Source: Stigmatella ashevillena
Lineage (GTDB): Bacteria; Myxococcota; Myxococcia; Myxococcales; Myxococcaceae
NCBI RefSeq assembly: GCF_028368975.1
Contig: NZ_JAQNDM010000002.1
Coordinates: forward strand, 8,302,425-8,366,424
Direction: 5' to 3'
DNA: 64,000 nt
Shown here: positions 1-64,000 of the stretch, piece by piece
Layout: each line of letters begins with the position of its first letter
Numbering within the stretch: the stretch's first letter is position 1
The notes under the pieces: model-generated
The model's database searches: none
Seen by the model: the letters and a program-made list of their open reading frames with translations, nothing else
What the model was told of the DNA's origin: nothing
Translations under genes and position numbers: made by a program

Positions 1-623
1 GCCCGTCACGGCCGCCCGGGCCTGCCTATGGCATCGAGGAGGAAGTCGCTCACCTGAAGCAGGTCCTCGAGGGGCAGGGCATCGGACGCTTTCACCTCGT
101 CACCCATTCCCTCGGCTCGATGTTCGGTCTTCACCTGCGGCGGGCGTTGGGCGAGCGGGTGACGCGGTTGACGCTGATCGACCCGGTGGTGGTGAGTGTG
201 CTGCGTGAGCAGGGGGAGGAGGCCGGCTACGCGGAGATGGAATCGCAGTACCAAGCCTTCATGGGCGAGGCCGAGCCTGCCTCGGCGGCGCGGTTTTTCG
301 TCGAGCACTGGAGCGGCCGCGGCACCTGGAATGCCATGGGGGACCGGGCGCGGGCGGTGATTGTGTCCCTGGTGCCGAAGCTGCGGCTCGAGATGCAGGT
401 CACCCGGGCGGACCCCACGGGCCTCGCCTTCTTCGCGGAGGCGCCGCCTCCGGCGGAGATTCTCATTGGGGAGAAGACGCTGGTGGCGCCGCAGGCCACC
501 GCCCGGCAGCTTGCCCGGGTCTTTCACGCAGCGCCCGTCGTCGTTCCCGGGGCCGCCCATATGATTCCGTTGACGCACCCGGAGGCGGTGGTTGGCGCGG
601 TGCTGAGCAAGGGTACGCCATGA
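1..623 (+). CDS. Alpha/beta hydrolase, 5' end missing
   Basis: The reading frame is open from the window edge, so the true start lies upstream. About 206 residues of the C-terminal part are visible. The nucleophile elbow reads VTHSLGS near residue 37 of the visible part, a serine-hydrolase elbow in which the first glycine of GxSxG is replaced by threonine. A late histidine in GAAHMIPLTHPE fits the catalytic His of the fold. The stop codon overlaps the ATG of the TetR gene (ATGA), so the two are translationally coupled. This suggests the regulator controls the hydrolase or its substrate response. The substrate cannot be told from sequence; esterase, lipase or haloalkane-type activities are all possible. 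Confidence 0.8.
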   Translation, partial: PSRPPGPAYGIEEEVAHLKQVLEGQGIGRFHLVTHSLGSMFGLHLRRALGERVTRLTLIDPVVVSVLREQGEEAGYAEMESQYQAFMGEAEPASAARFFVEHWSGRGTWNAMGDRARAVIVSLVPKLRLEMQVTRADPTGLAFFAEAPPPAEILIGEKTLVAPQATARQLARVFHAAPVVVPGAAHMIPLTHPEAVVGAVLSKGTP

Positions 624-1198
624 ACCAGAAGACGGAGCAGAAGCAGAAGTCTCGAGAAGCCATTCTCGCCTCGGCCGCCACGCTCCTGAGGGAGCGCGGC
701 ATCACGGCCAGTTCGGTCAGTGATGTCATGAAAGGCGCTGGCCTCACCGTCGGGGGCTTCTACAACCATTTCGATTCGAAAGAGGCGCTCTTCGCCGAGA
801 CCATCCGCAGTTCGGCGAGCACCTTGTGGAACAAGCTGCTGGCGAGCGCGAAGGGGGATTCTCCCCGGGAGCGCGTGGGGAGCGTGCTGAGCCGCTACCT
901 CTCTCGCGTGCATCGCGACCAGGCGGATCCGGGGTGTCTGCTGCCCAACACGGTCCCTGAAGCATCCCGGGAAGGTGAGCCATACCTCAGTGCGCTGGAA
1001 GCGGAGCTGACCGGCTTCGTGGACTCGTTGGGCGCGATGTTGGGAGAGGATGTCGGCCGTCGGGAGAAGGCGCTCGGGCTGATTGCGTTGATGTACGGCG
1101 CGCTCTCGTTGGCCCGCGCCGTCCGGGGCACTTCGCTCAGCGATGATGTTTTGCAGGCGGCGAAGAAGCTGGGGGAGCGGGCGCTCGCTGCGGATTGA
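620..1198 (+). CDS. TetR/AcrR family transcriptional regulator
   Basis: 192 residues, the usual TetR length. The N-terminal helix-turn-helix spans about residues 12-57 (SREAILASAATLLRERG, then GLTVGGFYNHFDSKEALF, a typical TetR recognition helix followed by the 'F..K..L' signature). The C-terminal ligand domain resembles the TetR_C group with the 'GCLLPNT' motif seen in regulators of short-chain alcohol and quinone stress responses. The start is fixed by the 4-bp overlap with the hydrolase. The protein probably represses its own operon and responds to a small hydrophobic ligand; the ligand is not predictable. Confidence 0.88.
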   Translation: MNQKTEQKQKSREAILASAATLLRERGITASSVSDVMKGAGLTVGGFYNHFDSKEALFAETIRSSASTLWNKLLASAKGDSPRERVGSVLSRYLSRVHRDQADPGCLLPNTVPEASREGEPYLSALEAELTGFVDSLGAMLGEDVGRREKALGLIALMYGALSLARAVRGTSLSDDVLQAAKKLGERALAAD

Positions 1199-1246
1199 AA
1201 GAACGTCTAAGGTCGCCCACTCCCGGCAACTTTCAAGGAGTGGGTG

Positions 1247-2275
1247 ATGGGAATCCTTCAAGCAATGGGGCTGGAAATCGCGGGCCTGGGCGTCGGCCTC
1301 TTCGCCGGAGCGGTGGGCTGGTTCGTGGTGCGGTGTGTCCTCACGGGTTTCTTCAGCGTGGACCAGAGCGAACGGGCGGTGAAGGTCCGGTTCGGGCGCG
1401 CCGTGAGGCTGGCGGGGGAGCCCACGACGAAGGCCGGTCCGGTCAGCGAGGGGCTCGTGCGCGCGGACGAGGACCGCTACGTCTATCCGCAAGTGGAGGT
1501 CATTCCCCCGGGGGGGCCGTACTTCAAATGGCCCTGGGAGCGGGTGGTCAAGGTCTCGGTGGCCACCCAGACGCTCAACATGGCCTATGACCCCGAGTCG
1601 CACGATGCCAACGAGGGCGGCACGGTGCTGGAGGCGGTCACGAAGGACCAGCTCAATACCGGGCTCACCGGGCAGCTGCGTTACCGCGTCTCGGAGCAAA
1701 ACCTCTACGCCTACTTGTTCGCCGTGAAGAACCCCATCGCGCATGTGATGGGCTATTTCATCTCCATCCTGCGCGAGCGCATCGCCAGCTTCGAAGCGCC
1801 CCCGCCGCCCGTGGTCGAGGGCACGGTGCAGGCGGTCGAGGCGACGGCCGTTTCCGGCGTCTCCATCAATGATCTGCGCAAGAACATGCGCGACCTCAAC
1901 GAGCACATGGACCGTGAGAGCCGGGGCAGCCTGTCGCGCTATGGCATTGTCCTGGATGCCTCGCTCATCACCGGAATCGATCCGCCTCCGGAGGTGGACT
2001 CCGCGCTCGCGGCGATCAACACCGCGCACAACCATGTTTCGTCCGACATCAGCCTCGCTCAGGCCGCGGCGGACCAGAAGATCGTCCAGTCACACCGGGC
2101 GGTGGAGCTGGAGACCTTGAAAGCCCAGGCGGAGGTGGAGCCCTTGACGGCCCTGTCCGCCCAGCTCACCCTGCTCAAGCAGAGCGGTCCCGGAGCGCTG
2201 GAGGCCTATCTGCGCAATATCCGTCTGGGCCTCTTCTCCAAGGCAAGCCAGGTGGTGATGGGGGTGAAGCGATGA
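1247..2275 (+). CDS. SPFH/band 7 family membrane protein A
   Basis: 342 residues from the ATG at 1247, chosen because AAGGAG lies six bases upstream; a GTG one codon earlier is also in frame. An N-terminal hydrophobic segment (about residues 6-30) is followed by the SPFH/band 7 core (VDQSERAVKVRFGRAV onward) and a C-terminal alpha-helical, Glu/Gln/Ala-rich tail (about 230-310) typical of flotillin/stomatin oligomerisation. SPFH proteins form ring- or cage-like membrane assemblies and flotillin-type microdomains. This gene overlaps the next SPFH gene by 4 bp, so the two are probably hetero-oligomer partners like HflK/HflC. No NfeD or protease gene is adjacent. Confidence 0.82.
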   Translation: MGILQAMGLEIAGLGVGLFAGAVGWFVVRCVLTGFFSVDQSERAVKVRFGRAVRLAGEPTTKAGPVSEGLVRADEDRYVYPQVEVIPPGGPYFKWPWERVVKVSVATQTLNMAYDPESHDANEGGTVLEAVTKDQLNTGLTGQLRYRVSEQNLYAYLFAVKNPIAHVMGYFISILRERIASFEAPPPPVVEGTVQAVEATAVSGVSINDLRKNMRDLNEHMDRESRGSLSRYGIVLDASLITGIDPPPEVDSALAAINTAHNHVSSDISLAQAAADQKIVQSHRAVELETLKAQAEVEPLTALSAQLTLLKQSGPGALEAYLRNIRLGLFSKASQVVMGVKR

Positions 2276-3174
2276 GCGGCTTCGTGGTGGGTGCTGTCCT
2301 GGGTTTTCTCGCGATGCTGATGGGCGTCCCCATCGCGTTGGGGGTGTGCCGGATGTTTGGCCTCTACGCCACCGTGGAGGAGCGCACCTGCCGGGTCTAT
2401 GTGCTGCTCGGCCAGGTGGTGGCGGTGCTGGATGAGCCCGGCTTGCACTTTCTGTGGGCCCGGCTCGGGTGGAAGGCGCTGCTGGTGAACTGGTTCGGAC
2501 GCTGCCATGTGATTGATCTGCGCCTGGACCAGCAATACCTGCGCAGCCAGCCGGTGAACTCCGAGGAGGGCGCGCCCATGGGGATTGGCATCTGGTACGA
2601 GATGTTCATCTCGGATCCCCTCAAGTACCTGTTCGAGAACGCGGACCCCCGGGGCTCGCTGGCCTCCAACGTGAGCAATGCCACGGTGCGCTGTCTGTCC
2701 AACATGAAGCTCGCCCGCATGATGGAGAGCCGGCACGAGATGAGCCGCACGGTGCGCGCCGAGGTTTCCCCCATGTCCCATGCCTACGGCTACCGCCTCG
2801 GCTCGGTCTACATCCGCAAGGTGCACTTCCGCGATCAGGGGATGATCCGCCAGATCGAAGAGAAGGTCGTGAACCGGCTGCGGCAGGTGACTTCGGCCAT
2901 CCGTCAGGACGGCGCCAACCAGGTGAGCATCCTCACCAGCTCCGCGGATCGCCAGGCCGCCATCGAGTTCGCCAAGGCGGCGGCCCTGCGTCCGCGCATT
3001 GTCGGCGCGGCCCTGCAGCGGATTTCCCAGGACCCGGACGTGGCCTCGGCCATGTTCGAGATTCTCGAGTTGCAGCGGCTCCAGGAGGGCTCCGCGAAGC
3101 TGACCCTCATTCCGGAGGAACAGAAGAGCGGCCTGCTCGCCCAGATGTTGGTGGCGTCGCCGCCGGTGCGCTGA
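2272..3174 (+). CDS. SPFH/band 7 family membrane protein B
   Basis: 300 residues. One N-terminal transmembrane helix (FVVGAVLGFLAMLMGVPIAL) precedes a band 7 core including RVYVLLGQVVAVLDEPGLHF and the central VIDLRLDQQYLRSQPVNSEE. A helical C-terminal part follows. Start and stop codons overlap with the preceding SPFH gene (ATGA), so equimolar production is likely. The two proteins are diverged, which argues for an HflK/HflC-like heterodimeric ring rather than a recent duplication. No catalytic motif is visible. The role may be membrane organisation or protease regulation, but this is inferred from the family only. Confidence 0.82.
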   Translation: MSGFVVGAVLGFLAMLMGVPIALGVCRMFGLYATVEERTCRVYVLLGQVVAVLDEPGLHFLWARLGWKALLVNWFGRCHVIDLRLDQQYLRSQPVNSEEGAPMGIGIWYEMFISDPLKYLFENADPRGSLASNVSNATVRCLSNMKLARMMESRHEMSRTVRAEVSPMSHAYGYRLGSVYIRKVHFRDQGMIRQIEEKVVNRLRQVTSAIRQDGANQVSILTSSADRQAAIEFAKAAALRPRIVGAALQRISQDPDVASAMFEILELQRLQEGSAKLTLIPEEQKSGLLAQMLVASPPVR

Positions 3175-3190
3175 GCGGCCCCTCCGAAAG

Positions 3191-3958
3191 TCAGAAAGCG
3201 CGGCCCTGGCCGCCATCCACGGGGAGGGTGGCTCCGGTCACCCAGCGGGCGCGCTCCGAGCACAGGAAGGTGACGACATCCGCCACCTCCTCGGGAGTTC
3301 CGAACCGCCCCCAGGGCATCTCCTCGCGCAGCATCTTCTCCACCTTCTCGGGCTGGGCCTTCTGGCGCCGGTCCCAGCTTCCGCCGGGAAAGAGGATGGA
3401 GCCCGGGGCCACGCCGTTGACGCGGATCCGGTAGCGGGCCAGGTCGATGGCCATCTCCTTGGTCAGGGCGGTGAGGCCCGCCTTGGCGGCGGTATAGGGC
3501 GCGCTGGAGGCGTACTCCCGGCCGTAGATGGAGTTGATGTGCACGATGCAGCCGCCCCGCTCTCGCATGGTCTCCACGGCGCGTTGGCTGCACCACACGG
3601 CGGCCAGGAGGTTGCGGTCCAGGACCTCCGCCCACTGCTTGGGGGTGGCGTGTTCGAACGAGCCCGCGCCGCCGCTGCCGCCCACGTTGTTGACGAGGAT
3701 GTCCACGGTCCCGAACGCTCGGGCGGTGGCATCCACCGCCGCCAGGGCGCCTTCCGGGGTGGCCACATCTCCCACGGCGGTGATGACGTCGGCGCCCTCC
3801 GCCCGAAGCTGCGTGGCCGTCTGCTCCAGGGGCTCCGGGTTCCGGGCGCTCAGGCAGAGGCGAGCCCCCTCTCGTGCCAGCGCGAAGGCGATGGCGCGCC
3901 CGATGCCGCGGCTGCTGCCCGTCACGAGTGCCGTCTTGCCGGTGAGTTCCAGGTTCAT
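3191..3958 (-). CDS. SDR family oxidoreductase
   Basis: 255 residues, the classical SDR length. The Rossmann motif TGSSRGIGRA is at residues 11-20, the structural NNVGG motif near 90, the catalytic Ser in INSIYG, and the catalytic pair in YTAAK near 158-162. The C-terminal SERARWVTGATLPVDGGQG is the usual FabG-like end. An NAD(P)H-dependent reductase of 3-oxoacyl or sugar/alcohol substrates is expected. It converges on the SPFH operon with only 16 bp between stops and is divergent from the DUF885 lipoprotein gene. The start at MNLELTGK matches typical SDR N-termini; an upstream extension is possible but unlikely. Confidence 0.9.
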   Translation of the reverse strand: MNLELTGKTALVTGSSRGIGRAIAFALAREGARLCLSARNPEPLEQTATQLRAEGADVITAVGDVATPEGALAAVDATARAFGTVDILVNNVGGSGGAGSFEHATPKQWAEVLDRNLLAAVWCSQRAVETMRERGGCIVHINSIYGREYASSAPYTAAKAGLTALTKEMAIDLARYRIRVNGVAPGSILFPGGSWDRRQKAQPEKVEKMLREEMPWGRFGTPEEVADVVTFLCSERARWVTGATLPVDGGQGRAF

Positions 3959-4049
3959 GCCGGGCGTTCTATCCGGAAGAAGCCGCGAAGTCGGTAATGC
4001 AAATGGCGCTGACGCGTGGCTCGGCGCGTGTGGAAGACTCCGCACCCCC

Positions 4050-5855
4050 ATGAAAGTCCGTTCCACGTTGGCTGTGCTGTGGCTGCTGGCTTCGGCCTGC
4101 GCCACCTCGTCTTCGAGCCTCTCGTCTTCGAGCCTCTCGTCTTCGAGTCGTCCCCCCTCCGCCGAGGATGCTCGCTTCACGGCGCTCCTGGAGGAGGACT
4201 GGGAGCGCAACCTTCGCGAGTACCCCACGATGGCCACGTATGTGGGGGACCTGCGCTACAACGACCGGTTGACGGATGAGTCGTTCGAGGCCATCGCTCG
4301 CCGCAAGCAGGAGCTTCAGGCGTTGTCCGGGCGTTTGAAGACGGTGGACCGCTCTCGTCTGTCCGCGGCCCATCAGCTCAACTACGATCTCTTCCTGCGG
4401 AATGTGGCGTCTGGCCTCGAAGGGCAGCGGTTTCCCGAGGAGTACCTGCCGATCAGCCAACTGGGCGGTGTCCATGACCAGATGGCGGAGCTGGCGCAGA
4501 TCGCTCCCAAGCGCACCGTGAAGGACATCCAGGACTTCGTGAAGCGCCTGCGCGCGGTCCCCCTCATGGTGGATCAATCCATCGCGTTGATGCGCAAGGG
4601 GCTGGAGGCCGGGGTGACGCCCCCTCGGGTGACGCTGCGAGACGTGGCGGGCCTCATCCGCAATCAGATTGTCGAGTCGCCCGAGCAGAGCCCTGTCTAT
4701 CGGGCGCTCTTCGAGGGGTTCCCGCCCTCCTTGAAGGAAGAGGAGCCACGGCTGCGCGCGGAGGTGGCCACGGCCCTTCGCGAGGCAGTGGTGCCCTCCT
4801 ACCGGAAGTTGCTGGCCTTCTTCGAGGCCGACTATTACCCGCGGGCCCGCGAGTCGATCGCCATGTCCGCGCTGCCGGACGGGGCCGCCTGGTACGCCTA
4901 CCGGGTGAAGGAGATGACCACCACGGACCTCTCGCCCGAGGCCATCCACCAACTGGGGCAGGCGGAGGTGAAGCGCATCCTCACGGAGATGGAGAAGGTG
5001 AAGGAGGAGGCTGGCTTCAAGGGCTCGGTGCAGCAGTTCGCCCAGTTCCTGCTCAAGGAGCCGCGCTTCGCCTTCCGCTCGCGCGAGGAGCTGTTGATGA
5101 CGTACCGGGACCTGACCAAGCGCCTGGACCCAGCGCTGCCCAAGTTGTTCCGCACGCTCCCGCGCCTCACCTACGGCGTCCTACCGGTCCCTGCGTACTC
5201 GGAGAAGACGGTGCCCGCGGGCTACTACATGCCGGGCTCGCTGGAGGCGGGCCGCGCTGGGTACTTCTTCGTCAACACCTATGACTTGCCCTCCCGGTCC
5301 AAGTGGATGGTGGACGCGCTGGTGCTGCACGAGACCGTGCCAGGACACCACTTCCAGGTCTCCCTCGCGCAGGAGCAGGGCGAGGTGCCCTCGTTCCGGC
5401 GCCACGGCTTCTATGGCGCGTTCGTCGAGGGCTGGGGCCTCTATGCCGAGTCCCTCGGCTACGAATTGGGCGTGTACCAAGACCCGTACGCGAAATTTGG
5501 TCGGCTGGCCTCGGAGATGCTGCGCGCCATCCGGCTCGTGGTGGACACGGGACTCCACTCTCAGGGGTGGACCCGGGAGCAAGCCCTCGCGTTCTTCCGG
5601 GAGAATTCGGGCGAGCCCGAGCACGACATCGTCGTCGAGGTGGACCGGTACATCGTCAATCCCGGGCAGGCCCTCTGCTACAAGGTGGGAGAGCTGAAAA
5701 TCCAGGAGCTGCGCGCCTGGGCCGCCCGCGAGTTGGGCCCCCGGTTCGATGTGCGCACCTTTCACGACGTGGTGCTCCGCTCCGGCGCGCTGCCCCTGCC
5801 CGTCCTGGAGCGCCACGTGAAGGCCTGGGGGGCTCAGGCACAAACCGCACCCTGA
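4050..5855 (+). CDS. DUF885 family zinc peptidase-like lipoprotein
   Basis: 601 residues. A lipoprotein signal peptide ends in LLASAC (Cys17), followed by a serine-rich linker made by a 15-bp tandem repeat. The rest is a DUF885 domain (about 50-595). The signature HETVPGHHFQ near residue 428 fits an HExxxHH zinc site of gluzincin type, with a distal EGWGLYAE that probably supplies another ligand. Members are outer-membrane or periplasmic peptidase-like proteins of helical M3/M32-type fold. Transcribed away from the SDR gene with a 91-bp divergent spacer. Lipid anchoring suggests a role in digesting peptides outside the cytoplasm. The substrate is unknown. Confidence 0.87.
   Translation: MKVRSTLAVLWLLASACATSSSSLSSSSLSSSSRPPSAEDARFTALLEEDWERNLREYPTMATYVGDLRYNDRLTDESFEAIARRKQELQALSGRLKTVDRSRLSAAHQLNYDLFLRNVASGLEGQRFPEEYLPISQLGGVHDQMAELAQIAPKRTVKDIQDFVKRLRAVPLMVDQSIALMRKGLEAGVTPPRVTLRDVAGLIRNQIVESPEQSPVYRALFEGFPPSLKEEEPRLRAEVATALREAVVPSYRKLLAFFEADYYPRARESIAMSALPDGAAWYAYRVKEMTTTDLSPEAIHQLGQAEVKRILTEMEKVKEEAGFKGSVQQFAQFLLKEPRFAFRSREELLMTYRDLTKRLDPALPKLFRTLPRLTYGVLPVPAYSEKTVPAGYYMPGSLEAGRAGYFFVNTYDLPSRSKWMVDALVLHETVPGHHFQVSLAQEQGEVPSFRRHGFYGAFVEGWGLYAESLGYELGVYQDPYAKFGRLASEMLRAIRLVVDTGLHSQGWTREQALAFFRENSGEPEHDIVVEVDRYIVNPGQALCYKVGELKIQELRAWAARELGPRFDVRTFHDVVLRSGALPLPVLERHVKAWGAQAQTAP
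4106..4150 (+). repeat. 15-bp in-frame tandem repeat in lipoprotein linker
   Basis: Three head-to-tail copies of CTCGTCTTCGAGCCT, the third degenerate in its last bases. They encode the repeating Ser/Leu linker just after the lipobox cysteine. The unit is a multiple of three, so slippage would change linker length without breaking the frame. Confidence 0.9.
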
Positions 5856-5879
5856 AATCCCCACTAATTCACTTTTCTG

Positions 5880-5908
5880 TTGCCCTGCGAGTTTAAAGGG
5901 AATAGAAA
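5880..5908 (+). promoter_or_regulatory. Candidate sigma-70-type promoter for the kinase gene
   Basis: TTGCCC at 5880-5885, 17 bases, then TAGAAA at 5903-5908, in an unusually AT-rich stretch for this genome. The predicted transcription start falls at about 5915, almost on the ATG at 5917. The match is only moderate. Confidence 0.35.
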
Positions 5909-5916
5909 AATACAAT

Positions 5917-6879
5917 ATGAATGGAAGCGCTCGAACAGGCACGCATGCTCCCAGTGGGTGGACGCCTTGGGGGCTGCAAGGGGGTTCCAGTGGTTCTCAG
6001 GATCTGCCCACGCTGAGCGTGGGGGGGCCCTCCGAGAGCCGTCCGTTGGAGAAAGGGCTCTTCGCCGAGCGGTACGTGCTCCGGCGGGTGATTGGCAGTG
6101 GGGGAATGGGGACGGTGTACCAGGCGTGGGATGAGCTGTGCGGGCAGTCCGTGGCGCTGAAGGTGTTGGAGGCCACGGGGCCGCGCAACCCTGGGGCGCA
6201 GGAGCGCTTCCGCCGCGAGGCCAAGCTGGCGCGGCGCATCTCCCATCCCAATGTGGCCCGCGTGTTCGAGCTGGGCAGCGCCCAGGGGCGCTCCTTTCTC
6301 ACCATGGAGTATGTGGAGGGGGAGGACTTGCGGACCTTGCTGGCGCGGGAGGGAAGCCTCTCCGCGGTGCGAGCGGCGCGGCTGGCGGTGGAGGTGTGCG
6401 CCGGGCTGGAGGCCGCGCACCATGCCTCGGTGGCCCACCGGGACTTGAAGCCGGCCAATGTGTTGGTGGAGCGGGGCGGGCGGGTGGTGCTGACGGACTT
6501 CGGCATTGCCCGGGCCCTGGAGGATTCGCCCGAGGAGGGGCTGACGCGCATCCATGGATTGGTGGGCACCCCCCAGTACATGGCGCCCGAGCAGCTCACC
6601 GAGGGCAAGGTGGATGGGCGCACGGACCTGTATGCGGTGGGCCTGCTGCTGTACGAGATGCTGGTGGGGCAGCCCGCGTTTGCCCAGTCCACCTCCCTCA
6701 AGGCCGCGTTCGAGCGGATGGGCGCCCCGCCTCCGGATCCACGCGACCGCCGCGAGGTGCCCGCGGAGCTCGCGCAGGTGGTGCGCGGGTGCCTGGCGGT
6801 TTCCCCCGCGGAGCGGCCTGCGAATGCCCGGGCGGTGACCCGGACGCTGGAGGCGTGGTTGACCGGCGAGCGCGTGTAG
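5917..6879 (+). CDS. Soluble Ser/Thr protein kinase
   Basis: 320 residues, Hanks-type kinase. The Gly-rich loop is GSGGMGTV (60-67), the catalytic-loop HRDLKPANV starts at His174 (Asp176), DFG starts at Asp194, the activation segment ends GTPQYMAPEQ, and the invariant Lys is in VALK (Lys82). All catalytic residues are present, so it should be active. An about 50-residue Ser/Gly/Pro-rich N-terminus precedes the kinase, and no transmembrane helix or C-terminal sensor domain is visible, so it is probably cytosolic and part of a cascade. No strong Shine-Dalgarno sequence lies at normal spacing before the ATG (AAAGGG is about 15 bases away). FHA proteins elsewhere in the window could read its phosphothreonines. 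Confidence 0.9.
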   Translation: MNGSARTGTHAPSGWTPWGLQGGSSGSQDLPTLSVGGPSESRPLEKGLFAERYVLRRVIGSGGMGTVYQAWDELCGQSVALKVLEATGPRNPGAQERFRREAKLARRISHPNVARVFELGSAQGRSFLTMEYVEGEDLRTLLAREGSLSAVRAARLAVEVCAGLEAAHHASVAHRDLKPANVLVERGGRVVLTDFGIARALEDSPEEGLTRIHGLVGTPQYMAPEQLTEGKVDGRTDLYAVGLLLYEMLVGQPAFAQSTSLKAAFERMGAPPPDPRDRREVPAELAQVVRGCLAVSPAERPANARAVTRTLEAWLTGERV

Positions 6880-6902
6880 CTTCTCGGGCGCGGCCAGTTC
6901 AT

Positions 6903-6920
6903 CCTCCTTGCCCCAGGAGG
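6903..6920 (+). promoter_or_regulatory. Anti-SD hairpin sequestering the dioxygenase RBS
   Basis: CCTCCT at 6903-6908 is perfectly complementary to AGGAGG at 6915-6920, with a six-base loop TGCCCC. AGGAGG is the ribosome binding site of the dioxygenase gene (ATG at 6925). A folded leader would hide the site, so translation may depend on melting the hairpin. Coincidence cannot be excluded in GC-rich DNA. Confidence 0.5.
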
Positions 6921-6924
6921 GTCC

Positions 6925-7998
6925 ATGCCCATCACCCGCATTGAGCCGCACGATGAGTTCCTGCGCATCCACTTCGCTCCTGGCGAGAGCCCTCGCCATG
7001 CCGACTTCCACTGGTTCTGGCTGCGGCACAACTCCGAGCTCGACCGTCACCCCATCACCCAGGAGCGCATCGTCTGCTCGTCGGAGCTTCCGTTGGATCC
7101 CGAGCCCCGGAGCGTGCGCATCGCCGAGGGCGTGGACGCGCTCGACATTGATTGGGGCCAGCGTGACGACGGGAAGGTGAGCCGCTACGCCACCGAGTGG
7201 CTCCGGGCACACGCCTACGCGGCCGACCGGGATTCCGCGCCCGCGCCGCCCTCCGACAGTGAGTCGGTCACCGTGGACTTCGCCCGTCTTGAGGAGCCGC
7301 TCGGGCCGAAGGTTCTCCGCGCCCTGGAGCAGCAGGGCCTGCTCATCGTCCGGGGCTATGGCCAGGACACCGAGGCCCTCATCGAGACAATCTGCAAGGA
7401 GGGGCTCTCCGTCATCGAGACCCACTTCGGCCGCATCGAGGACCTGCGCACCGACAACACCACGAACCGCAACACGGACCAGTTGGGCTACACCGACAGC
7501 GCCGTTCAGCTCCACACGGATCAGCCCTTCCTCGACAGGCCGCCGCGTTACCAGTTGCTGCATTCGCAGCGGCCTGCGGAGACGGGAGGCGAAAACTTCG
7601 CGGTGGATGCACTCGCTGCGGCCCGGTACCTCGCCGAGGTGGATCGTCCGGCGTTTGAGTTGCTGCGCACGGTGCCGGTGACGTTCCACCGCAAGCAGAA
7701 GGCCTTCGAGCGGGTGCTCGTGTCGCCCATCCTCGACTTCGACGCACCGGGAGGGTTCCGGGTCCGCTACAGCTACTTCACGCTCGCGCCGCACCGGCGG
7801 CCCTTCGCGGAGATGGAGGCGTGGTACCGCGCGTACAACCGCTTCGCCAAACTGGTGCGTGACGAGCGCCATCAGTACCGGTTTCTTCTCCAGTCGGGCG
7901 ACTTCCTCATCTATGACAATTGGCGAATGCTCCATGCGCGCACGTCGTTCACGGGTGCGCGCTGGGTGAGGGGCGTCTATTTCGACAAGGCCCGCTGA
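6925..7998 (+). CDS. TauD/GBBH-like Fe(II)/2-oxoglutarate dioxygenase
   Basis: 357 residues arranged like gamma-butyrobetaine and trimethyllysine hydroxylases: an N-terminal GBBH-like domain (about 5-95, FHWFWLRHNSELDRHP) and a TauD/TfdA double-stranded beta-helix (about 115-355). Iron ligands appear as His197-x-Asp199 (QLHTDQPF) and His337 (MLHARTSF), with Arg346 or Arg349 as 2-oxoglutarate anchor. The N-terminal domain lacks the cysteines that bind zinc in eukaryotic GBBH. Family members hydroxylate trimethylated amines in carnitine metabolism, so an alkyl-ammonium substrate is plausible but not shown. It is followed 15 bp later by the dihydroxyacetone kinase operon, and the RBS is embedded in a perfect stem. 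Confidence 0.85.
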   Translation: MPITRIEPHDEFLRIHFAPGESPRHADFHWFWLRHNSELDRHPITQERIVCSSELPLDPEPRSVRIAEGVDALDIDWGQRDDGKVSRYATEWLRAHAYAADRDSAPAPPSDSESVTVDFARLEEPLGPKVLRALEQQGLLIVRGYGQDTEALIETICKEGLSVIETHFGRIEDLRTDNTTNRNTDQLGYTDSAVQLHTDQPFLDRPPRYQLLHSQRPAETGGENFAVDALAAARYLAEVDRPAFELLRTVPVTFHRKQKAFERVLVSPILDFDAPGGFRVRYSYFTLAPHRRPFAEMEAWYRAYNRFAKLVRDERHQYRFLLQSGDFLIYDNWRMLHARTSFTGARWVRGVYFDKAR

Positions 7999-8013
7999 AG
8001 GGCCTGACCGGGG

Positions 8014-9069
<1,056 letters not shown>

Positions 9070-9071
9070 GC

Positions 9072-9701
9072 ATGACCGTGACCCGGGAGGCCGTGGAGCA
9101 GTGGATCCGGGCGTATGCGGACGCCATCGCCGAGCACGAGCAGGCCCTCACCCAGCTCGACATGGCGATTGGGGATGGTGACCACGGCGCGAACATGCAG
9201 CGGGGGTTCCAGGCCGTGCTCTCGCGCATGTCCAGCGTGGCGGAAGGCGACGTGGGGGCCCTGTTCAGGATGGTCGGCATGACGCTGCTGTCCACCGTGG
9301 GGGGGACCAGTGGCCCGCTCTACGGCACGCTGTTCCTTCAGATGGCCTTGCAGACGCAAGGCAAACGCGAGCTGAAGCCCGAGGAGCTGGAAGCCGCGCT
9401 GCGGGCGGGGTTGGACGGCATTATCGCTCGTGGGAAGGCGTCTCCTGGAGACAAGACGATGATCGACGCGCTGAAGCCCGCTCACGATGCCTTGCGGCAG
9501 GCGCTGCACCAGAAGGCCAGTCTGGGGGAGGCCTTGCGCCGGGCGGAGGAGGCTGCCAGGGCAGGCCGCGATGCCACCATCGCCCTGGTGGCGAGGAAGG
9601 GGCGGGCCAGCTACCTGGGGGAGCGCAGTGCGGGCCACCAGGACCCGGGGGCCACCTCGGCCCATCTGTTGATGGAGTGTGCCGCAAGGACTTGGATGTG
9701 A
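9072..9701 (+). CDS. dhaL: Dihydroxyacetone kinase ADP-binding subunit DhaL
   Basis: 209 residues, normal DhaL length. The Mg-ADP site is seen in LDMAIGDGDHGANM (about 30-43), followed by the conserved STVGGTSGPLYGT and GDKTMIDAL motifs. In the PTS-type enzyme, DhaL keeps a tightly bound ADP that is rephosphorylated by DhaM and then transfers phosphate to DhaK-bound dihydroxyacetone. The C-terminal RKGRASYLGERSAGHQDPGA is the typical end of the family. The ATG is two bases after the dhaK stop, and the TGA overlaps the GTG of dhaM. Confidence 0.95.
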   Translation: MTVTREAVEQWIRAYADAIAEHEQALTQLDMAIGDGDHGANMQRGFQAVLSRMSSVAEGDVGALFRMVGMTLLSTVGGTSGPLYGTLFLQMALQTQGKRELKPEELEAALRAGLDGIIARGKASPGDKTMIDALKPAHDALRQALHQKASLGEALRRAEEAARAGRDATIALVARKGRASYLGERSAGHQDPGATSAHLLMECAARTWM

Positions 9702-12241
9702 CGGAGCCGCACGACAATTCACCCCGGGTGGGACTGGTCATCGTCTCCCACAGCCGCCTGCTCGCCGAGGGGGTTGCGGAGCTTGCGCGCGAGATGGGCG
9801 GCCCCGGGGTTCAGATCGCCACCGCGGGGGGGATGGACGGGCCCGGGTCTGTCTTGGGGACCGATGCCCTCCGGGTGATGAAGGCCATCGAGAGCCTCTA
9901 CTCGGAGGCGGGCGTGCTGGTGCTGATGGATCTGGGCAGTGCCGTGATGAGCGCCGAGCTGGCGCTGGATCTGCTGCCCCCTGACCATCGCGAGAACGTG
10001 TTGCTGTGCAGCGCGCCGCTGGTGGAGGGGGCTGTGGTGGCTGCGGTGCAAGCGCGCTTTGGAACCCCCTTGCGGCAAGTGGCCGCGGAGGCCTGTGGGG
10101 CCCTGATGGCCAAGCAGGGTCAGCTCGGAGGCGCGGAGGCACTCCAGACGCCGCCGTCGGCGGGGATCCGTGGTTCGCCCGAAATGACCCTGCGCTTCGT
10201 CGTCCTCAACCACCAGGGGTTGCATGCGCGTCCTGCCGCGCGCCTGATGCAGGCGATGTCGCGGTTCTCGGCGGGGCTCCGGCTGCGCAACCTCACCACC
10301 CAGAGCCAGGAGGTGGATGCCCGGAGCATCAATGCGGTGATGACGTTGGGCGTGCAGCAGGGCCATGAGGTCGAGTTCATCGCGAACGGGGAGGATGGAG
10401 GGGCCGCCCTGGAGGCCCTGCGCCTGCTGGCGGAATCCCACTTTGGCGATGCGCCGGGGGGCGCGGGTGCTGGGATGCCGCTCCAAGGCCGCACCCCTCT
10501 TCATGAAGCGCCACGCTCTGGCTGGCTGACGGGGACACTCATCTCTCCAGGGATCGCCATCGGCCCCGCCTCCGTGCTGTGGCAGGAGGATGAGACGGCG
10601 CTGGAAGAGGACGACGTGGGGCTTCCTTCTCAGGAGTGGGACCGGTTGCAGCAGGCCCTCCAGCGCGTGCGCACCGAGGTGCTCGAGACACGTGCCGCCC
10701 TGGCCCTCCGCGCGGACCACCAGACCGCCGAGATCTTCGATGCCCACCTTTTGGTGCTCGAGGATGCCGAGCTGCTCCGGTGGGTTTACGAGCACATCCA
10801 CCAGGGCGCTGGAGGGGCCTTCTCGGTGTGGAAGGACGCCGTGGAGCGGGTGGCACGGCGCTACGAGTCCCTGCCGGACGAGTACCTGCGCTCACGCATC
10901 GCGGACATCCAGGATGTGGGGCGCCAGGTGCTGTTGGCCTTGAGAGGGGACGCCCGTGCCGCTCCGGTGGAGCAACGCGCCGGCATCCTGGCGGCGTTGG
11001 ACTTCGCGCCCTCGGAGATCGCCCGGTTGGACGCGAAGCGTGTTCAAGGACTGTGCGCGGCGCGAGGCGCTGCCTCCAGCCATGCCGCCATTCTGGCGCG
11101 GTCCCTGGGGATTCCCGCGGTGTTTGGCTTGGGGGAGGAACTCCAGCAAATCCGTGAGGGCGAGACGCTGCTCGTGGATGCCACGGCGGCGCGGGTCTGC
11201 CTCCTGCCGGATGAGGCCCTGCTGGCGGAATACGAGGACAGGGCGAGGGTGGAGCTGAAGACCCGGCAGTTGGCCCACCAGTTGCGGGCCAAGGCGGCGT
11301 TGACGCGGGATGGCCACCGGGTGGAGGTGGCGGCCAACATCGGCCAAGTGGCCGAAGCGCGGGCCGCCGTCGAGGCGGGGGCGGAAGGGGTCGGTTTGTT
11401 CCGCACCGAGTTTCTCTTCTTCCAGCGGGCCTCTGCACCGGATGAGGACGAGCAGTACGAAGCCTACCGTGAGGCCGCGCGGGCGCTCGAAGGGCGGCCG
11501 TTGATCATCCGCACGCTCGATGTGGGGGGGGACAAGCCGTTGCCCTACCTCGACGCGGGGCAGGAGGCGAATCCCTTCCTGGGCGTGCGCGGCCTGCGCT
11601 TCTGCCTGGTGAACCGGGAGCTGTTCTCCGCCCAGCTGCGCGCCATTGCCCGTGCCGCGGTGGATGCGCCCATTCGCGTGATGTTTCCCATGGTGGCGAC
11701 CCGGGAGGAGTGGCTGGAGGCCCGGGCCCTCTGGGAAGAAGCCGCTCAGTCCTTTCCCGCGGCCCGGCATGTGGAGGTGGGCTTGATGATCGAAATTCCC
11801 TCGGCGGTGCTCCTCGTGCAGCACCTCGCGGCCGAGGCCAGCTTCTTCTCGCTGGGGACCAACGACTTGACGCAGTACCTCTTCGCGGCGGAGCGGGGCA
11901 ATGAACGCCTGGCACACCTGTCCGATGCGCTGCACCCGGCACTGCTTCAGATGGTGGCGCGGGTGACCGAGGAGGCCCACGCGCGAGGCCGGTGGGTGGG
12001 CCTCTGCGGAGAGCTGGCGGGGGATGCGCTGGCGGTGCCGTTGCTCGTGGGCCTGGGGGTGGATGAGTTGAGCATGAGCGTGCCCGCGATTGCCTCAGTG
12101 AAGCAGGCTTTGCGGGCTTGCCACGCGGGAGAGGCGCGGGTGCTGGCCCGGCAGGCCCTCTCCTGTGGGAGTGCGGCGGAAGTCAGGCGCTTGTTGGCGG
12201 GTGAGGCGTTCGGGGAGATACTGCCGGGAATGCGCCATTAG
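9698..12241 (+). CDS. dhaM: DhaM-HPr-Enzyme I fusion phosphotransferase
   Basis: 847 residues from GTG at 9698, which overlaps the dhaL stop (GTGA) and has AAGGA seven bases upstream. Domain 1 (about 8-135) is the EIIA-like DhaM module with phosphorylatable His18 (VIVSHSRL). Domain 2 (about 163-245) is HPr with His176 (NHQGLHARPAARL). Domain 3 (about 275-847) is a complete Enzyme I with His462 (SSHAAILARSLGIPAVFG), GLFRTEFLF, RTLDVGGDKPLPYL and the C-terminal LCGELAGD cysteine. E. coli DhaM has only a truncated EI; here the PEP-binding half is present. The protein should carry phosphate from PEP to DhaL-ADP alone. The product of the operon is dihydroxyacetone phosphate from dihydroxyacetone, PEP-dependent. 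Confidence 0.93.
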   Translation: MTEPHDNSPRVGLVIVSHSRLLAEGVAELAREMGGPGVQIATAGGMDGPGSVLGTDALRVMKAIESLYSEAGVLVLMDLGSAVMSAELALDLLPPDHRENVLLCSAPLVEGAVVAAVQARFGTPLRQVAAEACGALMAKQGQLGGAEALQTPPSAGIRGSPEMTLRFVVLNHQGLHARPAARLMQAMSRFSAGLRLRNLTTQSQEVDARSINAVMTLGVQQGHEVEFIANGEDGGAALEALRLLAESHFGDAPGGAGAGMPLQGRTPLHEAPRSGWLTGTLISPGIAIGPASVLWQEDETALEEDDVGLPSQEWDRLQQALQRVRTEVLETRAALALRADHQTAEIFDAHLLVLEDAELLRWVYEHIHQGAGGAFSVWKDAVERVARRYESLPDEYLRSRIADIQDVGRQVLLALRGDARAAPVEQRAGILAALDFAPSEIARLDAKRVQGLCAARGAASSHAAILARSLGIPAVFGLGEELQQIREGETLLVDATAARVCLLPDEALLAEYEDRARVELKTRQLAHQLRAKAALTRDGHRVEVAANIGQVAEARAAVEAGAEGVGLFRTEFLFFQRASAPDEDEQYEAYREAARALEGRPLIIRTLDVGGDKPLPYLDAGQEANPFLGVRGLRFCLVNRELFSAQLRAIARAAVDAPIRVMFPMVATREEWLEARALWEEAAQSFPAARHVEVGLMIEIPSAVLLVQHLAAEASFFSLGTNDLTQYLFAAERGNERLAHLSDALHPALLQMVARVTEEAHARGRWVGLCGELAGDALAVPLLVGLGVDELSMSVPAIASVKQALRACHAGEARVLARQALSCGSAAEVRRLLAGEAFGEILPGMRH

Positions 12242-12285
12242 CAAGGGGCGCGAACATTGAGCGTCATGAGCGTCAGGAGTGTTCC

Positions 12286-12756
12286 GTGAGCATCAAGGTT
12301 GGCGACAAGGCCCCCGGCTTCACGCTGCCGAAGCAGGACGGCACATCCGTGAGCTTGAGTGGCTTGCTGCAGAAGTCGGCGGTGGTCCTCTACTTCTATC
12401 CGAAGGACGATACGCCGGGCTGCACGCAGGAGGCGTGCTCGTTCCGGGACTCCTACGAGGCCTTCAAGGATGCGGGCGCCGAAGTGGTGGGCATCAGCTC
12501 GCAGTCGGCGGATTCCCACAAGGCCTTCGCCTCGAAGCACCGGCTTCCCTTCACCCTGGTGAGCGATGAGGGCGGCAAGGTGCGCAAGCAGTATGGCGTT
12601 CCGAGCACGCTGGGGCTGATTCCGGGCCGGGTGACGTATGTCATCGACCGGAACGGCACCGTTCAGCACGTGTTCAACTCGCAGCTCAATGCCGCGCGCC
12701 ACGTGACCGAGGCCCTGGGCATCATCCAGAAGCTTCACGGCGCCCGTCCTTCCTGA
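12286..12756 (+). CDS. bcp: Thioredoxin-dependent peroxiredoxin, Bcp/PrxQ type
   Basis: 156 residues from a GTG start with AGGAG upstream. The AhpC/TSA fold carries YPKDDTPGCTQEACSF, giving peroxidatic Cys46 and resolving Cys51 in the PrxQ arrangement five residues apart. It reduces H2O2 and organic hydroperoxides using thioredoxin. It stands 45 bp after the dha operon and converges on the DUF3332 gene, so it may have its own promoter. The motif IPGRVTYVIDRNGTV near the C-terminus is typical for the family. Confidence 0.94.
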   Translation: MSIKVGDKAPGFTLPKQDGTSVSLSGLLQKSAVVLYFYPKDDTPGCTQEACSFRDSYEAFKDAGAEVVGISSQSADSHKAFASKHRLPFTLVSDEGGKVRKQYGVPSTLGLIPGRVTYVIDRNGTVQHVFNSQLNAARHVTEALGIIQKLHGARPS

Positions 12757-12782
12757 GCGGAAAGGGCCTTGCCGAGGGAAGG

Positions 12783-12805
12783 GGAGGAGCCCTGAGCGCT
12801 CCTCC
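12783..12805. terminator. Hairpin between convergent bcp and DUF3332 genes
   Basis: GGAGGAGC at 12783-12790 pairs perfectly with GCTCCTCC at 12798-12805 across a seven-base loop. It sits between two convergent stops, so it could end transcripts from both sides. There is no U-tract. Confidence 0.5.
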
Positions 12806-12819
12806 TCCCTCGCGGGGCG

Positions 12820-13464
12820 CTACGGCTGGTTCGTGCAGAGCGCCAGGCCCTGTCCCAGCGGGGACAATTGGTTCTGGGCGTATTGCGACAGCCCCACGGC
12901 GCCCTCCTGGAGGAGGATCTGCCGCGCCTGGGCCACGGCCTCGGCCGAGTGCAGCGCCATCGTCATGCCGTCCGCATCCGTGACCGCCACCGCACCACCG
13001 GCCTGCTCGCGCGCCTGGAGCAGCAGCGCGCCCGCATCGTCGCGCACGGCGATGCCGTCCTCAAGGGGCTCGAAGTAGCGCACCAGCGGGGCCTGGCCCT
13101 CGCGCTCCAGCTCCACCTTCATCACGCCCGAGGCCATGTCCCGCGACAGCCGCAGCGTGTCGCTGGGCCCCAGCCGCACCACGCGCGTGTTCCCGGGCGT
13201 CCCGTCCGCGTTCGACACGGGGTTCTCCCCGGTCCAGAACTCGATGCTGTTGATGACCAGCATGTCCACCAGGGTGCCGATGGCGTACACGGGGACGATC
13301 GCCATCACCAGGAACACGGCCCACTGGGCGAACTTGTTGTCCGAGACGCCCTTGTTGAACTCCCACATGGCCCGCGTCAGCGAGAACTTGCCGAAGCATC
13401 CGGACATGTGAAGGGACAGAACGCCCACGCACAGCGTGGCCAGCAGCCGGGAAGAACGCTTCAT
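12820..13464 (-). CDS. DUF3332 family membrane lipoprotein
   Basis: 214 residues. The N-terminus is a lipoprotein signal with LHMSGC as lipobox (Cys23). KFSLTRAMWEFNKGVSDNK and a long hydrophobic segment (about 49-70, AVFLVMAIVPVYAIGTLVDM) ending NSIEFWTGENP define DUF3332. The remaining part is a soluble domain rich in charged residues. Function of the family is unknown. The ATG was chosen because the lipoprotein signal begins there; GGAGG lies 12 bases upstream at the edge of a 12-bp palindrome (13467-13478). The FHA sigma-54 activator gene ends 31 bp upstream on the same strand, so co-transcription is likely. Confidence 0.82.
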   Translation of the reverse strand: MKRSSRLLATLCVGVLSLHMSGCFGKFSLTRAMWEFNKGVSDNKFAQWAVFLVMAIVPVYAIGTLVDMLVINSIEFWTGENPVSNADGTPGNTRVVRLGPSDTLRLSRDMASGVMKVELEREGQAPLVRYFEPLEDGIAVRDDAGALLLQAREQAGGAVAVTDADGMTMALHSAEAVAQARQILLQEGAVGLSQYAQNQLSPLGQGLALCTNQP

Positions 13465-13495
13465 ACGGTGTGTACACCTCCAGAGGACCGCGGAG

Positions 13496-14860
<1,365 letters not shown>

Positions 14861-14951
14861 GGGCGGTGCGGACTCTATCGCGGATGGTGGACGAAGGGTC
14901 AGGTTGATGAGGGCCTTTGGGGGGTGGCTTGCGTGGTAGAGGGGGCACCGC

Positions 14952-17654
14952 ATGCGCCCTCTTCTTCTGCTTCCACTGCTGGCTTCTTGCGCCACCGTTC
15001 CTCCCACATCGGCGCCGTCCCCGCTCCCCACGCAGACACAGGGGGAGGCTGTCCCCGCGCGGACGTGGGTCCAGCCCCGGGCCGTGGTCATCCGCCACGC
15101 CACGGTGATGCCCGCCTCGGGCCCCGCCATCGAGGATGGCGCCGTGGCCTTCGCCGAGGGCCGGCTCGTGGCGGTGGGACGCAGCGCGGAGGTGGTGGCG
15201 CCGCCGGGTGCCGAGGAGGTGGATGGCACGGGCCTCTTTGTCACCCCGGGTATCGTTGATGCGCACAGCCACCTGGGCGTGTATGCCACCCCGGCGACCT
15301 TCGCGAATGAGGAGGGCAACGAGGCCACCGCGCCGGTCACGGCCGAGGTGGATGCCGAACACGGCTTCTGGCCGCAGGATCCTGGGCTGCAGCGCGCGGC
15401 GGCCGGTGGGGTGACGTCGCTGCTCGTGCTGCCGGGCAGCGCCAACCTGATCGGAGGCCGGGGCTTCCCGGTGAAGCTGCACTTTGGCCGCTCGGCGGCG
15501 GAGATGCAGTTTCCGGGGGCGAAGGACGCGCTGAAGATGGCGTGCGGGGAGAACCCTCGCCGGGTGTACGGAGAGGGCCGCAAGATGGCCCCCGCCACGC
15601 GCATGGCGAACGTGGCCGGCTACCGGCAGGCGTTCGCGTTGGCGCGCGACTACCTCAACCGGTGGGCGGACTGGGAGAAGAAGAAGGCGAAGAAGCCGGA
15701 GGAGGCCGGTCCACCGCCCGTCCGGGACCTGAAGCTGGAGACGCTGGCCGAGGTGCTGCGCGGCAACCTCCTGGTGCAGAACCACTGCTACCGCGCCGAT
15801 GAGATGGCGGTGATGCTCCAGGTGGCGAAGGAGGCGGGCTTCTCCATCCGCGCCTTTCACCATGCGGTGGAGGCCTACAAGCTGAGGGACGTGCTGGCGA
15901 AGAACGAGGTGGCGGTGGCCACCTGGGCCGACTGGTGGGGCTTCAAGATGGAGGCGTGGGACGGCATCCCCGAGAACGCGGGGCTGCTGTGGCAGGCGGG
16001 GGTGAAGACCGTCATCCACTCGGACTCGGCCTATGGCATCCAGCGGTTGAACCAGGAGGCGGGCAAGGCGATGTGGCGGGCCCGCGAGTCCGGCATTCCC
16101 CTGGCCGAGGAAGAGGTGCTGCGCTGGGTGACGCTGAATGCCGCGTGGGTGATGGGGGTGGAGGCGCAGACGGGCTCCCTGGAGCCGGGAAAGATGGCGG
16201 ATGTGGTGCTGTGGAAGGGCCACCCGCTCAGCGCGTATGCGCGGGCGCAGCGCGTGTGGGCCGATGGCGTCGTCACCTTCGATGCGGCCACGGGCCCGGT
16301 GGACATGAGCGACTTCGAGGTGGGGGAGCGCGCGGGGACCTCGGCGAGGCTCGTGGCGCAGCCGGCGCGCGTGCCCACCGGACAGGACCTGGGGCTGGCG
16401 GCTCCGTGCGATCCCGCGAAGGACCGGGCCTGCGCCGCGCTGCTGCCGGTGAGCGAGGGCGCGTGCACGGCCTTCCAGGGCGTGACGGTGTTCACGGGCT
16501 CCGAGTGGTGGAAGGGCGCCTCCGTGCTTGTGGAGGGCGGCAAGGTGACGCGGGCGCAGGCCGGGGCGCTGGGGCCCCTTCCCGCCGGGTGCCGCGAAGT
16601 GGAGGGCCGGGGCCGGTTGCTGACGCCCGGCTTGATGGAGGCGTTCACGGGCTTGGGGCTGGTGGAGGTGCTGGCGGAGTCCTCCACCACCGATGACGTC
16701 TTGGAGGGGGAGGCCGTGGCGAAGGGACCTGTCCACGCGGCGCTCCGGGTCGCTGACAGCATCAACCCTGCCTCGGCGCTCTATCCGGTCGCACGGCTGG
16801 GAGGGGTCACCGCGGTGGGGACGGTGCCCTCGGGAGGGCTGATTCCGGGCCAGAGCGCCTTCGTGGCCACGGACGGCACTCTCCGCCGCACGCCCCTGGC
16901 GCTCCACGTCAACCTGGGGCTGCCGGGGCGGGAGGCGGTGTCCGGCTCGCGCTCCGCGGTGCTCGAGCACCTGCGTGAGCTGCTCTCGGATGCGCGCGAG
17001 TACGGTCGGCGCAAGACGGACTTCGAGCAGAACCGCATGCGGGAGGTGGCCGCGAGCCGGTTGGATCTGGAGGCGCTCCAGCCGGTGCTGAGCGGCACGG
17101 TGCGGGTGGTGGTGGCGGCGAAGCGGGCGGGGGATCTGCTGGCGGCGCTGGAGCTGGCGCGCGAGTATGGGCTCAAGCTCATCCTCGTGGGCGGCGATGA
17201 GGCGTGGCAGGTGGCGGGGGCCCTGGCGGCGGCGAAGGTGCCCGTCATCCTCAAGCCCACGCAGAACCTGCCCAGGAACTTCGACAGCCTGGGGGCCCGG
17301 TTGGACCTGGCGGCGCTGCTGCACGCGGCCGGGGTGAAGGTGCTCATCTCCACGATGGACGAGCCCCACCTGACGCGCACGCTGTCTCAGGAGGCCGCGA
17401 ACGCGGTGGCCTGGGGGCTGCCCCACACCGAGGCGCTGCGGGCCGTGACGTCGAACGTGGCGGAGGCCTTCGGGGTGGAGGGGGGCCGCATCGCGCCGGG
17501 CGCGGTGGCGGATCTGGTGCTGTGGAACGGAGATCCTCTGGATCTCGCGAGCCGGCCGCTGGGCATGTGGCTGGCGGGCCGTCAGGTGGGGCTCGTGAGC
17601 CGGCAGCAGGCGCTCTTCGAGAAGCACCAAAAGGCCACGGCCGCCCCCCGGTGA
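14952..17654 (+). CDS. Tandem amidohydrolase lipoprotein, degenerate second half
   Basis: 900 residues. The lipoprotein-like signal [16 protein letters not shown] has its lipobox Cys at about 13. The first half (about 35-470) is an imidazolonepropionase-like amidohydrolase with metal-binding DAHSH (Asp103-His107) and a late HSDSAYG. The second half (about 500-890) repeats the fold up to the C-terminal [13 protein letters not shown] strand, but at the equivalent of DAHSH it reads EAFTG (563-567), so the HxH pair is gone. The protein is therefore probably a catalytic plus non-catalytic tandem. The substrate is unknown; cyclic amides or peptides are usual for the family. It acts outside the cytoplasm if lipidated. 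Confidence 0.85.
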
Positions 17655-17666
17655 AGAGGGCGGCCG
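17638..17666. terminator. Hairpin between convergent genes, overlapping the stop
   Basis: CGGCCGCCC (17638-17646) and GGGCGGCCG (17658-17666) form a perfect nine-base stem with an 11-base loop that contains the amidohydrolase stop codon. It sits between convergent genes. No U-run follows, so it may act only as a partial or bidirectional terminator. Confidence 0.5.
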
Positions 17667-17698
17667 CGGTGGGCTTCCGGGTGTGATGGCGCGGAAGC

Positions 17699-19360
17699 TC
17701 AGTCCCCGCTGTAGATGCCGATGGAGCCGGCCACCCAGCGCTTGTCGCTGCGCTCGTAGCCCATGAAGCCCACGAGCACCCGGCGCTTGGCGCCCGAGGT
17801 GTCCACCTGGATATCGGACACGCGGGACATGGCCAGATCCACACCGAACACCTGTCCATTGTAATGAGCGACGGTGTTGCCCCGGATGCGGCTGATGCCA
17901 CCGCCCCAGCTCGTGCCGGCCCAGACGCTGCCATCGAGCGGGTCCGCGGCGAGGGAGGAGACGAAGCCCTTGCGGTCCGTCAGCTCCGTGCTGAACTGGC
18001 GCAGCAGTGCACCGTCGCTGTTGAGCTGCGCCACGCCGTTCGCGAAGGAGCCCACCCACACGGTGCCGTCGTTCGCCACCGCCATGCTGGAGACGCTGTC
18101 GGAAATGCGCTGCTCGGGGCGTGAGCCCTCGGCCACCGCATCCTTCCAGATGTCATAGCGGTTCCAGGCGTAGGCGCTGTCCTCGGTCATCGACTGGGCC
18201 CGCCAGTAGTTGGCGCTGCCCGTGGCGGTGACGTAGCGGAAGCGGGTGGAGCGATCCGCGCCCCCGAACCAGACATCGCCGCTCGGATCCACCGCCACCC
18301 CGTAGTAGGCGTCCGTGAGCAGGGCGTTGCGCACGCGCCACTTGGAGGGCTCATTCGGGTAGAGCTTCGAGTCCTCGGCCTTGTTCGAGTAGACGAAGGC
18401 GTTGATGGCCGGGTGGACGTGCTCGTACAGGCCCGCGCACGAGTGCTGCCCGTTGCAGGCGGGGTTGCCCTCGAATTCGGTGGAGCCCCAGGCGAAGCCG
18501 TGGTTCCCGCCGAACCACACGCTCTGGGTCCGCTTGTCCACGGCGATGCGGAGGATGTTGCAGACCTTCTCCCGGCCGCGGGGCTCGTCCCGGACGACGT
18601 CCGGTCCCGAGAAGATGTCGTAGTGCACCGTGGCAATGGTGCCGTTGGGCAGCAGCGTCACCTTGTCCGCGTCACCGCTCTTGTAGCGGCTGGGGTCCGG
18701 GCTGGCGCCGTCCCAGTTGTTCTCGCAGTGGTTCGCCCCCTCGCCCGGCATGCCCTCGTAGCCGACGAAGACCATGCCCGACGCACCTGGCTTCTTCAGG
18801 CCTCCGGCCACGGAGACGACCTTGAGGTACTTGGCGCCCGTCGGCGTGCCTCCGCCCGGCAGGTAGCCGTAGGGCCGCAGGCCCTCGGTCATGGTGAACT
18901 TCTGGAAGCGCGTGGTGCCGGACTTCAGGAGGAAGAGGCCCTCTTCGCCGCCCGCCACCCAGATGTTGCCGTCCTCGTCGGACGCCACGCCGTACACCTT
19001 CTCGGGACCGTTCTCGTTCCTGCCAAAGAACTGCCAGCCGGCGGCCGAAGGCGGCGGAACGATGATGGGAGGCGTCGGAGGGGGCGTGGGCGTTCCCCCG
19101 TCCGAGGGCGGCGTGCCCCCATCTCCGGGGGGGCCGGCATCAGGCGTTCCGCCATCCCCACCCGAGGGGGGCCTGGGGATCTCCGGAGTGGGGTCCACGG
19201 GCACGGCCGGGTCACCCCCTGGCGTGCCAGGGCCTGGATTGTCCAGACCCGGGTTGCCCTGCTCCGACTCGTCGTTACCGCCACCACCCTCCGAGCACCC
19301 CGTCGCCGAGACCAGCCCAGCCACCACGAGTGCTCCCGCCCACTTCCATCCGCCCTTCAT
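17699..19360 (-). CDS. Secreted beta-propeller-like lipoprotein
   Basis: 553 residues. The lipoprotein signal ends GLVSATGC (Cys22). A long Gly/Pro/Ser/Thr-rich linker (about 25-105) follows, then a domain with repeated 'DEDGNIWVAG', 'DPSGDVWFGG', 'ANDGTVWVGS' and 'DPLDGSVWAGT' motifs. These match two-component-regulator-type or NHL-like propeller blades (Reg_prop), with at least five seen. Two Cys-containing insertions (CENNWDG, NPACNGQHSC) may form disulphides. Probably an extracellular, lipid-anchored binding protein; no catalytic residues are recognised. It converges on the amidohydrolase gene and is divergent from the methyltransferase gene. Confidence 0.75.
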   Translation of the reverse strand: MKGGWKWAGALVVAGLVSATGCSEGGGGNDESEQGNPGLDNPGPGTPGGDPAVPVDPTPEIPRPPSGGDGGTPDAGPPGDGGTPPSDGGTPTPPPTPPIIVPPPSAAGWQFFGRNENGPEKVYGVASDEDGNIWVAGGEEGLFLLKSGTTRFQKFTMTEGLRPYGYLPGGGTPTGAKYLKVVSVAGGLKKPGASGMVFVGYEGMPGEGANHCENNWDGASPDPSRYKSGDADKVTLLPNGTIATVHYDIFSGPDVVRDEPRGREKVCNILRIAVDKRTQSVWFGGNHGFAWGSTEFEGNPACNGQHSCAGLYEHVHPAINAFVYSNKAEDSKLYPNEPSKWRVRNALLTDAYYGVAVDPSGDVWFGGADRSTRFRYVTATGSANYWRAQSMTEDSAYAWNRYDIWKDAVAEGSRPEQRISDSVSSMAVANDGTVWVGSFANGVAQLNSDGALLRQFSTELTDRKGFVSSLAADPLDGSVWAGTSWGGGISRIRGNTVAHYNGQVFGVDLAMSRVSDIQVDTSGAKRRVLVGFMGYERSDKRWVAGSIGIYSGD

Positions 19361-19551
19361 ACGGCCTCACTTGAGGAAAACAGGTGTCCGCAGACCCCGT
19401 GCTTTCACAGGCTGACGCAAGACTGAGGCCAGCGGGATCGACTGCCGGGCGGAGGCAGGCGTCCGTTGCCGGACAGGCCGTGGGAAGCCGATTTCCCTCT
19501 CAGGGCAGGCACTTTTCCCGGCCAGGGGCTGTTCCGTGCTACGTCCATAGA

Positions 19552-20247
19552 ATGAGCGGGAATGATGTCCGCGGCCGTACGCCCTTGTCCCTGGTGAGCC
19601 AGGAGCCAGATCTCCTCTTCTATATGCGCCAGGCAGGCGAGCGGGGCGGGCCGGTGCTCGTTCTGGGCACGGCCAATGGGCGCGTGCCCTGGTCGCTGGC
19701 GGGCCATGGCTTCAAGGTGGTGGGGGTGGACGCGTCCGAGACGATGATTCGCACCGCCGAGGAGCGCCGGAACGTGGAGTCCGCGGAGGTGTCCCAGCGG
19801 GTGCGCTTCATCGTCTCCGACGTGCGGGTCCTGCGCCTGGAGGAGCGCTTCTCGCTGGTGCTCGCGCCCCAGCACGCGATGGGGCTGATGGCGAACCGGG
19901 ATGAGCTGGAGTCCTTCCTGGCCACGGTGCGCCACCACCTGGCACCCGAGGGGACGTTCATCTACGACGTGCTCAATCCCCCGCGCGAGGCCATTCTCCC
20001 CCGGGATGACGTGCCCATGTCCCCCCTGGAGCCCCGCCGCTCCCTGTTCGCCTTGCACCTGAGCGAGCGCAAACCCCCGGGGGGCACGGCCCCCATCCGC
20101 CGGTTGCGGCTGCGCCACTTCTCCCCGGAGGAGCTGGAGACGGCGCTGAGTGCCTGCGGGCTGACGCTGCGCGAGCGCTACGGGCGCTTCGATGGCAAGC
20201 CGTTCGACCTGGAGGACTCCCGTCAGATCGGCGTCGTGGGGCTGTAG
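19552..20247 (+). CDS. Class I SAM-dependent methyltransferase
   Basis: 231 residues from ATG at 19552. The SAM site is in VLVLGTANGRVPWSLA followed by VVGVDASETMI, whose acidic residue at the end of beta2 binds the ribose. RFIVSDVRVL and the loop LAPQHAMGLM cover motifs II-III. Related proteins are annotated as class I methyltransferases of unknown substrate. An open frame extends upstream to 19384, but that part has no conserved features and lies in the divergent promoter region, so the shorter start is preferred. It converges with 12 bp spacing on the next small gene. Confidence 0.82.
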   Translation: MSGNDVRGRTPLSLVSQEPDLLFYMRQAGERGGPVLVLGTANGRVPWSLAGHGFKVVGVDASETMIRTAEERRNVESAEVSQRVRFIVSDVRVLRLEERFSLVLAPQHAMGLMANRDELESFLATVRHHLAPEGTFIYDVLNPPREAILPRDDVPMSPLEPRRSLFALHLSERKPPGGTAPIRRLRLRHFSPEELETALSACGLTLRERYGRFDGKPFDLEDSRQIGVVGL

Positions 20248-20259
20248 CGGGCCCGGGCG

Positions 20260-20517
20260 TCAGCTGATGACGGGGAGCTTGAACTTGTCCGGCCCGTTCG
20301 GGTTGGGCGGAGGCCCCTCGGCCTCGATGCTCAGCGCCAGCTCCATCAGATCCAGCAGCTGGGCACGGCCGTCCTCCCCGTCGGGCGCCATGACCACCAG
20401 CTCCACGGGCAGCCGCTCTTCCGGCGGCACGGGCTCTGGGTCAATGGCCTTGCCCTCGGCGTCGAGTTCCTCCACGAGGAGGTCCCCGTCTCGGTGGATG
20501 GTGTAGCGGCGGCGCAT
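20260..20517 (-). CDS. Small acidic protein of unknown function
   Basis: 85 residues from the ATG at 20517, preceded by GAGGA five bases upstream on the minus strand. The N-terminal part (MRRRYTIHRDGDLLVEELD) looks like a short beta-strand unit; the protein is acidic and proline-rich, with a helix rich in Leu/Glu (LLDLMELALSIEAEG). I recognise no family. Codon bias is normal for the window and no homologous motif is visible. It lies 59 bp downstream of the response regulator on the same strand and could be the last gene of the two-component operon. Confidence 0.65.
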   Translation of the reverse strand: MRRRYTIHRDGDLLVEELDAEGKAIDPEPVPPEERLPVELVVMAPDGEDGRAQLLDLMELALSIEAEGPPPNPNGPDKFKLPVIS

Positions 20518-20576
20518 GGTGTCCTCGTCAGAATGGTGCGGGAGGCGGGGCCTCCCGGAAAGCAAAATGTGCGGCC

Positions 20577-21266
20577 TCAGCGATCGAACCGGTAGCCCAA
20601 GCCTCGGATCGTCAAGAAGTGGCGGGGTGCTTCCGGGTCCGGCTCGAACTTGAGCCGGAGCTGGCGCACGAAGTTGTCGACCGTGCGCGCGCTGCCCTCG
20701 TAGTCGAAGCCCCAGGCGCTGGAGAGCAGCTCCTCGCGGGAGAAGGTGCGTCCCGGGTGCGCCAGGAAGTGGGTCAGCAGCTTGAACTCCTGCGCCGTCA
20801 GCTCCACGGCCTTGCCCGCGCGCGCCACCGTCTTGCCCACCATGTCCACCTCGACATCCCCGAACGTCACCGGGGGGGCCCCCGAGGCGGGGTGCCGCCT
20901 GCGCAGCACGGCCTTGATGCGCGCCAGCAGCTCCTGCAGCCCAAAGGGCTTCACCACGTAGTCATCCGCCCCCAGGTTGAGGCCGAGGATCTTGTCCGGC
21001 TCCAGGCCCTTGGCCGAGAGCATCACCACGGGGGTGTCCCGGCCGCGCTGGCGCAGCTCCTTGAGCACATCGAAACCGTTGAGCTCCGGGAGCATGATGT
21101 CCAGGACGACCAGGTCCGGCGCCTCGTCGAGCGCCTTGGCGAGCCCCACGCGCCCATCTTGGGCTTGGAGCACGTCATAGCCCTCGATGCGCAGGTTGAT
21201 GGACAGGCCCGTGAGGATGGACAGGTCATCCTCCACGACCAGGATGCGTTGCACCTTCTCGCTCAT
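20577..21266 (-). CDS. OmpR-family response regulator
   Basis: 229 residues. The receiver domain (about 5-120) has acidic pocket VEDD (11-14), phosphoacceptor Asp56 (VVLDIMLP), the Ser in MLSAKG and Lys in VVKPFG. The DNA-binding winged helix (about 130-228) has the [20 protein letters not shown] and [14 protein letters not shown] signatures of OmpR/PhoB. Its stop is followed by the small acidic gene, and its start overlaps the kinase gene stop by 4 bp (ATGA), so kinase and regulator form one unit. Confidence 0.94.
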
Positions 21267-22783
21267 GCCTTGCCTGCTGGAAGCTGGATGGTGAACTGGC
21301 TGCCCTTGCCCAGCTTGCTCTGGACCGAGATGCGCCCTCCATGGGCCTCGATGATTCGCTTGGTGATGGCCAGGCCCAGCCCACTGCCCTCGGTCTTGCG
21401 GGTCAGCAGGTTGTCCACCCGGTAGAAGCGCTCGAAGATGCGCTGCCGGTCCCGGGGGGCGATGCCCACCCCATTGTCCTCCACGGAGAGGGCCACCCAC
21501 CGGCGGTCCGCGCGCACGGACAGGGCAATGTGCTTGTCCTGGCCGCTGTACTTGTAGGCGTTCTGCAGCAGGTTGAGCAGCGCGCCGGCCACCGCGTGCC
21601 GGTCCACCTCCAGGGGGGGCAGGCCGCTGGGCACGTCCACCTGGAGATCCACGCCCCCGTCCAGGCGCTGGGCCCGGAAGGCCGCCACCGCCGTGTCCAC
21701 CACGTCCGCCACCGCCGTGGGCTCGCGCTGGTACTCCTTGCGCCCGCTCTCGAGGCGCGCCCAGTCCAGCACCCGCTCGATGAGGGTCGACAGCCGCTCG
21801 GTCTCCCGGGTGAGCAGTTGCAGCACTTCCTGGGTCTGGGCGGGATCCTTCAGCCGTCCCAGGGCGAGCGTCTCGATGAACATGCGGATGGAGGTCAGCG
21901 GTGTGCGCAGCTCGTGGCTCACCAGCGAGACGAAGTCCGTCTTGAGCCGCGACAGCTTCGCCTCCCGGTAGAGAACCCGGCCGGTGTACACCACGCCGAA
22001 GGTGAGCGTCAGGTAGAACAAGCCCAGCAGCACGCCATACACCACGCGGTTGCGCGTGGAGGCGCGCGCCACGGGATCCTCTCCGGTGGGGAGCACCACC
22101 AGCCGGAAGTCCTGGAGGGGGGCCGCGAGCACCTGGTCCGCCAGCACCTGGGGGCCCAAGGCGCTGGCGCGTGCCTGGACGACCTCGGACATGAGCCGGC
22201 CCATGAGCCCCTCGTTGGCCTCTCGGGGGATGGGCCTGAGCGCGAAGAGGACCGGCTCCGGGGAGGCCATGTAGCGCTCGGCCTGCTCCGTCAAGAGGGC
22301 CTCCACCTCGGCGGTGGACAGCTGCGTGCCGCGCACCCCCTCGCCGTGCCGCTCGGCGGCGATGAGCACCGGCTGCCCGCCGACATGGAGCGAGAAGACG
22401 GTTTGATCCGGGGGCAGGTGGCTCAGGTCGGTGAGCACCGCGTTGAGCGCCGCCGACAGGGCCGCGTCCGAGCAGATCACCTTGCCCCCCTCCACCCGGA
22501 AGGACGCCTCGGAGATGACCCGCCCGGGCGTGGTGACCAGCTCCAGCTCTCCGCCCCGCTCCACGAAGCGGGCCTGGCGCAGCTCCTGGGGCAGGTCCTT
22601 CGCCAGCGCTTTCAACGTCCCATGCCAGGCGGCTTCCAGCCGCTTCTCCACGGCGGCGCGCTCGTTGATGATGGCCACCACGCCGAAGCCCGACAGTCCC
22701 GCGGAGGGCAGTACCACCAGCACGATGAGCAGTGCGAACGTGCGCCGGAAGCTCAGGACGATGGGGGGCGAGGTGCGGGCCAC
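21263..22783 (-). CDS. Two-component sensor histidine kinase
   Basis: 506 residues. Two transmembrane helices (about 17-38 and 248-267) bracket a 210-residue periplasmic sensor of no recognised family. H-box His290 ([14 protein letters not shown]) is followed by N-box [11 protein letters not shown]1 [10 protein letters not shown] and G2 GSGLGLAI of the HATPase. The sensor has conserved-looking blocks ([21 protein letters not shown]) but no ligand hint. It autophosphorylates and drives the OmpR-type regulator encoded downstream. The operon is divergent from the cytochrome-propeller lipoprotein gene across a 242-bp spacer with several short palindromes, so that gene is a candidate target. Confidence 0.93.
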
Positions 22784-23025
22784 GGCGTCTCCTTACTCCG
22801 CTCCAGGCGTGTATGCTCGTGTCGTTTGCGTTCGAGGCAGGGGGGGCGTTCTCTGTCCTACGAGCCACACCCCATGTGGGGAAACATTCGACTTCCAGTC
22901 GACGCTGATGGCAGCATGTCCACCGGTGGGGAAGGGGTTGAGCAGGGCCGGAGCCCTTCCTTTCACGGGATGCACGGGACGCAAGGCCCACCGAGGCCGG
23001 AGCCCGCGCAGAGGAGAAGCACCCC

Positions 23026-25017
23026 ATGCGCAAGCAGGTTCTGGCCGCGGTCATGGCGTTGGCCCTGGGAGGGGCCGGTTGTGAGCAGAAGCCGGTCGCC
23101 ACCTATTCGCCCTCGGCGGGCTCCCTGGCGCTCAGCCGGGATGACGCATTTCTCTACGCGGTGGACACCGACAATGGGCTCGTCGCGGTGGTGGACACCG
23201 CCGCCTACGAGAAGGTGGCGGAGGTGAAGGTCGGCCGTGCCCCCGAGCGCATCACGGTGGGGCCGGATGACACCCTTTATGTCTCCAACCGGGGGGACCG
23301 CAGCGTGTCGGTCATCCGCCGGGACCAATGGACGGAGGCGGCGCGGCTGCAGGTGGGCGTGGAGCCCATGGGCCTGGCGGTCTCCGCGGACGGCCAGACG
23401 CTCTTCGTGGTGAACAGCACGATGCTCGACTCCTCCGAGCGCGGCTCCGTCGCCGCCTTCGACACGGCCACGCTGGCGAAGCGCTGGGAGTTGCCCGTGG
23501 GGGACGAGCCTCGCGGCATTGCCCTCATGGAGGATGGCACGGCCCTGGTGACGCTCCACCGCATGGGCGAGGTGGTCCAGTTGGATCTGTCGAGCCGGGA
23601 CAGGCCGAAGGTCCTCAAGGCGAGCACCGGGCTTCATGAGCGCGCCAATGCCAACGTGCTTCGGCAGCAGGGGATGGGGGGGTTTGTGGGAACCACCTTC
23701 CATGCCCGAGGCGTGACGGACGTCGTGGTGTCCCCGGATGGCCGCCGGGCCTTCGCGACGGCGCAGTGGGCGCGCGAGGATCCCGTCGTGACTCCGGGCA
23801 ACCCGGACATGCCTTCGGGCGGTGGGGGCAGCCTCTACGGGGGCGGGGGGCCTTGCGGCGTCGGCGCCATTGCCTCTCCGGGCGTCATCACCTTCGAGGC
23901 CGATACCGCGAAGCCGTTGGTGGATGACCACAGCCAGGCTTGCAACGAGGAGGAGAACCCGGACTTTCCGCCCAACACCATCACCAGCCCGGACCCTTCG
24001 CACCCGGTGCAGGGCCCCATTGCCTCCGTGGTCGATCCCACCGGGGAGTGGCTCTATGTGGTGAACCGGGAGACGAACAACGTGGCGGTGATGCCCACCA
24101 ACCGCCGCAAGGGAGAGGACCTGAACGTCGTCCGGCTCCCGGCCACCACCGTGCGCCAGCTCGTGCGCGTGGGCGCGGGCCCCAATGGCATTGCCCTGTC
24201 GCGGGATGGGCGCCGGGCTTACGTCTACAACGGGTTCGACCACACGCTGACCCGGCTGGTGGGCGACGGTACGGGGGCGGTCAACATCCGTGAGGAGGGG
24301 CCCCGGCTGAAGATCGCCGGTGACGTGCTGCCGCCCGAGGTGGTGATGGGCCGCAAGCTCTTCTTCTCCGCGCTCGACACGCGAATGACGGCGGCCCACG
24401 TGGGCGCCGCGTGCTCCACCTGCCACCACGATGTGCGCGATGACGGCCACACGTGGATGTTTCCGGATGGACCGCGCCAGACGCCCACGCTCGCCGGCCG
24501 CATGATTACCCAGACGGGCCCGTTCCACTGGAGCGGCGAGTTCTCCTCGCTGAGTGACTTCTTGGACGTGACCGTGCGGCACCGCATGGGCGGCGGGATG
24601 GTGGACGCGTTCATGACAGCGCAGCTCTCCGCGTTCATGGACGTGGCACCGGCTCCGGACAATCCGTACAAGCATGAGGAGCTGACGGAGGCCCAACGCC
24701 GGGGCGCCCAGGTGTTCGTCAAGGCCCGCTGCGACGATTGCCACACGGGCGAGGCGCTCACCAACAACAAGCAGGCGAATGTGGGGACCTTCGTGCTCAC
24801 GGGCGCGCTCCCGGACAATGATGCCGTGCGCAAGCTGGGCCTCAATACCCCGTCCCTGCTGGGGCTGGCCCGCAGCGCGCCGTACCTGCATGACGGCAGC
24901 GCGATGACGCTCAAGGAGCGCATCTTCCAGACGCGCTACACGGATCAACACGGCAAGACGTCGCAGCTCTCCGACGCGGAGGTCGAGGACCTCGTCGAGT
25001 TCCTGCGCACGCTATAA
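23026..25017 (+). CDS. Beta-propeller/di-haem cytochrome c lipoprotein
   Basis: 663 residues. Lipoprotein signal with lipobox GGAGC (Cys19). An N-terminal YVTN-type seven-blade beta-propeller (about 30-440; LYVSNRGDRSVSV, LYVVNRETNNVAV) is followed by a cytochrome c peroxidase/MauG-like region (about 440-660) with two CxxCH haem motifs near 463-467 (CSTCH) and 569-573 (CDDCH). It probably transfers electrons at the cell surface or oxidises a partner bound by the propeller. Glycine-rich GGGGSLYGGGGPC near 270 lies in a propeller loop. A tandem relation to the cupin gene 25 bp downstream suggests an operon. Confidence 0.85.
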   Translation: MRKQVLAAVMALALGGAGCEQKPVATYSPSAGSLALSRDDAFLYAVDTDNGLVAVVDTAAYEKVAEVKVGRAPERITVGPDDTLYVSNRGDRSVSVIRRDQWTEAARLQVGVEPMGLAVSADGQTLFVVNSTMLDSSERGSVAAFDTATLAKRWELPVGDEPRGIALMEDGTALVTLHRMGEVVQLDLSSRDRPKVLKASTGLHERANANVLRQQGMGGFVGTTFHARGVTDVVVSPDGRRAFATAQWAREDPVVTPGNPDMPSGGGGSLYGGGGPCGVGAIASPGVITFEADTAKPLVDDHSQACNEEENPDFPPNTITSPDPSHPVQGPIASVVDPTGEWLYVVNRETNNVAVMPTNRRKGEDLNVVRLPATTVRQLVRVGAGPNGIALSRDGRRAYVYNGFDHTLTRLVGDGTGAVNIREEGPRLKIAGDVLPPEVVMGRKLFFSALDTRMTAAHVGAACSTCHHDVRDDGHTWMFPDGPRQTPTLAGRMITQTGPFHWSGEFSSLSDFLDVTVRHRMGGGMVDAFMTAQLSAFMDVAPAPDNPYKHEELTEAQRRGAQVFVKARCDDCHTGEALTNNKQANVGTFVLTGALPDNDAVRKLGLNTPSLLGLARSAPYLHDGSAMTLKERIFQTRYTDQHGKTSQLSDAEVEDLVEFLRTL

Positions 25018-25042
25018 AGGAGGGGCCACCCCGGAGCGTGCC

Positions 25043-25543
25043 ATGTCCCTGAAGAAGGAAGCCTCCTCCACGCCGCTGCTCGTGCGCGCCGCGGACCATG
25101 CGCGAGTGCCTGAGCAGTCCCAATCCCATCCGCTCAACCCGGCCTCGCTGGTGCAGGGCCTCTCGCTGAGTGAGATGACGGGGCTCAAGCGCCTGGGGAT
25201 CCACCTGCTGAAGATTGCTCCTGGCAAGGAGTCCTTCATCTTCCATTCCCACCAGTCGGAGGAGGAGTTCCTCTACATCCTCTCGGGGCGTGGCATCGCC
25301 GAGATCGGCGAGGAGCGCTATGAGGTGGGGCCCGGAGACTTCATGGGCTTTCCCACGCCCAGCGTGGGCCACCACCTGCTCAACCCCTTCGAGCAAGAGC
25401 TGGTCTACCTCTCGGGCGGAGAGCGCCGGGAGGTAGAGGTGGCGGACTTCCCGCGCCTGGGCAAGCGGCTGGTGCGCTTCGGCATGCAGGCGGCCATCTA
25501 TGAGGTGGCCAGCGGGCACAAGCTCTCCTTCGAGGAGGAGTAG
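25043..25543 (+). CDS. Cupin-domain protein
   Basis: 166 residues. A single cupin beta-barrel occupies about 60-130, with metal-binding motif 1 visible as SFIFHSHQSEEEFLYILSG (His-x-His-x5-Glu; the Glu is E82 or nearby) and motif 2 as PSVGHHLLNPFEQELVYLSG. One histidine in motif 2 completes the metal site. It is like the small cupins annotated as putative sugar or dioxygenase-type regulators; no substrate can be named. A ribosome site AAGGAGG lies at the gene start, 18 bases before the ATG. It converges on the cysteine-rich lipoprotein gene. Confidence 0.82.
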   Translation: MSLKKEASSTPLLVRAADHARVPEQSQSHPLNPASLVQGLSLSEMTGLKRLGIHLLKIAPGKESFIFHSHQSEEEFLYILSGRGIAEIGEERYEVGPGDFMGFPTPSVGHHLLNPFEQELVYLSGGERREVEVADFPRLGKRLVRFGMQAAIYEVASGHKLSFEEE

Positions 25544-25549
25544 CCCTGT

Positions 25550-26125
25550 TCAGGGCAGTCCTCCGTCGTCCGAAGGGGCGTCAGGCGCGCCCGCCTCTGG
25601 CGGGAGGAGGGCAGGCTGGGTGGCGCGCAGCGCCGTGCGAAGGACTTCGACCGCGCGCTCCGAGCCTGCTCCGAGCCAGGTGACGGTGAGCACACATGGC
25701 GTGTCGTCGTCCCATGCCACCACCTGAAGCATTCCAGGCACGGGCCCCCGGCGCGCGGCAGCCCGGCCCAGCGCGGGCACTTCCACGCCCCCCGCGTTCA
25801 AGGTGGGGGCCAGCAGTTCCCGGACCTCTGTCTGAGGTGCGCGGGGTTGGCAGTCGTAGGTGAGCGAGACGGTGATGCCGGGCTCGGCCGCCGAGCGGAA
25901 GGTGCAGAGCGGACCACACGTGGGGCAGGCGCGCTCCTCCTTCCCGGTGAAGCCGGGCAGCGCCAGCTCCAGGAGATCCGCGGGCATCACGCGCTCACAC
26001 GCAGGGCCCTGCCACGCCACCGAGGGCGCCCTCGGGCCCGCGTCCTCCACGGCGGAAGGGGCGCGCTCCCGGCATGCCCCCAGTGTCAGCACCGTCACCA
26101 GTCCCACGCCCCATCCGGGCCTCAT
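25550..26125 (-). CDS. Cysteine-rich lipoprotein, unknown
   Basis: 191 residues. The signal ends VLTLGAC (Cys18). The mature part has at least six further cysteines, including ACPTCGPLC, in a likely disulphide-bonded secreted domain of about 110 residues, followed by a Pro/Ala/Asp-rich C-terminus. I recognise no family. It converges on the cupin gene with a 6-bp gap and is divergent from the secreted protein gene at 26262. An extracellular or periplasmic binding role is possible. Confidence 0.7.
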   Translation of the reverse strand: MRPGWGVGLVTVLTLGACRERAPSAVEDAGPRAPSVAWQGPACERVMPADLLELALPGFTGKEERACPTCGPLCTFRSAAEPGITVSLTYDCQPRAPQTEVRELLAPTLNAGGVEVPALGRAAARRGPVPGMLQVVAWDDDTPCVLTVTWLGAGSERAVEVLRTALRATQPALLPPEAGAPDAPSDDGGLP

Positions 26126-26261
26126 CCCGTCGTGCTCCTCCGCCGGAAGTCCCGGCGCGCGCGGATGCTAGACCGGGCCGGGCGTCTCGGGGACACAATG
26201 CGGACGGTTGGTGGGTGCTGGACGTCCCGGGCGTGTTCTAAGCTGCCGCTGGCCTGCTCCC

Positions 26262-27119
26262 ATGCGCTTCCCCCTCCTGACATCCTTGCTGGCCCTGAGC
26301 GTGGGGTTGCCCGTCTGGGGGCAGGACGCTTCCGAGTCCTCCAATCCCGTGCCGGACGAGTCCTGGCTGAGTTTCCCGGGCCAGGAGGCCCCGCCCCCTC
26401 CCGTGGAGGCCATGCCCGTGCCCCCCCTTCCGCCTCGACGGGAGGCCCCCACGCAGGAGGTGGAGCCGCCCCGCCTGGACGTCAGGCGAGTGGAGGTGGA
26501 GCGAGTGCAGGGCCCCAACCGGGTGAGCCTGCATGGGGCTGTGCCCTTGGCGCGAGGGCAGCTCGCGGCCAGCCTGCTCGTGGGGTTTCCGCTCGCCTCG
26601 GCCCACGTCTCGTTCGGGGTGCTCCCCCGGCTCGATGTGGGGGGGGTCGTGAACAGCCTGTACGGCATCATGAACGAGGTGAACGCCCGGGTGCGCTTCA
26701 CCGTGCTGGAGGGCGAGGTGGCGCAGCTTGCCCTGGGGATGGAGGGGGGACATGCCTTCTTCCTCAAGCCGCAGAGCCGCGAGGTGCATGGCGGGCGGTA
26801 TTTCACGGGCCGGCGGGACTGGAACCTCATGCCGGGTCTGGCGGGCTCGGCGTGGCTGTGGGGGAAGAGTCGCAGCCGCGTTTTTCTGGACCTGCGCTAT
26901 CTGCTCTCCATCGATACGGATCCTTTCCTCCGGACGCCGCTGGGGGGCGTGCCGGACGACGTGCAGACCTCCGGCAATGTTTTGTTCCGTACGGGGCTCG
27001 AGGTTCCCTTCTCCGAGAGTTCGTCCTACGTCATCATGCTGGGCGGTAACATCCATGGCCGCCCCGAGGATGCCGACTTCATGCCCACCATCTCCTTTGG
27101 TGTGGTTGCGGGCATGTAA
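26262..27119 (+). CDS. Secreted, probably outer-membrane protein, unknown
   Basis: 285 residues from ATG at 26262. The signal peptide (MRFPLLTSLLALSVGLPVWGQ) is followed by a Pro/Glu-rich stretch (about 30-85) and a 200-residue domain with alternating hydrophobic beta strands (AASLLVGFPLASAHVSFGVL, MPGLAGSAWLWG), ending in aromatic/Phe-rich strands FMPTISFGVVAGM, typical of an outer-membrane beta-barrel closing strand. I recognise no named family. A GGTAA-free, strong-codon region follows to gpsA, which begins 36 bp later, so the two could be co-transcribed, but the function link is unclear. Confidence 0.75.
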   Translation: MRFPLLTSLLALSVGLPVWGQDASESSNPVPDESWLSFPGQEAPPPPVEAMPVPPLPPRREAPTQEVEPPRLDVRRVEVERVQGPNRVSLHGAVPLARGQLAASLLVGFPLASAHVSFGVLPRLDVGGVVNSLYGIMNEVNARVRFTVLEGEVAQLALGMEGGHAFFLKPQSREVHGGRYFTGRRDWNLMPGLAGSAWLWGKSRSRVFLDLRYLLSIDTDPFLRTPLGGVPDDVQTSGNVLFRTGLEVPFSESSSYVIMLGGNIHGRPEDADFMPTISFGVVAGM

Positions 27120-27155
27120 GGGGTCTCCGGTGCTTTTCTCGTTCCGAGGCTTTCC

Positions 27156-28163
27156 ATGCGCAGCAGCGTCATCGGCTCCGGCTCCTTTGGTACGGCGCTC
27201 GCCAACTCCCTGGCGGTGAACTGTGAGGAGGTCCGCCTGTGGGGGCGCGATGCGGGGCTCGCCAGCAGCATCAACACCCGCCACGAGAACCCCACGTATC
27301 TGCCGGGCATCCCGTTGTCGCCACGGGTGCGCGCCACGCTGGACCTGAAGGAGGCGCTGGAGGGCGCGGAGCTGGTCCTCCTGGCCATGCCCAGCCATGC
27401 CACGCGGGACATCCTCTCCCGGGCGGTGGAGTTCCTGCCGCGCCACGTGCCGGTGCTCACAGTGGCCAAGGGCATCGAGAACGAGACGCTGCTGACGATG
27501 ACGGAGCTGCTGGAGGACTGTCTGCCGGAGGAGTTCCATCCTTATATTGCCGTGCTGTCGGGCCCCAGCTTCGCGCGGGAGTTGGCGCTGCGCAGCCCCA
27601 CGGTGGTGACCATCGCCTCGCACTGGGAGAAGGTGGCGGCGCGGTGCCAGAAGATGCTGCAGACGGAGTCGTTCCGCTCCTACACCTCCAATGATGTGGT
27701 GGGGGTGCAGTACGGGGGCGCGCTGAAGAACGTGATTGCCATCGCGGCGGGCATCGCGGACGGGCTGGGGATGGGGCACAACGCGCGTGCGGCCATCATC
27801 ACGCGGGGGCTGGCGGAGATCACCCGTCTGGCGGTGCGCAAGGGAGGCAATCCGCTGACGCTCTCGGGGCTGTCGGGGATGGGAGACCTGGTGCTCACGT
27901 GCACGGGCGAGCTGAGCCGCAACCGCCGCGTGGGCATGGAGCTGGGCAAGGGCCGGCCGCTGGCGGAGATCCTCGCGGAAATGAAGCAGGTGGCCGAGGG
28001 GGTGAAGACGGCCAAGAGCGCGAGAGACTTGGCCGTGAAGACGGGCGTGGAGCTGCCCATCTGCGAGCAGGTGTATGCCATCGCCTACGAGGGCAAGAGC
28101 GCCAAGGCCGCGGTGGTGGAGTTGATGACCCGCCAGCCGAAGTCCGAGCTGAGCGGCGGCTGA
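27156..28163 (+). CDS. gpsA: NAD(P)-dependent glycerol-3-phosphate dehydrogenase
   Basis: 335 residues. The nucleotide-binding site GSGSFGTALA is at residues 7-16, the KGIE motif near 108, GPSFARELA near 140 and the catalytic Lys in GGALKNVIAIAAG near 190. Domains are Rossmann (1-185) and C-terminal helical catalytic (186-330), all complete. The enzyme reduces dihydroxyacetone phosphate to sn-glycerol 3-phosphate for phospholipid synthesis. The DHAP made by the dha operon 15 kb away could feed it. Stand-alone here; it converges on the small membrane protein gene. Confidence 0.95.
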   Translation: MRSSVIGSGSFGTALANSLAVNCEEVRLWGRDAGLASSINTRHENPTYLPGIPLSPRVRATLDLKEALEGAELVLLAMPSHATRDILSRAVEFLPRHVPVLTVAKGIENETLLTMTELLEDCLPEEFHPYIAVLSGPSFARELALRSPTVVTIASHWEKVAARCQKMLQTESFRSYTSNDVVGVQYGGALKNVIAIAAGIADGLGMGHNARAAIITRGLAEITRLAVRKGGNPLTLSGLSGMGDLVLTCTGELSRNRRVGMELGKGRPLAEILAEMKQVAEGVKTAKSARDLAVKTGVELPICEQVYAIAYEGKSAKAAVVELMTRQPKSELSGG

Positions 28164-28194
28164 GCCCGCCCTGCCGGGAGGGGGAACGGAGCGC

Positions 28195-28653
28195 TCAGTA
28201 GCGCGCGTCCTTCCGCTCGGCGCCGGCGCCGCGGACGCGCCACATCATCATGCGGTTGGAGCTCATGTAGGAGATGATCATCCCCTCCTGCTGCATCTGC
28301 TCCAGGAGCTTCATGGTCTTGAGGCGCTCCAGGCCAATCGCGCGGGCGAGCACATCGCCTGGGAGGCCACTGAGGTTGCTGCGCAGCTCGTTGACGATGG
28401 CGCGCTTGAACTCGTTCTTCGACAGGCCGTCCATGTCCTGGCTACGCCAGGCCTGGACGATGCCCACCACCACCAGCACCAGCGCGAGGATGCCCAGCGC
28501 GGGGTAGATGATGTGGCTGTTCTGCTCCAGCAGCTCGAAGTACTTCGGCGCCATGGAGGACGCGGGCCGGACGTACTGCGGCCGGTTGTCCTGGCCGGGC
28601 AGTCCTTCGATTCGAGACAGGTGGATGAGCAGTTGGAGGAGCAGCGTGAGCAC
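28195..28653 (-). CDS. Membrane-anchored winged-helix-like protein, unknown
   Basis: 152 residues. One transmembrane helix at about 50-68 (YPALGILALVLVVVGIVQAW), a short extracytoplasmic or N-terminal hydrophobic segment (MLTLLLQLLIHL), then a cytosolic region about 70-140 with alternating helices and a beta hairpin (LKTMKLLEQMQQEGMIISY...MMMWRVRG) resembling a degenerate winged helix. It ends with polar residues. I do not recognise a family. It lies 83 bp downstream of hflX in opposite reading order but the same strand, so it is the gene after hflX only if the direction is followed. Confidence 0.65.
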   Translation of the reverse strand: MLTLLLQLLIHLSRIEGLPGQDNRPQYVRPASSMAPKYFELLEQNSHIIYPALGILALVLVVVGIVQAWRSQDMDGLSKNEFKRAIVNELRSNLSGLPGDVLARAIGLERLKTMKLLEQMQQEGMIISYMSSNRMMMWRVRGAGAERKDARY

Positions 28654-28736
28654 GGGCGCGAATCTAGAAAAGCTTGGGGCGGGATACCACCCCTGCCAGA
28701 CGCTCTCCTGCTTGCCCTCTGGAGAACGCGGGGAGC

Positions 28737-30389
<1,653 letters not shown>

Positions 30390-30438
30390 CGATTGGTTCT
30401 CCCGTGTGGGCGGACGCCCGCGGCCATCCTCTCCTGAC

Positions 30439-30467
30439 ACTTTAGGGTCTTGCCCGCCCGGTTTCAC
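30439..30467 (-). promoter_or_regulatory. Candidate hflX promoter
   Basis: On the minus strand GTGAAA (30467-30462), 17 bases, TAAAGT (30444-30439). Both boxes match sigma-70 consensus at four of six positions. The predicted start lies about 40 bases before the TTG. Weak to moderate evidence. Confidence 0.35.
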
Positions 30468-30540
30468 GGCCTTGAGGCCTTCCAGGGGGCTTGAGGAAAC
30501 ACATGAGGTGTGCGCCCTCTTCCAGCTTAGGCTGGCCGCC

Positions 30541-31680
30541 GTGAGTGATTCAGGACGAGACGGGGTGCGCGCCGCACGGCGCGTGGTGGTGAAAATCGGC
30601 ACGAACGCGCTGACGAACGCCACGGGGCGTTTCAACCGTCCCCACTTCGAAGCCCTGAGCGAGGATCTGCTCTGGGCGGCGAAGGACCGGGAGCTGGTGG
30701 TGGTCTCCAGTGGCGCCATCGCCTTGGGGGTGGAGCGGTTGGGGTTGCCCGGGCGGCCCAAGGACATTCCAGGCAAGCAGGCTTGCGCGGCCGTGGGCCA
30801 GAGCCGCCTGATGCAGGCGTACGAGGAGGCTTTTGGCCGGGCCGACAAGCGCGTGGCGCAGATCCTTTTGACGCACGAGGACGTCCAGGACCGGCGGCGC
30901 TACCTCAATGTGAAGCATGCCCTGGACCGGTTGCTGGAGGCGGGCGTGGTGCCCGTCATCAATGAAAACGACACCGTCTCCGTGGACGAGCTGAAGTTTG
31001 GCGACAATGACACGCTGGCCAGCCTGGTGGCCGGGGTCGTTGAAGCCGAGGTCCTGGTGGTCCTCTCGGACGTGGAGGGGCTCTACACGGCCGATCCGCG
31101 CAAGGACGCCGGGGCGCAACTGCTGACCCAGGTGGACGCGGTGACGCCGGAACTGCTGGCGCTGGCGGGAGGCAGCGGCTCCTCGGTGGGCACGGGGGGC
31201 ATGTCCACCAAGGTTCGCGCCGCCGCCCGCGCCTCCGAGCGAGGGATTCGCTGCGTCATCACCTCGGGGGCCGTGCCGGGTCGGCTCCGGGCGGTGCTGG
31301 GCGGCGAGCCCGTGGGGACACTCTTCGAGGCCTCCGCGAGCCGCCGCAGCGCCCGCACCGCCTGGATTGCCCATGCCTTGAGATCCAAGGGACGGCTCAT
31401 CGTGGATGCCGGGGCGCGGGACGCCATCGTCACCGCGAAGCGCAGCCTGCTGCCCTCGGGGGTGAAGCAGGTGGAGGGGGACTTTGGCCGGGGAGATCCC
31501 GTGGACCTGGTGGACGAGCAGGGGAGCGTCTTCGCCCGGGGCCTCAGCGCGTACGAGGGCAGCGAGTTGCGCCGAATTGCCGGCCGGAAAAGCACCGAGA
31601 TCGAATCCCTGTTGGGCTACCGGTACCTGGATGAGGCGGTCCACCGGGACGATCTGGCGGTGCTGCAAACGCCGGCGTGA
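30541..31680 (+). CDS. proB: Glutamate 5-kinase
   Basis: 379 residues from the GTG at 30541; the frame is open further upstream, but that part lacks family residues and lies within the hflX promoter region. The amino-acid kinase domain (about 12-260) shows VVVKIGTNALT, VVSSGAIALGVERLG, NENDTVSVDELKFGDND and DVEGLYTADP. A PUA domain (about 285-375) includes GVKQVEGDFGRGDPVDLVDEQG. It phosphorylates L-glutamate to glutamyl-5-phosphate, the first step of proline synthesis, with proline feedback usually through the kinase domain. proA is not next to it, which differs from many bacteria. Confidence 0.94.
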   Translation: MSDSGRDGVRAARRVVVKIGTNALTNATGRFNRPHFEALSEDLLWAAKDRELVVVSSGAIALGVERLGLPGRPKDIPGKQACAAVGQSRLMQAYEEAFGRADKRVAQILLTHEDVQDRRRYLNVKHALDRLLEAGVVPVINENDTVSVDELKFGDNDTLASLVAGVVEAEVLVVLSDVEGLYTADPRKDAGAQLLTQVDAVTPELLALAGGSGSSVGTGGMSTKVRAAARASERGIRCVITSGAVPGRLRAVLGGEPVGTLFEASASRRSARTAWIAHALRSKGRLIVDAGARDAIVTAKRSLLPSGVKQVEGDFGRGDPVDLVDEQGSVFARGLSAYEGSELRRIAGRKSTEIESLLGYRYLDEAVHRDDLAVLQTPA

Positions 31681-31700
31681 CAGGGTGACAGTGGCATTTT

Positions 31701-31729
31701 GCCAGGGAGGGGAGGCCGTTTTCCCTGGC
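31701..31729. terminator. Hairpin between convergent proB and secreted-protein genes
   Basis: GCCAGGGA (31701-31708) pairs perfectly with TCCCTGGC (31722-31729) over a 13-base loop. It lies between convergent stops. No clear U-run is present. Confidence 0.5.
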
Positions 31730-31738
31730 CGACTGGGC

Positions 31739-32203
31739 TCAGATGGGCCGGGCGCTGGTGGTGGCTTCGGTCTCTGACAGGTTCATCAACGCCCGGAACT
31801 CGGGGGAGTCCACCTTCATCAGGAGCAGGGACACCTCGAGCTCGCCCGGGAAGTTGCCGAGCTGGAGCTTGCGCTGCTGACCGTGCAGGAGGGCCAGCTC
31901 CGAGTGCCCGCGCAGCTCCGGCAACGTCAGATCCAGCGCCAGACGGTAGGACTTTCCCTCCGGCATGGGCGTTAGAATGAGCTGATAGTCCGAGTGGAGC
32001 GCCCCGGGCTGGCGCCGCTCGGCGCGCAGCGTGCGGCCGGTCTCACCCAGCAGCTTGGGTTGGGCCACCAGCCGTCCCTCTCGCCGGACCTCCAGCGCGA
32101 AGTAGAGCGGCTCGGCTTGAGCGTCGCTGGGCGTCATGAAGCTGGTGAGAGCCACCAGGGCCAACCCAGCGAAGACACTTCTGAGGAAGGAGGAGGTGTT
32201 CAC
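31739..32203 (-). CDS. Secreted protein, unknown
   Basis: 154 residues with a signal peptide (MNTSSFLRSVFAGLALVALTSFMTPSDAQA, cleavage after ADAQA-like site near 30). The mature domain of about 110 residues is predicted all-beta (YFALEVRREGRLVAQPKLLG, YRLALDLTLPELRG), without cysteine or catalytic motifs. I do not recognise it. It is divergent from the WYL regulator genes across the long spacer and converges on proB. Confidence 0.7.
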   Translation of the reverse strand: MNTSSFLRSVFAGLALVALTSFMTPSDAQAEPLYFALEVRREGRLVAQPKLLGETGRTLRAERRQPGALHSDYQLILTPMPEGKSYRLALDLTLPELRGHSELALLHGQQRKLQLGNFPGELEVSLLLMKVDSPEFRALMNLSETEATTSARPI

Positions 32204-32511
32204 GATGGATCCTTGTCAGAGCAATCTTCGCGCCACGTTGACCTGGCCGGGCGCCGACCGACCCTCCATACCAGAGGGGTTGGGGCCGCTTTTCTTCAGG
32301 AATACCCCATAAATGTCCCGAGGGCGAGCCCCCCTTGCTCTCTCGGCCGTGGCCCAAGTGTAAATAAATAGGGCACTCCTCATTACCTGCTTGCCTGTTC
32401 AGGGGGTGATGGGTACCGATCCGGATGTACCCGCACCCCTCGTCTGTTTCCATGACCATGCCCGCCTTGACCCCGCGTGCCCCCATTCGCCATCGTCGCC
32501 GGCCTCCTGAC
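32204..32511. other. 308-bp AT-richer divergent spacer before the WYL genes
   Basis: This region holds the promoters of the flanking genes. Its middle (about 32300-32400) is AT-rich, including TAAATAAATA at 32361-32370, with TTGCTC 20 bases upstream as a weak -35 on the plus strand. Two upstream in-frame ATGs (32425 and 32452) precede the preferred WYL start at 32512. No tRNA, repeat or clear operator is seen. Confidence 0.5.
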
Positions 32512-33534
32512 ATGGAACGTACGGAACGCCTCCTCGATCTCGTTGCTTTGCTGCTCGATGCCCGCGAGCCCATCTCGTGGGCGGAGCTGCGCGAGCACTT
32601 TCCCGCGGATTACGGAGGCATCTCGGACGATGCCGCCGAGCGCAAGTTCGAGCGCGACAAGGCCGAACTGCTCGAACTGGGCATTCCGCTCACCTACGTT
32701 CAGGGCGATGACGACCGGAGGGATGGCTACCTCGTCGATCGGAGCGCGTACTACCTGCCCGAGGTGGATCTCACCAAGGAGGAACTGGCGGTGCTGTACG
32801 CCGCGGGAAGCGCCTCGCTGGCCTCCGGGGCCTTTCCGGGCAGTGATGATCTGGCCCATGCGCTGCGCAAGATCGGCTTCTTCGCGGGCGACGCGCTGCC
32901 GACCCCCCGGGTCCGCATGGAGCTGGGCTCGGCCCAGAGCGACCCGGGGCTGTCCTCCCGCCTGGAGCACCTCTGGGAGGCATGCGCCGCGCACAAGTGG
33001 GTGCAGATTTCCTACGCTTCGCCGAAGCAGCCCGCGGTCACCGAGCGCAAGGTCGATCCGTATGGTCTGGCGCTGCGCCGGGGAGTCTGGACGCTGGTGG
33101 GCTACTGCCACTTGCGCCAGGGGCTGCGGACTTTCCACGTCCACCGCATCCGGGAACTGAAGGTGAACACCTCCAAGCCGCGCACGCCCGACTTCGAGGT
33201 GCCCGCGGAGTTCTCCCTCGAAGCGCACGTGGCCTACTTTCCGTGGGAGCACCGCTTCCATGAGCCCATGGAGGTGACGTTGAGCCTGCGCGGGGATGCC
33301 GCCCAGCGCGCCGCGACCCTCTTTCCCAAGGCCTCGGTGGCTCCCGAGGGGGAGCGGGTCCGGGCCCGGCTCGAAGTCACGTTCCTGGATGGGCTGCTGC
33401 GCTTCTGTCTGGCGCTCGGACAGGATTGCCGGGTGGAGGCCCCCGAGGCCGCCGTCAACCGGGGGCGCGAGATGGCCCGGCGCATCGTGGAGCGCCATGC
33501 TCCGGTCTCCGACGAGAAGAAGGTGAGTGGATGA
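32512..33534 (+). CDS. WYL-domain transcriptional regulator A (PafB/PafC-like)
   Basis: 340 residues from the ATG at 32512 (MERTERLLDLVALL), the usual start of an N-terminal winged helix-turn-helix (about 1-70). A helical linker and a WYL ligand-sensing domain (about 150-250; KVDPYGLALRRGVWTLVGYCH, then FHVHRIREL) follow. The C-terminal WCX-like extension ends the protein. Actinobacterial PafB and PafC form a heterodimer that activates DNA-damage genes independently of SOS. Here this gene overlaps its paralogue by 4 bp (ATGA), which is the PafBC arrangement. Upstream ATGs at 32425 or 32452 would add a low-complexity Pro/Arg stretch and are less likely. Confidence 0.87.
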   Translation: MERTERLLDLVALLLDAREPISWAELREHFPADYGGISDDAAERKFERDKAELLELGIPLTYVQGDDDRRDGYLVDRSAYYLPEVDLTKEELAVLYAAGSASLASGAFPGSDDLAHALRKIGFFAGDALPTPRVRMELGSAQSDPGLSSRLEHLWEACAAHKWVQISYASPKQPAVTERKVDPYGLALRRGVWTLVGYCHLRQGLRTFHVHRIRELKVNTSKPRTPDFEVPAEFSLEAHVAYFPWEHRFHEPMEVTLSLRGDAAQRAATLFPKASVAPEGERVRARLEVTFLDGLLRFCLALGQDCRVEAPEAAVNRGREMARRIVERHAPVSDEKKVSG

Positions 33535-34454
33535 GCACCGTCCATGAGCGGCTCCGCCGCTTGTTGTTCCTCGTGCCCTACGTCTCCAAGCACCCGGGGG
33601 TCTCGGTGGAGGATCTGTCCAAGGCGCTCAACGTCAAGCGGGAGGACCTGCTCGAGGAGCTGGACCTGCTCACCTGCGTGGGCCGTCCGCCCTTCAACCC
33701 GGACGACTATGTGGACATCTACGTGGACAATGACCGTGTCTACGTGGACCTGGATCAGCGCCTGTCCCGGCCGCCCCGGCTGACCGCGGGCGAGGCCGCG
33801 GCCCTGGCAGCGGCGGCGGAGTTGCTGCGGCCTGGCTCGGGCGACGCGCTCCAGGGCGCCTTGCAGAAGCTGGAGCGCATCCTGCCGGCGGGCGCGCGAG
33901 AGCGCTACCGGGAGATGCACCGGAAGATCGACGCGTCCACGGATGCCCCGCAGTCGCTCGGGCCGCTGACCCGCGCCATCCTGGAGCGGCGCGAGGTGAC
34001 GTTCGACTACGCCAGTCCGGGGCGGGCCTCGGAGCAGCGCCAGGTGCGCCCCTACGAGCTGCTGAGCCACCGGGGACAGTGGTACCTCCAGGGCTATTGT
34101 CACACCCGGCAGGACGCGCGGCTGTTCCGGCTGGATCGCATGGAAAACCTGGTTCTCACGGATATCCCATTCCAGCCGCCCGCGGATGCGCGTGCCGCGG
34201 TTCCCAACCCGGCCCGCTCCGAGGCGGGGGTCCGGGTGCGCTTCTCCAAGCTGGTCGCCCCCTACGTCCGGGAGCGCTTTGGCTCGGATGCCCGGCTGCT
34301 CGCCGATGGGGGCGTCGAGGTCCGGGTGGCAGGAGACAGCGAGCGGTGGCTCATCCAGTGGGTGCTCTCCTTTGGAGGCGAGGCCGAGGTGGTGGAACCC
34401 GCTTCCGCTCGCGCCGCCGTTGCCCGGGCTGCCCAGGCCTCGCTAGGATTCTAG
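33531..34454 (+). CDS. WYL-domain transcriptional regulator B (PafC-like)
   Basis: 307 residues, with N-terminal HTH (MSTVHERLRRLLFLVPYV...SVEDLSKALNV) and WYL domain (VRPYELLSHRGQWYLQGYCHT, then LFRLDRMEN) plus C-terminal WCX extension (ERWLIQWVLSFGG). The start overlaps the stop of the other WYL gene. The pairing argues for a heterodimer. Seven bases after its stop comes the FHA membrane protein gene, so transcription probably continues into it. Confidence 0.88.
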   Translation: MSTVHERLRRLLFLVPYVSKHPGVSVEDLSKALNVKREDLLEELDLLTCVGRPPFNPDDYVDIYVDNDRVYVDLDQRLSRPPRLTAGEAAALAAAAELLRPGSGDALQGALQKLERILPAGARERYREMHRKIDASTDAPQSLGPLTRAILERREVTFDYASPGRASEQRQVRPYELLSHRGQWYLQGYCHTRQDARLFRLDRMENLVLTDIPFQPPADARAAVPNPARSEAGVRVRFSKLVAPYVRERFGSDARLLADGGVEVRVAGDSERWLIQWVLSFGGEAEVVEPASARAAVARAAQASLGF

Positions 34455-34461
34455 AGATTCC

Positions 34462-36054
34462 ATGGGCTTCCAGCTGAAGATTGCCGAGGGCAAGGACGCG
34501 GGCAAGGAGTTCCAGTTCGAGCACGAAGAGGTGCTGATCGGACGGACTCCTGAGTGCGACGTGGTCCTGTACGACGCGGGTATCTCCCGCAAGCACTGCC
34601 GTATCTTCAGCCTGGGCGAGCGCTATTTCGTCGAGGACATGGGCAGCTCCAACGGCACCAAGGTGAACGGGGCGCCCATCAAGAAGCAACCGCTGTCGGA
34701 TGGAGACCAGATTGGCCTGGGGCCGGTGGTGTTCTCCTTCGAGGCGCTCGCGTCGGACCCCGGCGAGGAGCCCAGCACCGACGGGGGGGAAGAGGACCCC
34801 CCGACCAACGATCCCAGCACGCGCATCGTCTCCCTGGAGGAGGTCAAGCAGCGTCGCGGCAAGCGCGAGGTGCTCAAGCCCGAGGGCGAGGATGCCGAGC
34901 CGGAGCGGCTGGACAAGATCCAGCGCTCGGCCACCCGTGCGGGGATTCCCGCGATCCGCAGTTCCCCCCGGACTCCGACGGGAGGCGCATCCCGGGTGGC
35001 CATCGAGCGGAACGCTTCCACGCCCTCCACGCCGGCCCGCCGCGGTGCAGGTTCGGGTGCGGTGGAGCGGGTGGCGCCCTCGCGGGGGGCCGCGGCGGCG
35101 GTGGCGCTGTCCGCCGCGGAGCGTGCCCGCATCAAGCGGGCTTCGGGCAGCATCGCCGCCCAGCTGAAGATTTTCTGGATCGAGGCGAACACCTGGACCC
35201 GCCGGGGCCTCATCGCGGTCATGGTGATGCTGGGGCTGAGCGTGGTGGGGCTGGCGTACTGGCTGGTGCTCGACTCCGGCCGCAATACGAAATCGGGTGT
35301 CGAGGAGCCCGTGGTCCTGGACGCTCGCCCCATCGAGGACTCGTTCGGCCTGGGGCCGGACGTGACGTGGGAGCGACCCGACCTGAAGTCCTTCACCTGG
35401 GAGTACACGGCCGCCACGCGCGCGGTCGTCATCCTGCACTTCCAGGCGCAAGGCATCTCGCAGGGCGAGCTGGTGATGACGGTGAACGGTCTGGACGTGG
35501 GCCAGGTGCCCGCCGACACCCTGGTCAGCCGGGACCGCTCGCTGGAGATCATGATTCCCCCCAACGTCCTGAAGAAGGGGGAGATCAACCGCTTCACCTT
35601 CGACAACACGAAGAATCCTCCGGGCGAGGACACCTGGCGCATCTGGAACGTGTGGGTGGAGAAGGCCCTGTTGCCCGAGCTTCCCCCGGACCAGCTCGTG
35701 CGCGAGGCGCGCAACGCCTACACGCGTGGCAAGCAGAACATCGATCGCGCGGACGTGGGCGCCCGGAACCGGTACCTGGCGTGGAAGTCCTTCCGCGAGG
35801 CGTGGTTGATGCTGGAGGCCCACCCCGAGCCCAAGCCCGACCTCTACTTCGAGGCGAGGGACCGGATGGGGGATGCCCAGCAGGAGCTGGACCGGACCTG
35901 CTCCAAGCTGCTGCTGGAGGCCGAGGGCTACTACAACCAGCGCAACTACAAGGCGGCCAAGCACACGCTGCAGCACATCCGGGAGTATTTCCCGGAGTTT
36001 GACCAGCCATGTGCGATCAAGTCGGAAAACAAGCTTCTTGAGTACGACTTGTAG
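34462..36054 (+). CDS. FHA-domain membrane protein with C-terminal TPR-like tail
   Basis: 530 residues. An FHA domain (about 6-95) has the IGRTPECDV, SRKHCRI and GSSNGTKVNG signatures for phosphothreonine binding. A charged, flexible linker (about 96-245) leads to one transmembrane helix (about 249-271, RRGLIAVMVMLGLSVVGLAY). The extracytoplasmic part (about 280-530) includes a beta-rich section (DVTWERPDLKSFTWEYTAAT) and a helical repeat-like end (YYNQRNYKAAKHTLQHIREYF). It probably connects intracellular Ser/Thr kinase signalling to something outside the membrane. The WYL genes lie directly upstream. The function of this domain set is unknown to me. Confidence 0.83.
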   Translation: MGFQLKIAEGKDAGKEFQFEHEEVLIGRTPECDVVLYDAGISRKHCRIFSLGERYFVEDMGSSNGTKVNGAPIKKQPLSDGDQIGLGPVVFSFEALASDPGEEPSTDGGEEDPPTNDPSTRIVSLEEVKQRRGKREVLKPEGEDAEPERLDKIQRSATRAGIPAIRSSPRTPTGGASRVAIERNASTPSTPARRGAGSGAVERVAPSRGAAAAVALSAAERARIKRASGSIAAQLKIFWIEANTWTRRGLIAVMVMLGLSVVGLAYWLVLDSGRNTKSGVEEPVVLDARPIEDSFGLGPDVTWERPDLKSFTWEYTAATRAVVILHFQAQGISQGELVMTVNGLDVGQVPADTLVSRDRSLEIMIPPNVLKKGEINRFTFDNTKNPPGEDTWRIWNVWVEKALLPELPPDQLVREARNAYTRGKQNIDRADVGARNRYLAWKSFREAWLMLEAHPEPKPDLYFEARDRMGDAQQELDRTCSKLLLEAEGYYNQRNYKAAKHTLQHIREYFPEFDQPCAIKSENKLLEYDL

Positions 36055-36060
36055 TCGAGT

Positions 36061-36082
36061 GTCTCACCGTGGACGGTGAGAC
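36061..36082. promoter_or_regulatory. Perfect 8-bp inverted repeat after the FHA gene
   Basis: GTCTCACC (36061-36068) and GGTGAGAC (36075-36082) with a six-base spacer. It follows the FHA stop by six bases. It could be a weak terminator (no U-run) or an operator for the phospholipase gene downstream. Confidence 0.5.
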
Positions 36083-36129
36083 AAGCCGAGGGTTGCCGGT
36101 TTGACGGACCGTTCCCAGTGTTGGCTCAC

Positions 36130-37404
36130 ATGGGTGAGCTGGGGGCGGAGAGGGAGTGGGGAGGGCAGGCGCGGCGGACGGAGCCGGGCGCGGAGGAGCG
36201 TCCGGAGCACGGGCAGGGGCCGGTTCCGGAGCACGGGCTGGTTTGGAGCCCCCGCATCCCCAACCAGTTCCTGGCGCGGTACTACCTGCCGCGCAGCCAC
36301 AGCATTCTTCAGGGCAATTCCTGCCAGCTGCTCCGGGATGGCGTGGAGGCGTACCCGGCGATGCTGGAGGCCATCCAGCAGGCGCGGCGCTCCATTCGCC
36401 TCGAGACGTACATGTTCATCTCCGATGCGGTCGGAGAGCTCTTTGGCCAGGCCTTGGCCGAGGCGGCGGAGCGTGGGGTCCACGTCAAGGTGCTCTTCGA
36501 TGCGGTGGGCTCGTGGACGAGCCGCCGGGACTTCTTCGAGGCCCTGCGTCAGCGAGGGGTGGACATCCGCCCCTTCAAGCCCTTCAGCCTGAGCCGGGGG
36601 CTGCGGCACCTGGTGCGAAGGGATCACCGGAAGATCCTCGTGGTGGATGGCGAGGTGGCCTTCACGGGCGGGGTGAACATCTCCGCGCACTGGGCCCCCC
36701 TGGGACAGGGCGGGGGCTGGCGCGATGACGTGCTGCGCATCGAGGGCCCCGCGGTGCATGAGCTGGAGCGCCGTTTCCGGGCGACCTGGCGCATGGCCTT
36801 CCAGGATCGGTTCGAGCGCTTCCGGTCACGGTTCCAGGGGGCTCAGCGGCACTCCCGGAGGACGCCGGGCAAGGTGTGCCTGTCGGTGCTCTCCAGCCGG
36901 CGCAGCATTCACCGGGCGTACCTGAACGCCATCTCCCGCGCGCGGCGCAGCGTGCTCATCGCCGCGGCGTACTTCGTGCCGGATCGCCGAATGGTGGCGG
37001 CGCTGTGCGAGGCGGCGCAGCGGGGCGTGGAGGTGAGCCTGCTGCTCAACGGCCGGAGCGACCACCCCTTCCTGGAGCATGCCACGCGGGCCTTCTACGA
37101 GAAGCTGCTGGGCGCGGGGATCCGGATCTTCGAGTGGCAGCGCGGCGTGCTGCACGCGAAGACCGCGGTGGTGGACGGTGTCTGGGGGACGCTGGGCTCC
37201 TTCAACCTGGAGCGGTTGAGCCTGGCCTTCAACCACGAGGCGAATGCCGTCTTCGCGGATCCGCGGCTGGGCAAGGCGCTGGAGGACTCGTTCCGCAACG
37301 ACTGTGGCGACTGCCGGGAGGTGAATCTGGCGGAGTTCCGTCAGAGGCCGCTCTGGCAGAAGGTGTTGGAGCGGGTGTTGTACTTCTTCCGCAAGGTGCT
37401 CTGA
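36130..37404 (+). CDS. Cardiolipin synthase-like phospholipase D
   Basis: 424 residues from ATG at 36130; a GTG at 36076 falls inside the inverted repeat and is therefore less likely. There are two HKD motifs: HRKILVVDGEVAFTGG (His166) and HAKTAVVDGVWGTLGS (His342), each HxKx4D. No N-terminal transmembrane helices are present, so it resembles ClsB-type peripheral cardiolipin synthases or related PLD transferases. It probably condenses two phosphatidylglycerol molecules, or PG with another lipid, at the inner membrane. The preceding FHA gene is on the same strand; co-regulation is possible. Confidence 0.88.
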   Translation: MGELGAEREWGGQARRTEPGAEERPEHGQGPVPEHGLVWSPRIPNQFLARYYLPRSHSILQGNSCQLLRDGVEAYPAMLEAIQQARRSIRLETYMFISDAVGELFGQALAEAAERGVHVKVLFDAVGSWTSRRDFFEALRQRGVDIRPFKPFSLSRGLRHLVRRDHRKILVVDGEVAFTGGVNISAHWAPLGQGGGWRDDVLRIEGPAVHELERRFRATWRMAFQDRFERFRSRFQGAQRHSRRTPGKVCLSVLSSRRSIHRAYLNAISRARRSVLIAAAYFVPDRRMVAALCEAAQRGVEVSLLLNGRSDHPFLEHATRAFYEKLLGAGIRIFEWQRGVLHAKTAVVDGVWGTLGSFNLERLSLAFNHEANAVFADPRLGKALEDSFRNDCGDCREVNLAEFRQRPLWQKVLERVLYFFRKVL

Positions 37405-37549
37405 AAAGTCAGACGGATTCTCAGGTTTCTGAGTCGGCCGCGACGCCCTGGGCGTGTTCCTCCCGGGCGTGAGACGCCTTGAGCCCTGGGGGAGGTCTTG
37501 GCACCCTCATTGCTCAACGGAAGGCTTCCCACTTCCGCTGGAGCCAACC

Positions 37550-38875
37550 GTGGACTCGTCATCGGTGTATCGCCGCTTCCTGAAGGCCCTGTGCGCTTCG
37601 CTCGTGACCCCCCTGGTGCTGACGGGATGCGACAATGACCTGGATCTGACGGGCTATGCCCCGCCTTCCTGCGAAGGCGGTGGGCTGGCCGTGAGCGGGC
37701 TGACCCCCGCCACCCCGGTGGATGGCGTGCAGCTTCGGGTCACTACCGCCATCGGGGGAGAGGTGGAACAGGACCGCGTGGTGACCTCCTCGGGGACCGT
37801 TTGCGCGACGGCCTCCAACCCCCCGGTGTGCCAGTCCGCCGTGGAGAACCTGGGGCCGCAGAGCAGCTTCCACAAGGTCTGCCACGACATCTGCAGCGCA
37901 TACTACGTGGCGACGACGCGAGGAGATGATGTCACCGCCCACGCGAGCTTGGAGGCACTCAGGACCTTCCTGGGCACCGTCGATACGACTCAGGAAGCGG
38001 CGCTGATCGCCTTCGCGGAAGGCTATGACCTGGCTTGCGACAACCTGCAGCGCGGCGCGATACGGATGAACGCGGACGGCGGCTTCAGCATCGTCGCCAC
38101 CCGTGGCTTCGCCTGTGGGAAGGGCACGGAGCTGACGCGGTTTGAGCTGGAGGTCTCCTCCTCGGGAGCGCTGAAGGAGGTGAGCAGCAAGGTCCTCGAG
38201 CGGGGAAACGACAACTGCGCCATCGGGCGCCGTCCCGTGGGGTTGCGGAGGGCCGAAGAGGTGGCCTGCGCGGACGCGCTGGGCCGCCATTTCGCGGCGG
38301 CTGCCCACCTGGAGGCAGCGTCCATCAACGCCTTCCTTCGGCTCCGTGAGGAACTGGCGCTCCACGGTGCCGACGCCACCCTTCAGGACGCTGCGCTGCG
38401 GAGCGCCTGCGAGGAGGTCCAGCACACGGAGGTCTCCACCCGCCTGGCCGGGCGCTTCGGCGCCTCGCCCCCCCGTCCCGGGGTGGAGGCGCTGCCCCTG
38501 CGCTCCCTGTTCGAGGTGGCCCTGGACAACGCCGTGGAGGGGTGCGTGCGCGAGACTTTCGGCGCGCTGGTGGCGCACCATCAGGCCGCGAACGCGCGCG
38601 ATGAGGGGATCCGTCAGGCGATGGCGCGGATTGCCGAGGATGAGACGCGGCACGCGGGGCTCTCTTGGGCCATTGATCGCTGGGCCCAGGCGCAGCTCTC
38701 CGACTCCGAGCGCGCGCTGCTGCGCGAGGCGCGTGACAAAGCCGTGGCGGCCTTGCGCGAGGAGATGGCCCACCCGCCGGAGGCCGTGCTCATCGAGGAG
38801 GCCGGTCTTCCGGCCCCGGAAGTTGCATCTGCAATGATGGATTCGCTCACCCAGGACCTCTGGGCCTGTAGGTAA
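37550..38875 (+). CDS. Ferritin-like-domain lipoprotein
   Basis: 441 residues from GTG at 37550, preceded by GGAG seven bases away. The signal has lipobox LVLTGC (about Cys24). The first half (about 40-240) has several cysteines and no family I recognise. The C-terminal half (about 245-390) contains ferritin-like four-helix motifs: [21 protein letters not shown] (ExxH), [11 protein letters not shown] and EDETRHAG (ExxH). These would form a di-iron site. An extracellular iron- or redox-binding lipoprotein is the likely role. It stands alone, with 164 bp to acnA. Confidence 0.78.
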
Positions 38876-39039
38876 ACAGCGGATGTGTTCAGCATTATGA
38901 GTCCGTTAAGCCTGACAGCAGGAGGGTCTGCGGGCATGCGTCCGCTCCCAGAAGCGGGCACAGGAACCCTTTGCAAGCCGCAAGGTGTGGGCCTAGAAGA
39001 CACCTCGCGCACCCGCATGGGGAAGGACGGCGAACGCAC

Positions 39040-41772
<2,733 letters not shown>

Positions 41773-41792
41773 CGCGCGCGGTGGGACAGTGG

Positions 41793-41836
41793 TTTTCGCG
41801 GCCCGGTGTGCCTTCACGGTGCGCCGGGCCGTTTCG
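41793..41836 (+). terminator. Rho-independent terminator of acnA
   Basis: CGGCCCGG (41799-41806) pairs with CCGGGCCG (41824-41831), and the flanking inner bases extend the stem to about 14 pairs including wobble, with loop TTCAC. TTT follows at 41832-41834. It ends 18 bases before the start of the S41 peptidase gene. Confidence 0.75.
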
Positions 41837-41854
41837 CATTCTGGGAGAACACCC

Positions 41855-43633
41855 ATGCTCCGTATCGTCCTGTCGATGGTGGCGCTGGCGGTCCTGATGG
41901 GGGCAGCGCCTCCGTTCGACCCGAAGCCCTGGTTGGCGGATTACCGCCAGCTCCGCTCGCAGATGGCGGTGGCTTACGCGAACCTGGATGACGCGGCGGC
42001 GCGGGGGGTGGATTTGACCGCGCTCGACCAGAAGACCGTGGGGGCGCTGAAGCGTGCGGGCTCGGAGCTGGAAGCCCTCGGAGCGCTTCAGCGGTTCATC
42101 GCGGCCTTCCAGGACAATCACCTGCAACTGGCATTGAGGGGGCATGTCCTCTTCGAGACGGCACCTTTTTATGACGTCCGCCTTCAGGCGGACGGAGACC
42201 GGGTGGTGCTGGCCTCGCCGTTGCCCGGAGACTGCGCGCTGGCGCGAGGGGCGCCCGTGGAGCGCGTCAATGGGCGTCCTGTGGCCGAGTGGATCGCGGA
42301 GTTGGAACCGCTCGCGCCCGAGCCTGAAGCCACCTGGCGCCGGAACATGGCGCTCACGTACCTGACGCAGGGCCCCTTCGCGCCGCGAGGGGGACTGACG
42401 GTGGAGGGGCGCTCGGAAGCGGGGCAAGCCCTTTCTTGCCGTGTCGAGTCCGTGCCTCTGTCTTCCCGGTTCACGTCCAAGGGGCCTCCCGTGCCTCTGT
42501 CATTCGAGATGACCGGAGAGGCGGCTTGTGCGGCGATGGGGGCCAAGGCCCGGCCGCCGGGCGCACCCTACGAAGGGGAGCCGGTTCCAGGCTTCGAGCG
42601 GCTCGAAACGCCTTCCAACGCTTTTTCCGCGGGACTCTTGTCCGTCGGTTCAGGAAAGCGGTGGGGGGTGGTGCGCATTCCACTGTTCAGCGGTGAGGCA
42701 TATCCCGCCACCTGTGCCGCAGCGTGGGACGCCTGGCGCCAGGGCAAGGAAGGGCTGTGCGAGGGGGAGTGCCGGTGGGACTTCGAGGAGGAGGCGATCG
42801 CGCCCAGACTGCTCGCGGACCTGGCGGCCCGTGTGCGTCAACTCCAAGCGGCCCAGGTGGAGGGCATGGTGCTGGACCTGATGGGCAATGGGGGAGGGAC
42901 GGATTGGGTGGAACCCGCCGCGCGCCTCTTTGGCCCCAAGGGGATGCCTTGTTCCGGGCTGGGCTTCATCCGTCATCCCCACTGGGCGAAACAGTTCGAT
43001 GAAATGAAGGCCGAGCTGGACGCCGACCTGGCCCGGACAGGACTCTCCCCGCAGGATCGGCGCATCCTCACCCAGGCCCGCCAGCGTGTATTGGAATTGA
43101 AAGGGAAGACCCGGCGGACGTGCTCGCGGGAGAAGGTCTGGACCCAAAAGGGTGCCTCCCAGGAGTGTCCGGGAGTCGCCCGTAAGGGGGCGCCTGCCTG
43201 CGGGTTGGTGGCAGATCTGCCGCCAGAGGCGCTCTCGGGGCTCGGCTCACGCCAACTCGTCCTGGGCACGACGGCGTGGCGTGACGCGGAGGGGCTCTAT
43301 ACAGGGCCGCTGGTGGTGCTGACCAATCGGCGTACCGCGTCGGCGGCAGAGCAGGCCGCCTCGCTGTTGAAGGATGGCGCGGGGGCACGGCTCTTGGGCG
43401 AGCGGACCCTGGGCAGCGGGTGTGGGTTCACGAATGGTGGGATGCCCGTGGTGCTCACGCATTCGAAGCTGCGGGTCAACATGCCCGATTGCGTCCGCTA
43501 CCGGCAGGATGGCACCAACGAGCAGCGAGGGCTCCTGCCGGACATCCCCGTGGTCTGGGGTGCCCTCGACAGTCCCGAGGCTCGGGCGCGCCAGTGGATG
43601 GAGGCCTTGCGCGCCTCGCTCGAGACGCTCTGA
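41855..43633 (+). CDS. S41-family secreted peptidase-like protein
   Basis: 592 residues from ATG at 41855 (GGGAGA upstream). Signal peptide MLRIVLSMVALAVLMGAAP. The C-terminal region has the tail-specific protease features: NGGGTDWVEPAARLF and nucleophile Ser in LTNRRTASAAEQAASLLKD (about 505), followed by GSGCGFTNGG. The nearby Lys of the S41 catalytic dyad is less certain. An N-terminal domain of about 170 residues precedes it, and several cysteines suggest disulphides. It probably acts in the periplasm or outside. No partner gene is evident. Confidence 0.75.
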   Translation: MLRIVLSMVALAVLMGAAPPFDPKPWLADYRQLRSQMAVAYANLDDAAARGVDLTALDQKTVGALKRAGSELEALGALQRFIAAFQDNHLQLALRGHVLFETAPFYDVRLQADGDRVVLASPLPGDCALARGAPVERVNGRPVAEWIAELEPLAPEPEATWRRNMALTYLTQGPFAPRGGLTVEGRSEAGQALSCRVESVPLSSRFTSKGPPVPLSFEMTGEAACAAMGAKARPPGAPYEGEPVPGFERLETPSNAFSAGLLSVGSGKRWGVVRIPLFSGEAYPATCAAAWDAWRQGKEGLCEGECRWDFEEEAIAPRLLADLAARVRQLQAAQVEGMVLDLMGNGGGTDWVEPAARLFGPKGMPCSGLGFIRHPHWAKQFDEMKAELDADLARTGLSPQDRRILTQARQRVLELKGKTRRTCSREKVWTQKGASQECPGVARKGAPACGLVADLPPEALSGLGSRQLVLGTTAWRDAEGLYTGPLVVLTNRRTASAAEQAASLLKDGAGARLLGERTLGSGCGFTNGGMPVVLTHSKLRVNMPDCVRYRQDGTNEQRGLLPDIPVVWGALDSPEARARQWMEALRASLETL

Positions 43634-43682
43634 GTCGACGCAGAATGTGTTACGCGGAGTTCCCCCTTCAGGAGGTTTTCCC

Positions 43683-44862
43683 GTGAATTCTCGTGCCTTC
43701 GGACTTGCATGTTTCATGGCGTTGGCCGCGCCCGCTAGCGGCAGCCCCTCCGCTGAGCCGGCCGCACAGTCCGTGGAGCCGGTGGGCTCGGTCGCTGCTG
43801 CGGCGACGGCGGAGCGGCTCTATGCGGCCGAGGGCGCGCTCACGCTGAGCTTCGAGACGTTGGGCACGTTCGAGCAGCGCGACGGTGTGCGCGCACTCAT
43901 CCTGCATGCCACGGCCAATCGCTATCTGCGCAACGTGTTCACCTACGTGCCGGACGATGCTTTCGGCGAAGCGCACATCATCAGCGAGCGCCGGCTGGAG
44001 GTGGTGCTGAAGGAGGGGCACGAGCTCAACACGGTGCTCTCCGGCCTGCCGCTGTTCGTGACGGTGGACACCTTCACCGGCACGCCCAATCACTACACGG
44101 CGCGCATTGAAGTGGCGCCGCGCTTCTATGACTTCCGTGGCTCCAGCGCGGTGTGGGTGGAGGAGAACGTCACGCCCTATTACGTGGTGAACGGCGGCGA
44201 CTGGCTCGTCTACCGCGGGGGGGTGGACTCCCAGGCCAGCCACCTCTCGGTCACCGCGCCGGATGGCGCCCCCGCGGTGTCACGCGTGGACTCGGACAGC
44301 TTCCAGTTGGAATGGCGCTATCCCTCGCTGTACCAGGCCATCGACCCGCACACCGTGCCGCTGACCTTCACCGCAGCGCTCACGGAGGGCGGCACGGCGC
44401 AGAAGACGGGCCGGCTGGTCGCGCGTGTGACGAGCCTGGCGCTGACCTCCGGGGATGCCTATGACGTCTGGCCGTCGCCCTCCTGCCAGGTGTCCACCTA
44501 TGACTGCATCCAGGACCACCCCGCGGGCGCGACCGATCTCTCGGCGTGCGGCACCTATCGCGAGGTGACGCGCTGCCTGTTCGCGGACGCGTGCGAGGTG
44601 AGCGCGCCCCAACGAAGGGACGTACACGGACCGCGCGGGCCTGTCGCAGAGCATCTTCTTCACGTCCAACGATGACGGCGACGGCGCGGCGCTGCTCCAG
44701 GCCATCGACGCTTTCGCGGGCGGCGGCGAGGTGCAGGCGTGGCTCTACACGGCGGAAGAGCCTTGCCACAATTGCCACGCGTTCGACCAGCGCGCGGTGC
44801 TCTACTACCCGGAGACGCGCAAGGTCATCGTGCTGGACGGTTACACCGGCTGCGACTCCTGA
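43683..44862 (+). pseudogene. Frameshifted secreted protein gene, CxxCH C-terminus
   Basis: The gene starts at GTG 43683 with a strong AGGAGG seven bases upstream and a signal peptide (about 22 residues). The frame runs through a beta-rich domain with cysteines to a CCCC run at 44607-44610, after which it becomes out-of-frame (stop at 44675). Removing one C lets translation continue in the next frame to TGA 44860-44862. That continuation has good codon bias (NEGTYTDRAGLSQSIFFTSN, then EEPCHNCHAF). The intact product would be about 392 residues. It is a recent +1 lesion, a sequencing error, or less likely a programmed frameshift. The CxxCH motif is a haem-like pattern but it stands alone. Function unknown. 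Confidence 0.8.
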
Positions 44863-44874
44863 GCCGTCACGCGC

Positions 44875-45297
44875 TCAAGCCTCTTTGAGGCGGCTCCAGG
44901 CGGCGCGGTAGCGCGTGAGGCGCTCGGCCTCCTTGGGCCCCACAGAGGGCAGTCGCCGCACATCCATGTTGTCTTCCAGGTCCGCCAGCTTCACGCGCCG
45001 AGCCAGCGGGTGGGGGCGGATGCGCTCGACAAAGGCCTCATACGTCTCCCCCTCGCGCTTGGTGAGGCAGTCCAGCGCGCCCAGCACCTCGTCCGGGTAG
45101 CCCAGGGCGCGCAGCCGCTCCAGCGTGTAGGGGGTGTCCTCCACCACGTCGTGGAGGATGGCCGCCATCCGCTCGGCCTCCGTCTCCAGGCGCATCATCA
45201 CCCGCAGGGGGTGGAGGATGTAGGTCTGCCCCGCCTTGTCGCGTTGGCCCCGGTGGGCCTCCACGGCCAGGGCGATGGCGTCTTCCAGGGTGGGCAT
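44875..45297 (-). CDS. Small RelA/SpoT-type HD hydrolase (SAH-like)
   Basis: 140 residues, only the hydrolase half of RelA/SpoT: AHRGQRDKAGQTYILHPLRV (15-33), ILHDVVEDT (His49-Asp50, Glu53-Asp54), then KLADLEDNM (Asp106). These are metal and substrate residues of the HD_4 group, and no synthetase domain is present. Single-domain small alarmone hydrolases degrade (p)ppGpp; this is a plausible role but not proven. The stop converges with the frameshifted gene 12 bp away. The ArfB-like gene lies 43 bp upstream. Confidence 0.83.
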   Translation of the reverse strand: MPTLEDAIALAVEAHRGQRDKAGQTYILHPLRVMMRLETEAERMAAILHDVVEDTPYTLERLRALGYPDEVLGALDCLTKREGETYEAFVERIRPHPLARRVKLADLEDNMDVRRLPSVGPKEAERLTRYRAAWSRLKEA

Positions 45298-45340
45298 GTG
45301 GAACCTCCAGGCCCGGGAGCATCCCGCGCCCGTCCTTGGC

Positions 45341-45718
45341 TCACCAGAGATCCTTCTTGCCGCGCAGGGCTTTTTTCTGGCCCTCCTGCTTCTTGCCCTC
45401 CAGCCGGCGCCGCTGGGAGCCCTTCGTGGGCTTGGTGGCCCGGCGGACCTTGGGCACGAAGGTGAGCACCTTGAGCCCCTCCCGGAGCCGATCCAGCGCG
45501 ACGCCCTTGTTCTGGATCTGGCTGCGGCGCTCGGTGGCGGTGACAGACAGCTCCGTGGCCGAGTGGGTCAGGCGCACGCCGCTGGCCGTGGTGTTGCGGT
45601 GCTGCCCGCCTGGGCCGGAGGCGATGAAGTACTCGACCTCGCACGTCTTCAGCAGCGCCTCGTCGTCGAGCTTGAGGGCCGCCAGCGCTGCTTGTCTCCG
45701 GATCGGGGAAACGCTCAT
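45341..45718 (-). CDS. ArfB/RF-1-domain release-factor-like protein
   Basis: 125 residues. [20 protein letters not shown] carries the GGQ motif of class I release factors. There is no stop-codon recognition domain, and the C-terminus is basic ([15 protein letters not shown]), as in ArfB (YaeJ), which hydrolyses peptidyl-tRNA on stalled ribosomes. It differs from E. coli ArfB in the residues after GGQ, so substrate could be a related rescue. In an operon-like cluster with the HD hydrolase (43 bp) and the dehydrogenase (15 bp). Confidence 0.85.
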
Positions 45719-45733
45719 GGCGGCTCCACCCTA

Positions 45734-46780
45734 TCACCCGTGGGGGGTGATGACGGCGCGGCCCTTCAGGGTTCCGTCTCGCAGGTGCTGGTAGGCCTCC
45801 GCGACCCGCTCCAGGGGGAATCGCTCCACCGTCATGCGCAGGCGGCCTGCCTCCGCCAGGGCGAGCACTTCCACCAACTCGGGCAGGGTGCCCCAGTAGG
45901 GGGCGACCACCTGACACTCCAGCGGCAGGGCGAAGAAGTGAAAGGGCAGGACGCCTCCGCTGATCCCCACCAGCGTGAGCTGTCCGCGCGGCCTCAAGGC
46001 CCCGGCCGCCAGCGCCAGGGTGTCGTGGGTGCCGACCAGGTCCATCACGAACTCCGCGCCCCGCCCGTGGGTCAGCTCCCGAAGGTGTCCGGCGGCGTGC
46101 TCGTTCGAGAGGACCGCGTCCTGGACGCCCAGTTCTCGGGCCCGGGCGAGTTTCTCGGGGGACGCATCCACGGCGATGACCCGCGAAGGGCTCAAGACGC
46201 TCAGCAACTGGAGGGCCATCTGCCCCAGCCCCCCGGCGCCGATGACCACGGCGGTGGAGCCCGGCACGAGCCGCGGGAGGGCCTGCTTGATGGCGTGGTA
46301 GGGCGTCAGGGCCGCATCCGTCAGGGGCGCGGCGTCGCGCGGATCCAGAGCGCCCAGCGGCACGAGCAGGCGCGAGGAGGGGACGAGCAGGTAGTGGGCC
46401 ATGCCTCCATCCCGGCCCACGCCCCCCCCATGCGAGCGCAGCTCGGAGACCCGCTCACAATGGTTCTCCGCCCCCTGTCGGCAGGAGATGCAGCGCCCGC
46501 AGCCCCACGGGCCGTAGACGAGCACGGGCTCGCCCCGCTCCAGGCCCGTGACGCCTGCGCCCAGGGCCTCCACCCATCCCGCGGTCTCGTGGCCCAGCGT
46601 GAAGGGCAAGGCGTACGGCATGACCCCTGCGGGCAGGCCCATGAGGTTCAGGTCCGTGCGGCACGCCCCGGTACCACCCACCTTGATGAGCACCTCACCG
46701 GGCCCGGGCTCTCGGATGTCGACATCCCGCAGCTCCGGTGGTTGCTGCCACTCGATGAGTTGGTAAGCCTTTGAGCGCAT
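45734..46780 (-). CDS. Zinc-dependent alcohol dehydrogenase family protein
   Basis: 348 residues from ATG at 46780 with an AGGGGGGAG ribosome site. The MDR fold has catalytic-zinc Cys-x-x-Asp (ACRTD), GHETAG, and the four structural-zinc cysteines in CGRCISCRQGAENHC. The NAD(P) site is VIGAGGLGQMAL with Asp in VIAVDAS. It acts on alcohols or aldehydes; the exact substrate is unknown. The gene is upstream of the ArfB-like gene on the same strand. Confidence 0.9.
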   Translation of the reverse strand: MRSKAYQLIEWQQPPELRDVDIREPGPGEVLIKVGGTGACRTDLNLMGLPAGVMPYALPFTLGHETAGWVEALGAGVTGLERGEPVLVYGPWGCGRCISCRQGAENHCERVSELRSHGGGVGRDGGMAHYLLVPSSRLLVPLGALDPRDAAPLTDAALTPYHAIKQALPRLVPGSTAVVIGAGGLGQMALQLLSVLSPSRVIAVDASPEKLARARELGVQDAVLSNEHAAGHLRELTHGRGAEFVMDLVGTHDTLALAAGALRPRGQLTLVGISGGVLPFHFFALPLECQVVAPYWGTLPELVEVLALAEAGRLRMTVERFPLERVAEAYQHLRDGTLKGRAVITPHG

Positions 46781-46919
46781 GTCTCCCCCCTGTGATGGCG
46801 GGGAGGCAATAAACGCGGCGGTCAGGGCACGCATGGCCTTGAACAATCCATGGCCCCGGGAGGCTTGGGTTCAATCCTGTGCTGAACACATCCGAGACGC
46901 CGTGGACGGCGGAAGGCCG

Positions 46920-47216
46920 TTACTTCTTGGAGCGGCTGGTCTTGGAGCGGCTGGTCTTGGCGCGGCCGGTGGTGCTGCGGCTGCGCGAGGGGCTCTTGCT
47001 CCGCGTTGTGCGGGTGGCGCTCTTCTTGCGGGCCGTCTTCCCCGCGGCGGCCCGGCGGGGCGCGCTCTTGGTTTCTCCCGCCTTGCGCCGTGCCTTGTTG
47101 ACAGTGCGTGCGGCAATTTCCTTGGCGCGCGAGCCCTTTCCGGACTTCTCGGCGGACTTCTTGATGTGCTCGTATTGGCGCTTGGCCTTGGCACCCTTCA
47201 CACCCCGTGGCGGCAT
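46920..47216 (-). CDS. Histone-like Lys/Arg/Ser-rich small protein
   Basis: 98 residues from the ATG at 47216 with GGGAG upstream. The N-terminal half (MPPRGVKGAKAKRQYEHIKKSAEK...AKEIAARTVNKARRKAGETK) matches a family often annotated loosely as plasmid stabilisation or 'ChaB-like' basic proteins. The C-terminal half is a low-complexity Arg/Lys/Ser/Thr tail, ending with TSRSK repeats, similar to histone H1-type tails. It probably binds DNA or RNA. It is divergent from the deformylase gene. Confidence 0.75.
   Translation of the reverse strand: MPPRGVKGAKAKRQYEHIKKSAEKSGKGSRAKEIAARTVNKARRKAGETKSAPRRAAAGKTARKKSATRTTRSKSPSRSRSTTGRAKTSRSKTSRSKK
46926..46970 (-). repeat. 15-bp tandem repeat in the basic tail gene
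   Basis: Three copies of CTTGGAGCGGCTGGT on the plus strand, the third with two substitutions. On the coding strand they give the TSRSK repeats at the C-terminus. Length change would keep frame. Confidence 0.9.
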
Positions 47217-47428
47217 GTCTTCTCCCATTGGCAGGGGACTATTCCCGGAAAGCAAGCTGGTTCCTCAGTCCGGACCTGTCAGCCTGTCGGGGACATCGTC
47301 TGGTTTGCAGCCGTCCGCGAGCGGACAAGGGCGGGGTGGGACCGTCCGCCATTGCACGCGCAGGGAAGGTTGAGTCGGGCGCAAGCCCTTGCGATTCTGT
47401 TTTCCAGACAGCTGAACGGGAGAGAACG

Positions 47429-48028
47429 ATGGTGCTGAAGATCGTCCAGGCGGGAGAGCCGGTGTTGCGGCAGCGGGCCCGGGAGCTGACCCCCGAAGAG
47501 ATCTCCAGCCCCGAGGTGAAACAGCTCATTCAACTCATGCGGGACACGATGCGGGACGCGCCGGGCGTGGGGCTCGCGGCCCCCCAGGTGGGCGTCGGGT
47601 TGCGGCTGGTGGTGGTGGAGGACCGGGCCGAGTACCACGTGGGCGTCAAGCCGGCCGAGCTCGCCGCGCGCGAGCGCCAGCCGGTGGACTTCCACGTCCT
47701 CATCAACCCCACGCTGGTGGTGGAGGACCCGGCGCTGCTGGAGTTTCACGAAGGGTGCCTGAGCGTCTCGGGCTTCTCGGCGCTGGTGCCCAGGGCGCGC
47801 GGTGTTCGCGTGGAGGCGCTGGATGAGAACGGCGCCCCCGTGACCCTGGTGGCCCAGGGCTGGTATGCCCGCATCCTCCAGCACGAGTTTGACCACCTGG
47901 AGGGGACGCTCTACCTGGACCGCATGGAGCCTCGGAGCTTCTCCACCGCCGAGAACCACCGCCGCCACTGGGCAGGCCGCCCCACCGCCGAGGTCCGCAT
48001 GGCGCTCGGGTTGCCCGAGCGCCCATAG
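47429..48028 (+). CDS. def: Peptide deformylase
   Basis: 199 residues from ATG at 47429. Motif 1 is GVGLAAPQVGV, motif 2 is EGCLSVSGF (metal Cys), and motif 3 is QHEFDHLEGTLY (HExxH). These define a complete iron/zinc deformylase, which removes formyl from nascent N-terminal methionine at the ribosome. It is a little longer than E. coli Def (169) because of the insertion about 65-90. fmt is not next to it. It converges with the GlsB-type gene. Confidence 0.96.
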   Translation: MVLKIVQAGEPVLRQRARELTPEEISSPEVKQLIQLMRDTMRDAPGVGLAAPQVGVGLRLVVVEDRAEYHVGVKPAELAARERQPVDFHVLINPTLVVEDPALLEFHEGCLSVSGFSALVPRARGVRVEALDENGAPVTLVAQGWYARILQHEFDHLEGTLYLDRMEPRSFSTAENHRRHWAGRPTAEVRMALGLPERP

Positions 48029-48038
48029 GGACCGGACG

Positions 48039-48308
48039 TCAGGCTCTTCGGAAGGTGGCCGATCGGATGGCCCGGAGAATCAATAGCAAGACGATGGCGC
48101 CGATGAACGCCACGAAGATGGTTCCCGCCAGGCCGCCGAACGGAGCACCGGTGCCGAGCGCCCGGAAGATGAAGCCTCCCAGGAACGCGCCCACCACACC
48201 CACCACGATATCCCCAATGACGCCGTAGCCACCGCCCACCACCGCGGACGCGAGCCACCCCGCGATGAGTCCGATGACCGCCCACAACAGGAGTGTTTCC
48301 AATGCCAT
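48039..48308 (-). CDS. GlsB/YeaQ/YmgE-family glycine-zipper membrane protein
   Basis: 89 residues, almost entirely hydrophobic: three transmembrane segments with glycine zippers (GLIAGWLASAVVGGGYGVIG, VVGVVGAFLGGFIF, IFVAFIGAIVLLLIL). The family is stress-associated and small; function is not known. An RBS GGGAGGA is seen before the ATG. It lies 10 bp from the def stop. Confidence 0.88.
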   Translation of the reverse strand: MALETLLLWAVIGLIAGWLASAVVGGGYGVIGDIVVGVVGAFLGGFIFRALGTGAPFGGLAGTIFVAFIGAIVLLLILRAIRSATFRRA

Positions 48309-48531
48309 GCTGTTCCTCCCTGAGAACGAATGGGAACAACATGGGCACGGTCCCGCGCGGGCGCTTGCCTCCCCCTGCGTGAGCCGTCCGCGAATGCCCT
48401 GGATTCATTGGTGGTAAAATTTTAAAGAGGATGGACTCCGGGAGGGACCGCGCGCTCACTCGACTCGCCTGGAGTGGGGACATAGAAGGCTCCCCCTTGC
48501 AGAAGACCTGGAAATTCCCGGAAGGGCGTTC

Positions 48532-51971
<3,440 letters not shown>

Positions 51972-51975
<4 letters not shown>

Positions 51976-53438
51976 CGTTTGCTGGACGGAGCCGGTGGGG
52001 CCGAGACCTCTGCCGGGCGGCGTGCCAGCAGCTCACCGAGGGTCTGCTCATACGCCGCCGCGAGCCTCAGCACCTCCAGATCTGCCTGGGGTCGGCCAAT
52101 CAATTGCACACCCATGGGGAGACCCTGCGCATTGAAGCCCACCGGTACGTTCATCGCAGGCAGTCCCCCCAGCGTGGCGTAGATGGAGACCTCCATCCAC
52201 CGGTGGTAGGTGTCCATGGGCCGGCCATTCACGGACTTCGGCCAATGGATGTTGGCATCGAAGGGCCATACCTGGGCGGTGGGGAGCGCCAGGAAGTCAT
52301 GGTGCTCGAAGAGCGTGAGGAGGTGCTGGTAGAAGGCGCTTCGGGCCACGCTGGCGGCATAGACTTCGCTCCCAGACAGGTTCATTCCCTTCTGGGCCTC
52401 CCACTGCGCTTCTGGTTTCAGCCGTGCCCACAGGCTGGGATCCGCGTGAAAGGGGGACAGGTTGCCTGCCACCAGCCAGCTTCTCCAGACCAGCCAGGTG
52501 TCCCAGACCTTCTCCGGAGAAAACCCCAGGGGGATGGGCTCGACGGCGCAGCCCAGGGTCTCCAGTCTCCTCAATCCCTGCTCACAGAGCTCGAGGATGC
52601 CTGGCTCCATGGCGAGGTATCCCCGAAGGTCTCCCAGCCATGCAATGCGTTGACCTGCCACGTTCGGGTCGAGGGGCTTGTCGAAAGCGGAGCCGTCCTG
52701 GCCGATGGAGAGCGGGGCGCGCGCGTCCCACCCTGCCTGGGTTCCCAGCAGGAGTGCCACGTCGCGCACGCTGCGCCCCATGGGCCCCTCGATTCCCAAC
52801 TGGGCGACATAGAGATCCTGCGCCGGAGCGTAGGGGACGCGTCCCTGGGAGGGCCGAAATCCAAAGACATTGTTATAGGCGGCGGGATTGCGCAGCGACC
52901 CCATCATGTCGCTGCCGTCGGCCACCGGGAGCATGCGCTGCGCGAGGGCCACCGCGGAGCCTCCGCTGGAGCCTCCCGCGCAGAGCGCGGCATTCCAGGC
53001 GTTCCGGGTGATGCCGAAGACCGTGTTGTAGGTTTGCGAGCCAAGCCCAAATTCGGGCGTATTGGTCTTGCCGATGATGAGGGCACCCGCGCCCTTCATC
53101 CGCTCCACCATGACGCAATCGCGAGAGGGGACATTCGCGCTCATTAGGGGCGAGCCCATCGTGGTGCGGATTCCCCGGGTGGCGCTGAGGTCCTTGATGG
53201 CTTGCGGAATGCCATGCATCCAGCCCATGGACTCGCCGCGTGAGAGCTGGGCATCCCGCTCGTCCGCTTGCCGCAAGAGGCCGTCTGGGTCCTGGAGGCT
53301 GACAATGGCGTTGAAGGTTGGGTTGACCGCGGCGATCCGCTTCAGAAAGGCTTGCATCACTTCACGGCAGGAGATCTGCCGTTGATGGATCAGCTGGGAA
53401 AGCTCGTGGGCCAAGAGTTCGGTCGGCTGGGTTTGCAT
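51972..53438 (-). CDS. Amidase-signature family hydrolase
   Basis: 488 residues. The Ser-cisSer-Lys triad is Lys82 (PQAIKDLSATRG), Ser157 in GGSSGGSA and Ser181 in GSDMMGSLR; the 24-residue spacing of the two serines equals that in FAAH. The enzyme hydrolyses linear amides; the specific one is not known. It converges on the WD40 kinase with overlapping stops (51972-51975) and lies 47 bp downstream of the sigma-54 activator on the same strand, so it may belong to that transcript. Confidence 0.9.
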
Positions 53439-53485
53439 GGCAGGGTTCCGATGGGCTTGGGGGGCGAGAGTGGCGAAGGAGTCAC

Positions 53486-55384
53486 TTACGAGAGGCCGTG
53501 TCGGCCGAGCATCCGGTAGAGCGTGCTCCGTGCGACGCCGAGACGCCGCGCAGCCTCGCTGAGGTTCCCATTCGCGGCGGCCATGGCGTCCTTCAGCGCG
53601 CGGGCCTCCGCGGCCTTCCTGCTGCCGCCCTCGCTCACGGCCGCGGTGCTGGAGGGCGCCGGGACATCGTCAGGCAGGTGTTCGGGGGCCAGTGGCTCGC
53701 CTTCCCCCGCGAGCACGAGGGCGTGGGCCAGCGCGGACTTCAATTCACGCACGTTGCCCGGCCAGGGATGCGCCTCGATGAGCCGCTCGGTCCCGGGCGT
53801 CATCGGCGGCGCCGCGCAGCCTTGTTCCCGGGAGAGCTTCTCCACCAATGCGCGCGCCAGCTCGATCTTGTCTGTTCTCTGGCGAAGGGGAGGCAAGGAG
53901 ACCCCTGCGCCGCGAATCCGGTAGTAGAGATCGCGCCTGAACTTTCCCGCCTCCACCATCGCGGGGAGGTCGCGGCAGGTGGCGCTGATGAGCCGGAACC
54001 GAGACTCCCTCGGCCTTGTCTCGCCGAGCCGGAAGTAATGCCCATCATCCAGTACCCGGAGCAGGAGCGCCTGAAGCGGCTCGGGCATCTCGCCGATCTC
54101 GTCCAGGAACAGCGTTCCACCATCGGCCGCGCCCAGCTTGCCCTTGCTTCCGGCGGCGAGCGCACCGGTGAAGGCGCCTGGTGCGTATCCGAACAGCTCG
54201 GACTCGAGCAGACCCGCGGGCATGGCGCCGCAATTGAGCGCGAGGAAGGGGCCGGAGGCGTTGCCACTCGCCTCGTGGATGGCGCGTGCGAGCAATTCCT
54301 TGCCGGTACCCGTCTCGGCAAGGAGCAGGACCGGCAGCGGACTCCGGGCCACCCGGGCTGCCCGCTGCTTCGCGTCCTGGAGCGCCGGATCGCTCCCGAT
54401 GAGCGCGTCGAACGAGTCCGGCAGGGGGCCTGCCGCGCGCGCTCGGGGCGCATCCCGCTCGATGAAGACGGCGAGCGCCAGGGGACGCCCGCGCATGTCG
54501 AAGTGCGGCACGGGGTGAAGGCGCATGCCAGACAGACGGCACGCCCTGTTGCTCAGCGCCACCTCCACGAGCGCATTCCAGGACAGCGAGAGGATGTCCT
54601 CGACGGACCGCCCCATTATGGCAGAGGGCGCATGGCCGAGCTTCGCCGCCGCATCCGCGCTTACCTGGCGGATCACCCCGGGCGCCTCGACCAGGAGGGA
54701 GGCGGAGCCGGCGAGCCGGGCTTCGAGACTCCGGCTGCCCCCCACGAGCATCTGCTCATAGTATCGCAGCCGGAGGGACTGCTCGGCGGCATGCGCGGAC
54801 GCAAGCACGAGCGCCTCGAGCAGGGGATTGGCCTGAGCGACGGCGCCGCTCACGTCCAGCACGGCGACGAGGTCGCCAAACGGATCGCGGATGGGCGCCG
54901 CATAGCAGACGAGGCCGTGGTTGCGCTCCTCGAGGTGCGCGCGCCCGACCACCGTCACCGGCTCGCCCTCGGCGATCGCGGTGCCAATGGCGTTCGTGCC
55001 GCGCGTGCTCTCCGCCCAGCAGGCGCCTTCCACCAACTGGGAGGTGTACGCCATGCGGAGCGACGCGCCAATGCCGCCTCCGGCGATCACCACGACGCCC
55101 TCGGCATCGGTGAGGACCGCGCGAAACTCTGCGGCGCTCGTCTCGGTCACGAGCCGCGACACGAGCTGGACCGCATCGACGCACCGGTCTGTCAGGGACT
55201 CGCGCCGGGAACGGAGCTCGGCGTCGGTGACCCCTGCGGAGTGCGCGGGCCCGTCCGCCTTGGCTCCCAGCGCCACCGCACGGGACCAGCGGTGGAAGAT
55301 GGAATGGGCGCACTCCTCCGTTTCGACGGCCCCCGAGACAAAACGCTCCCAGACGTGTGGCCCTGGCTCGATCAGCTTGAGCAT
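53486..55384 (-). CDS. AcoR-type sigma-54-dependent activator
   Basis: 632 residues from ATG at 55384 (GGGGAGAG upstream). A GAF-like sensor region (about 70-200, VVVIAGGGIGASLRMAYTS, GTNAIGTAIAEGEPVTVVG) and a PAS-like section (about 225-320) precede the AAA+ domain with AETGTGKE, GAFTGA and LFLDEIGEM, and an HTH_8 (NLSEAARRLGVARSTLYRML). The layout is that of AcoR/AdhR regulators of acetoin and alcohol catabolism. It is divergent from an alcohol dehydrogenase with a sigma-54 promoter between them, which is the expected target. Confidence 0.93.
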   Translation of the reverse strand: MLKLIEPGPHVWERFVSGAVETEECAHSIFHRWSRAVALGAKADGPAHSAGVTDAELRSRRESLTDRCVDAVQLVSRLVTETSAAEFRAVLTDAEGVVVIAGGGIGASLRMAYTSQLVEGACWAESTRGTNAIGTAIAEGEPVTVVGRAHLEERNHGLVCYAAPIRDPFGDLVAVLDVSGAVAQANPLLEALVLASAHAAEQSLRLRYYEQMLVGGSRSLEARLAGSASLLVEAPGVIRQVSADAAAKLGHAPSAIMGRSVEDILSLSWNALVEVALSNRACRLSGMRLHPVPHFDMRGRPLALAVFIERDAPRARAAGPLPDSFDALIGSDPALQDAKQRAARVARSPLPVLLLAETGTGKELLARAIHEASGNASGPFLALNCGAMPAGLLESELFGYAPGAFTGALAAGSKGKLGAADGGTLFLDEIGEMPEPLQALLLRVLDDGHYFRLGETRPRESRFRLISATCRDLPAMVEAGKFRRDLYYRIRGAGVSLPPLRQRTDKIELARALVEKLSREQGCAAPPMTPGTERLIEAHPWPGNVRELKSALAHALVLAGEGEPLAPEHLPDDVPAPSSTAAVSEGGSRKAAEARALKDAMAAANGNLSEAARRLGVARSTLYRMLGRHGLS

Positions 55385-55442
55385 CCCCGTTCTCTCCCCT
55401 CTGAGTGCGTCGCCAGCGCCCGCTTCGACGCGGCGAATTCTG

Positions 55443-55466
55443 GTGCAAGCCGTCCGGCGATTGCAC
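55443..55466. promoter_or_regulatory. Inverted repeat, candidate activator site 1
   Basis: GTGCAA (55443-55448) and TTGCAC (55461-55466) separated by 12 bases, about 160 bases upstream of the predicted alcohol dehydrogenase start site. The distance suits an enhancer for the sigma-54 activator. Dyads of this length also occur by chance. Confidence 0.4.
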
Positions 55467-55488
55467 GCAGGCCTCAATCCCTTTTCCG

Positions 55489-55503
55489 TGACGTCTCGCG
55501 TCA
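55489..55503. promoter_or_regulatory. Inverted repeat, candidate activator site 2
   Basis: TGACG-TCTCG-CGTCA, a perfect 5-bp dyad with a 5-base spacer, about 110 bases upstream of the predicted start site; a weaker dyad (CTCGCGA/TCGTGAG) lies at 55554-55571. Confidence 0.4.
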
Positions 55504-55583
55504 TGTTGCGAAACGCTGCACCTGTCTCGCTGGGATGACCGCTTCCGTGCCAGCTCGCGACACCTCGTGAGAGCGGAAAGGCA

Positions 55584-55600
55584 CGGCACGCACGCTGCAA
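55584..55600 (+). promoter_or_regulatory. Sigma-54 (-24/-12) promoter of the alcohol dehydrogenase
   Basis: CGGCACGCACGCTGCAA fits TGGCACG-N4-TTGCA closely: GG at 55585-55586, exactly ten bases, GC at 55597-55598. Predicted transcription start is about 55610, leaving a leader of about 65 bases to the adh ATG. The divergent gene encodes a sigma-54 activator, which supports it. Confidence 0.75.
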
Positions 55601-55674
55601 TGGGGGGCGCCGGGTTCGCCCGTCCCGTTCAGGTTCCGCTCCAGCACCAGACACCCACACAAGGAGAAGTTGGG

Positions 55675-56703
55675 ATGAACAAAACCATGAAGGCCGCTGT
55701 CGTGCGTGAGTTTGGCAAGCCGCTGCGAATCGAGGAGGTGGAAGTGCCGCGTCCCGGGCGTGGCGACATCCTGGTGAAGATCCAGGCCTGCGGCGTCTGC
55801 CATACCGATCTGCATGCCGCCGAGGGCGACTGGCCGGTCAAACCCAATCCGCCGTTCATTCCCGGCCATGAAGGCGTTGGTTACGTGGTGGCGGTCGGGG
55901 AAGGTGTCACCCACGTCAAGGAGGGCGACCGTGTCGGTGTTCCCTGGCTGTACGCCGCCTGCGGTTATTGCGAGCACTGTCTGGGCGGCTGGGAGACCCT
56001 GTGCGAGCAGCAAAAGAACACGGGCTACTCGATCAACGGAGGGTTCGCCGAATACGCGCTGGCCCATGCCGATTACGTCGGCCACCTGCCGGAGGGAGTC
56101 GGCTTCGCCGAGATCGCGCCCGTGCTGTGCGCTGGCGTGACCGTCTACAAGGGCCTGAAGGTCACCGATACCCGGCCTGGCGATTGGGTGGTGATCTCCG
56201 GGGTCGGCGGGCTGGGCCACATGGCGGTGCAATACGCCCGGGCCATGGGGCTGAATGTGGCCGCGGTGGACGTGGACGACGGCAAGTTGCAACTGGCCCG
56301 GCGGCTCGGCGCCACGGTGACCGTCAATGCCCTCTCGACCGAGCCTGCGGCCTACCTCAAGAAGGAGATCGGCGGGGCCCACGGGGTGCTGGTCACCGCG
56401 GTGTCTCCCAAGGCCTTCGAACAGGCGCTCGGCATGGTCCGCCGGGGGGGCACGGTGTCGCTCAACGGGCTGCCCCCGGGTGACTTTCCGCTGCCCATCT
56501 TCGGCATGGTGCTCAACGGCATCACCGTGCGCGGCTCGATCGTCGGTACCCGTCTGGACCTCAAGGAGGCCTTGGCCTTCGCCGCGCAGGGCAAGGTCAA
56601 GGCGACCGTGAGCACCGACACGCTGGAGAACATCAACGAGGTGTTCTCACGCATGCACGCGGGCAAGATCGAAGGCCGCGTGGTGCTGGATTTCGCCACC
56701 TGA
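55675..56703 (+). CDS. adhP: Zinc-dependent alcohol dehydrogenase, AdhP type
   Basis: 342 residues from ATG at 55675, AAGGAG eight bases away. Catalytic zinc ligands are Cys in ACGVCHTD and His in GHEGVG; structural zinc Cys cluster is [15 protein letters not shown]. The Rossmann site is [15 protein letters not shown] with Asp (AAVDVDDGK) for NAD. Closely matches bacterial AdhP/AdhA propanol-preferring enzymes that oxidise ethanol or short alcohols to aldehydes. Codon usage includes more weakly biased third positions than most neighbours, which could reflect gene transfer; this is a visual impression. Probably sigma-54 and activator dependent. Confidence 0.92.
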
Positions 56704-56763
56704 GGCAAGCACGGGAGCCGGGACGCGGTGCAGGCTGGGCCTTCGCCGCGCCCCGGACCGGGA

Positions 56764-57534
56764 TTACCACTGATCGGGGTCGGCTTCCGCGAAGGTCGTG
56801 CCCGCGCCAATCTCGTCGAACCAGATGCTGCGGTTGCCCTGGCTGCCCTGCATGTACTTGTTGTCGTACCAGCCGTTCGCATAGAGGCCGACGCGGAACT
56901 GGAAGTACCGGTCGTCGGAAACGGTGGTGCTCAGGTTGTACTGCTCGAGGACCTTGTTGCCGTCAAACCACATCTTGTAGAAGCCCGTGCCGTCGCTCGC
57001 CCACTTCGCGTGGATCACGACCTTGTGCCAATCACCCGCGGTGACGGTGGCCAGGTTGCCGAACGTGACAGTCTTCTGCGCGCAGATCGAGCCTTGCTTG
57101 ACGCGCGTGAAGAGCTGGTTGCCCGACAGCCAGATCATGCTGGACGGCATGTAGTCGTCGCAGCCGGTATTGGAGAAGTCCGCGATGAACTGGGCGATGT
57201 TGTACGACTGAGGCTGGAACTGCCAGTCGGCCTGCAGCCGGAACGCGAAGCCGTAGAAGCCGGTATCGCCGCGGCGGTACACGTTGTTCTTCACGACCTC
57301 CGAGTGGTAGCGGCCCGTGTACGAGGGATCGTAGATCTGCGTCACCTTGATGGCGGTGGGGCTGCCGCCGTAGGTGACGTTCGTCACTTCCGTGACGGTG
57401 CCGTTGTGCTCCCGGTTGATGGAGTTCCAGCCGGACACGGTGCCCGTGTTGTGGAAGATGACGGCGGCCTCTGCAACCAGGGCAACCGCGAACAGAGAGG
57501 CGCCGACAGTGACGCCGATGTGTTTGAGGTTCAT
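56764..57534 (-). CDS. Secreted polysaccharide lyase, PL20 glucuronan lyase-like
   Basis: 256 residues with signal peptide (about 1-23). The mature domain is a beta-jelly-roll lyase of the heparin-lyase-I/PL20 type, recalled from fungal glucuronan lyases: YTGRYHSEVVKNNVYRRGD, FYGFAFRLQADWQF, QFIADFSNTGCDDYMPSSM, WHKVVIHAKWASDGTGFYKM and the end IWFDEIGAGTTFAEADPDQW. Such enzymes split beta-1,4-glucuronic acid polymers by beta-elimination. Substrate is by resemblance only. Two genes downstream in transcription order of the GH55-like gene, separated by a strong terminator, so it should have its own promoter. Confidence 0.75.
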   Translation of the reverse strand: MNLKHIGVTVGASLFAVALVAEAAVIFHNTGTVSGWNSINREHNGTVTEVTNVTYGGSPTAIKVTQIYDPSYTGRYHSEVVKNNVYRRGDTGFYGFAFRLQADWQFQPQSYNIAQFIADFSNTGCDDYMPSSMIWLSGNQLFTRVKQGSICAQKTVTFGNLATVTAGDWHKVVIHAKWASDGTGFYKMWFDGNKVLEQYNLSTTVSDDRYFQFRVGLYANGWYDNKYMQGSQGNRSIWFDEIGAGTTFAEADPDQW

Positions 57535-57689
57535 GGAGTCTCGGGGGAGATGGGTGAACGGAGACGGGACCGGGTTCCCGATGGGGGGGGAACAGGATCA
57601 GCCTCTTAGCCAGGAAATTCTGGTTAATGAAAGGATACACGATTTACAACGTTCTCGGAACCTGATTTCGCGGAGTCAGGGTTCGCGAC

Positions 57690-57738
57690 AAACAAAACGG
57701 CCCCCTCTTCCCGCGAAGTTGCCGGGGAGAGGGGGCCG
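57690..57738 (-). terminator. Strong rho-independent terminator after the GH55-like gene
   Basis: On the minus strand CGGCCCCCTCT (complement of 57738-57728) pairs with AGAGGGGGCCG (complement of 57708-57698), a perfect 11-base stem. It is followed by TTTTGTTTGT (complement of 57697-57688). This is the clearest terminator in the window. Confidence 0.9.
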
Positions 57739-57764
57739 CTCAGGCAAGAGACTTCTTCAAGCCA

Positions 57765-60122
57765 TCAAGGCTTGGTCCAGGTGTAGGTCCCAGAGTCGTA
57801 CTGCGCGCCGTTCTTGTTGTAGGTGAACGAGTACGTGACGACCTTGCCGGCACTCAGACCGGTCACGTTGGTCTCGAAGCGGGCCGAGGAGCTGTTGTAC
57901 GTCATGGTGACGTTCTGCTGTCCGATGCCCGAGTAGCTGTAGTGCACGATGACGTAGCTGGCGGTGAAGCCAGTGGGCTTGAACCACAGGAGCGCCTGGG
58001 TGGAGTTGACGTTGGCCGCGCCATACGTGAACTCGGTACCGCTTCCGCCGCCTGCCTGCGTGGTGGCCGTCGCGGTGTTGCTGGCCGCCGAGGCGTTGCC
58101 CGCCGCATCCCGTGCCTTGACGGTGTAGCTGTAGGCCGTCGAGGCCGCCAGCCCCGTGTCGCTGTACGAGTTCGTGCCCGAGGAGCCCACGGCCGAGCCG
58201 TTGCGGTAGACGTCGTAGCCGCTCACGCCCACGTTGTCCGAGGAGGCGCTCCAGCTCAGGTTGATCTGGCTGCTCGAGGTGGCCGTCGCGAGCAGGTTCG
58301 CAGGCGTGGTCGGCGCCTGGGTGTCCGGCGTACCGACACCGGTTCCCGCGAACTCGGAGACGGTCTGACGCATGGCCGTGGCGGGGGTGCTGCCGTAGAC
58401 CCTGCCACCGGTTCCGTTGATGACGTGGGTGATTTCGCTGCCGGCCACGCCGTTCAACCAGATGGTGGTCATGTGGTGGATCTTGACGCCCGTGACGTTG
58501 GGCACCTCGATTGCGTTCTCCAGCTTGACGGGCGCATCGCGGAAGTAGGAGTACACGCCCACGCCCCAGGCCTCGTGGCTGGTCACCGAGTTGGCCACCT
58601 TGTACGAGGCATACCCGTTGGCCGAGCCATTCATCCAGGAGGCCTGGTTGGGGATGTCGTAGGGAATCTCGGACTGGTAGAAGTACACCCGGCCGCCGTT
58701 GCCATTCCACAGCGTCTGGTACTCGTTGTGGTGCTCGTTGAACAGGCCGTACATGGTGACGTTGCGTCCATTGACGACCAGGCCGTTCTTCGTGGGGTTG
58801 GTGGTCCAAGCGGCGCCCTCACCGTGGTCCGCGCGCCACAGCCAGAGCTGATCGCCCACGACGTGGTTGCTGTTGATCTTGATGCCGACGTCGTTCCGGC
58901 CCACCCAGGAGCCGCCGGTCCGGACGGTCAGATCGTAGAGGAAGGTCGGGTTGGCCGAGTGGTCGGCCGAGCTGCCCGTGGGGCCGACTTCCAGGATGCT
59001 GGGAGAGTTGACTGGGCCTGCCTCGAGGATCAGACCCGCGAGCTTCACGCCGGGCACGTCGGCGACCGCGATGACGGGCTTGCCCACCGTGGGGGTCAGC
59101 GAGGGAACGCCGAGCCCCAGGAGGATGGTGTTGGCGTTGTTGACGCGAAGCGTGTCATTCAGCCGGTAGATGCCCGGGGTGAACAGCAGGTGCTTGCCCT
59201 GGGTCAGCGCGGTGTTGAGGGTCGCGGCGGTGTCCGTCTCCGGGCGGGCAATGTAGAACTGGGAGATGGGCAGCGACTGGCCCGGGGTGGGGCCATTGGC
59301 CCAGCTGACACCCTGGGTGTTGGTCTGGAGCGCCGGGACGAAGACGTAGTACTGCCCACTGCTGGTGTAGAGGTAGGGCTTCTCGCGGATGATCGGCGTC
59401 CTGTCGATGACGGTGTAGGGCGGCTCCGGGAACGTTCCCGACGGGGTGTTGACGCTGCCCATGAACACCATGTTCCACACGGCGTTGGACCAGCTCCCCA
59501 TCTTGCTGTTGCGGGTGAACCATTGCTGCTGCGAGGCGGGAACGATGGCCCCGTCCACGAGGGAGTCCGCGAGAAATCCGCCGCTGGCCCAGCCGGCGTT
59601 CCAGTTCTCGTCGAACTCGAACAAGTCCAGCTCGCCCTTGACGTGCAGGCGCCGCAGGGGCGCGGCCTGGGAGACGGCGATCCGCGTGATGCCGTTGGAG
59701 GGGGTGACGGCGAAGTTCTCGAACGTCCGCCAGAAGTTGCAGGTCGAGTTGGCGGCGGGCATCCACTTGGCGTTGACGTTCACCCCGCCAAGGATGTTCA
59801 CGTCGTCCGGGTTCTGCCCCAGGCCGGCCACGTGGGTGTAGAAGCCGACATTGAAGGTGACGTTGTACGAGCCCGGCTTGAAGAACAGGGCGTAGCGCTC
59901 AGGGCCGAACTGGTTGGACTCCATCTGCGTGAACACGGTGTTGGCGACATTGTTGATGTCACCTGCCGCCATGGTCGGATCGAAGACGTAGACGCGGGGC
60001 CCGAAGATGGTGGTGTTCGCCTGGGAAATCGGCGTCGCCGCTTCGGCCGCCCCCAGCGGGAGCGCGCAGAGGCTCGCCGCGGCGGCCACTGCGGAAATCG
60101 TTGAGGCCAAACTTTTGTTCAT
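57765..60122 (-). CDS. Secreted GH55-like beta-helix protein with FN3 and CBM56-like modules
   Basis: 785 residues with signal peptide (cleaved about 27). The large N-terminal part (about 30-590) resembles GH55-type/'coagulation factor 5/8' bacterial beta-helix proteins (FGPRVYVFDPTM, KHLLFTPGIYRL, NTILLGLGVPSLTP, ADHGEGAAWT). GH55 enzymes are exo- or endo-beta-1,3-glucanases, but I cannot point to the catalytic acid. An FN3 domain (about 597-690) leads to a C-terminal module (about 694-785; YGAANVNSTQALLWFKPTGF, then YSFTYNKNGAQYDSGTYTW) like CBM56, which binds beta-1,3-glucan. Probably secreted to degrade fungal or algal wall glucan. Confidence 0.8.
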   Translation of the reverse strand: MNKSLASTISAVAAAASLCALPLGAAEAATPISQANTTIFGPRVYVFDPTMAAGDINNVANTVFTQMESNQFGPERYALFFKPGSYNVTFNVGFYTHVAGLGQNPDDVNILGGVNVNAKWMPAANSTCNFWRTFENFAVTPSNGITRIAVSQAAPLRRLHVKGELDLFEFDENWNAGWASGGFLADSLVDGAIVPASQQQWFTRNSKMGSWSNAVWNMVFMGSVNTPSGTFPEPPYTVIDRTPIIREKPYLYTSSGQYYVFVPALQTNTQGVSWANGPTPGQSLPISQFYIARPETDTAATLNTALTQGKHLLFTPGIYRLNDTLRVNNANTILLGLGVPSLTPTVGKPVIAVADVPGVKLAGLILEAGPVNSPSILEVGPTGSSADHSANPTFLYDLTVRTGGSWVGRNDVGIKINSNHVVGDQLWLWRADHGEGAAWTTNPTKNGLVVNGRNVTMYGLFNEHHNEYQTLWNGNGGRVYFYQSEIPYDIPNQASWMNGSANGYASYKVANSVTSHEAWGVGVYSYFRDAPVKLENAIEVPNVTGVKIHHMTTIWLNGVAGSEITHVINGTGGRVYGSTPATAMRQTVSEFAGTGVGTPDTQAPTTPANLLATATSSSQINLSWSASSDNVGVSGYDVYRNGSAVGSSGTNSYSDTGLAASTAYSYTVKARDAAGNASAASNTATATTQAGGGSGTEFTYGAANVNSTQALLWFKPTGFTASYVIVHYSYSGIGQQNVTMTYNSSSARFETNVTGLSAGKVVTYSFTYNKNGAQYDSGTYTWTKP

Positions 60123-60316
60123 TGCCTTGTCTCCTGGGGGATGCACTGCGTGTGTTGACGCTGTTTCAGACTGCCGGGGTAAAGGCGGACGCACGAGCAG
60201 GACCGGGCCTGGCTCGGGACCGTGGGGGCGCTGTCTTCGGGTGCCAAGGGGAAGGACGCAGCTCAAAAAGACTGCGAGGCGCTCTCAATAACAGATTTAG
60301 ATTCGGTTATCCAGAA

Positions 60317-60346
60317 AGTAAAGTTTTCTTTTGTTATCAGCGTCAA
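60317..60346 (-). promoter_or_regulatory. Candidate promoter of the GH55-like gene
   Basis: On the minus strand TTGACG (60346-60341, five of six) and TTTACT (60322-60317, four of six) with an 18-base spacer in AT-rich DNA. Start of transcription would be near 60310, leader about 190 bases. Confidence 0.45.
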
Positions 60347-60358
60347 CGCGGGATGACC

Positions 60359-60374
60359 GTCTTGCACGCAAGAC
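60359..60374. promoter_or_regulatory. Perfect 16-bp palindrome, likely operator
   Basis: GTCTTGCACGCAAGAC: seven paired bases around AC. It sits just upstream of the -35 box of the GH55-like promoter, centred at about -56. A regulator half-site pair is the simplest reading. A second dyad, GACGCA-A-TGCGTC, lies at 60424-60436. Confidence 0.5.
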
Positions 60375-60570
60375 AGGAGTTGTCTGGAAGAAATCAGGTG
60401 ACGCCGTGTGTCAAAACGGATGTGACGCAATGCGTCTCATGCCCAAATGACAACGTTTGGATTGGCGGATGCGACCTGATGGGCCATGGGGCGGAGGGCA
60501 CCGCATGCCCTCGCTACAAAGACGCTCCCATGGATTCAGTCAAACGGCTAAAGACAACTCAAACAGTGGC

Positions 60571-60600
60571 AGAGGCCCACGCCGTTTCGTGTGGGCCTCT
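60571..60600 (-). terminator. Hairpin terminator after glnS
   Basis: AGAGGCCCAC (60571-60580) and GTGGGCCTCT (60591-60600), a perfect 10-base stem with a 10-base loop, 19 bases after the glnS stop. A short T-containing run follows on the minus strand. Confidence 0.75.
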
Positions 60601-60619
60601 GGAAAGCCAGACCTGGCGC

Positions 60620-62308
60620 CTACTTGCCCTTGACCTGCTCCTTGGCCCACGAGTCCTTCAACGTCACCGTGCGGTTGAAGACGGGCTTGCCGGGCTGAGA
60701 GTCCTTCGAGTCCACGTTGAAGTATCCCAGCCGTTCGAACTGGAAGAAGGCCTCGGGGGTTGCCTGGGCGAGCATCGGCTCGACGCGGGCGTTGGGGAGC
60801 ACCTCGAGCGAGCTCGGGTTCAAGAACGTCTTGAAGTCCTTGTCCTTGTCGCGGTCCGGGTGCTCCACGGAGAAGAGCCGGTCATAGAGCCGCACCTCGG
60901 CCACGGGCGCGCTGGCCGGTACCCAGTGCAGGGTGCCCTTGACCTTGCGGCCATCCGGCGAGTCTCCGCCCCGGGTGGCCGGATCATAGCTGCACCGCAG
61001 CTCCACCACCTGGCCCTTGTCGTCCTTGACGACGCGCTCGCACTTGATGAAGTACGCCGAGCGGAGGCGAACCTCCTTGCCGGGCGCCAGCCGGAAGAAC
61101 CCCTTGGTGGGCTCCTCCATGAAGTCATCCGCCTCGATGTACAGCTCGCGCTCGAACCGGAGCATGCGCTTGCCCAGCTCTTCCTTGAGCGGGTGGTTGG
61201 CGGTTTCCAACTCCTCGCTTTGGCCCGCGGGATAGTTCTCGATGACGACCTTGAGGGGCCGCAGCACCGCCATGGCCCGGGGGGCGCGCTCGTTGAGATC
61301 CTCCCGGATGCACAGCTCCAGCAGGCTCATGTCGATCCAGCTGTCCGTCTTGCTCACGCCGATGCGCGTGGCGAAGTCTCGCAGGGAGGCCGAGGTGCAG
61401 CCCCGCCGGCGCAGGCCGCTGATGGTCATCATGCGCGGGTCGTCCCACCCGGACACCAGCCCCTCGGTCACCATCTGGAGCAGCTTGCGCTTGCTCATCA
61501 CCGTGTAGGTGAGCTTCAGGCGCGCGAACTCGTACTGGTGCGGCCGGCTCCCCTGGATGAGGCTGTCGACGATCCAGTCGTAGAGCACCCTCCGGTTCTC
61601 GAACTCCAGGGTACAGATGGAGTGGGTGATGCCCTCGATGGCATCCGACAGGCAGTGGGCGAAGTCGTAGAGCGGGTAGATGCACCACGTGTCGCCGGTG
61701 CGGTGGTGGTGCGCGTGGCGGATCCGGTAGATGGGCGGATCCCTCAGCACCGGGTTGGGCGATGCCATGTCGATCTTCGCCCGCAGGGTGTGCTTGCCAT
61801 CCGGGAACTCGCCGGCCCGCATGCGGCGGAACAGGTCCAGGTTCTCCTCGACGGAGCGGCTGCGGTACGGGCTGTCCCGGCCCGGCGTGTTGAAGTCACC
61901 GCGGTACTCGCTGATCTCATCGGCGGTGAGGCTGCACACGTACGCCTTGCCCTGCTGGATGAGCGAGACGGCGAAGCCATACAGCTTCTCGAAGTAGTCC
62001 GAGGCGAAGAACTTCCGGTCGTCCCAGTCGCCTCCGAGCCACTTCACGTCCCGCTCGATGGACTGGACGTAGTCGGTGTCCTCGGTGAGGGGGTTGGTGT
62101 CATCCAGGCGCAGGTTGCACTTGCCGCCGTATTGCTGGGCCAGTCCGAAGTTCAGGCAGATGGCCTTGGCGTGCCCGATATGAAGGTAGCCATTGGGTTC
62201 TGGGGGGAAGCGTGTGTGCACCCGCCCGCCGTGCTTTCCCGAGCGCCGGTCCTCCTCGATGATCTCCTGGAGGAAATTCTGGCCCTGCGCCTCACTGATC
62301 GTCGTCAT
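60620..62308 (-). CDS. glnS: Glutaminyl-tRNA synthetase
   Basis: 562 residues. HIGH motif HIGH at 43-46 ([20 protein letters not shown]) and the MSKRKL equivalent of KMSKS near residue 270. The anticodon-binding beta-barrels form the C-terminal half (about 340-555). It charges tRNA-Gln directly with glutamine. Its presence means the organism does not rely only on the transamidation route. The gene is monocistronic: own terminator and 149-bp spacer to the PilZ gene. Confidence 0.97.
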
Positions 62309-62457
62309 GGCCGCCCATCCTCTTGGAGCTTTCCAGCATCGGCAAGGGGAACGGAGTTCACGCGGTGTAAATGTCCGCGCAGGCTTGCCCTGCGGCCCAG
62401 CTCAGAGGGAAGCGCGCGTGGCTCCCCGCGCGCTTCTTTCCAGGCTGTCGGGACTCA

Positions 62458-62946
62458 TCAGGCGGGGATGCGGGACAGGGCCGCGTCGAACAGGATCATC
62501 TCCAGCCGGTCCTGGTCGTACTCGGACATGCCCTCGAAGGCGAACGAGAGCCGGTAGTTGCCGATCTGCTTCTTGGAGGCCATGACGCGGGCGCGGCCAA
62601 TGACGGGATCCATGCCGTCTGGCATCCGCAGGGTGTAGCCCACCAGCTCCTTCTCCCCGGGGGCCTTGGTGAGCACCACCGAGAAGCCCCCCTTGGAGAT
62701 GTCCAGGGTCATCGCCCGGACGATGCCGGTGTTGAGGCTCAGTTCGATCTGCATGGCTTGCGCGACGCGGAACGTCTGGCGGGCCATCTCGCCGGGCCGC
62801 AGGGTCATCCCCTGGGCCGCGGTCAGCGCGCGGGCGAATTGCTCCCGGGCCATGAGGTAGAGCTGCTTCTCGTCGTCGTTGAGCTGCTTTTGACGGGCTC
62901 TCTTGTGGAGCGCCCGGAATTCCTGGAGCCAAGCGTTGATGCTCAT
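62458..62946 (-). CDS. PilZ-domain protein
   Basis: 162 residues. Region about 50-140 has the PilZ c-di-GMP motifs RQTFR (RxxxR) and DISKGG (DxSxxG). A helical N-terminal part (about 1-48) has no match I recognise. It probably binds c-di-GMP and affects motility or surface functions. Divergent from the PLP decarboxylase gene with a 138-bp spacer. Confidence 0.88.
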   Translation of the reverse strand: MSINAWLQEFRALHKRARQKQLNDDEKQLYLMAREQFARALTAAQGMTLRPGEMARQTFRVAQAMQIELSLNTGIVRAMTLDISKGGFSVVLTKAPGEKELVGYTLRMPDGMDPVIGRARVMASKKQIGNYRLSFAFEGMSEYDQDRLEMILFDAALSRIPA

Positions 62947-63084
62947 GGTGAGATGCTATGCGCCACGGACAAGGAAGTGCACGTCCTCGATGGTGCTCCA
63001 CCCGGGAGCTGGCGCTCCTTTCAGCTCTTTCCATTCTGACGTGGGAGGTGCTGGGAGCGGTACGAAATGTGCGAGGGAGCTGGG

Positions 63085-64000
63085 ATGACGTCGAAGCCGC
63101 TGCCAAAGAACAAGCGCTCGAAAGAGGATGTGCTCGCGGAGTTGCGGACCCTGCGCGCGGAGGACGCGCGCTGGAAGGAGGGGCGCACCTTCAGCCTCGT
63201 CTACCACGTGGATGACGAGCACTCGGCGCTGCTCAAGGAGGCCTATGGCGAGTTCATCTCCGAGAACGGGCTGTCGCCCCTGGCCTTTCCGTCCTTGCGC
63301 CGCATGGAGTCCGAGGTGATTTCCATGGCCGCGGGGCTGTTCCACGGCAATGAGGACGTGGCGGGCACGATGACCACGGGGGGCACCGAGAGCATCATGA
63401 TGGCGGTGAAGGCCGCCCGGCAGTGGGCCCGCGAGGAGAAGGGAATCGGCCGCCCGGAGATGATCGTCCCCCTGTCGGTCCACCCCGCCTTCGAGAAGGC
63501 GGCGCACTACTTCGACGTGGACATCCAGCACGCGGCCCTGGGGGCGGACTTCCGGGTGGACGTGCGGGACGTGGAGCGCCTCATCACCCCGCGCACGGCG
63601 CTCATCGTGGGCAGTGCCCCCCCGTACCCCCAGGGGGTCATGGACCCCATCTCCGAGCTGGCCGCGCTGGCTCAGGCCCGGGGGTTGCTGTTCCATGTGG
63701 ATGCGTGTCTGGGCGGGTTCTTCCTGCCGTTCGCGAGGAAGCTCGGCCGGGACATTCCCCCGTTCGACTTCGAGGTTCCCGGCGTCACCTCGCTGTCCGC
63801 GGACCTCCACAAGTATGGCTATGCGGCCAAGGGGGCCTCGGTGGTGCTGTACCGGGACCGCGCGTTGAGGCGGCACCAGTTCTTCACCTATGGCGGGTGG
63901 CCGGGCGGGTTGTATGCCTCCCCGTCGATGACGGGGACGCGGCCTGGGGGGGCGATCGCCGCGGCCTGGGCGGTGATGCACGCCCTGGGCGAGGAGGGCT
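63085..64000 (+). CDS. PLP-dependent decarboxylase/S1P lyase-like, 3' end missing
   Basis: 305 visible residues from the ATG at 63085 (GGGAG upstream); the frame is open to the window edge. Group II decarboxylase fold: TMTTGGTESIMMAVKAAR (PLP phosphate loop), HVDACLGGF (Asp206) and Lys243 in SADLHKYGYAAKG (Schiff base). The sequence resembles sphingosine-1-phosphate lyase and other PLP amino-acid or sphingoid-base lyases. Myxobacteria make sphingolipids, so the first is plausible. The substrate is undecided without the C-terminus. Confidence 0.87.
   Translation, partial: MTSKPLPKNKRSKEDVLAELRTLRAEDARWKEGRTFSLVYHVDDEHSALLKEAYGEFISENGLSPLAFPSLRRMESEVISMAAGLFHGNEDVAGTMTTGGTESIMMAVKAARQWAREEKGIGRPEMIVPLSVHPAFEKAAHYFDVDIQHAALGADFRVDVRDVERLITPRTALIVGSAPPYPQGVMDPISELAALAQARGLLFHVDACLGGFFLPFARKLGRDIPPFDFEVPGVTSLSADLHKYGYAAKGASVVLYRDRALRRHQFFTYGGWPGGLYASPSMTGTRPGGAIAAAWAVMHALGEEG

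Follow-up and report, generated by a model that had tools for sequence, protein, structure and literature searches.

The spacer between a sigma-54 dependent activator gene and adhP in Stigmatella ashevillena very probably represents, as judged by comparison with related genomes, an activator/aldehyde dehydrogenase (ALDH)/adhP module that is short of its ALDH gene, the -24/-12 promoter of which would now drive adhP directly. The locus lies in a window of 64,000 nucleotides (the whole stretch of DNA that was analysed), and its features are collected in Table 1. In five relatives the same divergent spacer stands in front of an ALDH gene encoding 509 aa, which is followed by adhP in four of them (all except G044), with 58 bases between the two genes where this gap was measured (G073–G075). 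Between the window promoter and adhP there is no ALDH gene; only a 33-base relic of it is left, and adhP stands, therefore, behind the former ALDH promoter. The sequence-only reading had described this region as a "complete" switch with adhP as its target. Activator, first dyad, -24/-12 element and adhP were all confirmed in the sequence, but in comparison with the relatives the set is incomplete, and adhP would have come to the front of an ALDH promoter through a deletion rather than being its original target.

Table 1. Features of the activator–adhP locus (positions in the window)
Feature	Position	Strand	Details
Amidase	51972..53438	minus	PF01425; neighbour downstream of activator
Sigma-54 dependent activator	53486..55384	minus	632 aa; start codon at 55384
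GAFTGA codons, sigma-54 contact loop	54161..54178	minus	activator residues 403-408
Dyad 1, TGACG-N5-CGTCA	55489..55503	plus	perfect 5-base arms in 6/6 aligned sequences
Proposed upstream activator site TGTTGCGAAACGCTGCA, pattern TGTYGCGRRACGCTSCA	55504..55520	plus	17 bases, adjoins dyad 1
Conserved GCGACA half-site, surviving part of proposed second dyad	55557..55562	plus	within invariant GCGACACC
-24/-12 sigma-54 promoter element CGGCACGCACGCTGCA	55584..55599	plus	sequence read, conservation, linked-locus test
Relic of ALDH codons 11-22, no start codon	55608..55640	plus	ungapped alignment to ALDH of 5/5 relatives
Ribosome-binding-site-like AAGGAG of adhP	55661..55666	plus	read directly from sequence
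adhP, zinc alcohol dehydrogenase	55675..56703	plus	342 aa

The activator has the composition of a bacterial enhancer-binding protein. Profile search registered the sigma-54 interaction AAA+ domain (PF00158, 201.6 bits), the AAA+ lid (PF25601) and a Fis-type helix-turn-helix DNA-binding domain (PF02954, 37 bits against a cut-off of 22), all of them above their cut-offs. GAFTGA, the loop contacting sigma-54, had been claimed for this protein; it is indeed present within the AAA+ domain and does not change throughout an alignment of seven activator sequences. The same role of this motif is stated in an excerpt of PMC6615313. The protein starts with MLKL, as do its relatives with 84–85% identity. 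In its N-terminal part, where the AcoR subgroup has a GAF-type sensor domain, PAS_4 was the sole Pfam match and fell below its cut-off, and the predicted structure (pLDDT 59.4) was too poor to be used. The activator may be assigned to the AcoR type by its domain order, GAFTGA and the activator–ALDH pairing rather than by direct comparison with an AcoR protein; ALDH adjoins the orthologous activator in 5/5 loci and is missing from this position in the window. The genome contains one match to the sigma-54 DNA-binding domain (rpoN-type) and 60 matches to the activator domain. Related activators are common in the order, a match at E<=1e-60 being present in 142 of its 145 genomes, while full-length relatives at the level of 84–85% were found in only five other genomes of the 145 searched (G047, G044, G073, G074 and G075). 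The closest match among loci of named organisms, from a Labilithrix MAG, is 45% identical.

The divergent spacer separating the activator from adhP is 290 bases long. The promoter sequence CGGCACGCACGCTGCAA begins at 55584 and is close to the -24/-12 consensus, with GG at 55585-55586 and GC at 55597-55598 separated by exactly ten bases, as had been read earlier. Given the usual distance from such elements, transcription is predicted to start near 55610. The consensus in itself is a modest argument for a promoter, and conservation is the stronger evidence. Its loose form (TGGCACG-N4-TTGCW with up to 3 mismatches) showed no enrichment in the window (80 matches versus a shuffle mean of 106). Sites that keep GG as well as GC and match the consensus at 10 or more of 12 bases occur five times on both strands of 64 kb, which gives about 0.01 expected in one strand of a 290-base spacer. 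The core of the element is invariant at 11/11 bases in six genomes versus 110/207 other spacer columns (121 of the 218 aligned window columns in total), and p values for such comparisons are merely a guide because the intervals were picked after the alignment had been viewed. The similarity to the five relatives (77–82%) ends at 55599–55602, directly past the -12 element. No sigma-70-like promoters were found in the spacer. Comparative genomics makes the promoter credible.

Further evidence was obtained from loci where related activators are linked to ALDH. The 300 bases preceding each ALDH gene were scanned for elements in which GG and GC are both present and no fewer than 9 of 12 bases match. 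A -24/-12 element was registered in all 31 activator-linked loci, namely in 5/5 close divergent ones, in 23/23 tandem activator–ALDH loci of another genus and in 3/3 distant divergent ones, as compared with 0/9 ALDH paralogues without this activator. The tandem set comprises 23 of 24 loci, L027 being omitted as it had no ALDH match in its stretch. Two control ALDH genes, L070 (G047) and L072 (G044), have a different sigma-54 activator nearby, the AAA+ part of which is 43% identical; despite this neighbourhood, no site with at least 9 of 12 bases was found upstream of them. The contig scan based on activator alignment yielded 80 loci, mostly with other activators. Among loci of named genomes with an adjacent ALDH of 67–78% identity, a site was present in three of four, belonging to Pseudomonas, Burkholderiaceae and Paraburkholderia (L083, L084, L095), and the same scan found none in the Labilithrix MAG (L081, adjacent ALDH of 78%); L092, which contains ALDH only partly, was left out of this count. 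Conservation and the linked-locus test together support the earlier proposal of a sigma-54 promoter with upstream activator sites placed between the GAFTGA activator and adhP.

Two dyads had been proposed upstream of this promoter, and one of them stood. The arms of dyad 1 are perfect in all aligned sequences, and together with the neighbouring 17-base site it is invariant in 30 of 33 columns in six genomes. The second dyad had come without coordinates. Its best candidate, CTCGCGA-N4-TCGTGAG at 55554-55571, forms 6 of 7 pairs in the window, but in the five relatives just 3 to 5 of the 7 are formed, and it was rejected as a conserved dyad; what is kept of it is GCGACACC, invariant in 8/8 columns of the six genomes. 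The 17-base site has its sole exact match in the 10.95 Mb genome at its own place in the window and differs by one base from the relatives (TGTT versus TGTC). Since the pattern TGTYGCGRRACGCTSCA was drawn from the alignments, its 17/17 scores in the window and in 5/5 divergent loci hold by construction. Across the 23 tandem loci it scored 17 in three, 16 in two, 15 in two, 14 in five, 13 in nine and 12 in two, while controls and the three distant loci gave 11–13, and 5 of 820 shuffles reached 14 and none went higher. Twelve tandem loci score, therefore, at least 14, and with this pattern the other 11 do no better than shuffles. Half-sites TGTYGC/GCRACA were found upstream of ALDH in 31/31 activator-linked loci versus 1/9 controls. 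The arrangement TGT-N11-ACA occurs in 23/23 tandem loci and in 1.9% of shuffles; it was found in none of the five close divergent, three distant and nine control loci, nor in the window spacer. TGTCGC-like half-sites are, on these alignments, likely to be contacted by the activator, their exact layout varying between groups. A regulon extending beyond the locus was considered and rejected: 24 genomic matches to the 17-base site with no more than 2 mismatches were obtained versus 20 for the reversed pattern, and the single match with 1 mismatch was not accompanied, in the stretch and on the strand that were scanned, by a -24/-12 site with 9 or more of 12 bases.

The presumed loss of ALDH has left a recognizable trace. 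The relic aligns with the ALDH genes of all five relatives with scores of 36–41 versus shuffle maxima of 25–29 (against one relative it extends only over 55608-55638), and 0/300 dinucleotide-kept shuffles reached the score in each comparison. Against the native sequence that runs from -12 to the start of ALDH, the window leader scored only 10–15. Both results taken together mean that the start region and nearly all of the ALDH gene are gone, and at least two junctions are required. We infer that the relic is what a deletion in the window's lineage left behind. The closest ALDH remaining in the same genome is 77% identical and lies 38 kb away, at 8397125-8398645 of contig C2, with no recognizable -24/-12 element upstream.

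The product of adhP matches the AdhP model NF006940 (375.9 bits at a cut-off of 344), and zinc alcohol dehydrogenases are the closest solved structures. Rough terminal-branch estimates, which also cover the period preceding the ALDH loss, gave dN of 0.049 at dS of 0.290 for the activator and 0.019 at 0.242 for adhP. Both reading frames are open, and taken with these estimates this suggests that the two genes are still in use. Within the set of adhP genes with at least 81% identity (G000, G047, G073, G074, G075, G077 and G121), a -24/-12 site not farther than 300 bases upstream was registered only for the window adhP. In the same-genus genome G077 adhP lies about 42 bases behind a kinase/WD40 gene (L053, 5560-5602) with no such site found within 300 bases, and possibly shares a transcript with the kinase. 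More distant adhP genes of 65–66% identity (L041 in G080 and L040 in G083) have -24/-12-like sites of their own, with 10 and 11 of 12 bases, and no relative of the window activator was found at E<=1e-8 in the 11 kb searched there.

The surroundings of the locus point to an unstable history. Co-regulation of the amidase, suggested previously, was not borne out: the 300 bases in front of it yielded no -24/-12 site, the five orthologous-activator loci gave no amidase matches, and among 96 genomes of the family the whole gene is present (E<=1e-100) only in that of the window. A plasmid search with 51800-55500 returned no record covering 80% of the query, and the matches listed (ten places of 419 records) fell in or near the amidase part. 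The context of the site was followed in three of six same-genus genomes (G077–G079). G077 has adhP between the kinase gene and glnS; G078 (L182, G078:C1:2617000-2632000, about 9060-9400) has the kinase, followed by scars of amidase (26-base and 55-base pieces) and of adhP (its final 43 bases), with the lyase genes behind them; in G079 the interval from kinase to glnS showed nothing of the block. The scars mean that amidase and adhP were once present in G078, and for G077 and G079 a loss may be assumed. Window and G077 share 93.8% of nucleotides in the core ALDH versus 85.9% in adhP, and the window adhP is 87% identical to that of other genera, which does not agree with a simply vertical descent of the block. 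The window glnS (60620-62308) is 94–96% identical in G077–G079; identity is only 54% in G080–G082, which are labelled as the same genus and were left out of the context survey, and 65% in G075 and G047. Replacement by a different glnS is possible.

If the module has indeed been reduced to activator and adhP, the N-terminal half of the activator would sense alcohol, aldehyde or a metabolite of these, and the association with ALDH and AdhP favours an alcohol or aldehyde as the inducer class. The activator would then bind the block 55489-55562, some 50 to 120 bases ahead of the predicted start, and its AAA+ domain would open sigma-54 RNA polymerase at 55584-55599. As the first gene of the transcript adhP would have a leader of about 65 bases, and oxidation of the aldehyde produced by AdhP would fall to the ALDH paralogue situated 38 kb away. 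Several observations count against this reading: the shortness of the relic and the need for two junctions instead of a single clean deletion; to these are added the TGTT/TGTC change, the siteless L081, the non-vertical descent and the pre-loss time included in dN/dS. The promoter might instead be a fossil that after the ALDH loss provides no useful regulation, leaving adhP at a low constant level or unread. This is unlikely, even though the block looks unstable at the site (adhP alone in G077, scars alone in G078, no match in G079), since the -24/-12 core has not changed, the reading frames of both genes are open and apparently constrained on the window branch, and the spacer offered no sigma-70-like promoter.

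Acetoin genes of other bacteria are known targets of AcoR-like activators, and the sequence-only reading had proposed acetoin as one of the inducers. For Clostridium, control of acoABCL by AcoR is listed in Table 1 of PMC6615313. Nevertheless, a strict AcoR acetoin regulator, with adhP acting in acetoin or butanediol metabolism, is an improbable reading of this locus, although the linkage of ALDH and adhP in relatives is a weak argument against it. Still harder to accept is that the -24/-12 match arose by chance in a spacer conserved for some other purpose: the missing enrichment of the loose consensus speaks for it, while the linked-locus test (31/31 versus 0/9) and the invariant core make it very improbable. 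The reduced module driving adhP may also be read in a narrower sense, as a promoter hand-over in which the first gene of a sigma-54 operon was deleted to within a few bases of -12 and the adhP-only switch is still selected. We regard this as a tentative and rather doubtful proposal. If it is true, an "alcohol to acid" switch became an "alcohol dehydrogenase only" switch, and aldehyde formation would be uncoupled from its removal or AdhP would work in reducing aldehydes.

A sigma-54 activator and an aldehyde dehydrogenase linked to alcohol use are familiar from AldR and aldA of Azotobacter vinelandii. In Ralstonia solanacearum, according to PMC4676750, rpoN1 is required for growth on ethanol, and in strain GMI1000 the AcoR homologue Rsc3129 is predicted to control the ExaC acetaldehyde dehydrogenase Rsc3128. 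The switch in the window resembles this pair in the association of a sigma-54 activator with an aldehyde dehydrogenase (of adjoining locus number in R. solanacearum), and differs in that adhP replaces the lost ALDH as target. AdhR of Clostridium beijerinckii, as described in the excerpt of PMC7017808, binds three upstream sites and activates the alcohol dehydrogenase genes adhA1/adhA2 with sigma-54 (SigL) at a -24/-12 promoter, which was tested by mutants and gel shifts. Activator, upstream sites and an alcohol dehydrogenase target at a -24/-12 promoter are common to both systems, although C. beijerinckii is a solvent-producing anaerobe and the activator and site sequences differ. PMC6615313 assigns a TGT/ACA-type site to several activators, AdhR among them, and a different site to AcoR; unlike the AdhR type, the window site reads TGT-N11-GCA. 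Judged by titles or abstract beginnings, the locus is not described in the literature searched. It appears to be a variant of the known AcoR/ExaC and AdhR kind, that is, an ordinary switch in an unusual reduced form. As such it would provide a testable case of sigma-54 control over alcohol metabolism, including a candidate site for the activator that is conserved, and a natural experiment on the fate of regulation after an operon has lost its first gene; a seemingly complete switch can be the remnant of a larger arrangement.
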